Assembly: GCA_034620365.1 (NCBI GenBank)
Contig: JAQGEQ010000002.1
Span: forward strand, 47,589-111,588
Reading direction: 5' to 3'
DNA length: 64,000 nt
DNA from: Pegea sp. RAD2-039
Lineage: Eukaryota > Chordata > Thaliacea > Salpida > Salpidae
Shown: one piece after another, positions 1 to 64,000 of the stretch
Position numbering within the stretch: the first letter of the stretch is position 1
Layout of the letters: each line of letters opens with the position of its first letter
Program-made: the position numbers and the translations under genes
The notes under the pieces: model-generated
Told to the model about the DNA's origin: nothing
Seen by the model: the letters and a program-made list of their open reading frames with translations, nothing else
Databases searched by the model: none

Positions 1-657
1 GTGCATTAAGAGTTCTTTATAGCATATTTAAAACAAATTACAGTAGAATATTTTACCGCATATGTTAATATCTTATCAAGCTAGGTTCGAAGGCGTGGTG
101 GACAGTCGTTATTTGCTAGCTTTGTTAATTTCATGAAGCTCTACATAGGAATAGCTTTAATTTATTTAAATGTATAATTGTTTTATTTTCCATTTGGCAC
201 TCATTTAAGAGTAACTGTGAATATTTAAAGTTTTAAGAGAATATTTTATTCTAATTCTGCTAAATCATTTTGCTTCAATCTTACAAAATATTTTCAAATT
301 TTATTTCTTAAATTTTATAAGTTTAATATCAGATTATTTTAGTTCTTTTCTTAATCCTTAAAAGCAATCTTACATGATGTTTATTAATAAAAAGTCTTTT
401 ACCTTTTCTAAATAAATGTTTATTCCAGTGATTTTCATTGTTTCTTATCATGTTTTTAAAATAATTAATTCTATTTTGAAGTTTGTTTATAGATATTTTT
501 ATGCATTTTTATATTTAGATATACATTTATAAAATAAAATATAAATTAAATAATTTAAACTGCTGTATAAGTTTTATACCAAACCTTTCTTTTTCAATTA
601 AACTTAAGTTAAGCTTATTAATATTTCTTTTATAAACAGACTTAGTAATTGATAATA
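1..657 (+). other. 5' flank of the MBF1-zinc-finger fusion gene
   Basis: No ORF is supported here. Bases 220-657 are matched, inverted, at about 5,761-6,190 and again near 14,330-14,760, so this is the shared upstream region of the leader-exon family. A likely splice acceptor (TTTATAAACAG) lies about 20 bp before the ATG at 658, so the 5' UTR is probably spliced. A segment at about 40-72 resembles sequence about 1 kb upstream of each WIPI-like gene. Confidence 0.5.
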
Positions 658-1235
658 ATGGAAAGTTATCAAGATGATACAGTTGATTTGTGGTTAGAAG
701 AGAATAATTTTGATGTAGCTGAGGAAACTTCTGCAGTTGAATTCTTTCCTCCTGATGAAGAAGGTTGGAGTCCTTCAGAAATAGAACGTGTAAAGTATCA
801 CATTGCAAATTATTATAATGATAAAAAGCAAAATAATGGAAATGATTTTATGACAATGGCTTCACATGTTGATAATAACATCTCTGATATGCCATCTGAA
901 GAATCTGGTGCTTCTACTAGTCAAGGGGGAGATATAAACACTGTATCTTCATCTGAAACCTTTGTAAGTATCTTTATTTTGTTGATTTATGTTTAGTGTC
1001 AAAATGTTAGTTGTTTCTACATATAAAAATAATTATTTGATAAATGATTTAAGTATTATTTTTACTAATCTGTTTGTAATCTTTTATAAACAAATAATCT
1101 AGATTGTATAATTTTATTGGCATTCTTATTTGCTTTATAGGTTTGTAAGACAGAACTAATAGAAAATCCAATTTATTTTCAGCCTAAACAACAAGAAGAT
1201 GTTACTTCTTCTAGATTAGCGGTTGAAGAAGGTAA
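220..1235 (+). repeat. Left arm of large inverted repeat carrying leader exons 1-2
   Basis: This arm is mirrored on the minus strand at about 5,050-6,190. It spans upstream flank, leader exon 1, intron 1 and exon 2 of the MESYQ family. The arms flank about 3.8 kb that holds the two unrelated gene tails and a WIPI fragment. The right arm carries an extra homeodomain-like block within exon 1. Confidence 0.75.
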
Positions 1236-2383
1236 ATTTCAACTTTAAATGATCTTATGATGTTATAATATATGATTTTATTGTTTGTTTATGTTTTTGG
1301 TGTTTGATTTTATAACTAAGTTATTTTAATGTGGAAGGTTTAATATTATGAACTGAGAAAACCTTTGAACTAATATTGTTAAAGTGTTTGATAAATCTTT
1401 TCTTAAACTGGTTTTTATAATTTCAAACTTTTAATAATCTAATTTGTTAATTCTTATTTGTTCTAGTTGCAAACGATATGTATAGTAATACTGACTGGGA
1501 CACTGTTATTTATGTTCATAATTCTAAACTAAAGCCTGGAGCTGCCAAGTCTAAAGCTAGTGTCAATGATTCTTTGAGAAATGGAGGAGCTGACTTAGAT
1601 ACTAGACAGAAGTATAATGTTGGTAGCAATAAGAAGCAAGCTGTATCTAAAGATACACTGAAGCTAGACCAGCAAACTGAAGAGCTTCATCATAACACCG
1701 TTTCTCTTTCTGTTGGAAGTCTGATTCAGCAAGGGCGTCAACAAAAGCAGATGACTCAGAAGGAGCTTGGAACAAAGACCAATGAAATAGCTCAAGTTAT
1801 TAATGAGTATGAAAAAGAAAGTTCTGCTGAATTAAATGTTCATAAGCGCAAACATACCGGTGAGAAGCCTTTCCAATGTAGAATTTGTAGAAAAGCCTTC
1901 AGTCGATCTTGCCATCTTGAAGTTCACTTGAGATCACACACTGAAGAGAAGCGTTTTCATTGTGGAGTTTGTGAAAAAGCTTTCAAACGATCTACCTATC
2001 TTGAAGTTCACTTGAGATCACACACTGGTGAGAAGCCTTTCCAATGTGAAATTTGTGAAAAAGCCTTTAGACAATCTGGCCATCTTGAAGTTCACATGAG
2101 ATCACATACTGATGAGAAGCCTTTTCAGTGTAAAATTTGCGGAAATGCCTTCAAACAATCTACTCATCTGATAATTCATATGAGATCACACAATGATGAG
2201 AAGCCTTTTCAGTGTGAAATTTGTGAAAAAAGCTTTACACAATCAAATAACTTAACCAGACACATCCGATCACACATTGGTGAAAAGCCTTTCCAATGTG
2301 AAGTTTGTGGAAAAGCCTTCAAACAATCTAATAATTTGGTAGTTCACTTGAGATTACATACTGGTGAAAAGCCTTCTCAATAA
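658..2383 (+). CDS. MESYQ leader - MBF1 (truncated) - six C2H2 zinc fingers, chimeric transcription regulator
   Basis: Three exons give an uninterrupted 437-aa frame: 658-963, 1141-1231 and 1467-2383, all with GT-AG borders. Residues 1-136 are an acidic leader of unknown family (DLWLEENNF, EFFPPDE). Residues about 137-254 match MBF1/EDF1: SNTDWDTV, AKSKASVN, then LDQQTEELHH and the Cro/C1-type helix-turn-helix (VGSLIQQGRQQKQMTQKELG, QVINEYE). The MBF1 part stops where helices 4-5 should follow. Six Kruppel-type fingers (CxxC-x12-HxxxH with mostly TGEKPFQ-like linkers) occupy about 257-437. MBF1 normally bridges a transcription factor and TBP; the fingers would supply DNA binding (inference). 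The ATG at 658 was chosen because upstream in-frame codons precede the acceptor. The alternative is that exon 3 alone, starting at 1478, is the gene. Confidence 0.8.
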
Positions 2384-2443
2384 GGAGTTGGTAAAAAGCG
2401 TTTTACAAGGTCTTACAGTTTAGTTAATCAATTAAAATTCTAA
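2384..2443 (+). pseudogene. Relic of a seventh zinc finger after the stop codon
   Basis: The frame continues past the TAA with GKKRFTRSYSLVNQL, which is the second half of a C2H2 finger lacking the Cys pair and the first His. The fusion gene therefore once had at least one more finger and was shortened by a nonsense mutation. Confidence 0.6.
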
Positions 2444-2670
2444 TTACTTTCCATTTTCATAAGTTTGAATTTTTTTAAAGATAATAAACTTTCCTATCTA
2501 AACGTTCAAATCTGAAAATTATTGAAAACTTGCCAAAAATTATTCAACTTTTACAACTACTTTTTTGCACACGACACTGATTTTTTTCTCATCTTTTGAT
2601 ATAAAAAAGTTCTTTAAATTGATAAAGAAATCGAAATGTCGTCGAATAAACGTCATCACAAATTGTAATT

Positions 2671-3380
2671 GTACTTTGTTAAAATCTATTGGAGATAGCA
2701 TCATATCCGTTGTATTTAAATCTTTTAATGTTTTCATGGTAGCAACATCTTTTCTTAACTAGATCAACTTATATCTTATAAGTACCGAAGAATAGTTTTA
2801 ACTAAATTTAAAAAATTTCACAAAAATCAGAACGATGACGTCATAAAGCAATAAAGATAAATTTTAAGATAAAAATGTCGAGGTAATGATGTATAAAATC
2901 GATTTTTGCGCTTTTTAATTTTGCTAATCTCAGAAAAGAGTTTTCCGGTTGAAGCAATAAATACTCGAATAACAGTTCCACGTTCAGAAGCAGTAGCAAT
3001 CATATCACTGTTTAAATCACCACAAATAGCCACCAACTTATGTTTATGGGCTTCAAGTACCATATGAATCTTCATATTCTTAAATCAAAAACTTCTACAT
3101 GCCCACGGTCACAATGATATCCATAAGTCACTAATATTTTCTGTTCTTCTAGAAAGCAAATAGTTCCATTTTTATCATGCATTTGACTCATATATTTCAA
3201 GGATTCATCCTTTGATCTTTCATTTAATCTAAAATTATCTTTAATAATCAATGTGATGGAAGTAAAACGAAAATTTCTATTTATTTCTAATCGGAGATCC
3301 AAGATAACATCAGATTGGATGTCTGGAAAGATAATAATAAATATATTTGAAAAGGATCTTGTTGACCTAGAAAGTTGCAA
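2671..3380 (-). pseudogene. WIPI-like: Scrambled WIPI/PROPPIN-like fragment
   Basis: On the minus strand, 3,295-2,900 encodes the middle of the protein found intact at 26,305 (KDESLKYMSQMHDKNG, YHCDRGHVEVFDL, HKHKLVAICGDLNSDMIATA, ERGTVIRVF). A one-base loss near 3,074 shifts the frame after VEVFDL. The N-terminal piece (ATMKTLKDLNTTDMMLSPIDF) lies downstream of it at 2,760-2,671, so the order is permuted. The segment is about 85-90% similar to the array genes by eye and is clearly non-functional. It lies between two leader-exon genes, linking region 1 to the array family. Confidence 0.8.
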
Positions 3381-3627
3381 TAAAAGTAAATTTCTTAAAA
3401 GGACAGTTTAGCAAGTAACTAATTGATTCAATTAAAAATTTAATTAATTTAAAACTATTTGTTTATTGATAATTCCATTTTATTAATTACAATTCTTTCA
3501 ACTAAAAACTTTTAACCTTTCAAATTAACATCACAACAAATCGAGTGAATGAAACTTTTAATAAATCAACAAAATAAACAATTTTAACAAATAAACAAAA
3601 AATCAAACAAATGAAAGTTAAATAAAA

Positions 3628-5760
3628 TCAGTTGTGAGTTCTCAGATGTTTTTTTAAAACAGAAGGACAATAAAACCCTTTTTTACAAATGCTACAGATA
3701 TTAGGAAAGTTTCTGGTGTGCTTGAAGATTTCGTGTTGCTTCAAATTAGATGAATTCCTAAATGATGTTGAGCAAATCTTGCAATGAAACAACTTCTCGC
3801 CTGTGTGCATGCGTTTTTATTTTATAAGATTACATGATTGCCCAAATGTCCTTCCACATTGATTACAAACAAAAGCTTTTTGCTTCTCGTGAGTAGTACG
3901 AATGTGTCTTTGTTTGTTGCTTTTCAGACTAAAAGATTTTTCGCAAATCTCACATTGATAGGTCTCCTTTAAGTGAACTGACTCATAATGCCGGTAATGG
4001 TTTCTTTTTGTTCCAAAGCTTTTTTCACACAAGTGACAAACAAAATTTTTCACTTTACTATGGGTTGTTTGGTGTAGTTTGAGATTGCTTCTAAAATCAG
4101 TAGAGTAGTCACAGAGATTGCATGGATACTTTTTATCAGTTGGATGTTTTCTTTTAAGATGAAATTCAAAAACCTTCTTATCAGCAAAAATGTCTTCACA
4201 AAACTCGCAGTGGTAAAGATCATCTGCAAAAAATTGTTTTATTACAAAATTAATTTTATTCTAGTACAAGAAACATTATGAAGATATTTTTATACAAATA
4301 ATTGAAAAAGTTTAATTTACTTCTTTTGAGTAATTCAGGATTCCTTTTCAGTTTCTTTACTTCTTTCTGAGGACTGTTAGCTGTGAAAAGTTACTTGTAA
4401 TTATTCATAAGATTGTCTTCGTGACTAATTAGATTAGTTAACTTTTTTGATTTTTTAATTAAAGTAATTCTTAAATAATTTAATTTAATTTTACTTTATA
4501 AATATCTTCTAACATTTGTTTTCATCTTTTGGACCATCTTCTAAATCTTCATGTTCCTTATCAAGAACATTTTCAAGCATTTTTTCATTATCATCTGCAG
4601 AATCCTCATTGTCATCTTTATCACCATCACCAAGAGCATTCTTTATTTGATCTTTATCATCAAGAATATTTCCATCCAAATATCCATAGTCATCATTTTT
4701 AACCTCTTCAACTGAATCTTTATCAACAGAATCATCATCCAATTTATTTTGGTTGTTAGTTTTATTAGTCAAAAGAAGTTGTTCTTGAATGGCTTCAGGA
4801 CATTCTGTAACAATAAGATCAATTGAAAACCAATGATTGCTAGTTCTATTGGTCATGTTAAGGGTTTTAGTGCTGTTCCTGATCAAAACAGATCACTATT
4901 ATTTAATAATAACATATTATCTATAATGCAAATGGGTTACTGTTCGTAACCTATTAAAATAACTTAGTTATAAAACCAAACTAGAAAAACATAAACAAAC
5001 AATAAAATCATATATTATAACATCATAAGATCATTTGAAGTTGAAATTTACCTTCTTCAACCAATAATCTAGAAGAAGTAACATCTTCTTGTTGTTTAGG
5101 TTGGAAATAAATTGGATTTTCTATTAGTTCTGTCTCACAAACCTATAAAGCAAATAAGAATGCCAATAAAATTATACAATCTAGATTATTTGTTTATAAA
5201 AGATTACAAACAGATTAGTAAAAATAATACTAAAACCATCTATCAAATTATTATTGTTATATGTATAAACAAATAAAATTTTGATACTAAGCATAAATTA
5301 ACAAAATAAAGATACTTACAAAGGTTTCAGATGAAGATACAGTGTTTAGATCTACTCTTTGACTTGTAGAAGCACCAGATTCTTCAGATGGCATATCAAA
5401 GATGTTATTATCATCATGTGAAGCCATTGTCAATAAACCATTTCCATTATTTTGTCTTTCTTTCTCATAATGTTGTATAATTTGATATTTTGCATATTCT
5501 ATTTCTAAAGGACTCCAACTTATTTTATTCTGAAGCCTTTTTATGTTAAACCAACGCTGAATGAATTTATATGAAAGGCCAGATTTTTCAAAGAGTTTAA
5601 TTAGTTGATCTTATGGTGGATAAGGGAAAGCACAAAAATAGTTTATAAATTCTAGCTCAATAGTGGGAAGAATAAAATTATCTGCAGGAGTTTCATCAGC
5701 TACAGCATAATTATTCTCTTCTAACCACAAATCAGTTGTAATAACTTGATAAAATTCCAT
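3628..5760 (-). pseudogene. MEFYQ leader with homeodomain-like insert, acidic exon and seven C2H2 fingers (broken)
   Basis: Exons read on the minus strand are 5760-5320, 5142-5052, about 4856-4514, 4380-4321 and 4223-3628. Exon 1 holds a homeodomain-like block (IELEFINYF, then GLSYKFIQRWFNIKR resembling helix 3 WFxNRR) and a TAA at codon 50 (5613-5611). Exon 3 is very acidic (D/E runs, 4,740-4,515). The last three exons join in phase through DENK/SNSPQKEVKKLKRN into seven C2H2 fingers. Finger 5 has a TAA (3819-3817) at the first zinc-binding His. Exon 2 ends in phase 1, but I found no phase-matched acceptor before exon 3, so exons 3-5 may be a separate gene starting at ATG 4856. Read-through or a nearby functional parent is possible; as written it is a pseudogene. 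Confidence 0.65.
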
Positions 5761-6190
5761 TATTATCAATTACTAAGTCTGTTTATAAAAGATATATTAA
5801 TAAGCTTAATTTAAGTTTAATTGAAAAAGAAAGCTTTTGTAAAAAAGTTATATAAACAATTTAAATTATTTAATTTATATTTTAGTTTATAAATGCATAT
5901 CTAAATATAAAAATGCATAAAAATATCTATAAACAAACTTCAAAATAGAATTAATTATTTTAAAATCATGCTAAAAAACAATGAAAATAAAAATCACTGC
6001 AAATACATTTATTTAATAAACATCATGAAAGACTGTTTTTAAGCATTAAGAAAACAACTAAAATAATCTAATATTAATTTTAAAAAATTTAAGAAATAAA
6101 ATTTGATGATATTTTGTAAGATTAAATTAAAATAATTTAGTAGAATTAGAATAAAATAATCTCTTAAAACTTTAAATATTCAAAATAATT
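5050..6190 (-). repeat. Right arm of large inverted repeat (leader exons and flank)
   Basis: This is the reverse-complement match to about 220-1,235, covering upstream flank, exon 1, intron 1 and exon 2. The arms differ by scattered substitutions and by the roughly 100-bp homeodomain-like block present only here. Confidence 0.75.
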
Positions 6191-6524
6191 TTTGAAAGGA
6201 GATTTATTTTTAGATAAATGAAAATTATCTCTTATACATAGAATATAAAGTAGAAAATTCATAGGAAGCAAACTACAATCTTAAGTATAAAAAAGATGAA
6301 ATTGAAGGTGACACGACAGTAGAGAAAGTAAAATTGGTAACGACAACTGTTCACATAAATCAAAAATTTTTTATCTGAAATTAAACTAAAGATTATCCTT
6401 ACCACCCTTTATTTAATTGTTTATCTCAGTGACCTTAAAAATCTGAGCATTTCCACCAAATCTTTCAAAAGTCTTTCACAAACAACAATAGATATAAAAA
6501 CATTATTCTTAAAGCAAAAAATTT
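5761..6524 (-). other. Upstream flank of the third leader copy, duplicated at 14,330-14,995
   Basis: No ORF is supported. The stretch 5,761-6,415 is a direct repeat of about 14,323-14,990 (same strand sense), including a GC-richer motif GAAGGTGACACGACAGTAGA at about 6,303 that recurs near 14,889 as GGTGACGCGACAGTAGA. This may be a shared promoter region (inference). Confidence 0.5.
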
Positions 6525-7155
6525 TTCTCAATTACTAAATCTGTTTAAATAAAAAATATTGATAAGCTTAACTTAAGTTTAATTGAAAAGAAAGTTTTTC
6601 TAAATACCAAAGGTAACAACAAATTTTACAGTATTTCAATAGTATTTTGGTATTTATAAGATCATGAAATTTTTCTGTTTTTGAAAAATTAATGAAAGTC
6701 AAAAAGTTCTTAAATATAAAAAAAGCAAAAAAAAAAAAACAATATGTAAGAAAAAACATCTAAAAAGCCATTAACAAAACTTCTGAACCTAAATATATGC
6801 ACTAAATAAATGTTTGCTTGCATTTAGCTGCTTCAAACTCAGTTTAATAATATATAAAGAGATAAAGCTAGATCAATATGAGCTTTTAACAATTGAACTA
6901 GATATTTAGCAATTATCAGTGGTAAATTTAACACCCTAACTTGATGACAAAAAGTGAAAAATGAAAAGAAATTCTGTTAGAATGGGAACGCCCAAACTCA
7001 AAAGTTTGCTTTTGTAATTATGAAAAGTGAAATAATAATCAAGAAACGACTAGCCTATTCAGTAAAAGCAAAATATATTTTCGAAAATACGGATAATACA
7101 CTGGCTTAGATGTCATTCTGAAATTTTATTGGGGTTTGGCATAGCATAAATTATT
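6525..7155 (+). repeat. Left arm of inner inverted repeat
   Basis: The reverse complement lies at 8,232-8,848. Landmarks shared in opposite orientation include GAACGCCCAAACTCAAAAGT and ACGACTAGCCTATTC. The outer end is the leader-family acceptor region (ATTACTAAATCTGTTTAAAT), so the arm begins exactly where the leader exon would start. Confidence 0.85.
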
Positions 7156-8231
7156 CGTTGTAAAATATATTTGTAAGAAAAGGTTTCTATGTATTAAATT
7201 TGATTGTATTAATTAGATTTTGTATTAATTTTCTAGTACTTTGGGTATGTTGTTATTATGATGTATTATTTATTGGCACGATTATTTAACTATTTAATTA
7301 AATGTTATTACTAAAAAAGTTTATTTTAAATGTAAGATACATATTTCTGATTAAAATTCTTCATTTCTTTCTTTTAATTTGAGGCTTTTTATATTAGTAG
7401 AGTTAATGAGCAAAAGATGTAACACAAGGCATTTCAGAAGTCCTTAAAATATCTAACAGTGAACAATTACATAAAATTTTAATAATATAAAAATAGAAAA
7501 AGTCACAGTTTAGAAATGACAATGTTGGCAATTTTATAACGGTTGTATTTCTTTTTGAACAACGCGAGCAAATCCGACATTACAAATTAAATGCTAATAA
7601 TAATAAATTATTAGATTGCTATATATTCTCTTATAGGTTATTCATGATTTAAAACAAATTTAACATTAAAAATTTAGCTTGAAAGTAAACTGATAAATAC
7701 ATTAAATTAAACTTAAAATTATTTTTGTTTTAATAAGCTTATTATTATTTGCGAAGTAAATTACAAATATATGTAATTATTAACTTATAATGATGAATAA
7801 ATCAAAATTGTGTATCTTAAACTATTTTTAAGTATTTTTGTTTTGAATTAAATCAAACACATTTAATTATACTGAAAAGATTGATATTTTCTTAACAAAT
7901 TTACTTAATAAAACTATAAATCTTTTTGTAGAATAAATTATCTAAAAATCATATAATTTGTATAGATAGGTATTGTGATAAATTTTAAAGTTGTTTATAA
8001 GATATTTAAAAAACTATTTGAAAAACATTAGATTTTTTAATTAAATTTTTTAAGTTGTCATTATATGAATTTCTATTTTTTAAAACATTTTTAGTTTTCT
8101 ATACTTTTTAATAACTTACTACTTTAAATGAATATTGGACTGAGTTTTGCAAATTCTTAGAAACTATAAATGTTTAGAAAAAAGTATATAATTATTAGTT
8201 TAATATTTGAATTAATTTGTTTTCTTTTTTG
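7156..8231. other. Spacer inside the inner inverted repeat
   Basis: This is AT-rich and has no long ORF. Bases about 7,411-7,480 resemble a segment that follows the LINE in every array unit (for example 21,321-21,390): GCAAAAGAT(G/C)TAACACA followed by AACAGTTACATA-like sequence. A short open stretch at about 7,500-7,650 (QFRNDNVGNFITVVFLFEQR) is not recognised. Confidence 0.4.
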
Positions 8232-8848
8232 CCAATGATTTATGTTGTGCCAAATTCCATTAAAATTTAAGAATGACATTTAAAGCAGTTTATTATCCGT
8301 AATTTCGAAAATATATTTTGCTTTTACGGAATAGGCTAGTCGTTTCTTGATTATTATTTCACTTTTCAAAATTACAAAAGCAAACTTTTGAGTTTGGGCG
8401 TTCCCATTCTAAGAGAATTTCTTTTCATTTTTCACTTTTTGTCATCGAATTAGGATGTTAAATTTAACGCTGATAATTACTAAATATCTAGTTTAATTGT
8501 TATAAGTTCATATTGATCTAGCTTTATCTATTTTTTAATTATTAAACTGAGTTTGAAGCAGCTAAATGCAAGCAAACATTTATTTAGTGCATATATTTAG
8601 GTTCAGAAGATTTGTTAATGGCTTTTTAGATGTTTTTTCTTACATATCGTTTTTTTTTTGCTTTTTTTATGTTTAAGAACTTTTTAATTTTCATTAATTT
8701 TTCAAAAACAGAAAAATTTCCTGATCTTATAAATACCAAAATAGTGTAAAATTTGTTGTTACCTTTGGTATTTAGAAAAACTTTCTTTTTCAATTAAACT
8801 TAAGTTAAGCTTATCAATATATTTTTTTAAACAGACTTAGTAATTGAT
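8232..8848 (-). repeat. Right arm of inner inverted repeat
   Basis: This is the inverted match of 6,525-7,155. It ends at the splice acceptor just before the ATG of the leader-MED15 gene, so on this side the arm acts as that gene's 5' flank. Confidence 0.85.
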
Positions 8849-8852
8849 AATA

Positions 8853-10188
8853 ATGGAAAGTTATCAAGATGATCTATTTTTATTATGGTTAGAGGAGAAT
8901 AATTTTGATGAAACTTCTGCAGATGAATTCTTTCCTCCTGATGAAGTAAGTTGGAGTCCTTCAGAAGTAAAGCAAACAGAGTATCACTTTGAAAAATATT
9001 TTGACGAAAAAAACCAAAATAATGGAGATGATTGGTGGAAAGTAGATTCAGATGATGATAATAACATCTCTGATATGCCATCTGAAAAATCTGTTGCTTC
9101 TACAAGTCAAAGAGGAGATCTAAACGCTGTATCTTCATCTGAAACCTTTGTAAGTATCTTTATTTTGTTAATTTAAGTTTAATGTCAAAATGTTAGTTGT
9201 TTCTTTAATTATTATTTTCAACTTTATTCCTGTTAATTTGTTTTTAATATTTCTTGAAAAACGGTTTTCTTGATTTAATTAAATTTGAAATTTGTGACTA
9301 CAGCAGCATCCAAGACCTTCGTCTCCTCATCATCATATGTGTCAGTCGAATTCCAATACGATTGGAAGTACAACCAAGTCTTCTTTGCCCAATCATACAT
9401 TGAAACAACGTACCTTTGGTCCTGTTGTGCAAATATTGAGGTGATTATACAATGTGAGAATTACTTACATACTTTAAATTAGAAGAAATTTCTTTTCCAC
9501 AAACCTTTTTTTTATAAATACTGGTTTTTGTTGATAATTTTCAGACCTGGTATTCTACCAAATAGTAAGTTGATTGCTAATGAAACAGTTCAAGAGATCA
9601 AACAGACTGAAAGTAAAAAGAAGGTTCCAACTGCAATACTTCGTGAAATTACTCGTTTGAGAGGAAAATACAAATTCAAGATTAACCAAAACTGGATGGG
9701 AGCTAGCAACCTGTCTTCACACATTCAGTTCCTCGTTTATCTCGGTATAAGAGTCATTTTCAAACTTTTATCCAATCACAACCGTTCTATTAGTTTAATT
9801 TTCTTATCTTTTAACTTTTTTTCGACTTTGTCATATTTTTAGGTGATTCTCAGTCACCAGCTGTTCCACCAATCCGCATCAACACTCCTCGTGACTACCC
9901 GGAGTCAAGTGCCATCTGGATGGGACTACATAGTCCTGATACCCATCAATTTCAGGATCGATCTACTTTAACTGATACTCAGCGCGATTATAAAAGTTTG
10001 ATTTTTTATTTTTGTTTATTTCTGTTTAAGTTAGTTGTTTTTTTTCAGCGTTTCATGAAGTATTATTAGAAGTGATGAGTGAGCGAATAGAAAACACAGA
10101 AGATTGTTCTAAGCATCATATTTCCGATTTACTAAACATTTGGGAGAGCAGCATCAAGCAAGCGTGTCGAATTGTTGGTCAGGAGTAA
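8853..10188 (+). CDS. MESYQ leader fused to the C-terminal domain of Mediator subunit MED15
   Basis: Five exons form one frame of 308 aa: 8853-9149, 9304-9440, 9545-9744, 9843-9995 and 10049-10188, all GT-AG. Residues 1-99 are the leader (DDLFLLWLEENNFD, EFFPPDE). The rest matches the metazoan MED15 C-terminus in order: KKVPTAILREITRLRGKYKF (VPTVLQGEVARLDPKF-like), PPIRINTPRDYPESSAIWMG, then LLNIWESSIKQACRIV (LLNTWAQSVHQAC-like). MED15 is a Mediator tail subunit contacted by activators; this C-terminal region normally anchors it in the complex. The N-terminal KIX domain and Gln-rich middle are absent. Family knowledge suggests the product could dock in Mediator carrying a different acidic N-terminus; that is inference. 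The leader-to-MED15 junction is phase 0 on both sides. Confidence 0.8.
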
Positions 10189-10215
10189 CATGTGATCGTG
10201 ATGTCGTTTAATACA

Positions 10216-10221
10216 AATAAA
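10216..10221 (+). promoter_or_regulatory. Polyadenylation signal of the leader-MED15 gene
   Basis: A canonical AATAAA lies 28 bp after the stop codon and is followed by a T-rich stretch. Confidence 0.6.
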
Positions 10222-10328
10222 ATTTCTTTGTCTAAAAAGTTTTTTTTTTAATATTAATCATCTACTTCAAATTATGATTTAATTTGACAAAAATTTAGAA
10301 AATTAAATTTTTATTAGAAGCGAAACTT

Positions 10329-10552
10329 CTATTTAATCTTTTTTATTGACAACGATTGTAGGCCATCGTCAATCCATTTCTTTTCTATGTCTTTTACAGT
10401 CTCCTTGGGTTTTCCATTTTTTTTGTTAAAATATTTAATTTGAATCCAATTTTTACAACTTAAAAAGTTGATCTTGAAAACTAATCAAGTTTTTACCTGT
10501 TCTTGGTCAGATAACTCACACTGCTTTTACGTCTGCTTTTACACACAGAAAA
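10329..10552 (-). CDS. 3' exons of an unrecognised minus-strand gene
   Basis: Two exons join in phase: about 10,552-10,497 (ending CKSRRKSSVSYLTKN, donor GTAAAA) and 10458-10329 (SCKNWIQIKYFNKKNGKP, then KWIDDGLQSLSIKKIK and stop). The product is basic and I do not recognise it. The 5' part is not resolvable in the AT-rich sequence above it. It lies tail-to-tail with the leader-MED15 gene, about 140 bp apart. It could be a decayed fragment. Confidence 0.35.
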
Positions 10553-10559
10553 GCAAAAT

Positions 10560-11199
10560 TTTATACTAAAAATACAATTGCTTGATTTGATTTTGATAAA
10601 AATCGATGATTTGTAAAATCTTACCAAAAACTTGAACAAACAGCTATAATTTTTATAATTATTTATCTGTTTACAGAATTAAAATGGCTTCATTTATAAA
10701 ATATTTTATAAGTAATTGAAAACTTTAAATATATATAAAAAGATTTAGAATAAAGATTATTTGAAGCACAATATCCATTAAAGTAATATGTGTACAGTGT
10801 ATACTTGATGAACTTATGATTAATTTAATATATATCAATCCTTTTCAAATAAAAATCATAAAGAAACAAAAACCTGTTCAAGTCAAGTCTGAAAAGATAG
10901 TGAACAAAAAGAAAGTATCTACTCAAAGCAAAAAGTAAAATTTGAACATGTCTGAAGTAATTGAGTTAAAACTAGAACAAAGATTTTAAGGAATAAACTC
11001 TAAAAAAACTATTTATTTGACAAAACATCAAATTTACTTGTTACATGTTATCTTTACCAATTAAACAACATTTTTCCATGAAATACAACTATGAAAAATT
11101 AAGTAACTATTCATATTTTCACATGTAGTTAAAAATATGATAAAAGTTTTTGAACAAATAGAAAAATATATTTTATATAAATGATAGTAAAACAAACAA
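10560..11199. other. AT-rich intergenic stretch
   Basis: Only a short open tail is visible at about 10,859-10,938 on the + strand (KKQKPVQVKSEKIVNKKK then stop). It is basic and too short to call. Nothing else is recognised. Confidence 0.3.
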
Positions 11200-12397
11200 A
11201 TAAATTTTTTTTTGATGGTCTTGATGACTTTTTTTCTTGCAGTAATCGTATCATAATAGGGATCCTTACTAATACTTTTTCTAATATTTGATATCCACTC
11301 ATGCTTTGATTCTGGGCATGGTGCAGAAAATCAATAGCTTGAATGCTTTCTACCTTCAAATACTTTCCCTCCCAGATCTGACTTTGAAATTTTTATAATA
11401 TCTGATATAGTATTTGCAAGTAAAAAAAATTCAAAACAATTTTGTTTTTTTTGGATCAGAAACCTCTCTTGAAGATTTTCTAAAGATATAACTCCTTTAG
11501 GTTCTTTATCTTTTGTATAATCAAAATAAAACAGATATTGTTTATCTAAAACAAACCATCTAAGTTTCCAAGTCTTTTAACGGCTTGAACCTTGTTTAAA
11601 CAGCTAGCCTTGTATATCAGGATCAGAAAAGTGAAACAAATTTTTATCATATTTACGTACTTTAAATGGTCTTTTTTTGATACTATCATAAATTTTTGTC
11701 AACATTATAGAAGATAAATTTTTTCCTTTATCAATATTTTGATTCATATTTATAAATGCTTCTTTGGAGGTTTGATTTTTAGGATTGATATTAGGATTAT
11801 GTAGACTTGCCTTCAGCATAATGTCAGAAAATGACAAAATAAAGCAAGTCTCAGCACATGAGAAAATTCCACGGTCAGAATAAATAAACCAATTAGCAAA
11901 TGACTCCATTATCCGAGAAATGATCTGATCTTCAGGCATGATCTTTCGGCAGTCTAAAGTTGCAAAGAAATATTCTTAAAGCATCATCAAGCTTTTCTTT
12001 TGCAAAGTTATTATGCTCAACAAACTGCTGTAAGACTTCTATATTAAACTCATTATTTTCTCCAAGATAATTACCAATAGCAGTTTTACTCTATCCCTTT
12101 TCATTACTTTTGAATAAAAAGTCAGCAACATTTCATGGTTTATTTATAACTACATCACATTCGATTAACCAAGTCATTCATTTTTTAAGATTTTCATTAA
12201 AATATTTCTTGCCAGGAGTAAGCTTCTTGATATAGTTAGACTCTTTGTATCGATCCATATCTTCCAACTGTGTCATCAGCATCCTGAATTTTTTTTAATG
12301 AATTCAATAGAGCTTAACAATTCTGACTTCAACTGACGAATATCTTTAACGCTTTCACTTCTTCTTCATCTAAATCTAATGCACTTGTATCTGCCAT
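11200..12397 (-). pseudogene. CYTH: Intronless cytohesin (Sec7-PH ARF-GEF) pseudogene
   Basis: The minus strand shows the whole cytohesin layout without introns. It has a start-like ATG at 12397 and a degenerate coiled-coil lead (about 12,390-12,210). The Sec7 domain has AIGNYLGENNEFNIEVLQQF, ALRIFLCNFRLP, ISRIMESFANWF, CFILSFSDIMLKASLHNPNI and INMNQNIDKGKNL. The PH domain has KTWKLRWFVLDKQYLFYFDY, KDKEPKGVISLENL and SAPCPESKHEWISNIRKS. At least five stops and a frameshift near 11,945 (just after FRLP) break it. Cytohesins exchange GTP on ARFs at membranes. The catalytic Glu of the FRLPGE loop is not preserved in frame. Full length plus absence of introns points to a retrocopy made by LINE machinery (inference); a poly(A) tract at the lower-coordinate end is only hinted at. 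Confidence 0.85.
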
Positions 12398-12660
12398 TTC
12401 TATTTCACTTATATCTGTTAAGTGATTTTAACCCTATTTATAAAAATAATTCGAATAATCAATGATAAAAATGTGATAATAATTAAAATATATTTCAAAT
12501 AGAATCTACTATAAACTTATACTTACATCTTTAATAGCATTTAAAAACAAAATTAAACCAGAAAAAATATAAAATTGATATAATATATATTTCAATTAAA
12601 TTGATATTTTTCCAGATCGGTTCGAGTAAAGTAACTGCAGACAATGTGGTGGAAAGGTGG

Positions 12661-12709
12661 AAAAGCTGCTGAATTGCCGAAAGATGGCAACCCACCTGTT
12701 AGTGATAAA
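12661..12709 (+). repeat. 49-bp local duplication, copy A
   Basis: This copy matches 12,910-12,958 with one mismatch (A/G at base 12 of the unit). Confidence 0.9.
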
Positions 12710-12909
12710 AGTTAACTGCTAATTTCTTTGATAATTATTTGAAATGATTTATTTAATAGTTTGTAAAGAGATGAAATTTATACTGATTTATTTAGAATTC
12801 CTCATTTACAAAACCTTTTGTTTTTAGATTTGCATATTATCAGTTTAATTATGGAAAGAACTATCAGTAATAAAGATCAACTTGAGAGCAAAGAGACTAC
12901 ACTTTGCAA

Positions 12910-12958
12910 AAAAGCTGCTGGATTGCCGAAAGATGGCAACCCACCTGTTAGTGATAAA
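12910..12958 (+). repeat. 49-bp local duplication, copy B
   Basis: This is the partner of 12,661-12,709, about 250 bp downstream in the same orientation. Confidence 0.9.
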
Positions 12959-13015
12959 GATCAAGCTGTAGTTGGTGACACAAAACTACAGAAGTTGTTT
13001 TGTCTGAGGCAGTGA

Positions 13016-13679
13016 GTGGTGGAAAGTTTTGTTGCAAGGACTGTTTGAAATAAATTTCTAAATTTGGTAATTATTTAAAGATTACAATGGTAGAAAACGA
13101 TGGACGAACATATACAAAAATTCAGACTTTTAACAACAACCGAAATCATGGATCTAATCATATTTTTATGACATCTTCAAGCTGCAGGAGATGATTATCA
13201 TCATCTACATCTTCATCTAGTGTCTGCTGACTGCTGGTAAGCTTGTACTTGAAGTTGCATGTACGAGTAGTAAGCGGCGTTGCTTAATTCATTGGTTTGT
13301 TTCGCTGTCATGACAACAAGTTAGTATAAAGAACTGCTTCGAAAAAAATCGCACTTACTCAATTCAACACCATTTTGTGGAGTCGTGGTCGAGTCCACTG
13401 TTGGTATTGGCTACCCTATGGTTGAGTTTGTTGAAAGCAAATACAAAGTCTTATAGGAACAAAGATTCAATTCAAACCTGGTAAGTTCCCTCAAATTGAA
13501 ACTCAAAAAGTCTTGATTGTCTTACACTCAGTCGGGTGTGATTGGAAAAGGAGGAGATTTTGATTCCTGATCAAAACAGATCACTATTATTTAATAATAA
13601 TATATTATCTATAATGTACATGGGTTACTGTTAGTAATAAATATTTTATTATTTGTAATTACTTATAACACTAGAAACA
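13016..13679. other. Unassigned stretch with possible exon remnants
   Basis: A moderately GC-richer piece at about 13,355-13,445 (+) reads STPFCGVVVESTVGIGYPMV before a stop. I do not recognise it. Bases 13,566-13,635 repeat 4,879-4,940 (CCTGATCAAAACAGATCACT), which lies beside the acidic exon of the third leader copy. Confidence 0.3.
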
Positions 13680-14322
13680 TTATAATTTTAGTTTAGAAGT
13701 TGTACTTAGAACAGTTTTACTTTCCAACTTTCTTCTTTTAATCTTTGGTTGATTAAAACAACTTTCACATCCACCACAATCTTTACTATCAGTTTTTGAT
13801 CCTTTGAAATCAAATTTGTTTTTTAAATTTAAATATTTTGTTGAATATAAACTTGTATCACAATTTCTTGGTCAGGCAATAATATTAACAGTCATTAGAT
13901 TATTAAAAGTTTAAATTTATAAAAACCAGTTTAAGAAAAGATTTATCAAACACTTTAACAATATTAGTTCAAAGGTTTGCTCAGTTCATTATATTAAACT
14001 TCCAATATTAAAATAACTTAGTTATAAAATCAAACACAAAAACATAAACAAACAATAAAATCATATATTATAACATCATAAGATCATTTAAAGTTGAAAT
14101 TTACCTTCTTCAACAATAATCTTGAAGAATTGAAATCTTTTTGTTGTTTAGGCTGTAAATAAATTTGGTTTTCTATTAGTTATGCCTTACAAATCTATAA
14201 ACCAAATAAGAATCCCAGTAAAATTATAAAAATTAGATTATTTACTTATAAAAGATTCCAAATAGATTAGTAAAAATCTCTTCTAAACACAAATCAACTG
14301 TAATAACTTGTAAAACTTCCAT
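13680..14322 (-). pseudogene. Fourth leader copy (MEVLQ), internally deleted, with a Cys-rich tail
   Basis: The ATG at 14322 opens MEVLQVITVDLCLEE. The sequence then jumps into what is intron 1 in the other copies (about 14,275), removing most of exon 1 and the donor. Exon 2 is recognisable at about 14,193-14,104 but frameshifted. Downstream, 13,859-13,680 is open and ends CGGCESCFNQPKIKRRKLES and about a dozen further residues. Its DCGGCxxC pattern resembles the second half of a CXXC DNA-binding zinc finger; it is too short to be sure. The upstream flank is a direct repeat of 5,761-6,415. Confidence 0.55.
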
Positions 14323-16132
14323 TATTATCAATTACTAAGTCTGTTTATAAAAGATATATTAATAAGCTTAACTTAAGTTTAATTGAAAAAGAGAGCTTTT
14401 GTAAAAAAGTTATATAAACAATTCAAACTATTTAATTTATATTTTAGCTTATAAATTTACATCTAAATATAAAAGTGCATAAAAATATCTATAAACAAAC
14501 TTCAAAATAGAATTAATTATTTTAAAATCATGCTAAAAAACAATGAAAATAAAAATCACTTCAAATACATTTTTTATGAAAAGTTAAAATACTGTTTTTT
14601 AATAAAAATCATGTAAGACTGCTTGTAAGGATTAAGAAAACCACTAAAATAATCTGATAATTATTTTATAAAATTTAAGAAATAAAATTTGATGATATTT
14701 TGTAAGACTAAGTTAAAATAATTTAGTAGAATTAGAATAAAATAATCTCTTAAAACTTTAAATATTCAAAATAATTCTTAAAAGGAAATTTATTTTTAAA
14801 TAAATGAAAATTATCTCTTATACAGAAAATATAAAGTAGAAAATTGATAGAATGCAAACTACAATCTTAAGTATAAAAAAGATGAAATTGAAGGTGACGC
14901 GACAGTAGAGAAAGTAAAATTGGTAACGGCAACTGTTCACGTAAATCAAAAATTTTTATCTGAAATTAAACTAAAGATTATCCTTACCATCCTTTATTAA
15001 AAAAATAAAATTGTTTATCCGAAATGTATCAACAACATCTTTAAGAATCTGTTGTTTTAAGATCAGATAAGTTTCACAGAAATAGTTTTAAACATTTAGA
15101 ATCTAATAAAACAAATTAAGCAAATTAAAAAATGATTTAAATAAAAGCTAAATACTAAAGAAGAAAATCAAATTATTTGATAAAATAAATTAAAGCTTAC
15201 AAATAACTTACAAATAATTTTTTATAAATCTTTATAATAATAAAACAAAGAGAAAAATTATAAACATTTCAATTAAGATTTTATTTATGTACAAAAACAC
15301 ATTTTGCTATAAATAAGATAAAAGAATTGTTTATCTCAACTTAACATGATTAGAATACAAAGTTTTATTAAAAAGAAAATAAATATTTAAATAATAAACA
15401 GGAATAAGCAAAATAGTAAATCAAAAATTATAAAAAAGTAATAATATAAGTAATTCTTTGTTTATTTAAGTATTTCTTAACTTATTTCTAACAAATCAAA
15501 ATAAATTAATAAAACAAAATTAATAGAAATTCAGATAATCAGTTTCAGAATAGAACCAATGCTATAAAATTACATTTTATAAAAGTTATGATATCTAGTT
15601 ATAAATTTAAGTATATTTAATTATATATTTAAAGTATTTTATTATATTTGTAACCAAGTTTAATAAATAATATTTCAGTTTTGATATTCTATAAAATATA
15701 AAACATTAAAAGTTGAAAATAAATCATAAATTTAATTTAATCAATTACTTTAAGAATAAACTTTCCATTAAATATATAAAAATAAAATTAATTTAAATCT
15801 TAAAAAAATAATTTTACTTTAAAATTATTTATTAAAAATCAAAATCATAAACATCCAAAAATTTAAAATAATTAAAATCAAATTTATGCATTAAATGATA
15901 ATATCAAACTATTTAATAATGAATAATTTATATAACATATTTTTATAAATTTATAAATTAAACAAAACCAACTTCTTTTAAAACTTACATATTTAATTTA
16001 TTTACCAAAACTTTAAACTTACTTAGTAAAATAACAAATTTAAAATAAGAAAAAGAAACTGATTTAAATATTTCTAATATATAAATAAATTTATTCAATA
16101 AAAGGATAAACAAATAAAACTAAATTCAAAAC
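14323..16132. other. Shared leader flank, then AT-rich desert
   Basis: Bases 14,323-14,995 repeat the flank of the third leader copy. From about 15,000 to 16,130 the sequence is extremely AT-rich, with no ORF or similarity I can support. Confidence 0.5.
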
Positions 16133-16226
16133 CTTTAATATCTTCAGATACTTCCTTTACAAAATCTAATTTCTTTTCTTCATAAATCGAATATTTTTCT
16201 GCAAAATCACAATACTTAGTATTCAT
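16133..16226 (-). CDS. Possible first exon of a minus-strand gene
   Basis: The ATG at 16226 opens MNTKYCDFAEKYSIYEEKKL and runs 31 codons to a possible donor (AAAG|GTTTTG). It stands out by codon content from the surrounding desert. No downstream exon could be identified, so it may be a fragment or chance. Confidence 0.25.
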
Positions 16227-16772
16227 TTTTAACACTTAAACGTTAATTGAAATTGACTTAAACGATCCTCACTGGTTTTGTTTCATTTGTTTAAGTCGAG
16301 TTTGAAATTGATGACATGACTAATATGGCGTTTTGATAACTCTAAATGGATTAGTTTTAAAACTATCATGAAATGTAAACCTAAAAACCTTTTTAGGAAA
16401 CTGTTTAAATCTTTTTCTGACTATTTACTTCTGAATTATTTTAGAAGAAGCTAATTTAATCAGAAAAGATTTAAAGTTTCTTACCAAACTGAGTCTACTC
16501 TTAGAAGTTTTATATAAATTTGAACTTTATGAATTTCTGGGATATCCTAAAAAGTATTATAAAATTGTATTACCAAAATTTAGAATAAGAAGAACTTTAA
16601 TTCTAATGCTCTTATCAAAGATTATTTCGATGATTTTTTATTCTACAAATTGCTTTTGTTTCATACTGTGCCGAGCTTATTGAACTTTTATTTTCTGTTT
16701 TTCAGCTGGTTGTAACGTATAACCTTGTAGATTTTGCAACTAATAAAAATAGGTTGGGGTACACAAGTATCA

Positions 16773-16855
16773 TTTTATATAAACTAAAAGTTTTATATAA
16801 ACAAAAGTAGTAAAATAAAAGTTCATATAAACTAAAAGTTTATATAAACTATTAA
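16773..16855 (+). repeat. Short imperfect minisatellite
   Basis: The unit TATATAAACTAAAAGTT and shorter variants recur four to five times in about 80 bp. Confidence 0.6.
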
Positions 16856-16859
16856 AAAA

Positions 16860-18339
16860 ATAATATTAGTTTAAAATTAATTATTTTCAATTTAAATACT
16901 TTTTAGTGAACTGGAAAAACAAAACTTATAATATTTTTTTCAAAATGATTAAACTTTCAACTTTTGCATTTTGTTTGTATCTGTTTGATGGTTTCTCCTC
17001 CTGCAAGAAATATTTGCGGAGAGCAGAAGCGAGAAAGTGATGAAGAGTAGCTTGACCTTTGCCAATTACTGATCAAGTTTTATTAGCGGGAACTAAATGC
17101 TCTTGAGAACAGAAAAAAAATATTAATTTTTAATTAAGGCATGCTTATATAAATTTAAACTCATTGAAACATTAAATCAAGTTTCATTTGAAACAAATAA
17201 ATTTCAAAACTATTTTTACTAAAAGATAGTTTATGTAATCATCTACAGCAAGTCTAAAAATTTAAATTTTTTCACAAGCTGAAAAACTACTTTAAGAGAT
17301 AGTAGCTACTTCTTTTTGAGATTATTCTTGAAGTTTTTTATCATCTTTTTATTCAGATTTTTTATTAATAATCTGTTTAAATATATTATGTATAATTTAA
17401 AAAATAATTACTGTCATTGCATTAAATTTGGATATCTAAATTTTACCAGTTGCTGTTTCAAGGCTTGCTTAAAATTAGCAAGAACTTTGTTCCGCTAAGT
17501 GTCGCTATAGAAGCTATAATGTAAACAAATGTTCTACTTCAATTGTTAGTAAAGAAATTTTTGATAGAAGTTATTTATGACTAACACTTTAACAACATTT
17601 CAAATTAATGAGATAAAACTTGTTCTGGTATATAACATTTATCAAAAAATTAAAAGAATGTATTGACCTGAATAATATCATTTAATTATTTGTCTAGTAT
17701 TAAACATTTCAGAATTCTTAATTATTACTAGAAGTCAAAAGAAACTACAAATTTTGACACAAAATGTTTGAATTAAATTATCGAAATATATTCTACATTG
17801 AGTTTGTTTTCCATAAAAATAGAAGAAATAAATGTTTTCAAAATTTTGATATTCTAAGTTTTAATAGTTATAAGTTGGTTTCTTTCCGAAATGTAACTGA
17901 AAAAACTATATCAAAATTTTTTTAGGTTTTTCAGTATTTTAAATAAAATGTTTTTAATTAGTTTTTGATCGAGTTTTTAAGTTAAATAATTAAGATTTAG
18001 TAATTCACAACTTTAAGAAAACTTTTTATTTTGAAGAAACTTTCGTGGTTTTATAAAATCGTAAATTAAGTTTTAATTTGACTGAAATACTTTATAATAA
18101 AAGTAATGTTTTTAAATTTATTATTTACAATCCGCAAAAGTTATTTAGCCTGATTCTGTATCTAAATGTTATAAAGATATCGTATCTTTACAATAAATAG
18201 ATTTGGTTTTACTTTTTCATTAAAATGGTTTACAACGGAGCTTTAAAAACAAAGATGCAAAATTGATCTAGAAAAAGTACAATTCATTTTGACTTTCAAC
18301 AATTACTTAAATTGGCTTTCTCAAGTACTTTGAACATAA
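16860..18339. other. Intergenic, no supported gene
   Basis: A slightly GC-richer island at 16,990-17,105 has open frames on both strands (plus: CGEQKRESDEE) but I do not recognise it. The 60-codon ORF at 17,316 is low-complexity and was not accepted. Confidence 0.35.
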
Positions 18340-21300
18340 TGAAACGCCTTGTCAGGTTTTAATATCTGATAAAGTAAATAAGCGTTTTAAAAAACCATAA
18401 TACAAGCTTTCTTTACCGGATTTTATTGGTCCACTGCCTCACGTATGGTTGAGTGCTTCGGCTCAATCAAACACTTTGGCAGGTTGTCAAATTCCTAGAA
18501 AGTAAATGATCTTTCATAATGAACAAACACAAGCTTTTTTAGTTGTCAATTTCTATCGAGTATCTCATAAGCAACCATCCAAAGTAATTCAAGTTGAATA
18601 AACACTTTGACATCCTTTCGATTTACGACAAAATAGATGATTTTTAAAAGGACCAAACACAAGCCTTAGTAAGCCAATTGTATTTGTCGACCGCCTCGCA
18701 AGTGGCCTCATCAACTACTTCGATTTGATAAAAAAATATTTCAAAAATAAAACTAAATTTCAGTTTAAAAAACGGAAGTGTCAAATAACCAATGGGTCGT
18801 TTTCGCTTAAACTGTCTCCGCACACAATTGTGAGTATCATCCTTCCAGCCCTAGATCTTAGTTTACAGAAGCCTACCAACATATCTTAAAGGCGTCAACA
18901 AGATAAATCTCCTATTACGTTAAGGCATGTTCTTCATTCGGTAGATTATTAAACAATTTTTCCAATTTGAAAGCTATTTTGCATTCTAAAGAATTCACAT
19001 TTGTTTTTATTACTGAAACTTGGTTTAAACTGTTTTATTCTGATTCTTTTCTGGTTGACGATAATCTTTTTTGTGTTATGTGGTGTTGACTAATTGTATG
19101 ATAGAGGCGGCGGTGTTTCCGTAAATTACTAAACATCGCATGCACACATGATCTCTAAATCTCAATTTAGATCAATGTCATTAATTGTCCAGGGTTTTAG
19201 ATTATCGCTTTCGATTTGCATTACTAAAAGTCCAAATTCTCTCGTTTTAGTTGTAACTACATACCACCCTCTAAAACTAATGATGGGTTACTGTTAAGAC
19301 CTTATTGAAGGCTCTGAAGAGTGTTGTGTGTCTTAAGTTATATAATTTAGGGGATTTTGATTTTAAAATTAAGTGGAATAACCAGAATTTAGCATTTAAG
19401 CGAATATCGTTTAACTTGGATAGCAACAATACTAATTGAGGAATTCTAAGTCATACCTTTGTAAGCTCCTCGATGCCAATAACCTAACTTAGATGTTTAG
19501 TTTTCCGACTTAAGTTAGTGGTAGTACTTTGGATTGTGTTATCACATCAAAACATGAGAACATTGTCTACGCTGATCAAAAAGAACATTTTGCTCCGACA
19601 TGCAATCACAGCATGGATGAAATCAAGCTAATCAAACTTTTTCTATTATCGTGAAGACTGCAAGTAAAGGGAACGTTTGTCGTTGAATATCTAATCATGT
19701 AAACAAGTTTCTATCAGGTGTTGACTAGATTTTTGTTTTCAAATCTTCCTGATATATCAATAATATTTAATTAAGGGTTTACTAACATTGTTAAAGAGTC
19801 GATTGAAAAATTCATACCTTCTTATAGGGTTAACACAAAACTAAAATTTCCCAAACTCCTAAGGAACTTACGATATTTAAACATCCTTTTATAAAGACAA
19901 ACTAAAGCACACCCTTCCATCAAATCTCTGCACAAAGAATTTTGTACAGTTTACAAAAATTCTTGTTTCAATTTTTATTAAGGAAGAGAGAGTGCAGTGT
20001 TTTTACACCTAGAAGAAAACGTTTTTGGCTTCATAAAGTAAATTCTTAAGGCAAAATCTCTAATACTTCCCTTACTCAATAACAGCAATTAGCTAGTGAT
20101 GGAACCAGAGAATAAAGTTGAATTGCTAAACAATCATTTAATAGTGTTTTTATAACTGACGACGGCATTACTCTTTCTCTTTCCTACCTCAACATTCTTA
20201 CAGATGTCTCGGAGATGGTAGATCATGACATAAAAGTCGCTGTAGTACCTAAAGCTATTTCTTCTTAAAAACCATCATTTTCCAACACCCCTGATCAGAT
20301 CCTGGCTTCTTTTTCAAGAAAAACTACTTCCAGCTTATCACTACCCTTATCGCTACTCTTTAACATCATTCTGAGTCGAAAAAGAGCTCAACAAACTTGG
20401 AAGAAAGCTATTATTACTCCAATTTATAAAATAGGTCCAAGAAACACCGAACTAATCTACAGACCAGTTTCGTTGACTTTGGTTATCTTCATCACTGAAC
20501 AACATATCTATCACAATCATATGACCAATCATTTCATGGAACACCATCTACCATCTGATACCAATGATAGCTTTGGAAAAAGGAGATTTTCCCTGACTCA
20601 ATATCTCACCTTTCTTAATGAGCTCACAGTCCGTTGTCAAAGTAATACTCCATTCGACTTCATATATCTCAATTCTGCTAAAGCCTTTGGTTTTGTGCCT
20701 TGGAAATTCATTGGAAAATCAAGAAACCTTGTCTACCATATAATAAGCAGTATCAATTCTAACGATTCATACTTTTTTATCAATCTGTTAAAATTTTACG
20801 TACGTCCGATTTTTCAATATAATGTCAGTACATGGATGCCGTAAAAAGTTATTGATATTAAAAAAGTCAAATCTGTTCGAGCAACATTTACGAGATTAGT
20901 ATACAGGAAACGTATTATTAAATACGATAGTTAAAAACATCGTCCCAGCTTCTTCAAGTTAGATAATTTTGAAGTTCCACGTTTTAAATACGACTTATTT
21001 CTTATTTCTAAAAATACCCACTATTTGATTAATTAAATATAACAATTTAATTGACCTTCAGTTTGAGCATTTCTTTTCAATTAGTCCTTCCCTCAAGTTG
21101 AGGCAATTCAGACGACACACATTACACCATAATAAGCTCATATTACCTGATACATTAATCAAAGCGAATTTCTTCTCATACCTTGCAATATGTACTTGGA
21201 ACCAGCTGCCATCAGACAATATAACCAGCAGCCATGGGAATGAGGGTGCCTGAAGAGAGCACCTCTTGTTAACAAACACTCTCACAAATAACATCTATTA
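18340..21300 (+). mobile_element. Degenerate CR1/L2-like non-LTR retrotransposon (LINE), array unit 1
   Basis: From 5' to 3' there is an untranslated repeat region (to about 18,770). A broken apurinic endonuclease follows (VFITETWF near 19,010; RGGGVSV near 19,110; a degenerate GDFD near 19,350). Then comes reverse transcriptase (RPVSLT near 20,464; SNTPFDFIYLNSAKAF near 20,645). The C-terminal tail is near 21,150 (ILPDTLIKANFFSY, CTWNQLPSDN). Stops and frameshifts occur throughout, so it is an old copy. The same endonuclease is much better preserved on the opposite strand at 30,040-31,194. It marks the left edge of the tandem array. Confidence 0.85.
18397..18770 (+). repeat. About 130-bp tandem monomers in the LINE 5' region
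   Basis: Three units start at about 18,397, 18,525 and 18,655, each opening with a form of AAACACAAGC(T/C)TTNNT and containing a GCACTTTGGCAGGTT- or CGACAAA-type segment. Diverged equivalents lie at 44,400-44,630 and 55,800-56,030. Monomeric 5' UTRs serve as internal promoters in some LINEs (established for mouse L1); that role here is inferred. Confidence 0.5.
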
Positions 21301-21968
21301 ATTCAAAAATATAGAAAGCAAAAGATCTAACACATGTCATTTCGATAGTTCTCAAAGCATATAACACTGAACAGTTACATAGAATTATAGTAAAAATTTG
21401 ATATCAGTTCTTAATTAAATTAAACTATTATGGTTTATTGCAAATACTATGTTAGCTACAAGTAAACAGTTGTTAACATTTTATGCAATTTTGTATACTT
21501 CCTATACGTTACTCGAAAATCAATTTAATATATTTTGTCCAAACGAAACTAATGAATTAAGATATTTTTTTCAAGTTCTGCTATGTCCTATTTTGTTGTG
21601 TTGCTATAAGTTTACAAAAACTAACTTTAATTATTTTTCTTTAAAATAAATAACAGGACCAAAATACTTCGAACACCATAACAAAGAAGGCAAATACCTT
21701 CACTGGTACATTTGTAAATATTTCATATGCTTAGAATTATTCAAAACTCTTGGACGTTTCATCAATCTACACAGAGATCTAAGCACTAATATACCATATC
21801 GTGTTTCTAAAAACAAAACCAACAAAATATGCTTACTAAATGCAGTTGCAGTACCAAGTGACTTCGTAGTAAGTATCAAGAAGTTTGAGAAGAAGTCCAA
21901 AGACAAGGATCTACAAATAAAAATCTGAAGAATATAGAAAGTAAAAACCAGCATACCTTTAGTTGTAG
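21301..21968 (+). other. Segment between LINE and kinase C-lobe
   Basis: This stretch is present in all units. It contains an open frame at 21,449-21,649 (MLATSKQLLTFYAILYTSYT, 66 aa) that I do not recognise. It also has a stretch at 21,700-21,869 reading LGRFINLHRDLSTNI in units 1-4 with small changes. HRDL recalls a kinase catalytic loop. A strong donor (GTAAGTATC) at 21,870 follows, but this frame does not join the C-lobe exon in phase. Confidence 0.4.
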
Positions 21969-22422
21969 TTGGTGCAATGATTTTAAAATGTCTAGGTCCA
22001 TTGGAGTTCCTGTCCAAATGTTTACATCTACAATCGACTTCTTATGGTACAGACCACCTGATGTATTATTTGGAGATACAAAGTACACAACCACTATTGG
22101 TAGTTGGAGTGCTAGTTGCACCTTTGCTGAAACATCAAATGTTGGATCTCCTTTGTTTCCTGGTGATGATGAAGGTGATCAAATAAGTCACATATTTCGT
22201 GTCTTAGAAACTCCTACTATCTATTATTGGCCTGGTGTTCAAAATCTTCCCAAATACAAACTGTTTCCTACATATCAATTTAATCCTAAGTGGTCATCAC
22301 TTGCACCGATCCTGTCTAAGGTTGGTCATGACCTTTTATCTCAACTGGTTGTTTGTAATCCTGATAAAAAGATAACTGCAGATGTAGCTCTTAAACATCC
22401 TTCTTTTATTAATACCTTGTAA
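21969..22422 (+). pseudogene. CDK-like protein kinase C-lobe fragment, unit 1
   Basis: One open exon begins after an AG acceptor and encodes about 150 aa. It matches the CDK activation segment to C-terminus: DFKMSRSIGVPV (in place of DFGLSRSFGVPV), LWYRPPDVLFG (WYRAPEVLLG), WSASCTFAE (WSLGCIFAE), PLFPGDDEGDQISHIFRVLE, WPGVQNLPKYK and ITADVALKHPSF. The DFG glycine is Lys and APE is PPD, so Mg-ATP handling is doubtful. The N-lobe is not present in the unit. The methionine at 21,988 is inside the DFK-M motif and not a true start. It is either a decayed CDK or the 3' exon of a kinase whose 5' exons lie elsewhere. Confidence 0.75.
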
Positions 22423-22978
22423 ACAATTTAACGTTTTCATAATAGTTCAATTAGTTGTGAATGATTTTTTTATATAAGTTAAAGTAAATAGAGTTAAAAT
22501 TAAATTGGAAACATTACTTTACCAAAACCGTCAAAACTGAAATATAACTTTTCCTGGGATATAACCTATGAAATATAATCCATTATCGTAATATTGTTAT
22601 ACTTTAGTTGCGTTTTAACTTTGTTCTCTTTTATTGTTTTGAATAATCAATTAATATATTTTTATTAGTGAAATTGGCTAATTGGTGGATTTTGCAAAGA
22701 TTATAGAAACAAAATTCTGCAATTCAAAGTCAGATGAAAGGGTATAATGAAAAGGTCAAAGCCAAAGTCTTGACATCAAAAGTATTTGTGGAGTAATAAT
22801 TCCAATGATTGAATTTTGGCTTGTAGAATGTGCAGCAGGTTGACGAAAAAAAGTTATAAGTTTAGACTTTAACTAGTACATAGACCAATTTTGAATACGT
22901 GTAGAGATGTTTAAAATTGTAAAGGATTGCAAAATTATTACTGCCATCTGCATATATTTGGTATAACACTAAAATACT
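22423..22978. other. 3' flank of the kinase fragment
   Basis: AT-rich and repeated in units 2 and 4; no ORF supported. Relative to unit 1, units 2 and 4 carry about 150 bp extra near 33,665-33,830 and 58,925-59,090. Confidence 0.4.
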
Positions 22979-23288
22979 GTGCTGATGACGTAAATGTGTT
23001 GAACGTCATATGCTGGTTTTAAGTAGCGCGTATCGTTAGTATACTTATCTTTAAGGTTAGTCCCTTAATATAGTTTTAATCAAGCTATATATAAAGAGTC
23101 CATATCATTATAGTTTATTTAAACTATTATAATTTTTTTGTTGAGTAAATAGTTGCCAGTTGTTTTGGCGTTATTGGAGCTTAGTGTATTTAAGATTAGC
23201 ATCGGTTAAGGTAGTTTGCTTGCTATACTTAATAAAGATTTGAATAAGATTATACTTAAAAAAGAATAGTTAGTTTTTTTACTGTAAC
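22979..23288 (+). promoter_or_regulatory. Candidate promoter stretch with TATA box
   Basis: CTATATATAAAGAGTCC (about 23,084) is a strong TATA-like element with GC-richer surroundings. It lies about 260 bp before the ATG of the unknown ORF and is conserved in all four units. The block begins TGTGCTGATGACG and ends TACTGTAACA with an AATAAAG inside, so a solo LTR is an alternative reading. Confidence 0.4.
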
Positions 23289-23346
23289 AAAGTTTTTCGT
23301 ATAAAAAATTAGATACACTTAGAAACCAATTTTACTTATGTAGAAT

Positions 23347-23867
23347 ATGAAGCAACGCTGGAGCAGTTGTATCTATGAAAACCAAATAAAAAAACACATA
23401 ACCAGGAAAAGAAATAAGAGACGATCTGATATGACTGTCAAGACTAGAACTGAGTATTTGTGTGCTATTCAGCTTAATGAAAGAGCATCCGGTGGCTGTA
23501 ATTATTATAATAAAGAAAAGCTAAGAAAGGAAAGAATAAAAGATCCTACCTCAAGGGCGAAGAACAAACAACCTCTAATAGAGATCTAATCAGGGATCAA
23601 ATAGGAGGCAAAAACTTTCTTGCTTCGAGAAAGTAATGATGGATGCAGGATGGAAGTAATCACAAACAGAGACGGGAGAGTTATGAGCGTTTTCCCAAAA
23701 ATAACATCAATCTCTTTATAGGTTGTTACATCTACAGCAAAAAGAGAATAGTTGAAGCAGGATACAAACTTTTTAGCGCTAGAACTTTCTTTCTATACTT
23801 TGTATTGTTGCATTTCGCGTGGTTCTTCAAAGTTTCCTGGAGATATACACGCTATAAGCAGTGGTAA
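23347..23867 (+). pseudogene. Uncharacterised repeated protein, broken copy in unit 1
   Basis: The frame opens at 23347 (MKQRWSSCIYENQIKK), runs 80 codons to RAKNKQPLIEI and a stop, then continues out of frame and resumes at 23,643 (SNHKQRRESYERFPKNNINL, then KLFSARTFFLYFV). The same protein is uninterrupted for about 180 codons on the opposite strand at 29,737-29,190. That copy shows the ancestral frame includes GSNQGS and SNHKPPQEKY between these parts. It is hydrophilic and basic, then hydrophobic. I do not recognise a family. Confidence 0.45.
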
Positions 23868-23879
23868 CAGCTAGATCTC

Positions 23880-26304
23880 ATTTTGGTAAGACTTAGTCTT
23901 CTAGGCAATGTGCTATTGATATGATCACACCAAAAAGCTAATTACAACAATGATCACTCTATTATTCTGGTGTTTGGGTTTTTCAGGTAAAGTAAAATGT
24001 TAGTAAGAAATAAACACAGCACATTAAACTGCGCGTAGACACCATTGCATTGTGCATTCTGGATAAAGTTAATAAAAAGAATAATTTCAACGCAAATATC
24101 AATTTAGTTCTAACAAGAAAACTTGCAATTGAAAAAATTAGAATTAAGGATAAAACATTAAGCTAATTGAAATCTATATAAGTCTGTAAAAAACAAATTT
24201 TGCAGTCGAACAATAAACAACAAAAGGCAGAAATTTGATAGGTTTTAAAAAGAATATATTGTGACTAAATATTCATGAATACATAAAAAGCTCAAGAGTT
24301 AAAAAACAGCGGCTTGATTTAGGTAAGATATGTTTAGGTTGCTAAAACTAAATCAGCAGTGGGAAAGTCAGAAAAACTAAGTATTATGAGCAAACTGATT
24401 ATGAAAAATCATAAATATCAACATCTAAATACAATATAAAAATAAAAGGAATGAATAATAAAACCTTATTTAACATATCACAAACACAATAAGAAAAATA
24501 AGACAGGAAAATGTAGAAACTAAGGTGTTTGACTTTACTTGTGAAGACAAATTATTAAATGATATCTTTTTAAGAAGATATTAATAAAATAATGGCAAAT
24601 AAGCCAGGGATGGATTTTAACACCTAAGTTATCCTGTCGGAAAAACTCTCAAAAGCATAATGTTCAACATCTCACTTTAGTCTTGTGATCCGTATCTCAT
24701 CCATCTTAAAAATGCCAAAACTTTTAATGAAAGCTTTCAGAAGGTCGCTAGCAAAAGCGATTCTTTCCTCAATGAGCCTCCATTGATCAGCTATTGTCCT
24801 GTCTCCACCAGTGACTATAATCCTTAAGAGTGTAGAAATGGTTTACGCTTAACTCAACACAGTATAATGCTGAATGGCACTGGTCCAAAGGGATTGAACA
24901 ATATCACATCTCAATTATCTTAAAAGCTATTCAAACCGAATAATTGTGATTACAAAAGCAAATTTATTTTATTTTTTTGTATTTATTTATTATGTTTTAG
25001 TTTTAGCTAATTCAAAGATGAACGTTATAAGCTTTATTTAAACGTAAGATATTTAATATTGTAAATAGTTTTTTGTTTTTAAGTTCAGAATAAATTTTTT
25101 ATCAGAAGTCTGCTGAATTTTCCTATGAAAAGAAAGAAAAATAGTTTAGCTGTCTAATTTTTATAATAATTTTACAACTGTAAGGAAATCATTATGTAAA
25201 AGGATTTGAAAGACTTAATATTCTACAAAATTTTTTTTATGTTAATTGCAGTACGTATGAACAGTAGATTTTTTACCGCATAGGTAAATATGATTGAAAG
25301 ATTAGTTTCTGTGCATTGTATTCTTTTACTTCTATCTTCATGGTGACAGTTGAGTTTTTCATCATTGTTTACCAGTGTCGCAGCCGCCTTTTAATTTATA
25401 GTAGAAATCTTTGTTCGATTTTATTTAAAAATTTCTTCCTAATACTATTGAGATTATTAATTTGAAGTCACGAATTTATTTTTTCATGTTTTTAATATTT
25501 CATTTTCTATTTTTATACTTGATAATAATATTTAAAATAATTTTTGTTCTTTAAATGATAATAGTAATCTGTTAGGATTTATTTTGTATAAACTAATTTT
25601 GCATTCAATAATATTTATATTTGATTTTGTTCTTTGGGAAATATATGAAAAAAAAATATTTGATTAAAAGTACAATATTTTTTTTAATTGTAAATATAAT
25701 AGCAGCAATACTGTTTTATGAGTGAATGCTAATAATTTTTGATAAAAAATTAGTTTTGTCATATTTTTCTGGTTTCATTAATAATAAAAGTTTTGTAGTC
25801 TGTTTTTAGTCCTAATTTTCTTTAGTTACTTTGATATTTTTACACATTTATAGAAACGTTTTTACCATTTGGATGAATTTTATTTTTTATCAAGCTTTTC
25901 TTTAGTATATAAATATTTTACAAAATATGTTTTTCTTAGAATTGCTCTATATTTTATTTTCTTATTTTTTTTTAATTGTAATGATTAAATTTATTCTTCT
26001 TTGCAATTAAAATAAACAATATATTAATAAATCAAATGTAGTTTGTATGGTTATTTATTGTATAAATTTATCATAAAAATGTATGCTGATATTTCTGGTG
26101 ATGATTTTAAGTATAATGAATAATATTTATAATTTTATCTAAATTTAAAGATATACTTTACTGCAATTTTTTAATATTTAAATCTAAAGATTTTTTTGAA
26201 TTTACTTTAGATAAAATCTAATACATTTAAAAATTTCATTTACATTTTCTGACAAATAACCTTTTAAATACTTTTTAGGTTTACAAATACGATATAAATT
26301 AGTA
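23880..26304 (+). other. Long upstream region of WIPI-like gene 1
   Basis: No ORF is supported. Bases about 24,600-25,000 are duplicated at 28,570-29,000. A conserved piece at 25,262-25,290 (AACAGTAGATTTTTTACCGC then ATAG|GTAAAT) looks like a non-coding first exon with a donor, and TTTTTAG at 26,273-26,279 looks like the matching acceptor 25 bp before the ATG. A roughly 1-kb 5' UTR intron is therefore likely (inference). Units 2-4 keep the same sites. Confidence 0.45.
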
Positions 26305-27411
26305 ATGGCACTAGTTAATGGAAGTTCTCCTCAATTCTTGTCACAAAACAAGAAGTATCTGGCTACCATGGAAACATTAAAAGATTTAAATAGAATGGAT
26401 ATGATGATCTCTCCAATGAATTTTGACAAAGTACAAATAATCACTCTCCAGTCAGTTACTGATCTATATATGAAGGAAATATCTAATTTGAATGATGAAG
26501 AACAAATTAAGTCTCTCGCCAAATGGTGTGCCACAAAAATGCTGCTGAGTCATAGAGAAAATTCGGACATTAAAAAGTCCATGCTGATTGTGGTTGCTAC
26601 AGAATCAGATGGTTACCTTGTAATGGTGAACACAACCATGGATCCTCTGAATATTTATGATTATCTGCCATATATTAAAGTAACAGCAACTGATTATCGG
26701 ATTACATTGATTACTAAAGATAACTTTAGAATGTATGAAAGATCAAAGGATGAATCCTTGAAATATATGAGTCAAATGCATGATAAAAATGGAAGTATTT
26801 GCTTTCTAGAAAAACAGAAACTATTAGTGACTTATGGATATCATTGTGACCGTGGGCATGTAGAAGTATTTGATTTAAAAACTATGAAGATTCGTATGGT
26901 ACATGAAGCCCATAAACATAAGTTGGTGGCTATTTGTTGTGATTTAAACAGTGATATGATTGCTACTGCTTCTGAACGTGGAACTGTTATTCGAGTATTT
27001 TTCGCTTCAACCGGAAAACTCTTCCGTGAGCTTAGGAGTTCTTTAGTTGGAGGAACGATTAATGCACTTGCTATTAGTTCGGATTGTAAAGTAGTAGCAG
27101 CTATTTACTCTGATGGACTTGTTAATTTATTCAAGCTACCAACGTTTTGCGAGCAGGATGCCGAAAAATCTATGGTTGTTGATAATATGAGCAGACTTTT
27201 ATCAAGTTATCTACCATTTTCTGAATACATTAGTCAACTTCCTGTATCTAAGTCGTTTTATGCTGAAGCTGATGTAACTGTTGTTCAATTATTTAAGGAA
27301 ACTCATTACGTTCTTATGGAGTTGGTTAAAAAGAATCAGCAGAAAATATTTTATAAAATTAATTTACGGAATACACAAATTGATTCTGTTGATGCCGTTG
27401 ACGTAATTTGA
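26305..27411 (+). CDS. WIPI-like: WIPI/PROPPIN-like beta-propeller protein, copy 1
   Basis: A single 368-codon exon. Residues about 130-280 match blades 4-6 of WIPI3/WDR45-type PROPPINs: GHVEVFDL, EAHKHKLVAICCDLNSDMIA, TASERGTVIRVF, KLFRELRSS, then ALAISSDCKVVAAIYSDG and LVNLFKLP. PROPPINs bind PI3P/PI(3,5)P2 on autophagic membranes through an L/F-R-R-G motif; here the motif is LRSS (243-246), losing the second Arg and the Gly. The N-terminal 90 residues do not look like standard blades. Length is usual for the family. The ATG at 26305 is preceded by a spliced 5' UTR acceptor. It differs from copy 2 at residues 59, 183, 200, 210, 212 and 267. It is intact and probably expressed, but phosphoinositide binding is doubtful. 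Confidence 0.85.
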   Translation: MALVNGSSPQFLSQNKKYLATMETLKDLNRMDMMISPMNFDKVQIITLQSVTDLYMKEISNLNDEEQIKSLAKWCATKMLLSHRENSDIKKSMLIVVATESDGYLVMVNTTMDPLNIYDYLPYIKVTATDYRITLITKDNFRMYERSKDESLKYMSQMHDKNGSICFLEKQKLLVTYGYHCDRGHVEVFDLKTMKIRMVHEAHKHKLVAICCDLNSDMIATASERGTVIRVFFASTGKLFRELRSSLVGGTINALAISSDCKVVAAIYSDGLVNLFKLPTFCEQDAEKSMVVDNMSRLLSSYLPFSEYISQLPVSKSFYAEADVTVVQLFKETHYVLMELVKKNQQKIFYKINLRNTQIDSVDAVDVI

Positions 27412-28162
27412 CATGCATGTGTGATTTATTCGTAATTAAATTGATTTAAATAAGTTTCTGCCTGTTAAACATAATGCTGCTATCATAAAGTATTAGTATC
27501 TTATTAATAATTCTTTGTATTTAATTTATTTAGGTTAGATTTCTAAGTTTAAATCATCAAATAAAAGCAACAGATTTATAAAGTTAAAAAGCGTCAAAAA
27601 TGATATAAAGTTTAAAAGTTTTATTTATATAAAGAATGTTTTGAGGTACAAAAAAGTGCAGAGATGACCAGATAGTGAGAACAATATGAAAGACAGATCG
27701 ACAGGTACAATGGACATAAGGTAGGATAGAATAGTAGTATATGCCTGTACAGTTTCTTGTAGCCTGCTTGAAGTAAGATGTTCTTTTTTATGCATCAAAT
27801 TAGTGTTGCATTAGAGTAGCATCATCAGCAAGCATAAGTTTGAAATCATGGTAGGTAAGATTTACATCTTAGAAGTCTCAAATTGAATAAAAAAATATTA
27901 AACTGGTGGATAGTTTTTCATTAGTAAATATGCTCTTTAAAATTAAAAGAAATATTTAGGTGTGCTTTGGTCGACAATGGCCATGCAGGATGTGCTTTGA
28001 CAGATGAAGTTTAACATAAATCAAAACACCATGAGATGTAAAGGAAAAAAAAGAAGAAATTTCAGTCAATTGTTCAGTTCTTGTGAATAGAGCATTGAAA
28101 GAAAATAATTAACAAAAATGTATAAGTTTTGTTGACATCTTTTTATTTAACTTGTTTGGTAT

Positions 28163-28326
28163 TTACCATTTAATAAACTTTTCTCTATTGTTGTGGAAAA
28201 GATTTAATTTTCTTAATTTTGTTTTAAGAAGTAGTAGTAAAATAATTAAAATAAGATTTGCTTTTAATTTCATTCTAATAAACAACTTTTCTAAATGCTG
28301 TCCATCAATCAATAAAACACTTTTGC
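28163..28326 (-). pseudogene. Mrr-like restriction endonuclease C-terminal tail, unit 1
   Basis: After an acceptor (TTAATTAATAG) the minus strand reads KSVLLIDGQHLEKLFIRMKL. This resembles the conserved end of Mrr endonucleases (VLVDGERLVHLMIE-type) and its better copy at 29,824. The remainder (LILIILLLLLKTK) is low-complexity and ends in a stop. Only this tail is present. It lies 3' to 3' with the WIPI-like gene. The assignment rests on about 15 residues. Confidence 0.35.
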
Positions 28327-28474
28327 CTATTAATTAAAAAAAATATTTCTTTCTGTGAAGCTAATATAAGCTGTAAATAGACTGTTTGAGTCTATAGATA
28401 GTTATATTAGCCTTAACACCTCAATGAATTTTCAACAATGGTTTATTGTCAAGTTTGAGCAAAGATTTGATGTT

Positions 28475-29195
28475 ATTTTTTATCTAGATTCCAATTGAAA
28501 TAAGCTATGATGTTATTGAAAAGAGAAAAATTCTACTTTAGTGTTAACTCTAAAAATCATATCAAAACTAAATGACCATGCCTGACGCTCAAACTATCTC
28601 TCACCAACAACTAAAGAAACCTGTCGAAAAACCTCTAAGACGCGAGATATATAAAAAGATCTCACTGTAGTCTTGTGATTCGTATCTCAACCACCTTTAA
28701 AATTACTTAAGGTCTTAATGAAAACGTTCAGAAAGTCGTTACCAAAAAAAATTACTTCCTCAATGATCCTCCAGTGATCAGCTATTGTCCTATTTCCAAA
28801 CGTATTCTTAAAAAGTATAACAAGTAAAGCAACGGTACACACTAAACAAAGCAAAGTATAATACTAAATGACAGTACTTTATAGGGAATGAACAATTTTA
28901 CATTTCAACCAACTTAAAAATTTTTCAAACTGACTAATTGTGATTACTAAAGCAAAGTGTTTTTTTAAATTATTATGTTTTGGTTTTAGCTCTTTCAAGA
29001 TGAAAGTTATAAGTGTTTTTTAATGGTAAGATATTTAGTTTTGTTTTATATATTAGTTCTTTACAAACATTACAAACTTTCCTGTATGTAAGTGGTTTTA
29101 TACTGAAACTGGTGAAACTACTGTTCATTTTCTAAGGAAACAGATTACGTTGTTATAGATATGGTTAGAAAAATCATCAGAAAATATTTTTAAAA
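28475..29195 (+). repeat. Mosaic of array-unit pieces with a WIPI C-terminal relic
   Basis: Bases about 28,570-29,000 repeat 24,600-25,000 (TCTTGTGATTCGTATCTCA). Then 29,103-29,195 matches the 3' end of the WIPI coding region: HFLRKQ and KSSENIF against QLFKETHYV and KNQQKIF. About 2.1 kb present in a full unit is missing between the two pieces. This is an older, deleted unit remnant. Confidence 0.65.
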
Positions 29196-29737
29196 GACCT
29201 TACGATCTCTAGAAATACTTGGGATTATTAGTGCCTTAAGTTCTATCTGATTTTCAACACAAAATACACAAAATACAAAACAATGTACATACAAATAACC
29301 TCTGAAGAAAGCTCTTCTACTCCGTATACTGCAATTCGTTAAGGTCATTTTGATGTCTGTGACAAAATAATAGACGGTTGGTGTAAGGAAGCTGTTGTAA
29401 CAAAGTTTTGCATATTGAATCAAAGAACCACAAGAAATATAACAGTACAGTGGATATGAAAGAAGTTCAGGCGCCACAAAGTTTGTTGTCCCGATTCCAC
29501 TATTCTCGTGTTTGCTGTAGTTCTTACAAACTATAAGGGGGTCACTAATATTCTTGGATAAACGCCCATATTTCTCCTGTGGCGGTTTGTGATTACTTCC
29601 TACCTGCTCTTGCTCGCAGCGAAAAAGCTTTCGCTTCCTTATTGATCCCTGATTAGATCCAGTAGAGCCTCTTGCTTGTTCTGTCGCCCTTGAAGTAGAT
29701 CTCCCCTGTTTCTCATTTAGCGTTTCTTCTTTATTAC
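29190..29737 (-). CDS. Uncharacterised repeated protein, longest open copy
   Basis: The minus strand is open for about 180 codons with no certain start: NEKQGRSTSRATEQARGSTG, GSIRKRKLFRCEQEQ, GSNHKPPQEKYGRLSKNI, NFVAPELLSYPLYCYISCGS and FLTPTVYYFV, ending ISRDRKVF. It is homologous to the broken + strand ORFs in each array unit (23,347; 34,490; 46,480; 59,750) and serves as the reference for their ancestral frame. Its first half is Arg/Gln/Ser-rich and its second half hydrophobic with several Cys. No family is recognised. The GTTNFVAPELL string resembles a kinase APE motif but nothing around it fits a kinase. Confidence 0.4.
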
Positions 29738-29823
29738 AACAAGAGCGTCAAGAAACACTTTCATTATGCTGAGTAGCAAACAAATATTAACGTCACTGAA
29801 GCAATAATTCTATTAATTAATAG

Positions 29824-29974
29824 GCAAAAGTGGTTTGTATTCATTGATGGAGCGCAATTAGCAAAGTTGTTTAATTGTATAAAATTAAAGACAAATCAAT
29901 CAAAAACAAAGTGTTCATATGAAATAGTTTCAATTGAGAAACGTTTTAAATTTATATGTCTTTACAAAGAATAA
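29824..29974 (+). CDS. Mrr-like restriction endonuclease C-terminal exon, best copy
   Basis: After an acceptor (TTAATTAATAG, ending 29,823) one frame runs 49 codons to TAA: QKWFVFIDGAQLAKLFNCIK, then a lysine-rich link and SYEIVSIEKRFKF. The pattern (hydrophobic)3-IDG-xxLAxL, followed by YEI-x-(R/S)I, is the conserved end of Mrr-family type IV restriction endonucleases as I remember it. The catalytic D-QxK part would lie upstream; the sequence there is the unrelated inverted ORF. It could be an exon cut off by rearrangement. If right, it implies a bacterial-type nuclease domain in an intron-bearing host gene. Confidence 0.35.
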
Positions 29975-30035
29975 ATCAATATTTAACAAACTTTACTTCT
30001 TTATACTTGTGATTTAACAGTAAAATATTTCTCTG

Positions 30036-31654
30036 TGGATTATTTCAAATGCTGTAAATTCCTTAAATATCTTGGCAAGTGTGGTTTTTTGTTGACTCTA
30101 TATAAAGGTATGAACTTTTTAATTGACTCATTAACAATGTTAGTAAACCTCGAGTAGATATCATTGATGTCTTCGGTAGAGTTGAAAACAGAAATCCAGT
30201 CAACACCTGATAAAAACTTGTTTATACTGTTATAATTTCCACGATAAAAGTTCCGTATGCTTGGAGTTTTAACGTTCGTAGAAAAAGTTTGTTGGAGCTT
30301 GAATTCAATCATGTTGTGATCGCTTGTCAGAGCAAAAGGTTCATTTTGATCAACGTAGATAACGTTATCAGGTTTTGATGTGATGAGAAGATCCAAAGTA
30401 TTACCACTAACTTGGGTTGGAAAAGTAACCATCTGAGATAGATTATTGGCATCAAGGAAATTTACAAAGACATGACTCAGATTGGCTAAATTAGTTTTGT
30501 CTCCATTCAAATTAAACATTTTTCCATTGAATGCTAAATTTGGGTTATTCCAATCAATTCTACTAAAATTAAAATCCCCGAGAATATACATCTCAGGACA
30601 AACAAGGCTTTTCAGAACCTTCAATAAGGCCTTAATAGTAACCTCATCGTTAACTTTAGACGGTGGTAGGTAGGTACATATAAAGCGGGAAAACTTAGAC
30701 TTTGAGTAATGAAAATTGAAAGCAATAATCTCAAATCCTGGGCAATCAATGGTATTTATCTTAATTCGTGAAATCATGGTAGCCAGTGATGTTTTATAGA
30801 TTACACAAACACCGCCGCCTCTATCAAACAGTCTATCACAGCGCAAAGCACGAAAAAGATCGCTGTCATCCAGAAAGGAGTCAGGATAAAAGGGTTTCAA
30901 CCAAGTTTCGGTAATGAAAACAAATGTAAAATCTTGAGAAAGCAAAAGATCTTTCAATTCGAAAATTTTGTTGACAATTGACCGTGCGTTGAAAAACATA
31001 CCTAATATAAAAGAAAAATTGTCTTTTTGACACTTGTAAGATTTGGTGGTAGTCTTCTGTGTACTGTTATCTTGGGCTGGAAGCATAGTATTAATAATTT
31101 TGTGCGAAGAGAGGTTGAATAAGGGTGATGTGGGTCCAGTGGTTATTTTGCACTTCCGTTTTTTGAAAAGACCTTCACAATCTGTAAAGCCCATGGTGGA
31201 CCTCGAACTTTGTATTTGAAACCAGTTGGTTGCTCTTTCTGATTTCGGCTGTACGCCTCTTTTAGAAGACGCTTATTTTCTACGCGATCATCTTCACACA
31301 TATCATGTGCTACTCTGATGCCCTGGAATTTTTCGTCCTGCTTAAGTTTATACAGCTTAGCAAGAAACTTACGTTTGTCCCATCTTTCCTGAAAGGACAC
31401 TTTTAACGGTCTTTTATGATTTGATCTTTTTGCCCCGAGTCTGGTCATTGAAACTTTTGGAGTGTCCACAGAACCAAGGCCTTGAGTGCACATTTGATTA
31501 AAAGTCTTGATGTCATCGTCTTTATCAGTCTCAGGGACACCAAAGATGATGACATTGTTTTCTCTATCCTCCCGGTCCAGATTAAGTTTCTTGTGCGTGT
31601 CAGTAACCTTCTTGGCAAGAAGTTGCACCACGCTAGTATTTTTTTCGGATCCAA
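30036..31654 (-). mobile_element. Inverted 5' part of a younger LINE copy (ORF1 to endonuclease)
   Basis: On the minus strand this is ORF1 followed by the endonuclease of ORF2, both open, so it is less decayed than the + strand LINE around it. It ends abruptly at about 30,036, just after the endonuclease. It joins the + strand LINE tail at about 31,654, with the reverse transcriptase core missing in between. Confidence 0.85.
30040..31194 (-). CDS. LINE ORF2 endonuclease domain (truncated before RT)
   Basis: The 384-codon frame contains the apurinic/apyrimidinic-type endonuclease of CR1/L2-like elements in order: MFFNARSIVNKIFELKDLLL, VFITETWL, DRGGGVCVIY, YLPPSKVND, YILGDFNFSRIDW and TSDHNMIEF. 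All key N, E, D/N and H positions of this nuclease family are visible. The endonuclease nicks target DNA to prime reverse transcription. The frame overlaps ORF1 by 52 bp in another frame, as in other LINEs. It stops soon after LPRYLRNLQHLK where a full ORF2 would continue into RT, so it cannot mobilise by itself. Confidence 0.85.
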   Translation of the reverse strand: MGFTDCEGLFKKRKCKITTGPTSPLFNLSSHKIINTMLPAQDNSTQKTTTKSYKCQKDNFSFILGMFFNARSIVNKIFELKDLLLSQDFTFVFITETWLKPFYPDSFLDDSDLFRALRCDRLFDRGGGVCVIYKTSLATMISRIKINTIDCPGFEIIAFNFHYSKSKFSRFICTYLPPSKVNDEVTIKALLKVLKSLVCPEMYILGDFNFSRIDWNNPNLAFNGKMFNLNGDKTNLANLSHVFVNFLDANNLSQMVTFPTQVSGNTLDLLITSKPDNVIYVDQNEPFALTSDHNMIEFKLQQTFSTNVKTPSIRNFYRGNYNSINKFLSGVDWISVFNSTEDINDIYSRFTNIVNESIKKFIPLYRVNKKPHLPRYLRNLQHLK

Positions 31655-31679
31655 CACTATCATCAGACTTTAATGGCAT
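31143..31679 (-). CDS. LINE ORF1-like nucleic-acid-binding protein with chimeric start
   Basis: A 178-codon frame resembling CR1/L1-type ORF1 proteins: a short coiled-coil-like lead (KKVTDTHKKLNLDREDRENN), NNVIIFGVPE (RRM-like start), RLGAKRSNHKRPLKVSFQER, IRVAHDMCEDDR and YKVRGPPWALQIVKV (C-terminal domain). These proteins chaperone LINE RNA. The first nine codons (MPLKSDDSV) are not ORF1 sequence; they are the antisense of the adjoining + strand RT segment at 31,654-31,679. The true N-terminus was lost at the junction. Confidence 0.7.
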   Translation of the reverse strand: MPLKSDDSVGSEKNTSVVQLLAKKVTDTHKKLNLDREDRENNVIIFGVPETDKDDDIKTFNQMCTQGLGSVDTPKVSMTRLGAKRSNHKRPLKVSFQERWDKRKFLAKLYKLKQDEKFQGIRVAHDMCEDDRVENKRLLKEAYSRNQKEQPTGFKYKVRGPPWALQIVKVFSKNGSAK

Positions 31680-32290
31680 AAATATGTTTCCAAATTCTTC
31701 GGAAAATCAATCAACCTTGTCTACCTTATTATAAACAGTTTCAATTTTAACGATTCACACTTTTCTATCAATCTTTTAAAATTGTACGTACGTCCAATTC
31801 ATTAAAATAATGTCTGTGCATGGATACCATATGAAGTTGGCTATATTAAAAATATCAAATCTGTTCGGGCAACATTTACGAGATTAGTATGTAGGAAACG
31901 TATTATTAAATAGTTAAAAGCATCGTCCCAGATTCTTAAATTTACATAATTTTGAAGTTCCACGTATCAAATACGACTTATTTCTTATTTTCAAAATTAT
32001 CCACAGTTTAAATAACTAAATTTAACAATTTTTCTGACCTTCAGTTTGATCATTTCTTTTCAATTGGTCCTTCCCTCAAGCTGAGGCAAGTCAAACGATA
32101 CACATTACACCATAATAAGCCCATATTACCTGATACATTAATCAGAGCGAGTTTCTTCTCATACCGTGCAATAAGTACTTGGAACCACCTGCCATCAGAC
32201 AATATTACCAGCAGCTTTGGGAATGAAGGTGCCTGAAGAGAGCACTTCTTGTTAACAAATACTCCCACAAATAGCATCTATTAATTCAAA
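31655..32290 (+). mobile_element. LINE 3' end, array unit 2
   Basis: The end of reverse transcriptase and the tail match 56,920-57,550 and 20,700-21,300: NLVYLIINSFNFNDSHFSIN, FTRLVCRKRIIK, and LPDTLIRASFFSYRAISTWN. It is broken by stops. It is the direct-orientation partner of the inverted piece to its left. Confidence 0.8.
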
Positions 32291-32957
32291 AATATAGAAA
32301 GCAAAAGATCTAACACATGGTATTTCGATAGTCCTCAAGCATATAACACTGAACAGTTACATAGAATTATAGCAAAAATTTGATATCAGTTCTTAACTAA
32401 ATTAAACTATTATGGCTTATTGCAAATACTATGTTAGTTTCAAGTAAACAGTTGTCAACCTTTTATGCAATTTTGTATACTTCCGATACATATCATACGT
32501 TACTCGAAAATCAATTTAATATATTTTGTCTTAACGAAACTAATGAACTAAAATATTTTTTCAAGTTCTGCTATGTCCTCTTCTGTTGCGTTGCTATAAG
32601 TTTAAAAAAACTAACTTTAATTTTTTCCTTTAAAAGAAATAACAGGAACAAAATACCTCGAACATCATAACAAAGAAGGCAAATACCTTCACTGGTACAT
32701 TTGTAAATATTTCATATGCTTAGAATTATTCAAAACTCTTGGACGTTGCATCAATCTACACAGAGATCTAAGCACTAATATACCATATCGTGTTTCTAAA
32801 AACAAAACCAACAAAATATGCTTACTAAATGCAGTTGCAGTACCAAGTGACTTCGTAGTAAGTATCAAGAAGTTTGAGAAGAAGTCCAAAGACAAGGATC
32901 TACAAATAAAAATCTGAACAATATACAAAGTAAAAACCAGCATACTTTTAGTTTCAG
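32291..32957 (+). other. Segment between LINE and kinase C-lobe, unit 2
   Basis: Same layout as 21,301-21,968. An open frame at 32,431-32,670 (MLVSSKQLSTFYAILYTSDT, 79 aa) is slightly longer than in unit 1; no family is recognised. The reading at 32,741-32,790 is LGRCINLHRDLSTNI. Confidence 0.4.
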
Positions 32958-33411
32958 TTGGTGCAAGGATTTTAAAATGTCTAGGTCCATTGGAGTTCCT
33001 GTCCAAATGTTTACATCTACAATCGACTTCTTATGGTACAGACCACCTGATGTATTATTTGGAGATACAAAGTACACAACCACTATTGATAATTGGAGTG
33101 CTAGTTGCACCTTTGCTGAAACATCAAATGTTGGATCTCCTTTGTTTCCTGGTGATGATGAAGGTGATCAAATAAGTCACATATTTCGTGTCTTAGAAAC
33201 TCCTACTATCTATTATTGGCCTGGTGTTCAAAATCTTCCCAAATATAAACTGTTTCTTACATATCAATTTAATCCTAAGTGGTCATCACTTGCACCGATC
33301 CTGTCTAAGGTTGGTCATGACCTTTTTACTCAACTGGTTGTTTGTAATCTTGATAAAAGGATAACTGCAGAGGTAGCTCTTAAAAATCCTTCTTTTATTA
33401 ATACATTGTAA
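32958..33411 (+). pseudogene. CDK-like kinase C-lobe fragment, unit 2
   Basis: This open exon follows TTTCAG and is nearly identical to unit 1: DFKMSRSIGVPV, LWYRPPDVLFG, DNWSASCTFAE, PLFPGDDEGDQI and ITAEVALKNPSF. It restores the Asp of the DxWS motif (DNWS) where unit 1 has GSWS. The same DFG-to-DFK change and missing N-lobe apply. Conservation of an open frame in three units argues either for recent duplication or residual use. Confidence 0.75.
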
Positions 33412-34129
33412 ACAATTTAACGTTTTCATAGTAGTTCAATTAGTTGTGAATGATTTTTTTATATAAGTTAAAGCAAATAGAGTTAAAATTAAATTGTAAA
33501 CATTACTGTACCAAAACCTTCAAAAGTAAATATAACTTTTCCTGGGATATAACCTATGAAATATAATCAATTATCGTAATAGTGTTATACTTTAGTTGGG
33601 TTTTAACTTTGTTCTCTTTCATTGCTTTGAATAATCAATTAATATATTTTTATTAGTGAAATTGGCTAAGAATTTCTGTGCGCATTTTGTGGCTAGATTT
33701 AAGCTTTCGAATTGAAAAATACTAATATTTATTTGAGAGTCTTGTCGTTTTTGGACACAGGTATAGCTTAAAGAAGTTGATAAAGAAGTATGGATTCTGA
33801 GAACTAAATGTCATTGCGATAAGGTTAAGAAGATTGGTGGATTTTGCAAAGATTATAGAAACAAAATTCTGCAATTCAAAGTCAGATGAAAGGGTACAAT
33901 GAAAAGGTCAAAGCCAAAATCTTGACATCAAGATATTTGTGGAGTAATAACTCCAATGATTGAATTTTGGCTTGTTGAATGTGCAGCAGGTTGACGAGGA
34001 AAAGTTTAAGTTCAGACTTTTTCTAGTACATAGACCAATTGTGTATACTTGTAGAGCTGTTTAAAGTTGTAAAGGAATGCAAAAAAACCTACTGCCATCT
34101 GCATATATGTGGTTCAACAGTGAAATACT

Positions 34130-35020
34130 GTGCTGATGACGTAAATGTGTTAAACGTCATATGCTGGTTTTAAGTAGCTCGTATCGTTAGTATTCTTATC
34201 TGTATGGTTAGTCCCTTAATATAATTTTAATCAAGCTATATATCAAGAGTCCATATCATTATAGTTTATTTAAACTATTATAATTTTTTTGTTGAGTAAC
34301 TAGTTGTCACTTGTTTTGGCGTTATTGGAACTTAGTGTAGTTAAGATTAGCAACGGTTAAGGTAGTTTGCTTGCTATACTTAATAGAGATTTGAATAAGA
34401 TTATACATAAAAAAGAATAGTTAGTTTTTTTACTGTAACAAAGTTTTCAAAATTGGATACACTTAGAAACCAATTTTACTTATGTAGAATATGAAGCAAC
34501 GCTGCAACAGTTGTATCTAAGAAAAGCAAATAAGAAAACATCTAGCCAGGAAGAGAAATAAGAGAGATCTGATATGACTATCAAGACTAGAACTGAGTAT
34601 TTGTGTGTTATTCAGCTTAATGAAAGAGCATCCGGTGGCTGTAAGTATTATAAGGAAGAAAAGCTAATAAGGGAAATCAAAAAAGATCCTACCTTAAGGG
34701 GGAAGAACTAACAACCTTTGATAGAGATCTAATCAGGGATCAATTAGGAGGCAACAACTTTCTTGCTGCGAGGAAGTAATGATTGATGAAAGATGGAAGT
34801 AATCACAAACAGTGACGGACAGTTAAGAGAGTTTTCCCGAGAATAATAGTAAACTCTTTATAGGTTGTTACAACTATAGCAGAAAAAACAATAATTGAAA
34901 CAAGATTCAAACTTTGTAGCGCTAGAACTTCCTTCCTATACTTTGTATTGTTGCATTTCGCGTGGTTCTTCAAAGTTTCCTGGAGATATACACGCTATAA
35001 GCAGTAGTAACAGCTAGATC
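34130..35020 (+). pseudogene. TATA stretch and broken unknown ORF, unit 2
   Basis: The TATA-like CTATATATCAAGAGTCC (about 34,235) is one base different from unit 1. The ORF following the ATG at 34,491 is interrupted early (TAA after about 7 codons), and again around 34,710. Segments TSRA-, NQGS- and SNHK-like remain recognisable only against the inverted copy at 29,190-29,737. Confidence 0.4.
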
Positions 35021-35029
35021 TCATTTTGA

Positions 35030-37802
35030 TAAGACCTAGCCTTCTAGTCAATGTGCTATTGATGTGACCACACCAAAAAGCTGATTGCAACAATGATCAC
35101 TCTATTATTTTGGTGTTTGGGTTTTTCAGGTATAGTAAAATATTAGTAAGAAATAAACACCGCACATTAAATTGCGCGTAGACACCATTGCATTGTGCAT
35201 TCTGGATAAAGTTAATAAAAAGAATAATTTCAACTCAAATATCAATTTAGTTCTAACAAGAAAACTTGCAATAGAAAAAATTAGAATTAAGGATAAAACA
35301 TTAAGCTAATTGAAATCTATATAAATCTGTAAAAAACAAATTTTGCAGTCGAACAATAAACAACGAAAGGCAGAAATTTGATAGGGTTTAAAAAGAATAT
35401 ATTGTGACTAAATATTCATGAAAACATAAAAAGCTCAAGAGTTAAAAAACAGCGGCTTGATTTAGGTAAGATATGTTTAGGTTGCTAAAACTAAATCAGC
35501 AGTGGGAAAGTCAGAAAAACTAAGTATTATGAGTAAACAGATTATGAAAAATCATAAGTTTCAACATCTAAATATAATATATAAATAAAAGGATTGAATA
35601 ATAAAACTGTAAGTTAACATATCCCAAACACAATATGAAAAATAAGACAGAAAATGTAGAAACTATAGGTGTTTGACTTTACTTGTGAAGACAAATTATC
35701 AAATGATTTCTTTTTAAGAAAATATTAATAGAAATAATGGCAAATAATCCAGGGATGGATCTTAACACCTTAGTTATCCTGTAGGAAAAACTCTCAAAAG
35801 CAAAATGTTCAACATCTCAATTTAGTCTTGTGATCCGTATCTCATCCATCTTAAAATTGGCAAAGCTTTCAGAAGGTCGCTAGCAAAAGCGAATCCTTCC
35901 TCAATGAGCCTCCATTGAACATCTATTATCCTATCTCCACCAGTAACTATAATCCTTAAGAGTGTAGCAATGCTATACAATTAACTCAACACAGTATAAG
36001 ACTGAATGATAGTGGTCCAAAGGGATTGAATAATATTACATCTCAACTATCTTAAAAGCTATTCAAACCAAATAATTATGATTACAAAAGCAAATTTATT
36101 TTATTTTTTGTACTTATTTATTATGTTTTGGTTTTAGCTATTCAAAGATTTAAGTTATAAGTTATTTTCAAACGTAAGATATTCAGTATTGTAAATAGTT
36201 TGATTTTAAGTTTAGAATAAATGTTTTTGTCAGAAGTCTGCTGAGTTTTTGTAGGAAAAGAAAGAAAATATTTTAGCTGTCTAATTTTTATACTAATTTT
36301 ACAACAATATTGAAAGATTTCTGTAAAAAGATTTGAAACATTTAATTTACTACAAATTTCTTTTGTTTTGTTTTTGGTTTTGGTAAACAGTTATTTCATA
36401 ACTGCTATGCAACATAGAAAATAATACTTCAAGGACCGTTTATTCATCTATTTATTGTTCCTGTTTTTCCCATATCTGCAACATTAATTAAAGTTATAGG
36501 TTTTTTCTTAAGCCGTGATCCTTAAGACCTTTGCATTATGTTTCTGCTGTCATATTAATTCATGTTTGCTGTAAGAGCTGTGTATTTTCTGATTTGAAAT
36601 TGTTTAAGAACTAAAAGTTCACAAATATCATTTACTTAATATTTCAAAAGATTACTGAAAGCATGCCTTTTGTAGTTGACTTAACTAGCTTTTTTTTATG
36701 GTAATCGGAGTACGTATGAACAGTAGATTTTTTACTGCATAGGTAAATATGATTGGAAAATTAGTTTTTGTGCCATGCATTCTTTTATTTCCATCTTCAT
36801 GGTGACAGTTGAGTTTTTCATCATTGTTTACTAATGTCGTTAGCAGCTGCTTTTTAAGTTATAATAGAAATCTATGTAAGATTTTATTTAGAAATATCTT
36901 CATAATACTATTGAGATTATTAATTTGAAGTCATTAATTTATTTTTTCATATTTTTAATCTTTTATTTTCTATTTTTATACTTGATAAAAATTTTTAAAC
37001 TAATTCTTGTTGTTTAAATGATAAAATTAATCTCTTAAACTTTATTTTGTATAAACTAACTTTTGCATTCAATAATATTTATATTTAATTTTGTTCTTAA
37101 AGAAAGTAATAAAAGAAAAGCTTTGTTTAAAAGTACAATATTTGTTTCTAGTTGTTTATAAAATAGCCACAATACTGTTTTATTAATACATATGGTAATT
37201 ACTTTTTTTTTAAATAATTTTATAACTTTATAAAATTTAGATAAAAGTTTTGTGATGAAAAAATAATTTTGTCATATTTTTAGTTTCATTAATAATAAAA
37301 GTTTGTTTTTCAGTAGTAATTTTTTTTAGTTACTTTGATAATTTTAAATATTTATAAAAATATTTTATCATTTGTGTGGATTTTAATTTGTATCAGACTA
37401 TTTTTTAGTATATAATTATTTGACAAAGTATATTTTTGTTATTATTTTTCTACATTATATATATTTTTTGTAATTACAAACAGTAAACTTATTCTTTTTT
37501 GCAATTAAAATAAACAATATATTAATAAATCAAATGTAGTTTGTATGCTTATTTGTTGTATAAATTTATCATAAAAATGTACACTGATATTTCTGGTGAT
37601 GATTTTAAGTATAATGAATAATATTTATAATTTTATCTAAATTTAAAGATATACTTTACTGCAATTTATAAATATTTAAATTAAAAGATTTTTTTGAATT
37701 TACTTTAGATAAAATCTAATACATTTAAAAATTTCATTTACATTTTCTGACAAATAACCTTTTAAATACTTTTTAGGTTTACAAATACGATATAAATTAG
37801 TA
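35030..37802 (+). other. Upstream region of WIPI-like gene 2
   Basis: No ORF is supported. Compared with unit 1 it gains about 300 bp at 36,370-36,690 (TTTGGTTTTGGTAAACAGTT and following), also present in units 3 and 4. The candidate 5' UTR exon and donor lie at 36,720-36,747 and the acceptor TTTTTAG at 37,771-37,777. Confidence 0.4.
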
Positions 37803-38909
37803 ATGGCACTAGTTAATGGAAGTTCTCCTCAATTCTTGTCACAAAACAAGAAGTATCTGGCTACCATGGAAACATTAAAAGATTTAAATAGAATGGATAT
37901 GATGATCTCTCCAATGAATTTTGACAAAGTACAAATAATCACTCTCCAGTCAGTTACTGATCTATATATGAAGGAAAGATCTAATTTGAATGATGAAGAA
38001 CAAATTAAGTCTCTCGCCAAATGGTGTGCCACAAAAATGCTGCTGAGTCATAGAGAAAATTCGGACATTAAAAAGTCCATGCTGATTGTGGTTGCTACAG
38101 AATCAGATGGTTACCTTGTAATGGTGAACACAACCATGGATCCTCTGAATATTTATGATTATCTGCCATATATTAAAGTAACAGCAACTGATTATCGGAT
38201 TACATTGATTACTAAAGATAACTTTAGAATGTATGAAAGATCAAAGGATGAATCCTTGAAATATATGAGTCAAATGCATGATAAAAATGGAAGTATTTGC
38301 TTTCTAGAAAAACAAAAACTATTAGTGACTTATGGATATCATTGTGACCCTGGGCATGTAGAAGTATTTGATTTAAAAACTATGAAGATTCGTATGGTAT
38401 TTGAAGCCCATAAACATAAGTTGGTGGCTGTTTGTGGTGATTTAAACAGTGATATGATTGCTACTGCTTCTGAACGTGGAACTGTTATTCGAGTATTTTT
38501 CGCTTCAACCGGAAAACTCTTCCGTGAGCTTAGGAGTTCTTTAGTTGGAGGAACGATTAATGCACTTGCTATTAGTTCGGATTGTAAAGTAGTAGCAGCT
38601 GTTTATTCTGATGGACTTGTTAATTTATTCAAGCTACCAACGTTTTGCGAGCAGGATGCCGAAAAATCTATGGTTGTTGATAATATGAGCAGACTTTTAT
38701 CAAGTTATCTACCATTTTCTGAATACATTAGTCAACTTCCTGTATCTAAGTCGTTTTATGCTGAAGCTGATGTAACTGTTGTTCAATTATTTAAGGAAAC
38801 TCATTACGTTCTTATGGAGTTGGTTAAAAAGAATCAGCAGAAAATATTTTATAAAATTAATTTACGGAATACACAAATTGATTCTGTTGATGCCGTTGAC
38901 GTAATTTGA
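37803..38909 (+). CDS. WIPI-like: WIPI/PROPPIN-like beta-propeller protein, copy 2
   Basis: The 368-codon frame is the same length as copies 1 and 3, with no indels. It has Arg59, Pro183 (HCDPGH), Phe200, Val210, Gly212 and Val267 where copy 1 has Ile, Arg, His, Ile, Cys and Ile. The LRSS change in the lipid-binding motif is shared, so it predates the amplification. I count only two synonymous differences from copy 1 against six replacements. About 2 kb downstream lies the kelch pseudogene. Confidence 0.85.
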   Translation: MALVNGSSPQFLSQNKKYLATMETLKDLNRMDMMISPMNFDKVQIITLQSVTDLYMKERSNLNDEEQIKSLAKWCATKMLLSHRENSDIKKSMLIVVATESDGYLVMVNTTMDPLNIYDYLPYIKVTATDYRITLITKDNFRMYERSKDESLKYMSQMHDKNGSICFLEKQKLLVTYGYHCDPGHVEVFDLKTMKIRMVFEAHKHKLVAVCGDLNSDMIATASERGTVIRVFFASTGKLFRELRSSLVGGTINALAISSDCKVVAAVYSDGLVNLFKLPTFCEQDAEKSMVVDNMSRLLSSYLPFSEYISQLPVSKSFYAEADVTVVQLFKETHYVLMELVKKNQQKIFYKINLRNTQIDSVDAVDVI

Positions 38910-39606
38910 CATGCATGTGTGATTTATTCGTAATTAAATTGATTTAAATAAGTTTCTGCCTGTTAAACATAATGCTGCTATCATAAAGTATTAGTATCTT
39001 ATTAATAATTCTTTGTATTTAATTTTTTTAGGTTAGATTTCTAAGTTTAAATCATCAAATAAAAGCAACAGATTTATAAAGTTAAAAAGCGTCAAAAATT
39101 ATATAAAGTTTAAAAGTTTTATTTATATAAAGAATGTTTTGAGGTACAAAAAACTGCAGAGATGACCAGATATTGAGAAAAATATGAAAGACAGAACGAC
39201 AGGGAAAAGGGACTTAAGGTAGGACAATAGAGTAGTATATACCTGTACAGTTTCTTGTAGCCTGCTTGAAGTAAGATGTTCTTTTTTATGCATCAAATTA
39301 GTGTTGCATTAGAGTAGCATCATCAGCAAGCATAAGTTTGAAATCGTGGTAGTTAAGATTTACATCTTAGAAGTCTCAAATTGAATAAAAAAATATTAAA
39401 CTGGTGGATAGTTTTTCATTAATAAATATGCTCTTTAAAATTAAAAAAAATATTTAGGTGTGCTTTGGTCGACCATGGCCATGCAGGATGTGCTATGACA
39501 GATGAATTTAAACATAAATCAAAACACCATGAGATGTAAAGGAAAAAAAAGAAGAAATTTCAGTCAATTGTTCAGTTCTTGTGAATAGAGCATTGAAAGA
39601 AAATAA

Positions 39607-39824
39607 TTAACAAAAATGTATAAGTTTTGTTGACATTTTTTTATTTAACTTGTTTGGTTTTAACCATTTAATAAACTTTTCTCTATTGTTGTGGAAAAGA
39701 TTTAATTTTCTTAAATTTGTTTTAAGAAGTAGTAGTAAAATAATTAAAATAAGATTTGCTTTTAGTTTCTTTCTACTAAACAACTTTTCTAAATGCTGTC
39801 CATCAATCAATAAAACACTTTTGC
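39607..39824 (-). pseudogene. Mrr-like C-terminal tail, unit 2
   Basis: The acceptor TTAATTAATAG is followed by KSVLLIDGQHLEKLFSRKKL and a leucine/isoleucine-rich low-complexity run; the frame stays open to 39,607 because the stop seen in units 1 and 3 is TTA here. Similarity to Mrr is limited to the IDGxxLxxL segment. Confidence 0.35.
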
Positions 39825-40753
39825 CTATTAATTAAAAAGAATATTTCTTTCTGTGAGGCTAATATAAGCCGTAAAAAGACTGTTTGAGTCTATAGATAGT
39901 TATATTAGCATTAACACCTCAATGAATTTTCAACAATGGCTTGTTGTCAAGTTTAAGCAAAGATTTGATGTTCATTATTATAATTTACTACCTTTTACAG
40001 TGTTTTAATGTTTTTTTTATTTTAAATTTTATTCTAAATTTTATATTTACTCTTAATTTCTTTATCTAAATTGCATTACTGTTTGTTTGTTATAAAACGC
40101 TGCTTTCTAAAACTTTTGTATTTTATAATTGCTTTTTTATTTTCACATAATTATATAATCTGTTTTTAATATATTCTTTAATATAGTAGACGGACACATT
40201 CATATAAAATCCTACATTTGTTTACAAATTCATGAAACTTCATTGTTAAAATACCTATCACTAGTTATTGTATGTTTCAAAAAGTTTCAAGAGAATTTTA
40301 TACAAAATAATTCTTATTGACATGATTTTTTGTTAGTAGTATTTTTCAAAAGATATACTTTCATTACATTTTATTACAGTGAAAAAAATGTGTAGGTTTG
40401 ATTTACTTTTCAAGTTATTTAAAGAATAGGCATATTGTTTAATGTACTACCATTACATGCATATATAATTTTACGATTTGCCGTAAATTTAAAAAAATCT
40501 GTTAGCTGGCTTACTGCTACAAGTTGGAACTATAAAGTTTTCATCACTTCAAAAAGTTCATTTTAAAAGTTTTACAAAAATTGAAAATATTTTTTTGAAA
40601 AAGTTTTTCATTTGTAATTATATATTATTAATCTTTAATTACTCGTTTGATATTTTGATTTATGTGATAATTAAACTGTTTAGATAAATCAACTAATTCA
40701 TCTATTTAACATCAACAGTGTATAGATTTTGTAAATTTTTTAACTGCATCAAA

Positions 40754-43700
40754 ATGGTAAAAAGATCAAATAGCAAAGTTGTTTTAGATTCAATTATGCC
40801 ACCTACAGATGATAAAAGGTTAGTAGAATTTTGTGTCTTGGCTTACTTATGTTGCATCTAGGAAGATATTAATAACTTGGTGTAATAACTTGGTAATAAC
40901 TTGTCCTGCTTGGTGGCGAAGCGGTTACTACACCTAGCTACAAGGTACATCTAGCTTGGAAGTACCGGGTTCGACCCCAGGTAGAGACATATAAAACTCC
41001 TGAGAAATAAAAACCATAAAAAACTACTGAGAATGTGTGTTAGTGAGATGTGCTCTCTTTAGGCACCCTCCTTCGCATTTATATATATAAAAAAAATAAA
41101 AAAAAATAAAAAAACTTGGACCTTGTTGGTTTAAACATGAGTTTCTTGTATTTTTAATCTGTTTTAGAGTGATTTTACTGTTACTGAGTTATTTTGAAAA
41201 GTTTTAATTTTATTGTCTTCTTGATTTATCAACTTAAAAATGGAAATAAGTATTTGTGTTTGTAATTATTCACTTTTTTTTGTAATTTTATCTAACTTAA
41301 TTATTTAATGTAATTACTTTTTTATGATTTTGAAATTAAAATAAATTATAATTTTGGTTTTTTTAGAGATGAGTTTTTGGAAGTTGAGAACTGTATCAAT
41401 TTTCGGCAACTCAATCTAGATGACTTTTATCAAACTTCTGAAATTTGTGATGTAAATATCAAAGTAAAAATGGACCACTTGGAAAGAAGTTTCAATTTTA
41501 GCAAAGAATTATTAGCGGCAGCCTCTCCTTATTTTGAAGCTATGTTTCGTGTTGAGTTAAATTAAAAGATTCAATTTCAGTTTTTAAAAAACTGAATACA
41601 TAAACACAAAAGCTATTTGAATTTCTAAGGTGGATTTAAAGAAGCACATTCTGAAGAAGTTATCATAAATGGTGTAGACCCAAATGTGTTTTCTGATCTT
41701 GTAGATTATATTTACGAGAAAACTATACTAGTCAATAATGAAAATGTTGAGAAACTCATGATTGCAGATTCCATGTATCAAATAAATGGTTTACAGAAGT
41801 TATGTAGCAAGTGAGCCAGTTTTATTAAACAGTTTCTTTTATTAGTTTTTGTAACTACGATCTATCTATTACAGCTTTTTGGAAAGTCAAATAGAGATTT
41901 CCAACAGCTTCGAATTGACAACCTTTGCTGAAAACTATATGGAGCTTTTTACTAAATTTAACAAATTTATTGGAAAAAACTTTATAGAAGTAAGAAAATA
42001 GAGAAATGTTTTATTAAGTCGAATTATTGTTTCCACTTCATCAAGATAAATATTTATGAAATATATACTTGCATGGTTATTTCTACTGTACTTGTTCAAT
42101 TAATAGACATTAAGAACAAGTTCTCGATTTATCACATGATACTTTCCAGATTTCACAAACTGAAGAATTTAAATTACAACCAGACACTGTAATTTCTAAA
42201 ATAATAACTAATGATGAGCTTCATGTGATTTCTGAGTCCCAAGTATTCACTGCTCTTCTAGATTGGATCAAATATGATTTAACATCAAGAAAACATTGCC
42301 TAACTATACTAATTAAGAACGTAAGTATCTAGAAAGTGTAAAGTTGTAGACTTATGAGTATAAAATTGTGATTTCTCCAGGTACGATGCCATTTGTTAAA
42401 ACCAAATTTTATTTCTATGCAATTAGAAAATTGTGAAATAACTAAAGCTATTTGCTATAAATATCTTAGCAAGGTCCTTGAAGACATCAAAACTAACATC
42501 TTAGTTGAAAGCAAGTCAAGACAAGTTAATATTCCGCAGGTAAGATTATTTAATTAAATAGTTTTCACTTCAACAACTGACATATGACTTCACAGGTGAT
42601 CTACGTTGTAGGTGAATTAGATAAATCCGCTGATAAATCATTGAAAAGTGTAGAGTTTCGTTTGTTTGAAACGAATGTTTGCTTTAAACTTCCAAAGCTA
42701 TGTCTTTCAAATCCATCAAGTTGAGTTGTAATAAACGGTTTCATTTATATGTTAAAGACGAATGGTGGTATGGAAAGGTTAGAAGCATGAAACAAATGAT
42801 GACATCATCATTACAAACTAAATATGACGTCATCATATTTCTAGATACGACCCAATTCTAAATCAGTGGAAAAAGTGCAAGAGCTTACAGGAAGAATTGT
42901 GTTTGCCAACACTTGAAGGAATAGACAACGAATTATATGTTATTGAAACTTTTGATGATGGCAAGAGATTGCAAAAGTGAGTGATGAAATGACATTTCAA
43001 CCAAAACTTCACTCATCAAAAAATATTTTTGCAGATACGATCCGATCACTGATGAATGGACTGAAAGAGCTTCACTAAATAGACGTCGTGACTATTTCGG
43101 TTGTGCTGTCTTCAATCGGATATTGTTCGTTGTCGGTGGTGGTGAAGACTTCGGTGATTCAGTTGCTTGTGTTGACAGCTATGATACACACAAAGATGAA
43201 TGGACATCTGTAAAATCGATGTTGACAACTTGATGGGAGCCAGGTACTTGCTGATGACTTATTGATCATCTTTTGTTCTTATGATGAAAACTAATACTTA
43301 AATCATTAAAGGTGTAGTCACCCTCGGCAACTATATTTACGCCATTGGTGGTTGGAATGAGGAAGAATTAAAGTCTGTTGAGAGATACGATGTCCTGAAT
43401 GATAATTGGGAATTTGTAGCAAGTATGAAATATGCAAAAGTATGCCCAAAAGCTGTTGTCTTTAATAAGAAGATTTATGTTTTTGGTAAGTTTTTGTTCT
43501 GTTTCTAATTTAAAAACTCTCTAGTCAGAATTTTTGATGGTTTTTAAATTTTTTAAAATAATAATTGAAATTAATCACAATTTATAGATGTTTACAATGG
43601 TTGGCATAATTGTGATGAGTTTTTTGATTGTTTCAAGAGGTATATCCGGAGATGATTTAGGTGTTGAAGCTGTTGAATGTTACAATGAAGTAACAAACAA

Positions 43701-43797
43701 ATGGGAATAGATTGCAAGAACTAATGAATGGATTGATGAAGTCATAGTCAGCTATCAACCATGTGTAACTGACAAATGTGTAGATTTCCCATCTTAA
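40754..43797 (+). pseudogene. BTB-BACK-kelch (KLHL-type) pseudogene, unit 2
   Basis: Eleven exons can be traced: 40754-40818, 41367-41551, 41630-41810, 41875-41989, 42150-42320, 42381-42539, 42596-42777, 42845-42976, 43035-43243, 43312-43495 and from 43640. BTB: CDVNIKVKMD, LLAAASPYFEAMFR, GGFKEAHSEEV. BACK: FAENYMEL, LHVISESQVFTALLDWIKYD. Kelch blades: YDPITDEWTERASLNRRRDY, YIYAIGGWNEEELKSVERYD. KLHL proteins are substrate adaptors for CUL3 ubiquitin ligases. Defects: the exon 2 donor GTGAGT is TTGAGT at 41,552; TGA at 42722-42724; TGA at 43231-43233; TAG at 43708-43710. The last stop has a counterpart in unit 3, so it predates duplication or is the natural end. Confidence 0.85.
40904..41114 (+). 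mobile_element. tRNA-derived SINE inserted in kelch intron 1
   Basis: The RNA polymerase III A box (TGGCGAAGCGG, 40,914-40,924) and B box (GGTTCGACC, 40,968-40,976) are intact and spaced as in a tRNA. An unrelated body and an A-rich tail (ATAAAAAAAATAAAA) follow. It is flanked by AACTTG on both sides (40,898-40,903 and 41,113-41,118). The paralogous intron at 52,870 lacks it, giving the empty site. The upstream flank also has TAATAACTTG repeated three times. Confidence 0.85.
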
Positions 43798-44339
43798 TAA
43801 CTAAATTTTACTAAAATACTTCTATAAAAATTATTTTCAGTAAAAAGTTGCTTTTGAGGTCGTGTTTGTTTTCTTCAAAAACATTTAGAAAAATATCAAT
43901 TTGTTCATATGTGAATATTTTCACGTTTTTAGTTCTTTGATATTTTCCATAATATAATAAAGTTTTTTATCGCTTTAAGTTTTATTTAATCATCTAATCA
44001 TATTTTTTTGTTTAGATTAGTTTAGAAATTACAGTTAATTAAGTTTATTATAATTTTTTTAACAATAAGCAAGATCTGTCCGAACGAAACTCTTATTAAA
44101 TTCTAATATTTGAAATAAAAAGGTAAAAGTAAAACATGAAGATCACTTTTACAGAACTTTGTCTTTATTGTATACAAGACGACCTTACGTAGTTTTGTCA
44201 AAATCTTCACTCACATTTTCTTTGGTGTCAAATTGTACTATTTTAGTTTCTAACAAATCAACAAAATATTTCATATTTAGATTTCTACATTAAAAGTTTT
44301 CGTTTGCCTTAAAGAATAAGCAACCTTCCAAAGTACTTA
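43798..44339. other. AT-rich junction between kelch pseudogene and next LINE
   Basis: Repeated almost identically at 55,198-55,739. No ORF or RNA recognised. It shows that the unit boundary was fixed before the unit 2/3 duplication. Confidence 0.5.
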
Positions 44340-45105
44340 GAGATGGTCAAACACTTTTATGTCCTTTCTATTTGCGACAAAGTAATTGAGTTTTTAAAAG
44401 ACCAAACACAAGCCTTTGTGAGTCGATTATATTTGTCAGGTTTTAATGTCTGATAAATTAAATGAGCGTTTATAGGACCATGCAAAAAGCTTTATTAACT
44501 TGATTTTATTGGTTCACTGGCTTGCGAGCGGTATTGCTGATTACTTCGTCAGAATCAAGCACTTTGGCAGGTTATCAAATTCAGAGAAAATATATAATCT
44601 TTAAGAAGAACCAGCACAAGCTTTTGTATTGTATCTAAGGCTATTTCTTCTTAAAAACCATCAGTTTTCAACAACTCTGATCAGATCCTAGCTTTCCTTT
44701 TAAGAAAAACTATCTCCTCTTTATCACGACCAGCCATATCGCTACTCTTTAACATCACTCTGAATCGAGGAAGAGTTCCACAAATTTGAAAGAACGTTAT
44801 TATTACTCTAAATTATAAAAGGGGACCAAGAAACCACAGACCAGTTTTGCTGACTTCAGTTATCTTCAGAACTGAAGAACATATCGTTCACAATCCTATG
44901 ACCAATCATTTGATGGAGCATTATCTAATATCTGATACCCAGCATGGTTTTGTGAAACAGAGATCAGAGCGAGTTTCTTCTCATACCGTGCAATAAGTAC
45001 TTGGAACCACCTGCCATCAGACAATATTACCAGCAGCTTTGGGAATGAGGGTGCCCGAAGAGAGCACTTCTTGTTAACAAATACTCCCACAAATAGCATC
45101 TATTA
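44340..45105 (+). mobile_element. LINE remnant, array unit 3
   Basis: The 5' monomer region (44,340-44,630) is joined directly to RT sequence (44,635 on), skipping ORF1 and endonuclease; unit 4 has the same fusion. At about 44,963 it jumps from RT (TCAGCATGGTTTTGTGAAAC) to the C-terminal tail at AGAGCGAGTTTC, a further deletion of about 1.04 kb compared with unit 4, with ATC at both breakpoints. Confidence 0.8.
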
Positions 45106-45779
45106 ATTCAAAAATATAGAAAGCAAAAGATCTAACACATGGCATTTCGATAGTCCTCAAGCATATAACACTGAACAGTTACATAGAATTATAGTAAAAA
45201 TTTGATATCAGTTCTTAACTAAATTAAACTATTATGGCTTATTGCAAATACTATGTTAGCTTCAAGTAAACAGTTGTCAACCTTTTATTCAATTTTGTAT
45301 ACTTCCGATACATATCATACGTTACTCGAAAATCAATTTAATATATTTTGTCTAAACGAAACTAATGAACTAAAATATTTTTTCAAGTTCTGCTATGTCC
45401 TCTTCTGTTCCGTTGCTATAAGTTTAAAAAAACTAACTTTAATTTTTTCCTTTAAAAGAAATAACACGAACAAAATACCTCGAACATCATAACAAAGAAG
45501 GCAAATACCTTCACTGGTACATTTGTAAATATTTCATATGCTTAGAATTATTCAAAACTCTTGGACGTTGCATCAATCTACACAGAGATCTAAGCACTAA
45601 TAAACCATATCGTGTTTCTAAAAACAAAACCAACAAAATATGCTTACTAAATGCAGTTGCAGTACCGAGTGACTTCGTAGTAAGTATCAAGAAGTTTGAG
45701 AAGAAGTCCAAAGACAAGGATCTACAAATAAAAATCTGAACAATATACAAAGTAAAAACCAGCATACTTTTAGTTTCAG

Positions 45780-45981
45780 TTGGTGCAAGGATTTTAAAAT
45801 GTCTAGGTCCATTGGAGTTCCTGTCCAAATGTGTACATCTACAATCGACTTCTTATGGTACAGACCAACTGATGTATTATTTGGAGATACAAAGTACACA
45901 ACCACTATTGATAATTGGAGTGCTAGTTGCACCTTTGCTGAAACATCAAATGTTGGATCTCCTTTGTTTCCTGGTGATGAC
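45780..45981 (+). pseudogene. CDK-like kinase C-lobe fragment, unit 3 (deleted)
   Basis: Starts as in units 1, 2 and 4 (DFKMSRSIGVPV) but is cut after PLFPGDD by a deletion of about 0.84 kb that removes the rest of the C-lobe and its 3' flank. It has PTDVLFG where the others have PPDVLFG. It is certainly non-functional. Confidence 0.8.
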
Positions 45982-46089
45982 TTTTCAAGTTCAGACTTTT
46001 TCTAGTACATAGACCAATTGTGTATACTTGTAGAGCTGTTTAAAGTTGTAAAGGAATGCAAAAAAAATACTGCCATCTGCATATATGTG

Positions 46090-46984
46090 GTATAACAGTG
46101 AAATACTGTGCTGATGACGTAAATGTGTTAAACGTCATATGCTGGTTTTAAGTAGCTCGTATCGTTAGTATTCTTATCTGTATGATTAGTCCCTTAATAT
46201 AATTTTACTCAAGCTATATATCAAGAGTCCATATCATTATAGTTTATTTAAACTATTATAATTTTTTTGTTGAGTAAATAGTTGCCACTTGTTTTGGCGT
46301 TATTGGAACTTAGTGTAGTTAAGATTAGCAACGGTTAAGGTAGTTTGCTTGCTATACTTAATAGAGATTTGAATAAGATTATACTTAAAAAAGAATAGTT
46401 AGTTTTTTTACTGTAACAAAGTTTTCAAAATTGGATACACTTAGAAACCAATTTTACTTATGTAGAATATGAAGCAACGCTGGAACAGTTGTATCTAAGA
46501 AAAGCAAATAAGAAAACACATAGCCAGGAAAAGAAATAAGAGAGATCTGATATGACTATCAAGACTAGTACTGAGTATTTGTGTGTTATTCAGCTTAATG
46601 AAAGAGCATCCGGTGGCTGTAATTATTATAAGGAAGAAAAGCTAATAAGGGAAATCAAAAAAGATCCTACCTTAAGGGCGAAGAACAAACAACCTTTAAT
46701 AGAGATCTAATCAGGGATCAATTAGGAGGCAAAAACTTTCTTGCTGCGAGGAAGTAATGATGGATGAAAGATGGAAGTAATCACAAACAGTGACGGAGAG
46801 TTATGAGAGTTTTCCCGAGAATAATAGTAAACTCTTTATAGGTTGTTACAACTATAGCAGAAAAACAATAATTGAAGCAAGATTCAAACTTTGTAGCGCT
46901 AGAACTTCCTTCCTATACTTTGTATTGTTGCATTTCGCGTGGTTCTTCAAAGTTTCCTGGAGATATACACGCTATAAGCAGTAG
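46090..46984 (+). pseudogene. TATA stretch and broken unknown ORF, unit 3
   Basis: The TATA-like element is at about 46,214. The ATG at 46,470 is followed by an early stop. A late open piece at 46,790-46,984 (TESYESFPENNSKLFIGCYN) corresponds to the middle of the ORF on the minus strand at 29,190-29,737. Confidence 0.4.
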
Positions 46985-49779
46985 TAACAGCTAGATCTCA
47001 TTTTGATAAGACCTAGCCTTCTAGTCAATGTGCTATTGATGTGACCACACCAAAAAGCTGATTGCAACAATGATCACTCTATTATTTTGGTGTTTGGGTT
47101 TTTCAGGTATAGTAAAATATTAGTAAGAAATAAACACCGTACATTAAACTGCGCGTAGACACCATTGCATTGTGCATTCTGGATAAAGTTAATAAAAAGA
47201 ATAATTTCAACTCAAATATCAATTTAGTTCTAACAAGAAAACTTGCAATAGAAAAAATTAAAATTAAGGATAAAACATTAAGCTAATTGAAATCTATATA
47301 AATCTGTAAAAAACAAATTTTGCAGTCGAACAATAAACAACAAAAGGCAGAAATTTGATAGGGTTTAAAAAGAATATATTGTGACTAAATATTCATGAAA
47401 ACATAAAAAGCTCAAGAGTTAAAAACAGCGGCTTGATTTAGGTAAGATATGTTTAGGTTGCTAAAACTAAATCATCAGTGGGAAAGTCAGAAAAACTAAG
47501 TATTATGAGTAAACAGATTATGAAAAATCATAAGTTTCAACATCTAAATATAATATATAAATAAAAAGATTGAATAATAAAACTGTAAGTTAACATATCC
47601 CAAACACAATATGAAAAATAAGACAGAAAATGTAGAAACTATAGGTGTTTGACTTTACTTGTGAAGACAAATTATCAAATGATTCCTTTTTAAGAAAATA
47701 TTAATAGAAATAATGGCAAATAATCCAGGGATGGATCTTAACACCTTAGTTATCCTGTAGGAAAAACTCTCAAAAGCAAAATGTTCAACATCTCAATTTA
47801 GTCTTGTGATCCGTATCTCATCCATCTTAAAATTGGCAAAGCTTTCAGAAGGTCGCTAGCAAAAGCGATTCCTTCCTCATTGAGCCTTCATTGAACATCT
47901 ATTGTCCTATCTCCACCAGTAACTATAATCCTTAAGAGTGTAGCAATGCTATACAATTAACTCAACACAGTATAAGACTGAATGATAGTGGTCCAAAGGG
48001 ATTAAATAATATTACATCTCAACTATCTTAAAAGCTAATCAAACCAAATAATTATGATTACAAAAGCAAATTTATTTTATTTTTTGTACTTATTTATTAT
48101 GTTTTGGTTTTAGCTATTCAAAGATTTAAGTTATAAGTTATTTTCAAACGTAAGATATTCAGTATTGTAAATAGTTTGATTTTAAGTTTAGAATAAATGT
48201 TTTTGTCAGAAGTGTGCTGAGTTTTTGTAGGAAAAGAAAGAAAATATTTTAGCTGTCTAATTTTTATACTAATTTTACAACAATATGGAAAGAATTCTGT
48301 AAAAGGATTTGAAACATTTAATTTTCTACAAATTTCTTTTGTTTTGTTTTTGGTTTTGGTAAACAGTTATTTCATAACTGCTATGCAACATAGAAAATAA
48401 TACTTCAAGGACCGTTTATTCATCTATTTGTTGTTCCTGTTTTTCCCATGTCTGCAACATTAATTAAAGTTATAGGTTTTTTCTTAAGCCGTGATCCTTA
48501 AGACCTTTGCATTATGTTTCTGCAGTCATATTAATTCATGTTTGCTGTAAGAGCTGTGTATTTTCTGATTTGAAATTGTTTAAGAACTAAAAGTTCACAA
48601 ATATCATTTACTTAATATTTCAAAAGATTACTGAAAGCATGCCTTTTGTAGTTGACCTAACTAGCTTTTTTTTATGGTAATCGGAGTACGTATGAACAGT
48701 AGATTTTTTACTGCATAGGTAAATATGATTGAAAAATTAGTTTTTGTGCCATGCATTCTTTTATTTCTATCTTCATGGTGACAGTTGAGTTTTTCATCAT
48801 TGTTTACTAATGTCGTTAGCAGCTGCCTTTTAAGTTATAATAGAAATCTATGTAAGATTTTATTTAGAAATATTTTCATAATACTATTGAGATTATTAAT
48901 TTGAAGTCATTAATTTATTTTTTCATATTTTTAATCTTTTATTTTCTATTTTTATACTTGATAAAAATTTTTAAACTAATTCTTGTTGTTTAAATGATAA
49001 AATTAATCTCTTAAACTTTATTTTGTATAAACTAACTTTTGCATTCAATAATATTTATATTTAATTTTGTTCTTAAGGAAAATTATGAAAGAAAAGCTTT
49101 GTTTAAAAGTACAATATTTGTTTCTAATTGTTTATAAAATAGCCACAATACTGTTTTATTAATACATATGGTAATTACTTTTTTTTTTAAATAATTTTAT
49201 AACTTTATAAAATTTAGATAAAAGTTTTGTGATGAAAAATTAATTTTGTCATATTTTTAGTTTCATTAATAATAAAAGTTTGTTTTTCAGTAGTAATTTT
49301 TTTTAGTTACTTTGATAATTTTAAATATTTATAAAAATATTTTATCATTTGTGTGGATTTTAATTTGTATCAGATTATTTTTTAATATATAATTATTTGA
49401 CAAAGTATATTTTTGTTATTATTTTTCTACATTATATATATTTTTTGTAATTACAAACAGTAAACTTATTCTTTTTTGCAATTAAAATAAACAATATATT
49501 AATAAATCAAATGTAGTTTGTGTGCTTATTTATTGTATAAATTTATCATAAAAATGTACACTGATATTTCTGGTGATGATTTTAAGTATAATGAATAATA
49601 TTTATAATTTTATCTAAATTCAAAGATATACTTTACTGCAATTTTATAATATTTAAATTTAAAGATTTTTTTAAATTTACTTTAGATAAAATCTCATACA
49701 TTTAAAAATTTCATTTACATTTTATGACAAATAACCTTTTAAATACTTTTTAGGTTTACAAATACGATATAAATTAGTA
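46985..49779 (+). other. Upstream region of WIPI-like gene 3
   Basis: No ORF supported; collinear with 35,030-37,802. The candidate 5' UTR exon lies at about 48,692-48,719 and the acceptor TTTTTAG just before 49,755. Confidence 0.4.
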
Positions 49780-50886
49780 ATGGCACTAGTTAATGGAAGT
49801 TCTCCTCAATTCTTGTCACAAAACAAGAAGTATCTGGCTACCATGGAAACATTAAAAGATTTAAATAGAATGGATATGATGATCTCTCCAATGAATTTTG
49901 ACAAAGTACAAATAATCACTCTCCAGTCAGTTACTGATCTATATATGAAGGAAAGATCTAATTTGAATGATGAAGAACAAATTAAGTCTCTCGCCAAATG
50001 GTGTGCCACAAAAATGCTGCTGAGTCATAGAGAAAATTCGGACATTAAAAAGTCCATGCTGATTGTGGTTGCTACAGAATCAGATGGTTACCTTGTAATG
50101 GTGAACACAACCATGGATCCTCTGAATATTTATGATTATCTGCCATATATTAAAGTAACAGCAACTGATTATCGGATTACATTGATTACTAAAGATAACT
50201 TTAGAATGTATGAAAGATCAAAGGATGAATCCTTGAAATATATGAGTCAAATGCATGATAAAAATGGAAGTATTTGCTTTCTAGAAAAACAGAAACTATT
50301 AGTGACTTATGGATATCATTGTGACCCTGGGCATGTAGAAGTATTTGATTTAAAAACTATGAAGATTCGTATGGTATTTGAAGCCCATAAACATAAGTTG
50401 GTGGCTGTTTGTTGTGATTTAAACAGTGATATGATTGCTACTGCTTCTGAACGTGGAACTGTTATTCGAGTATTTTTCGCTTCAACCGGAAAACTCTTCC
50501 GTGAGCTTAGGAGTTCTTTAGTTGGAGGAACGATTAATGCACTTGCTATTAGTTCGGATTGTAAAGTAGTAGCAGCTGTTTATTCTGATGGACTTGTTAA
50601 TTTATTCAAGCTACCAACGTTTTGCGAGCAGGATGCCGAAAAATCTATGGTTGTTGATAATATGAGCAGACTTTTATCAAGTTATCTACCATTTTCTGAA
50701 TACATTAGTCAACTTCCTGTATCTAAGTCGTTTTATGCTGAAGCTGATGTAACTGTTGTTCAATTATTTAAGGAAACTCATTACGTTCTTATGGAGTTGG
50801 TTAAAAAGAATCAGCAGAAAATATTTTATAAAATTAATTTACGGAATAAACAAATTGATTCTGTTGATGCCGTTGACGTAATTTGA
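49780..50886 (+). CDS. WIPI-like: WIPI/PROPPIN-like beta-propeller protein, copy 3
   Basis: The 368-codon frame differs from copy 2 only at residue 212 (Cys, as in copy 1) and residue 357 (Lys for Thr in LRNKQID), plus one synonymous change. It shares Arg59, Pro183 and Phe200 with copy 2 and the LRSS motif with all copies. The mixed pattern at 212 suggests gene conversion or recurrent change between copies. Confidence 0.85.
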   Translation: MALVNGSSPQFLSQNKKYLATMETLKDLNRMDMMISPMNFDKVQIITLQSVTDLYMKERSNLNDEEQIKSLAKWCATKMLLSHRENSDIKKSMLIVVATESDGYLVMVNTTMDPLNIYDYLPYIKVTATDYRITLITKDNFRMYERSKDESLKYMSQMHDKNGSICFLEKQKLLVTYGYHCDPGHVEVFDLKTMKIRMVFEAHKHKLVAVCCDLNSDMIATASERGTVIRVFFASTGKLFRELRSSLVGGTINALAISSDCKVVAAVYSDGLVNLFKLPTFCEQDAEKSMVVDNMSRLLSSYLPFSEYISQLPVSKSFYAEADVTVVQLFKETHYVLMELVKKNQQKIFYKINLRNKQIDSVDAVDVI

Positions 50887-51636
50887 CATGCATGTGTGAT
50901 TTATTCGTAATTAAATTGATTTAAATAAGTTTCTGCCTGTTAAACATAATGCTGCTATCATAAAGTATTAGTATCTTATTAATAATTCTTTGTATTTAAT
51001 TTATTTAGGTTAGATTTCTAAGTTTAAATCATCAAATAAAAGCAACAGATTTATAAAGTTAAAAAGCGTCAAAAATTATATAAAGTTTAAAAGTTTTATT
51101 TATATAAAGAATGTTTTGAGGTACAAAAAACTGCAGAGATGACCAGATATTGAGAAAAATATGAAAGACAGAACGACAGGGAAAAGGGACTTAAGGTAGG
51201 ACAATAGAGTAGTCTATACCAGTACAGTTTCTTGTAGCCTGCTTGAAGTAAGATGTTCTTTTTTATGCATCAAATTAGTGTTGCATTAGAGTAGCATCAT
51301 CAGCAAGCATAAGTTTGAAATCATGGTAGATAAGATTTACATCTTAGAAGTCTCAAATTGAATAAAAAAATATTAAACTGGTGGATAGTTTTTCATTAGT
51401 AAGAATGCTCTTTAAGATTAAAAAAAATATTTAGGTGTGCTTTGGTCGACAATGGCCATGCAGGATGTGCTATGACAGATGAAGTTAAACATAAATCAAA
51501 ACACCATGAGATGTAAAGGAAAAAAAGAAGAAAATTCAGTCAATTGTTCAGTTCTTGTGAATAGAGCATTGAAAGAAAATAATTAACAAAAATGTATAAG
51601 TTTTGTTGACATTTTTTTATTTAACTTGTTTGGTTT

Positions 51637-51800
51637 TTACCATTTAATAAACTTTTCTCTATTGTTGTGGAAAAGATTTAATTTTCTTAAATTTGTTTTA
51701 AGAAGTAGTAGTAAAATAATTAAAATAAGATTTGCTTTTAGTTTCTTTCTAATAAACAACTTTTCTAAATGCTGTCCATCAATCAATAAAACACTTTTGC
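51637..51800 (-). pseudogene. Mrr-like C-terminal tail, unit 3
   Basis: The same acceptor and IDGQHLEKLF segment as in units 1 and 2. The TAA after EKFIKW is present, as in unit 1. Only a tail remains. Confidence 0.35.
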
Positions 51801-52754
51801 CTATTAATTAAAAAGAATATTTCTTTCTGTGAAGCTAATATAAGCCGTAAATAGACTGTTTGAGTCTATAGATAGTTATATTAGCATTAACACCTCAATG
51901 AATTTTCAACAATGGCTTATTGTCAAGTTTAAGCAAAGATTTGATGTTCATTATTATAATATACTACCTTTTAAAGTGTTTTATAGTTTTTTTTATTTTA
52001 AATTTTATTCTAAATTTTATATTTACTCTTAATTTCTTTATCTAAATTGCATTACTTTATTTATTATTTTTTTTTATTATTTATAGTTTGTTATAAAACA
52101 CTGCTTTCTAAAACTTTTGTTTTTTATAATTGCTTTTTTATTTTCATATAATTATATAATCTGTTTTTAATATATTCTTTAATATAGTAGACGGACACAT
52201 TCATATAAAACTCTACATTTGTTTACAAATTCATGAAAATTCATTGTTAAAATACCTATCACTAGTTATTGTATGTTTCAAAAAGTTTCAAGAGAATTTT
52301 ATACAAAATAATTCTTATTGACATGATTTTTTGTTAGTAGTATTTTTCAAAAGATATAATTTCATTACATTTTATTACAGTGAAAAAAATGTGTAGGTTT
52401 GATTTACTTTTCAAGTTATTTAAAGAATAGGCATATTGTTTAATGTACTACCATTACATGCATATATAATTTTACGATTTGCCGTAAATTAAAAAAAATC
52501 TGTTAGCTGGCTTACTGCTACAAGTTGGAACTATAAAGTTTTCATCACTTCAAAAAGTTCATTTTAAAAGTTTTACAAAAATTGAAAATATTTTTTTGAA
52601 AAAGTTTTTCATTTGTAATTATATATTATTAATCTTTAATTATTCATTTGATATTTTGATTTAAGTGATAATTAAACTGTTTAGATAAATCAACTAATTC
52701 ATCTATTTAACATTAACAGTGTATAGATTTTGTAAATTTTTTAACTGCATCAAA

Positions 52755-55197
52755 ATGGTAAAATGATCAAATAGCAAAGTTGTTTTAGATTCAATTATGC
52801 ACCTACAGATGATAAAAGGTTAGTAGAATTTTGTGTCTTGGCTTACTTATGTTGCATCTAGGAAGATATTAATAACTTGGACCTTGTTGGTTTAAACATG
52901 AGTTTCTTGTATTTTTAATCTGTTTTAGAGTGATTAAATGTTTCGTGGTGAGTTAAATTGAAAGATTCAATTTCAGTTTTGAAAAAACTGAATACATAAA
53001 CACAAAAGCTATTTGAATTTCTAAGGTGGATTTAAAGAAGCACATTCTGAAGAAGTTATCATAAATGGTGTAGACCCAAATGTATTTTCTGATCTTGTAG
53101 ATTATATTTACGAGAAAACTATACTAGTCAATAATGAAAATGTTGAGAAACTCATGATTGCAGATTCCATGTATCAAATAAATGGTTTACAGAAGTTATG
53201 TAGCAAGTGAGCCAGTTTTATTAAACAGTTTCTTTTATTAGTTTTTGTAACTACGATCTATCTATTACAGCTTTTTGGAAAGTCAAATAGAGATTTCCAA
53301 CAGCTTCGAATTGGCAACCTTTGCTGAAAACTATATGGAGCTTTTTACTAAACTTAACAAATTTATTGGAAAAAACTTTATAGAAGTAAGAAAATAGAGA
53401 AATGTTTTATTAAGTCGAATGATTGTTTCCACTTCATCAAGCATAAATAATTATGAAATATATACTTGCATGGTTATTTCTACTGTACTTGTTCAATTAA
53501 TAGACATTAAGAACAATTTCTTGATTTATCACATGATACTTTCCAGATTTCACAAACTGAAGAATTTAAATTACAACCAGACACTGTAATTTCTAAAATA
53601 ATAACTAATGATGAGCTTCATGTGATTTCTGAATCCCAAGTTTTCAATGCTCTTCTAGATTGGATCAAATATGATTTAACATCAAGAAAACATTGCCTAA
53701 CTATACTAATTAAGAACGTAAGTATCTAGAAAGTGTAAAGTTGTAGACTTATGAGTATAAAATTGTGATTTCTCCAGGTACGATGCCATTTGTTAAAACC
53801 AAATTTTATTTTTGTGCAATAAGAAAATTGTGAAATAACTAAAGCTATTTGCTATAAATATCTTAGCAAGGTCCTTGAAGACCTCAAAGCTAACAAACTA
53901 GTTGGAAGCAAGTCAAGACAAGTTAATATTCCGCAGGTAAGATTATTTAATTAAATAGTTTTTACTTCAACAACTGACATATGACGTCACAGGTGATCTA
54001 CGTTGTAGGTGAATTAGATAAATCCGCTGATAAATCATTGAAAAGTGTAGAGTTTCGTTTGCTTGAAACGAATGTTTGCTTTAAACTTCCAAAGCTATGT
54101 CTTTCAAATCCATCAAGTTCAGTTGTAATAAACGGTTTCATTTATATGTTAAAGACGAATGGTGGTATGGAAAGGTTAGAAGCATGAAACAAATGATTAC
54201 ATCATCATTACAAACTAAATATGACGTCATCATATTTCTAGATACGAACCAATTCTAAATCAGTGGAAAAAGTGCAAGAGCTTACAGGAAGGATTGTGTT
54301 TGCCGACACTTCAAGGCATAGACAACGAATTATATGTTATTGAAACTTTTGATGATGGCAAGAGATTGCAAAAGTGAGTGATGAATTGACATTTCAACCA
54401 AAACTTCACTCATCAAAAAATATTTTTGCAGATACGATCCGATCACTGATGAATGGACTGAAAGAGCTTCACTAAATAGACGTCGTGACTATTTCGGTTG
54501 TGCTGTTTTCAATCGGATATTGTTTGTTGTCGGTGGTGGTGAAGACTTCGGTGATTCAGTTGCTTGTGTTGACAGCTATGATACACACAAAGATGAATGG
54601 ACTTCTGTAAAATCGATGTTGACACCTCGAAAGGAGCCAGGTACTTGCTGATGACTTCTTGATGATCTTTTGTTCTTATGATGAATACTAATACTTAAAT
54701 CATTAAAGGTGTAGTCACCCTTGGCAACTATATTTACGCCATTGGTGGTTGGAATGAGGAAGAATTAAAGTCTGTTGAGAGATACGATGTCCTGAATGAT
54801 AATTGGGAATTTGTAGCAAGTATGAAATATGCAAAAGTATGCCCAGAAGCTGTTGTCTTTAATAAGAAGATTTATGTTTTTGGTAAGTTTTTCTTCTGTT
54901 TCTAATTCAAAAACTTTCTAGTCAGAATTTTTGATGGTTTTTAAATTTTTTAAAAAAATAATTGAAATTAATCACAATTTATAGATGTTTACAATGGTTG
55001 GCATAATTGTGATGAGTTTTTTGATTGTTTCAAGAGGTATATCCGGAGATGATTTAGGTGTTGAAGCTGTTGAATGTTACAATGAAGTAACAAACAAATG
55101 GGAATAAGTTGCAAGAACTAATGAATGGATTGATGAAGTCATAGTCAGCTATCAACCATGTGTAACTCACAAATGTGTAGATTTCCCATCTTAATAA
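52755..55197 (+). pseudogene. BTB-BACK-kelch pseudogene, unit 3
   Basis: Collinear with 40,754-43,797 but damaged differently. TGA at codon 4 (52764-52766) and a one-base loss affect exon 1. A roughly 370-bp deletion removes nearly the whole BTB exon, leaving only ATGTTTCGTG before an intact donor GTGAGT (52,948). TAA at 53820-53822 breaks the BACK exon, and TAA at 55105-55107 corresponds to the unit 2 stop. It keeps the readings lost in unit 2: SSSVVING at 54,117 and LTPRKEPG at about 54,620. The two copies therefore decayed independently after duplication. Confidence 0.85.
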
Positions 55198-55739
55198 CTA
55201 AATTTTACTAAAATACTTCTATAAAAATTATTTTCAGTAAAAAGTTACTTTTGAGGTCGTGTTTGTTTTCTTCAAAAACATTTAGAAAAATATCAATTTG
55301 TTCATATGTGAATATTTTCACGTTTTTAGTTCTTTGATATTTTTCAAAATATAATAAAGTTTTTTATCGCTTTAAGTTTTATTTAATCATCTAATCATAT
55401 TTTTTTGTTTATATTAGTTTAGAAATTACAGTTAATTTAGTTTATTATAATTTTTTTAACAATAAGCAAGATCTGTCCGAACGAAACTCTTATTAAATTC
55501 TAATATTTGAAATAAAAAGGTAAAAGTAAAACATGAAGATCACTTTTACAGAACTTTGTCTTTATTGTATACAAGACGACCTTACGTAGTTTTGTCAAAA
55601 TCTTCACTCACATTTACTTTGGTGTCAAATTGTACTATTTTAGTTTCTAACAAATCAACAAAATATTTCATATTTAGATTTCCACATTAAAAGTTTTCGT
55701 TTGCTTTAAAGAATAAGCAACCTTCCAAAGTACTTAGAG
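55198..55739. other. AT-rich junction between kelch pseudogene and next LINE, second copy
   Basis: Near-identical to 43,798-44,339; nothing coding seen. Confidence 0.5.
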
Positions 55740-57550
55740 ATGGTCAAACACTTTTATATCCTTTCTATTTGCGACAAAGTAATTGAGTTTTTAAAAGACC
55801 AAACACAAGCCTTTGTGAGTCGATTATATTTGTCAGGTTTTAATGTCTGATAAATTAAATGAGCGTTTATAGGACCATGCAAAAAGCTTTATTAACTTGA
55901 TTTTATTGGTTCACTGGCTTGCAAGCGGTATTGCTGATTACTTCGTCAGAATCAAGCACTTTGGCAGGTTATCAAATTCAGAGAAAATATATAATCTTTA
56001 AGAAGAACAAGCACAAGCTTTTGTATTGTATCTAAGGCTATTTCTTCTTAAAAACCATCAGTTTTCAACAACTCCGATGAGATCCTAGCTTTCCTTTTAA
56101 GAAAAACTATCTCCTCCTTATCACGACCAGCCATATCGCTACTCTTTAACATCACTCTGAATCGAGGAAGAGTTCCACAAATTTGAAAGAACGTTATTAT
56201 TACTCTAAATTATAAAAGGGGACCAAGAAACCACAGACCAGTTTTGCTGACTTCAGTTATCTTCAGAACTGAAGAACATATCGTTCACAATCCTATGACC
56301 AATCATTTGATGGAGCATTATCTAATATCTGATACCCAGCATGGTTTTGTGAAACAGAGATCTCCCCTCAACAACTCACTTTTCTTAATGAGCTTACAGC
56401 CCATTGTGAAAATAATATTCCTTCTGACTTCATATATCTCAATTTTGTTCCACACAACAAGTTCATTACTGTATTAAAAAAATTCAATTTATCAGCTTTA
56501 TCTTAAAGTGGATTGAAGATTACTTATCAAGTAGAACCCAACAAACCCGTGTACAGAAATCTGTTTCCATTCCTAGTCAAATGACCAGTGGTGTTCCTCA
56601 GTGATCCGTTATGAGTCCCTATTTTTTTATTTTATTAAAGATTTCATCGGAAGACTAGTAGCAGTAGATGATGTCAGTGTTGGTGTATTCAAATAACATT
56701 GGGATATTATCTTGTAATCATTACAATCTTTCGAAAACTGCAAACTACACTACACACTGTAGAAATCTGGTGTATGAACAGGTAGCTTAGAATCCAACCC
56801 ACAAAGTCTGAACCTATAACTTTTTATCGTAAGCCAACTGCAAATTCTTTGAACCATTATTCCATCAATTGAGTTATTATTTAACAAATATCTTTGGTTC
56901 TAGACCATGGCATTACACTATCATCAGACTTTAATGGCATAAATATGTTTCCAAATTCTTCGGGAAATCAATCAACCTTGTCTACCTTATTATAAACAGT
57001 TTCAATTTTAACGATTCACACTTTTCTATCAATCTTTTAAAATTGTACGTACGTCCAGATGATTAAAATAATGTCTGTGCATGGATGCCATATGAAGTTG
57101 GCTATAGTAAAAACATCAAATCTGTTCTGGCAACATTTACGAGATTAGTATGCAGGAAACGTATTATTAAATAGTTAAAAGCATCGTCCCAGATTATTAA
57201 ATTTACATAATTTTGAAGTTCCACGTATCAAATACGAATTATTTCTTATTTTCAAAATTATCCACAGTTTAATTAACTAAATTTAACAATCTTTCTGACC
57301 TTCAGTTTGATCATTTCTTTTCAATTGATCCTTCCCTCAAGTTGAGGCAAGTCAGACGATACACATTACACCATAATAAGCCCATATTACCTGATACATT
57401 AATCAGAGCGAGTTTCTTCTCATACCGTACAATAAGTACTTGGAACCACCTGCCATTAGACAATATTACTAGCAGCTATGGGAATGAGGGTGCCTGAAGA
57501 GAGCACTTCTTGTTAACAAATACTCCCACAAATAGCATCTATTAATTCAA
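55740..57550 (+). mobile_element. LINE remnant, array unit 4 (longest RT)
   Basis: The 5' monomer region is fused to RT. RT readings: RPVLLTSVIFRTEEHI (56,237), SDTQHGFVKQRS, WIEDYLSSRTQQTRVQ (56,511), and SGVPQ followed by TGA where the conserved Gly of SGVPQGS should be (56,588-56,606). GITLSSDFN (56,912) is followed by the tail to 57,550. It lacks ORF1 and endonuclease. It supplies the uninterrupted sequence that exposes the inversion junction in unit 2 and the deletion in unit 3. Confidence 0.8.
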
Positions 57551-58218
57551 AAATATAGAAAGCAAAAGATCTAACACATGGCATTTCGATAGTCCTCAAG
57601 CATATAACACTGAACAGTTACATAGAATTATAGTAAAAATTTGATATCAGTTCTTAACTAAATTAAACTATTATGGCTTATTGCAAATACTATGTTAGCT
57701 TCAAGTAAACAGTTGTCAACCTTTTTTGCAATTTTGTATACTTCCGATACATATCATACGTTACTCGAAAATCAATTTAATATATTTTGTCTTAACGAAA
57801 CTAATGAAATAAAATATTTTTTCAAGTTCTGCTATGTCCTCTTCTGTTGCGTTGCTATAAGTTTAAAAAAACTAACTTTAATTTTTTCCTTTAAAAGAAA
57901 TAACAGGAACAAAATACCTCGAACATCATAACAAAGAAGGCAAATACCTTCACTGGTACATTTGTAAATATTTCATATGCTTAGAATTATTCAAAACTCT
58001 TGGACGTTGCATCAATCTACACAGAGATCTAAGCACTAATAAACCATATCGTGTTTCTAAAAACAAAACCAACAAAATATGCTTACTAAATGCAGTTGCA
58101 GTACCAAGTGACTTCGTAGTAAGTATCAAGAAGTTTGAGAAGAAGTCCAAAGACAAGGATCTACAAATAAAAATCTGAACAATATACAAAGTAGAAACCA
58201 GCATACTTTTAGTTGCAG

Positions 58219-58672
58219 TTGGTGCAAGGATTTTAAAATGTCTAGGTCCATTGGAGTTCCTGTCCAAATGTGTACATCTACAATCGACTTCTTATGGTAC
58301 AGACCACCTGATGTATTATTTGGAGATACAAAGTACACAACCACTATTGATAATTGGAGTGCTAGTTGCACCTTTGCTGAAACATCAAATGTTGGATCTC
58401 CTTTGTTTCCTGGTGATGATGAAGGTGATCAAATAAGTCACATATTTCGTGTCTTAGAAACTCCTACTATCTATTATTGGCCTGGTGTTCAAAATCTTCC
58501 CAAATATAAACTGTTTCTTACATATCAATTTAATCCTAAGTGGTCATCACTTGCACCGATCCTGTCTAAGGTTGGTCATGACCTTTTTACTCAACTGGTT
58601 GTTTGTAATCTTGATAAAAGGATAACTGCAGAGGTAGCTATTAAAAATCCTTCTTTTATTAATACATTGTAA
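58219..58672 (+). pseudogene. CDK-like kinase C-lobe fragment, unit 4
   Basis: Open and nearly identical to unit 2, with DFKMSRSIGVPV, PPDVLFG, DNWSASCTFAE and ITAEVAIKNPSF. It follows GTTGCAG. The upstream HRDL-like stretch is at about 58,000-58,050. Confidence 0.75.
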
Positions 58673-59389
58673 ACAATTTAACGTTTTCATAGTAGTTCAA
58701 TTAGTTGTGAATGATTTTTTTATATAAGTTAAAGCAAATAGAGTTAAAATTAAATTGTAAACATTACTGTACCAAAACCTTCAAAAGTAAATATAACTTT
58801 TCCTGGGATATAACCTATGAAATATAATCAATTATCGTAATAGTGTTATACTTTAGTTGGGTTTTAACTTTGTTCTCTTTTATTGCTTTGAATAATCAAT
58901 TAATATATTTTTATTAGTGAAATTGGCTAAGAATTTCTATGCGCATTTTGTGGCTAGATTTAAGCTTTCGAATTGAAAAATACTAATATTTATTTGAGAG
59001 TCTTGTCGTTTTTGGACACAGGTATAGCTTAAAGAAGTTGATAAAGAAGTATGGATTCTGAGAACTAAATGTCATTGCGATAAGGTTAAGAAGATTGGTG
59101 GATTTTGCAAAGATTATAGAAACAAAATTCTGCAATTCAAAGTCAGATGAAAGGGTACAATGAAAAGGTCAAAGCCAAAGTCTTGACATCAAGATATTTG
59201 TGGAGTAATAATTCCAATGATTGAATTTTGGCTTGTTGAATGTGCAGCAGGTTGACGAGGAAAAGTTTAAGTTCAGACTTTTTCTAGTACATAGACCAAT
59301 TATGTATACTTGTAGAGCTGTTTAAAGTTGTAAAGGAATGCAAAAAAAACTACTGCCATCTGCATATATGTGGTATAACAGTGAAATAC

Positions 59390-60140
59390 TGTGCTGATGA
59401 CGTAAATGTGTTAAACGTCATATGCTGGTTTTAAGTAGCTCGTATCGTTAGTATTCTTATCTGTATGGTTAGTCCCTTAATATAATTTTAATCAAGCTAT
59501 ATATCAAGAGTCCATATCATTATAGTTTATTTAAACTATTATAATTTTTTTGTTGAGTAAATAGTTGCCAGTTGTTTTGGCGTTATTGGAACTTAGTGTA
59601 GTTAAGATTAGCAACGGTTAAGGTAGTTTGCTTGCTATACTTAATAGAGATTTGAATAAGATTATACTTAAAAAAGAATAGTTAGTTTTTTTACTGTAAC
59701 AAAGTTTTCAAAATTGGATACACTTAGAAACCAATTTTACTTATGTAAAATATGAAACAACGCTGGAACAGTTGTATCTAAGAAAAGCAAATAAGAAAAC
59801 ACATAGCCAGGAAAATAAATAAGAGACGATCTGATATGACTATCAAGACTAGAACTGAGTATTTGTGTGTTATTCAGCTTAATGAGAGAGCATCCGGTGG
59901 CTGTAATTATTATAAGGAAGAAAAGCTAATAAGGGAAATCAAAAAAGATCCTACCTTAAGGGCGAAGAACAAACAACCTTTAATAGAGATCTAATCAGGG
60001 ATCAATTAGGAGGCAAAAACTTTCTTGCTGCGAGGAAGAACGCACTTCTAGAAGTAGCGCTAGAACTTCCTATACTTTGTATTGTTGCATTTCGCGTGGT
60101 TCTTCAAAGTTTCCTGGAGATATACACGCTATAAGCAGTA
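59390..60140 (+). pseudogene. TATA stretch and broken unknown ORF, unit 4
   Basis: The TATA-like CTATATATCAAGAGTCC is at about 59,497. The ORF after the ATG at about 59,752 stops early. Near 60,038 about 130 bp present in unit 3 is replaced by GAACGCACTTCTAGAAG, removing the SNHK/ESFPENN part. Confidence 0.4.
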
Positions 60141-62940
60141 GTAACAGCTAGATCTCATTTTGATAAGACCTAGCCTTCTAGTCAATGTGCTATTGATGTG
60201 ACCACACCAAAAAGCTGATTGCAACAATGATCACTCTATTATTTTGGTGTTTGGGTTTTTCAGGTATAGTAAAATATTAGTAAGAAATAAACACCGTACA
60301 TTAAACTGCGCGTAGACACCATTGCATTGTGCATTCTGGATAAAGTTAATAAAAAGAACAATTTTAACTCAAATATCAATTTAGTTCTAACAAGAAAACT
60401 TGCAATAGAAAAAATTAGAATTAAGGATAAAACATTAAGCTAATTGAAATCTATATAAATCTGTAAAAAACAAATTTTGCAGTCGAACAATAAACAACAA
60501 AAGGCAGAAATTTGATAGGGTTTAAAAAGAATATATTGTGACTAAATATTCATGAAAACATAAAAAGCTCAAGAGTTAAAAAACAGCGGCTTGATTTAGG
60601 TAAGATATGTTTAGGTTGCTAAAACTAAATCAGCAGTGGGAAAGTCAGAAAAACTAAGTATTATATAGTAAACAGATTATGAAAAATCATAAGTTTCAAC
60701 ATCTAAATATAATATATAAATAAAAGGATTGAATAATAAAACTGTAAGTTAACATATCCCAAACACAATATGAAAAATAAGACAGAAAATGTAGAAACTA
60801 TAGGTGTTTGACTTTACTTGTGAAGACAAATTATCAAATGATTTCTTTTTAAGAAAATATTAATAGAAATAATGGCAAATAATCCAGGGATGGATCTTAA
60901 CACCTTAGTTATCCTGTAGGAAAAACTCTCAAAAGCAAAATGTTCAACATCTCAATTTAGTCTTGTGATCCGTATCTCATCCATCTTAAAATTGGCAAAG
61001 CTTTCAGAAGGTCGCTAGCAAAAGCGATTCCTTCCTCAATGAGCCTCCATTGAACATCTATTGTCCTATCTCCACCAGTAACTATAGTCCTTAAAAGTGT
61101 AGCAATGCTATACAATTAACTCAACACAGTATAAGACTGAATGATAGTGGTCCAAAGGGATTGAATAATATTACATCTCAACTATCTTAAAAGCTTTTCA
61201 AACTGTTTTAATTGTGATTACAAAAGCAAATTTATTTTATTTTTTGTACTTATTTATTATGCTTTGGTTTTAGCTCATTCAAAGATTTAAGTTATAAGTT
61301 ATTTTTAAACGTAAGATATTCAGTATTGTAAATAGTTTGATTTTAAGTTTAGAATAAATGTTTTTGTCAGAAGTCTGCTGAGTTTTTGTAGGAAAAGAAA
61401 GAAAATATTTTAGCTGTCTAATTTTTATACTAATTTTACAACAATATGGAAAGAATTCTGTAAAAGGATTTGAAACATTTAATTTTCTACAAATTTCTTT
61501 TGTTTTGTTTTTGGTTTTGGTAAACAGTTATTTCATAACTGCTATGCAACATAGAAAATAATACTTCAAGGACCGTTTATTCATCTATTTGTTGTTCCTG
61601 TTTTTCCCATATCTGCAACATTAATTAAAGTTATAGGTTTTTTCTTAAGCCGTGATCCTTAAGACCTTTGCATTATGTTTCTGCAGTCATATTAATTCAT
61701 GTTTGCTGTAAGAGCAGTGCATTTTCTGATTTGAAATTGTTTAAGAACTAAAAGTTCACAAATATCATTTACTTAATATTTGAAAAGATTACTGAAAGCA
61801 TGCCTTTTGTAGTTGACTTAACTAGCTTTTTTTTATGGTAATTGGAGTACGTATGAACAGTAGATTTTTTACTGCATAGGTAAATATGATTGAAAAATTA
61901 GTTTTTGTGCCATGCATTCTTTTATTTCTATCTTCATGGTGACAGTTGAGTTTTTCATCATTGTTTACTAATGTCGTTAGCAGCTGCCTTTTAAGTTATA
62001 ATAGAAATCTATGTAAGATTTTATTTAGAAATATTTTCATAATACTATTGAGATTATTAATTTGAAGTCATTAATTTATTTTTTCATATTTTTAGTCTTT
62101 TATTTTCTATTTTTATACTTGATAAATATTTTTAAACTAATTCTTGTTCTTTAAATAATAAAATTAATCTGTTAAACTTTATTTTGTATAAACTAACTTT
62201 TGCATTCAATAATATTTATATTTAATTTTATTCTTAAAGAAAATAATAAAAGAAAAGCTTTGTTTAAAAGTAAAATTTTTGTTTTTAATTGTTTATAAAA
62301 TAGCCACAATACTGTTTTATTAATACTTATGGTAATTACTTTTTTTTTTAATAATTTTATAACTTTATAAAATTTAGATAAAATTTTTGTGATGAAAATT
62401 TAATTTTGTCATATTTTTTAGTTTCATTAATAATAAAAGTTTGTTTTTCAGTACTAATTTTTTTTAGTTACTTTGATAATTTTAATTATTTATAAAAATA
62501 TTTTATCATTTGTGTGTATTTTAATTTGTATCAGACTATTTTTTAGTATATAATTATTTGACAAAGTATATTTTTGTTATTATTTTTCTACATTATATAT
62601 ATTTTTTGTTATTGCAAAAAGTAAACTAATTTTTTTTTGCAATTAAAATAAACAATATATTAATAAATCAAATGTAGTTTGTATGCTTATTTATTGTATA
62701 AATTTATCATAAAAATGTACACTGATATTTCTGGTGATGATTTTAAGTATAATGAATAATATTTATAATTTTATCTAAATTTAAAGATATACTTTACTGC
62801 AATTTTATAATATTTAAATTTAAAGATTTTTTTGATTTTACTTTAGATAAAATCTAATACATTTAAAAATTTCATTTACATTTTCTGACAAATAACCTTT
62901 TAAATACTTTTTAGGTTTACAAATACGATATAAATTAGTA
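60141..62940 (+). other. Upstream region of WIPI-like gene 4
   Basis: No ORF supported; collinear with units 2 and 3, including the candidate 5' UTR exon near 61,852-61,879 and the acceptor before 62,916. Confidence 0.4.
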
Positions 62941-64000
62941 ATGGCACTAGTTAATGGAAGTTCTCCTCAATTCTTGTCACAAAACAAGAAGTATCTGGCT
63001 ACCATGGAAACATTAAAAGATTTAAATAGAATGGATATGATGATCTCTCCAATGAATTTTGACAAAGTACAAATAATCACTCTCCAGTCAGTTACTGATC
63101 TATATATGAAGGAAAGATCTAATTTGAATGATGAAGAACAAATTAAGTCTCTCGCCAAATGGTGTGCCACAAAAATGCTGCTGAGTCATAGAGAAAATTC
63201 GGACATTAAAAAGTCCATGCTGATTGTGGTTGGTACAGAATCAGATGGTTACCTTGTAATGGTGAACACAACCATGGATCCTCTGAATATTTATGATTAT
63301 CTGCCATATATTAAAGTAACAGCAACTGATTATCGGATTACATTGATTACTAAAGATAACTTTAGAATGTATGAAAGATCAAAGGATGAATCCTTGAAAT
63401 ATATGAGTCAAATGCATGATAAAAATGGAAGTATTTGCTTTCTAGAAAAACAAAAACTATTAGTGACTTATGGATATCATTGTGACCCTGGGCATGTAGA
63501 AGTATTTGATTTAAAAACTATGAAGATTCGTATGGTACTTGAAGCCCATAAACATAAGTTGGTAGCTATTTGTGGTGATTTAAACAGTGATATGATTGCT
63601 ACTGCTTCTGAACGTGGAACTATTATTCGAGTATTTTTCGCTTCAACCGGAAAACTCTTCCGTGAGCTTAGGAGTTCTTTAGTTGGAGGAACAATTAATG
63701 CACTTGCTATTAGTTTGGATTGTAAAGTAGTGGCAGCTATTTACTCTGATGGACTTGTTAATTTATTCAAGCTACCAACGTTTTGCCAGGAGGATGCCGT
63801 AAAATCTATGATTGCTGATAATATGAGCAGACTTTTATCAAGTTATCTACCATTTTCGGAATACATTAGTCAACTTCCTGTATCTAAGTCGTTTTATGCT
63901 GAAGCTGATGTAACTGTTGTTCAATTATTTAAGGAAACTCATTACGTTCTTATGGAGTTGGTTAAAAAGAATCAGCAGAAAATATTTTATAAAATTAATT
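62941..64000 (+). CDS. WIPI-like: WIPI/PROPPIN-like beta-propeller protein, copy 4 (partial at window end)
   Basis: Open for all 353 codons present, without indels relative to copy 2. It is the most diverged copy: Gly at 98 (VVGTES), Leu200, Ile210, Gly212, Ile228, Leu259 (AISLDC), Ile267 and a cluster at 283-292 (CQEDAVKSMIAD for CEQDAEKSMVVD). The LRSS motif is present. The last 15 codons and the stop lie beyond the window. Confidence 0.8.
   Translation, partial: MALVNGSSPQFLSQNKKYLATMETLKDLNRMDMMISPMNFDKVQIITLQSVTDLYMKERSNLNDEEQIKSLAKWCATKMLLSHRENSDIKKSMLIVVGTESDGYLVMVNTTMDPLNIYDYLPYIKVTATDYRITLITKDNFRMYERSKDESLKYMSQMHDKNGSICFLEKQKLLVTYGYHCDPGHVEVFDLKTMKIRMVLEAHKHKLVAICGDLNSDMIATASERGTIIRVFFASTGKLFRELRSSLVGGTINALAISLDCKVVAAIYSDGLVNLFKLPTFCQEDAVKSMIADNMSRLLSSYLPFSEYISQLPVSKSFYAEADVTVVQLFKETHYVLMELVKKNQQKIFYKIN

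Follow-up and report, generated by a model that had tools for sequence, protein, structure and literature searches.

The window, the whole 64,000-nucleotide stretch of Pegea sp. RAD2-039 DNA analysed here, carries four copies of a leader exon region, A, B, C and D, which begin at positions 658 (forward strand), 5760 (reverse), 8853 (forward) and 14322 (reverse). The sequence-only reading, which had placed these four copies and their alternating orientation, is borne out on both points; in a self-BLAST of the window A matches B over 536 and 568 positions (85.6 and 91.7% identity), C over 438 (85.8%) and D over 507 and 396 (86.6 and 90.9%), with E values of 4e-145 or lower, which excludes chance. 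Exon 2 is found in A, B and D and is absent from C, as that reading also had it. The upstream flank it described as common extends in C for 77 bp only relative to A, beyond which C has a different upstream block, and the exon 1 it described as common is reduced in D to 46 nt, leaving no leader protein, and is longer in B than in A or C, by 135 and 144 nt, respectively. In B this additional stretch codes for a homeodomain body, absent from A and C. Sec7/PH and WD-gene fragments lie within the same 15 kb as the four copies.

Copy A (forward strand) consists of exon 1, a homeodomain-less leader of 102 codons with a phase 0 donor, gtaagt (658..963), a 91-nt exon 2 with a phase 1 donor (1141..1231), and exon 3 (1467..2383), in which the body of MBF1 is followed by C2H2 fingers (six Pfam zf-C2H2 stretches) and a terminal stop. 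The predicted spliced frame of 437 amino acids is open and its splice sites are GT-AG. The tail is MBF1 (PF08523, 8.2e-14) joined to C2H2 fingers, as had been read. The MBF1-derived block (1457..1814, forward) starts 10 nt ahead of the splice acceptor and is 91.6% identical to a sequence on C48, where the genome has its sole other match to MBF1. Compared with this parent, 8% of sites differ, with 16 nonsynonymous and 14 synonymous differences; the resulting pN/pS of 0.30 rests on changes that are not polarised and owes part of its low value to the parent. Since the copied coding part of the parent has no intron, a DNA copy and a retrocopy are indistinguishable for this block of A. The closest counterparts of the finger array (1852..2403, forward) are finger genes of TGEKPF type, found on C3 and C8 (79-80%); judged by sequence, these fingers are foreign to the leader's family.

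In copy C (forward strand) a homeodomain-less leader of 99 codons with a phase 0 donor (8853..9149) is followed by four MED15 exons (9304-9440, 9545-9744, 9843-9995 and 10049-10188, spanning 9304..10188). The predicted spliced frame of 306 amino acids is open with GT-AG sites and ends in the 3' end of MED15, whose introns are present in the DNA, in agreement with the MED15 C-terminus (PF21539, 3.2e-15) reported before. The MED15 locus on C42 matches 9188..11283 (forward; 90.8, 93.9 and 96.0% in three pieces) through introns and 3' flank as well, and a retrocopy origin of C is thereby ruled out. The MED15 introns of C differ from those of C42 at 28 of 361 sites. The coding part shows 19 nonsynonymous and 9 synonymous differences (pN/pS 0.58; the two kinds stand at 8:1 in exon 2 and 4:1 in exon 4), measured against a C42 copy that is itself out of frame with the same splice sites. 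The upstream block of C (8234..8854, forward) also precedes the other homeodomain-less copies fetched, L002-L005, and an inverted arm of it, 91% identical and without leader, lies at 6521..7155 on the reverse strand. Inverted duplication had been proposed as the source of the fusions; nothing that we see points to inversion. The joins in A and C are both intronic and keep the frame, and the MED15 join is of DNA-level origin.

The remaining two copies do not carry captured tails. Copy B (reverse strand, 3628..5760) is a five-exon gene (5760-5320, 5142-5052, 4804-4514, 4380-4321 and 4223-3628) and, with two internal stops, a pseudogene as assembled. Its acidic exon and fingers, earlier counted as a captured tail, are rather the usual tail of the leader's own family. 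Copy D (reverse strand) retains an exon 1 stub fused directly to intron 1 (14277..14322) and an exon 2 remnant (14105..14194), and is by its sequence a truncated remnant. Its Cys-rich frame of 63 amino acids (13683..13871, reverse) had been taken for another distinct tail, yet normal copies have this frame too, in the interval between their exons 2 and 3, outside the reading frame compatible with the splice phases. For splicing of exon 2 into this frame in normal copies, reading found only a poor frame-keeping acceptor, and this route was rejected; the acceptor ttacag ahead of the acidic exon matches phase and frame in 13 intact rows of our alignment.

Genome-wide comparison indicates that a large, fast-evolving, multi-copy C2H2 zinc-finger gene family has the leader as its exon 1, with a predicted layout of divergent homeodomain, acidic exon, basic exon and seven C2H2 fingers in five exons (phases 0,1,1,1). 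In the 105.7-Mb genome a nucleotide search puts the leader at 43 places, a few of which hold upstream pieces only. Protein searches yield 134 matches to exon 1, many interrupted by stops; 34, some of them perhaps allelic, are full-length and open, and these are spread over 14 contigs. Among 18 aligned rows with a full exon 1, 13 have a terminal stop only. All splice sites are GT-AG in 12 of these 13 intact rows, L022_9786 having AC at one acceptor, and the acidic exon varies between 339 and 513 nt by steps of three. The predicted five-exon model, the many open copies and their clustering are well supported within this one genome.

The N-terminal domain of the family belongs, by profile and motif, to the homeodomain superfamily. 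Homeobox_KN matches two exon-1 proteins above the Pfam cut-off (8e-6 and 2e-5) and L012, scanned as 336 amino acids, below it (22.7 vs a cut-off of 24). A profile of 13 copies finds 23 PDB sequences at E<=0.1, the best being PBX1 (2.7e-4), and all are homeodomain proteins, if the AFP enhancer-binding protein and two LAG1 homologues among them are, as we presume, counted as such. The motif WFN[M/K]KR is found in 13 of 13 copies; its invariant W, F and R, which we take to be W48, F49 and R53 in homeodomain numbering, fall in the helix 2-3 region that, together with the significant profile match, places the domain. Asn51 is the usual base-contacting residue of homeodomains. At the position aligned with the Asn of PBX1 it is missing from all 13 copies (M in 9, K in 4), and L042 and L041, from outside the cluster, have K and R there. 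The same two exon-1 proteins give weak Pfam Homez matches (0.018 and 0.23). Pfam scans found neither KRAB nor ZAD up to E 10 in two exon-1 proteins, nor up to E 1 in exons 1-4 of one copy. Outside the homeodomain, exon 1 evolves almost freely (pN/pS 0.94-1.37).

The fingers show a different pattern. Pairwise counts over the 13 copies, which are non-independent and come from mosaic genes, give pN 0.305 and pS 0.205 (pN/pS 1.49) at the DNA-contact sites, helix positions -1, 2, 3 and 6, against 0.071 and 0.227 (0.31) at the remaining finger sites. Mosaicism is seen in L021/L024, where exon 1 is 99.8% alike and the fingers 90.6%. The contact-site excess was reached in 0 of 20,000 permutations, with a bootstrap value of 0.976 for all 13 copies. 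Restricted to the eight young copies, the contact sites have a pN of 1.97 times pS (bootstrap 0.995); for the five older ones the factor is only 1.07 (0.643). Excess amino-acid change at the predicted contact positions, a pattern familiar from arms-race finger families, is thus clear in the young copies and hardly exceeds silent change in the older, while the other finger sites are conserved.

The homeodomain-less rows, A and C included, fall together in the tree (6 of its 29 rows, support 100/100) and lack 45 in-frame codons that cover the homeodomain. The homeodomain-less form is not favoured as the ancestor, in a tree that is midpoint-rooted only, since relatives outside the cluster carry the domain: L042 matches Homeobox_KN at 3.8e-6, above the cut-off, and L041 has a homeodomain-like stretch at 0.034, below cut-off. 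The partner of C in the tree is L002 (98/90), which has acidic and finger frames of the usual type; the tail changes of A and C therefore look separate. In a third fusion, at eight other loci, all or part of the homeodomain-less leader is joined to a coiled-coil repeat. Chimeric reading frames, as first proposed, stand for A and C, are joined by this third type outside the window, and fall away for B and D. The original observation is in part confirmed and its interpretation in part supported.

We consider it probable that a divergent homeodomain without Asn51 serves as the N-terminal accessory domain of a diversifying C2H2 family, that a subgroup lost this domain, and that A and C arose by exon shuffling. 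The fingers would select the DNA target, with the homeodomain and acidic linker perhaps serving in effector or interaction roles. Change in the fingers could be driven by a target that itself keeps moving, transposons or satellite DNA for instance, a scenario put forward for families of the KRAB and FiNZ type. The 45 codons were lost in one subgroup, most simply once; two homeodomain-less genes in a repeat-rich cluster would then have received DNA of other genes in their introns 1 and 2. Because intron phases matched, the leader exons would have come to continue, with the frame kept, into MED15 (C) or MBF1 and foreign fingers (A), by exon shuffling whether the products are used or not.

That A and C are neutral by-products, chance fusions in a duplication-prone cluster that are open only through youth, stands at about an even chance and does not conflict with the family model. 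In its favour, B and D are defective, stops interrupt many of the 134 exon-1 matches, and fragments of Sec7/PH and WD genes litter the same region; the substitution counts of A and C (MBF1 0.30, unpolarised; MED15 0.58) fall short of demonstrating purifying selection. On the other hand, frames of 437 and 306 codons remain open with GT-AG sites despite the 8% MBF1 divergence and the 28/361 differences in the MED15 introns, and the MBF1 ratio is low, if partly the parent's. We regard as possible, though on the unlikely side, the stronger proposal that a homeodomain no longer reading DNA has become the effector or pairing domain of a fast-evolving finger family resembling genome-defence systems, and that its homeodomain-less offshoot is a source of new regulators, made by repeatedly shuffling its exons in frame onto general transcription factors (MBF1 and the Mediator subunit MED15).

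It is doubtful that the leader is a mobile module of promoter and acidic activation domain, captured repeatedly by inverted duplication as the sequence-only reading proposed. The leader in its homeodomain-less form, whole or in part, is indeed joined to three unrelated partners (MBF1-fingers, MED15 and the coiled-coil repeat), and its N-terminus has the acidic and hydrophobic composition described, residues 1-38 of A holding 13 D/E and 0 K/R. A genome-wide search does find many leaders, but ordinarily within a full gene, as the first exon of the homeodomain-acidic-C2H2 family rather than a free module; of the four tails, that of B belongs to the family itself and that of D is a truncation, and the moved DNA includes the tails (MED15, MBF1). 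Inspection by eye of 12 left and 7 right ends showed no target-site duplication, and the pairwise extents of 16 copies no fixed ends, so that, as far as we looked, the similarity is not confined to a mobile element. That the whole unit is a transposable element carrying a homeodomain-finger gene is most improbable: there are dozens of copies on many contigs, and similarity to L026 often begins near -490 and in some copies stops near +3640 from the ATG, but ends vary between pairs, copies are clustered with flank co-duplicated to -1732 in some pairs, and no transposase is apparent by eye among the open frames listed for four copies.

Returning to a diversifying finger family with a homeodomain front end, its likeness to known systems is of several kinds. 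ZFHX/ZEB/ZHX and HOMEZ, which are old, few-copy developmental genes, likewise combine homeodomain and C2H2 fingers in one protein, and ZFHX-type chains are among our PDB matches; the Pegea family, in contrast, has one short divergent N-terminal homeodomain, dozens of similar copies and seven C-terminal fingers. KRAB-ZNF (tetrapods), FiNZ-ZNF (cyprinid fish) and ZAD-ZNF (insects) share with it an N-terminal accessory domain, a linker, C-terminal fingers and clustered young copies, and KRAB and some FiNZ clades share the change at DNA-contact residues. Unlike in KRAB- and ZAD-ZNF, the accessory domain in Pegea is a homeodomain without Asn51. The main text of the FiNZ study describes base-contact enrichment in two clades and dipteran fingers that do not follow transposons, and has 0 occurrences of the stem 'homeo' (PMC10547256). 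Positive selection is reported for a few ZAD genes only, in the sections drawn on here (PMC7655104); together with the dipteran result this makes the arms-race likeness looser for ZAD. By title or opening abstract, the literature searched, which covers few subscription journals, holds no homeodomain-C2H2 expansion. KRAB, ZAD and FiNZ front ends are already known for fast-evolving finger families; a homeodomain front end, if true, would mean that such a family had taken over a DNA-binding fold of ancient developmental use whose key residue for DNA contact is gone, and raises the question whether the fingers bind the repeats that fill the family's clusters. As in exon shuffling through phase-matched introns, both joins in A and C are intronic and in frame, and only the partners are new. 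The two fusions are young enough for the genome to retain relatives of both donors, which makes the putative steps, loss of the homeodomain and arrival of foreign DNA in a phase-matched intron, directly readable.

Self-comparison of the window (C363:47589-111588, 28% G+C, in a genome of 105.7 Mb and 387 contigs) bears out four related leader copies at +658, -5760, +8853 and -14322 (A, B, C and D), as a sequence-only reading had proposed, with exon 2 common to three of them, A, B and D. The upstream flank said to be common to the copies is found in C over only 77 bp of A's flank; farther upstream C differs, and its upstream block (8234-8854) has an inverted repeat at 6521-7155 and also lies upstream of related loci L002-L005. 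The same reading gave D an exon 1, of which merely 46 nt are left, fused to intron 1, a type of truncation also seen in three other loci (L014, L015 and L023). The Cys-rich frame of D (13683-13871, minus strand) gives a weak CXXC zinc-finger match (PF02008, E 0.033, below the cut-off). Normal copies have this frame too, located between their exons 2 and 3; it may represent a dead exon or else a final exon used alternatively.

The leader is exon 1 of a multi-copy family. A DNA search of the genome with window 300-1200 gave at least 77 matches (40 of 114 candidates scored), which collapse to 43 places, a few of them upstream pieces only. Twenty stretches from these places were used for comparing copies, and most of those outside the window continue alike for about 3 kb past the ATG. 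Alignment of 22 copies together with splice-phase analysis yields a five-exon gene: exon 1 (441 nt) encodes the homeodomain and linker, exon 2 has 91 nt, exon 3 is acidic (D or E at 55 of 138 residues in family locus L012), exon 4 is basic (60 nt) and exon 5 (596 nt) carries seven C2H2 fingers. Thirteen of the 18 rows with a full exon 1 have the terminal stop only, one of them with a non-AG acceptor at exon 2; L010, L013, L022_2010, L028 and B are not intact. Searching with one exon-1 protein gave at least 134 matches (150 of 155 candidates scored), of which at least 34, on 14 contigs, cover residues 1-147 stop-free and two more, one being B, cover them with one stop, all counts being lower bounds on matches; given equal scores in several match pairs and possibly allelic contigs, distinct genes are perhaps fewer. 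Stops are present in many of the remaining matches. A run of stop-bearing exon-1 copies occupies C48:631-46280; contig C48 also carries, at C48:105685, the MBF1 gene to which the MBF1 block in A is related.

The genome holds 71 homeodomain matches, which together with its gene content point to an animal. Exon-1 proteins of loci L026 and L012 match Homeobox_KN above its cut-off (8e-6 and 2e-5) and fall just under that of the Homeodomain model; taken as 336 aa, L012 scores slightly under the Homeobox_KN cut-off. Against PDB, a profile built from the 13 intact rows retrieves 23 sequences at E<=0.1, PBX1 being best (2.7e-4). The recognition helix is WFNMKR in nine of these rows and WFNKKR in four, and in all 13 the position aligned with the PBX1 Asn (Asn51) is never Asn, nor is it in L042 (WFEKKR) or L041 (WFSRKR). 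Because Asn is never present there, we infer that the homeodomain of the family no longer reads DNA. At L041:503-2134 (minus strand) lies a 544-aa single-frame protein, a possible old relative of the family, whose homeodomain-like stretch is below the Pfam cut-off; a YL1/VPS72-like frame lies nearby.

The finger contact sites have diversified. Over 78 pairs of the 13 intact rows, finger pN/pS as a whole is 0.50; helix positions -1, 2, 3 and 6 reach 1.49 and the remaining finger sites 0.31, all pN/pS figures here being subject to the caveat that the copies are mosaics: L021 and L024 are 99.8% identical in exon 1 and 90.6% in the fingers, a mismatch that suggests recombination or conversion among copies. 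Among 20,000 random sets of 28 finger sites none reached the contact-site pN, and again none of 20,000 did with zinc ligands and core positions excluded. The highest contact position is -1 (pN 0.395, pS 0.120). Divided by the silent rate taken over every finger site, contact pN is 1.36 for all 13 copies (bootstrap 0.976); among these, the eight young ones give 1.97 (0.995) and the five older ones 1.07 (0.643). Elsewhere pN/pS is 0.63 in the homeodomain, 0.80 in exon 2 and 0.94-1.37 in the remainder of exon 1. In the working that we consider most likely, the fingers would choose targets, which would keep changing, and the homeodomain and acidic linker would recruit partners.

Six rows, A and C included, form a homeodomain-less group (100/100 in a 29-row tree). 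Compared with normal copies their exon 1 has lost in frame 135 nt (45 codons) spanning the homeodomain, and C lacks nine further nt. Within the group C pairs with L002 (98/90), whose acidic and finger frames are open and of the normal kind, and A branches off before the remaining five (97/95); on this branching the tails of A and C most simply changed separately, later than the homeodomain loss.

Copy A (exons 658-963, 1141-1231 and 1467-2383, plus strand) has a predicted spliced product of 437 aa. Its block 1457-1814, joined in frame within intronic sequence, is 91.6% identical to C48:105685-106023, the sole other MBF1 match in the genome, and differs from it by nd 16 and sd 14. The block begins ten bases ahead of the acceptor, a site that the parent has too, and since the parent frame is unbroken across this part, a DNA copy and a retrocopy would look alike in sequence. 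MBF1 ends before its C-terminus and is followed by fingers whose nearest kin are another finger family on contigs C3 and C8 (79-80%). Pieces of a WD-repeat gene (PROPPIN match 7.6e-10) adjoin A at 2543-3407 (minus strand), and three open 368-aa copies of this gene lie within large repeats at 26305, 37803 and 49780 (plus strand). The window also holds a 144-aa frame for the C-terminal part of a protein kinase at 21988 (Pkinase 4.2e-9), 32977 and 58238 (plus strand), and a LINE-like endonuclease frame at 30040-31679 (minus strand; Exo_endo_phos_2 1.1e-12) with a 178-aa frame upstream.

Copy C consists of exon 1, the start of intron 1 and, from 9188, DNA of the MED15 locus on contig C42. This DNA brings along introns and 3' flank and falls into three pieces with identities of 90.8, 93.9 and 96.0%; the spliced frame, kept across this intronic join, is open over 306 aa. 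Coding differences from C42 are nd 19 and sd 9, and 28 of 361 intron sites differ. When the splice sites of the window are applied to the MED15 tail on C42, the other one in the genome (C42:749281-752916; L030, L032 and L035), its frame is lost past the first shared exon (136 vs 137 nt), possibly through an error in sequencing, different splicing or damage to the gene; this speaks against a simple derivation of the MED15 part, of which C42 is perhaps not a sound parent. A shorter MED15 piece at C363:37556 is 97.3% identical to window 10009-10379. Past the MED15 block, at 11334-11975 (minus strand), lie cytohesin-like fragments of a Sec7 (2.5e-25) and a PH (6.4e-9) domain.

In a third fusion, an E/Q/R-rich coiled-coil repeat runs in frame into part of the homeodomain-less leader at eight loci, six of them stop-free: L022:4799-5077 (plus strand) and seven more (three on C203, one on C370, two on C363 and one on C369), with C251, C203, C370, C363 and C369 as the contigs concerned. 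Long frames on C23, C238, C278 and other contigs contain similar repeats. The predicted products would place the acidic leader on MBF1 plus fingers in A and on a Mediator-tail fragment in C; that A and C are neutral by-products we consider evenly balanced with the contrary.

For ZAD genes, positive selection is reported in a few genes only (PMC7655104). In the change at its finger contact residues the present family resembles KRAB families and some FiNZ clades, for which such change is reported (PMC10547256).
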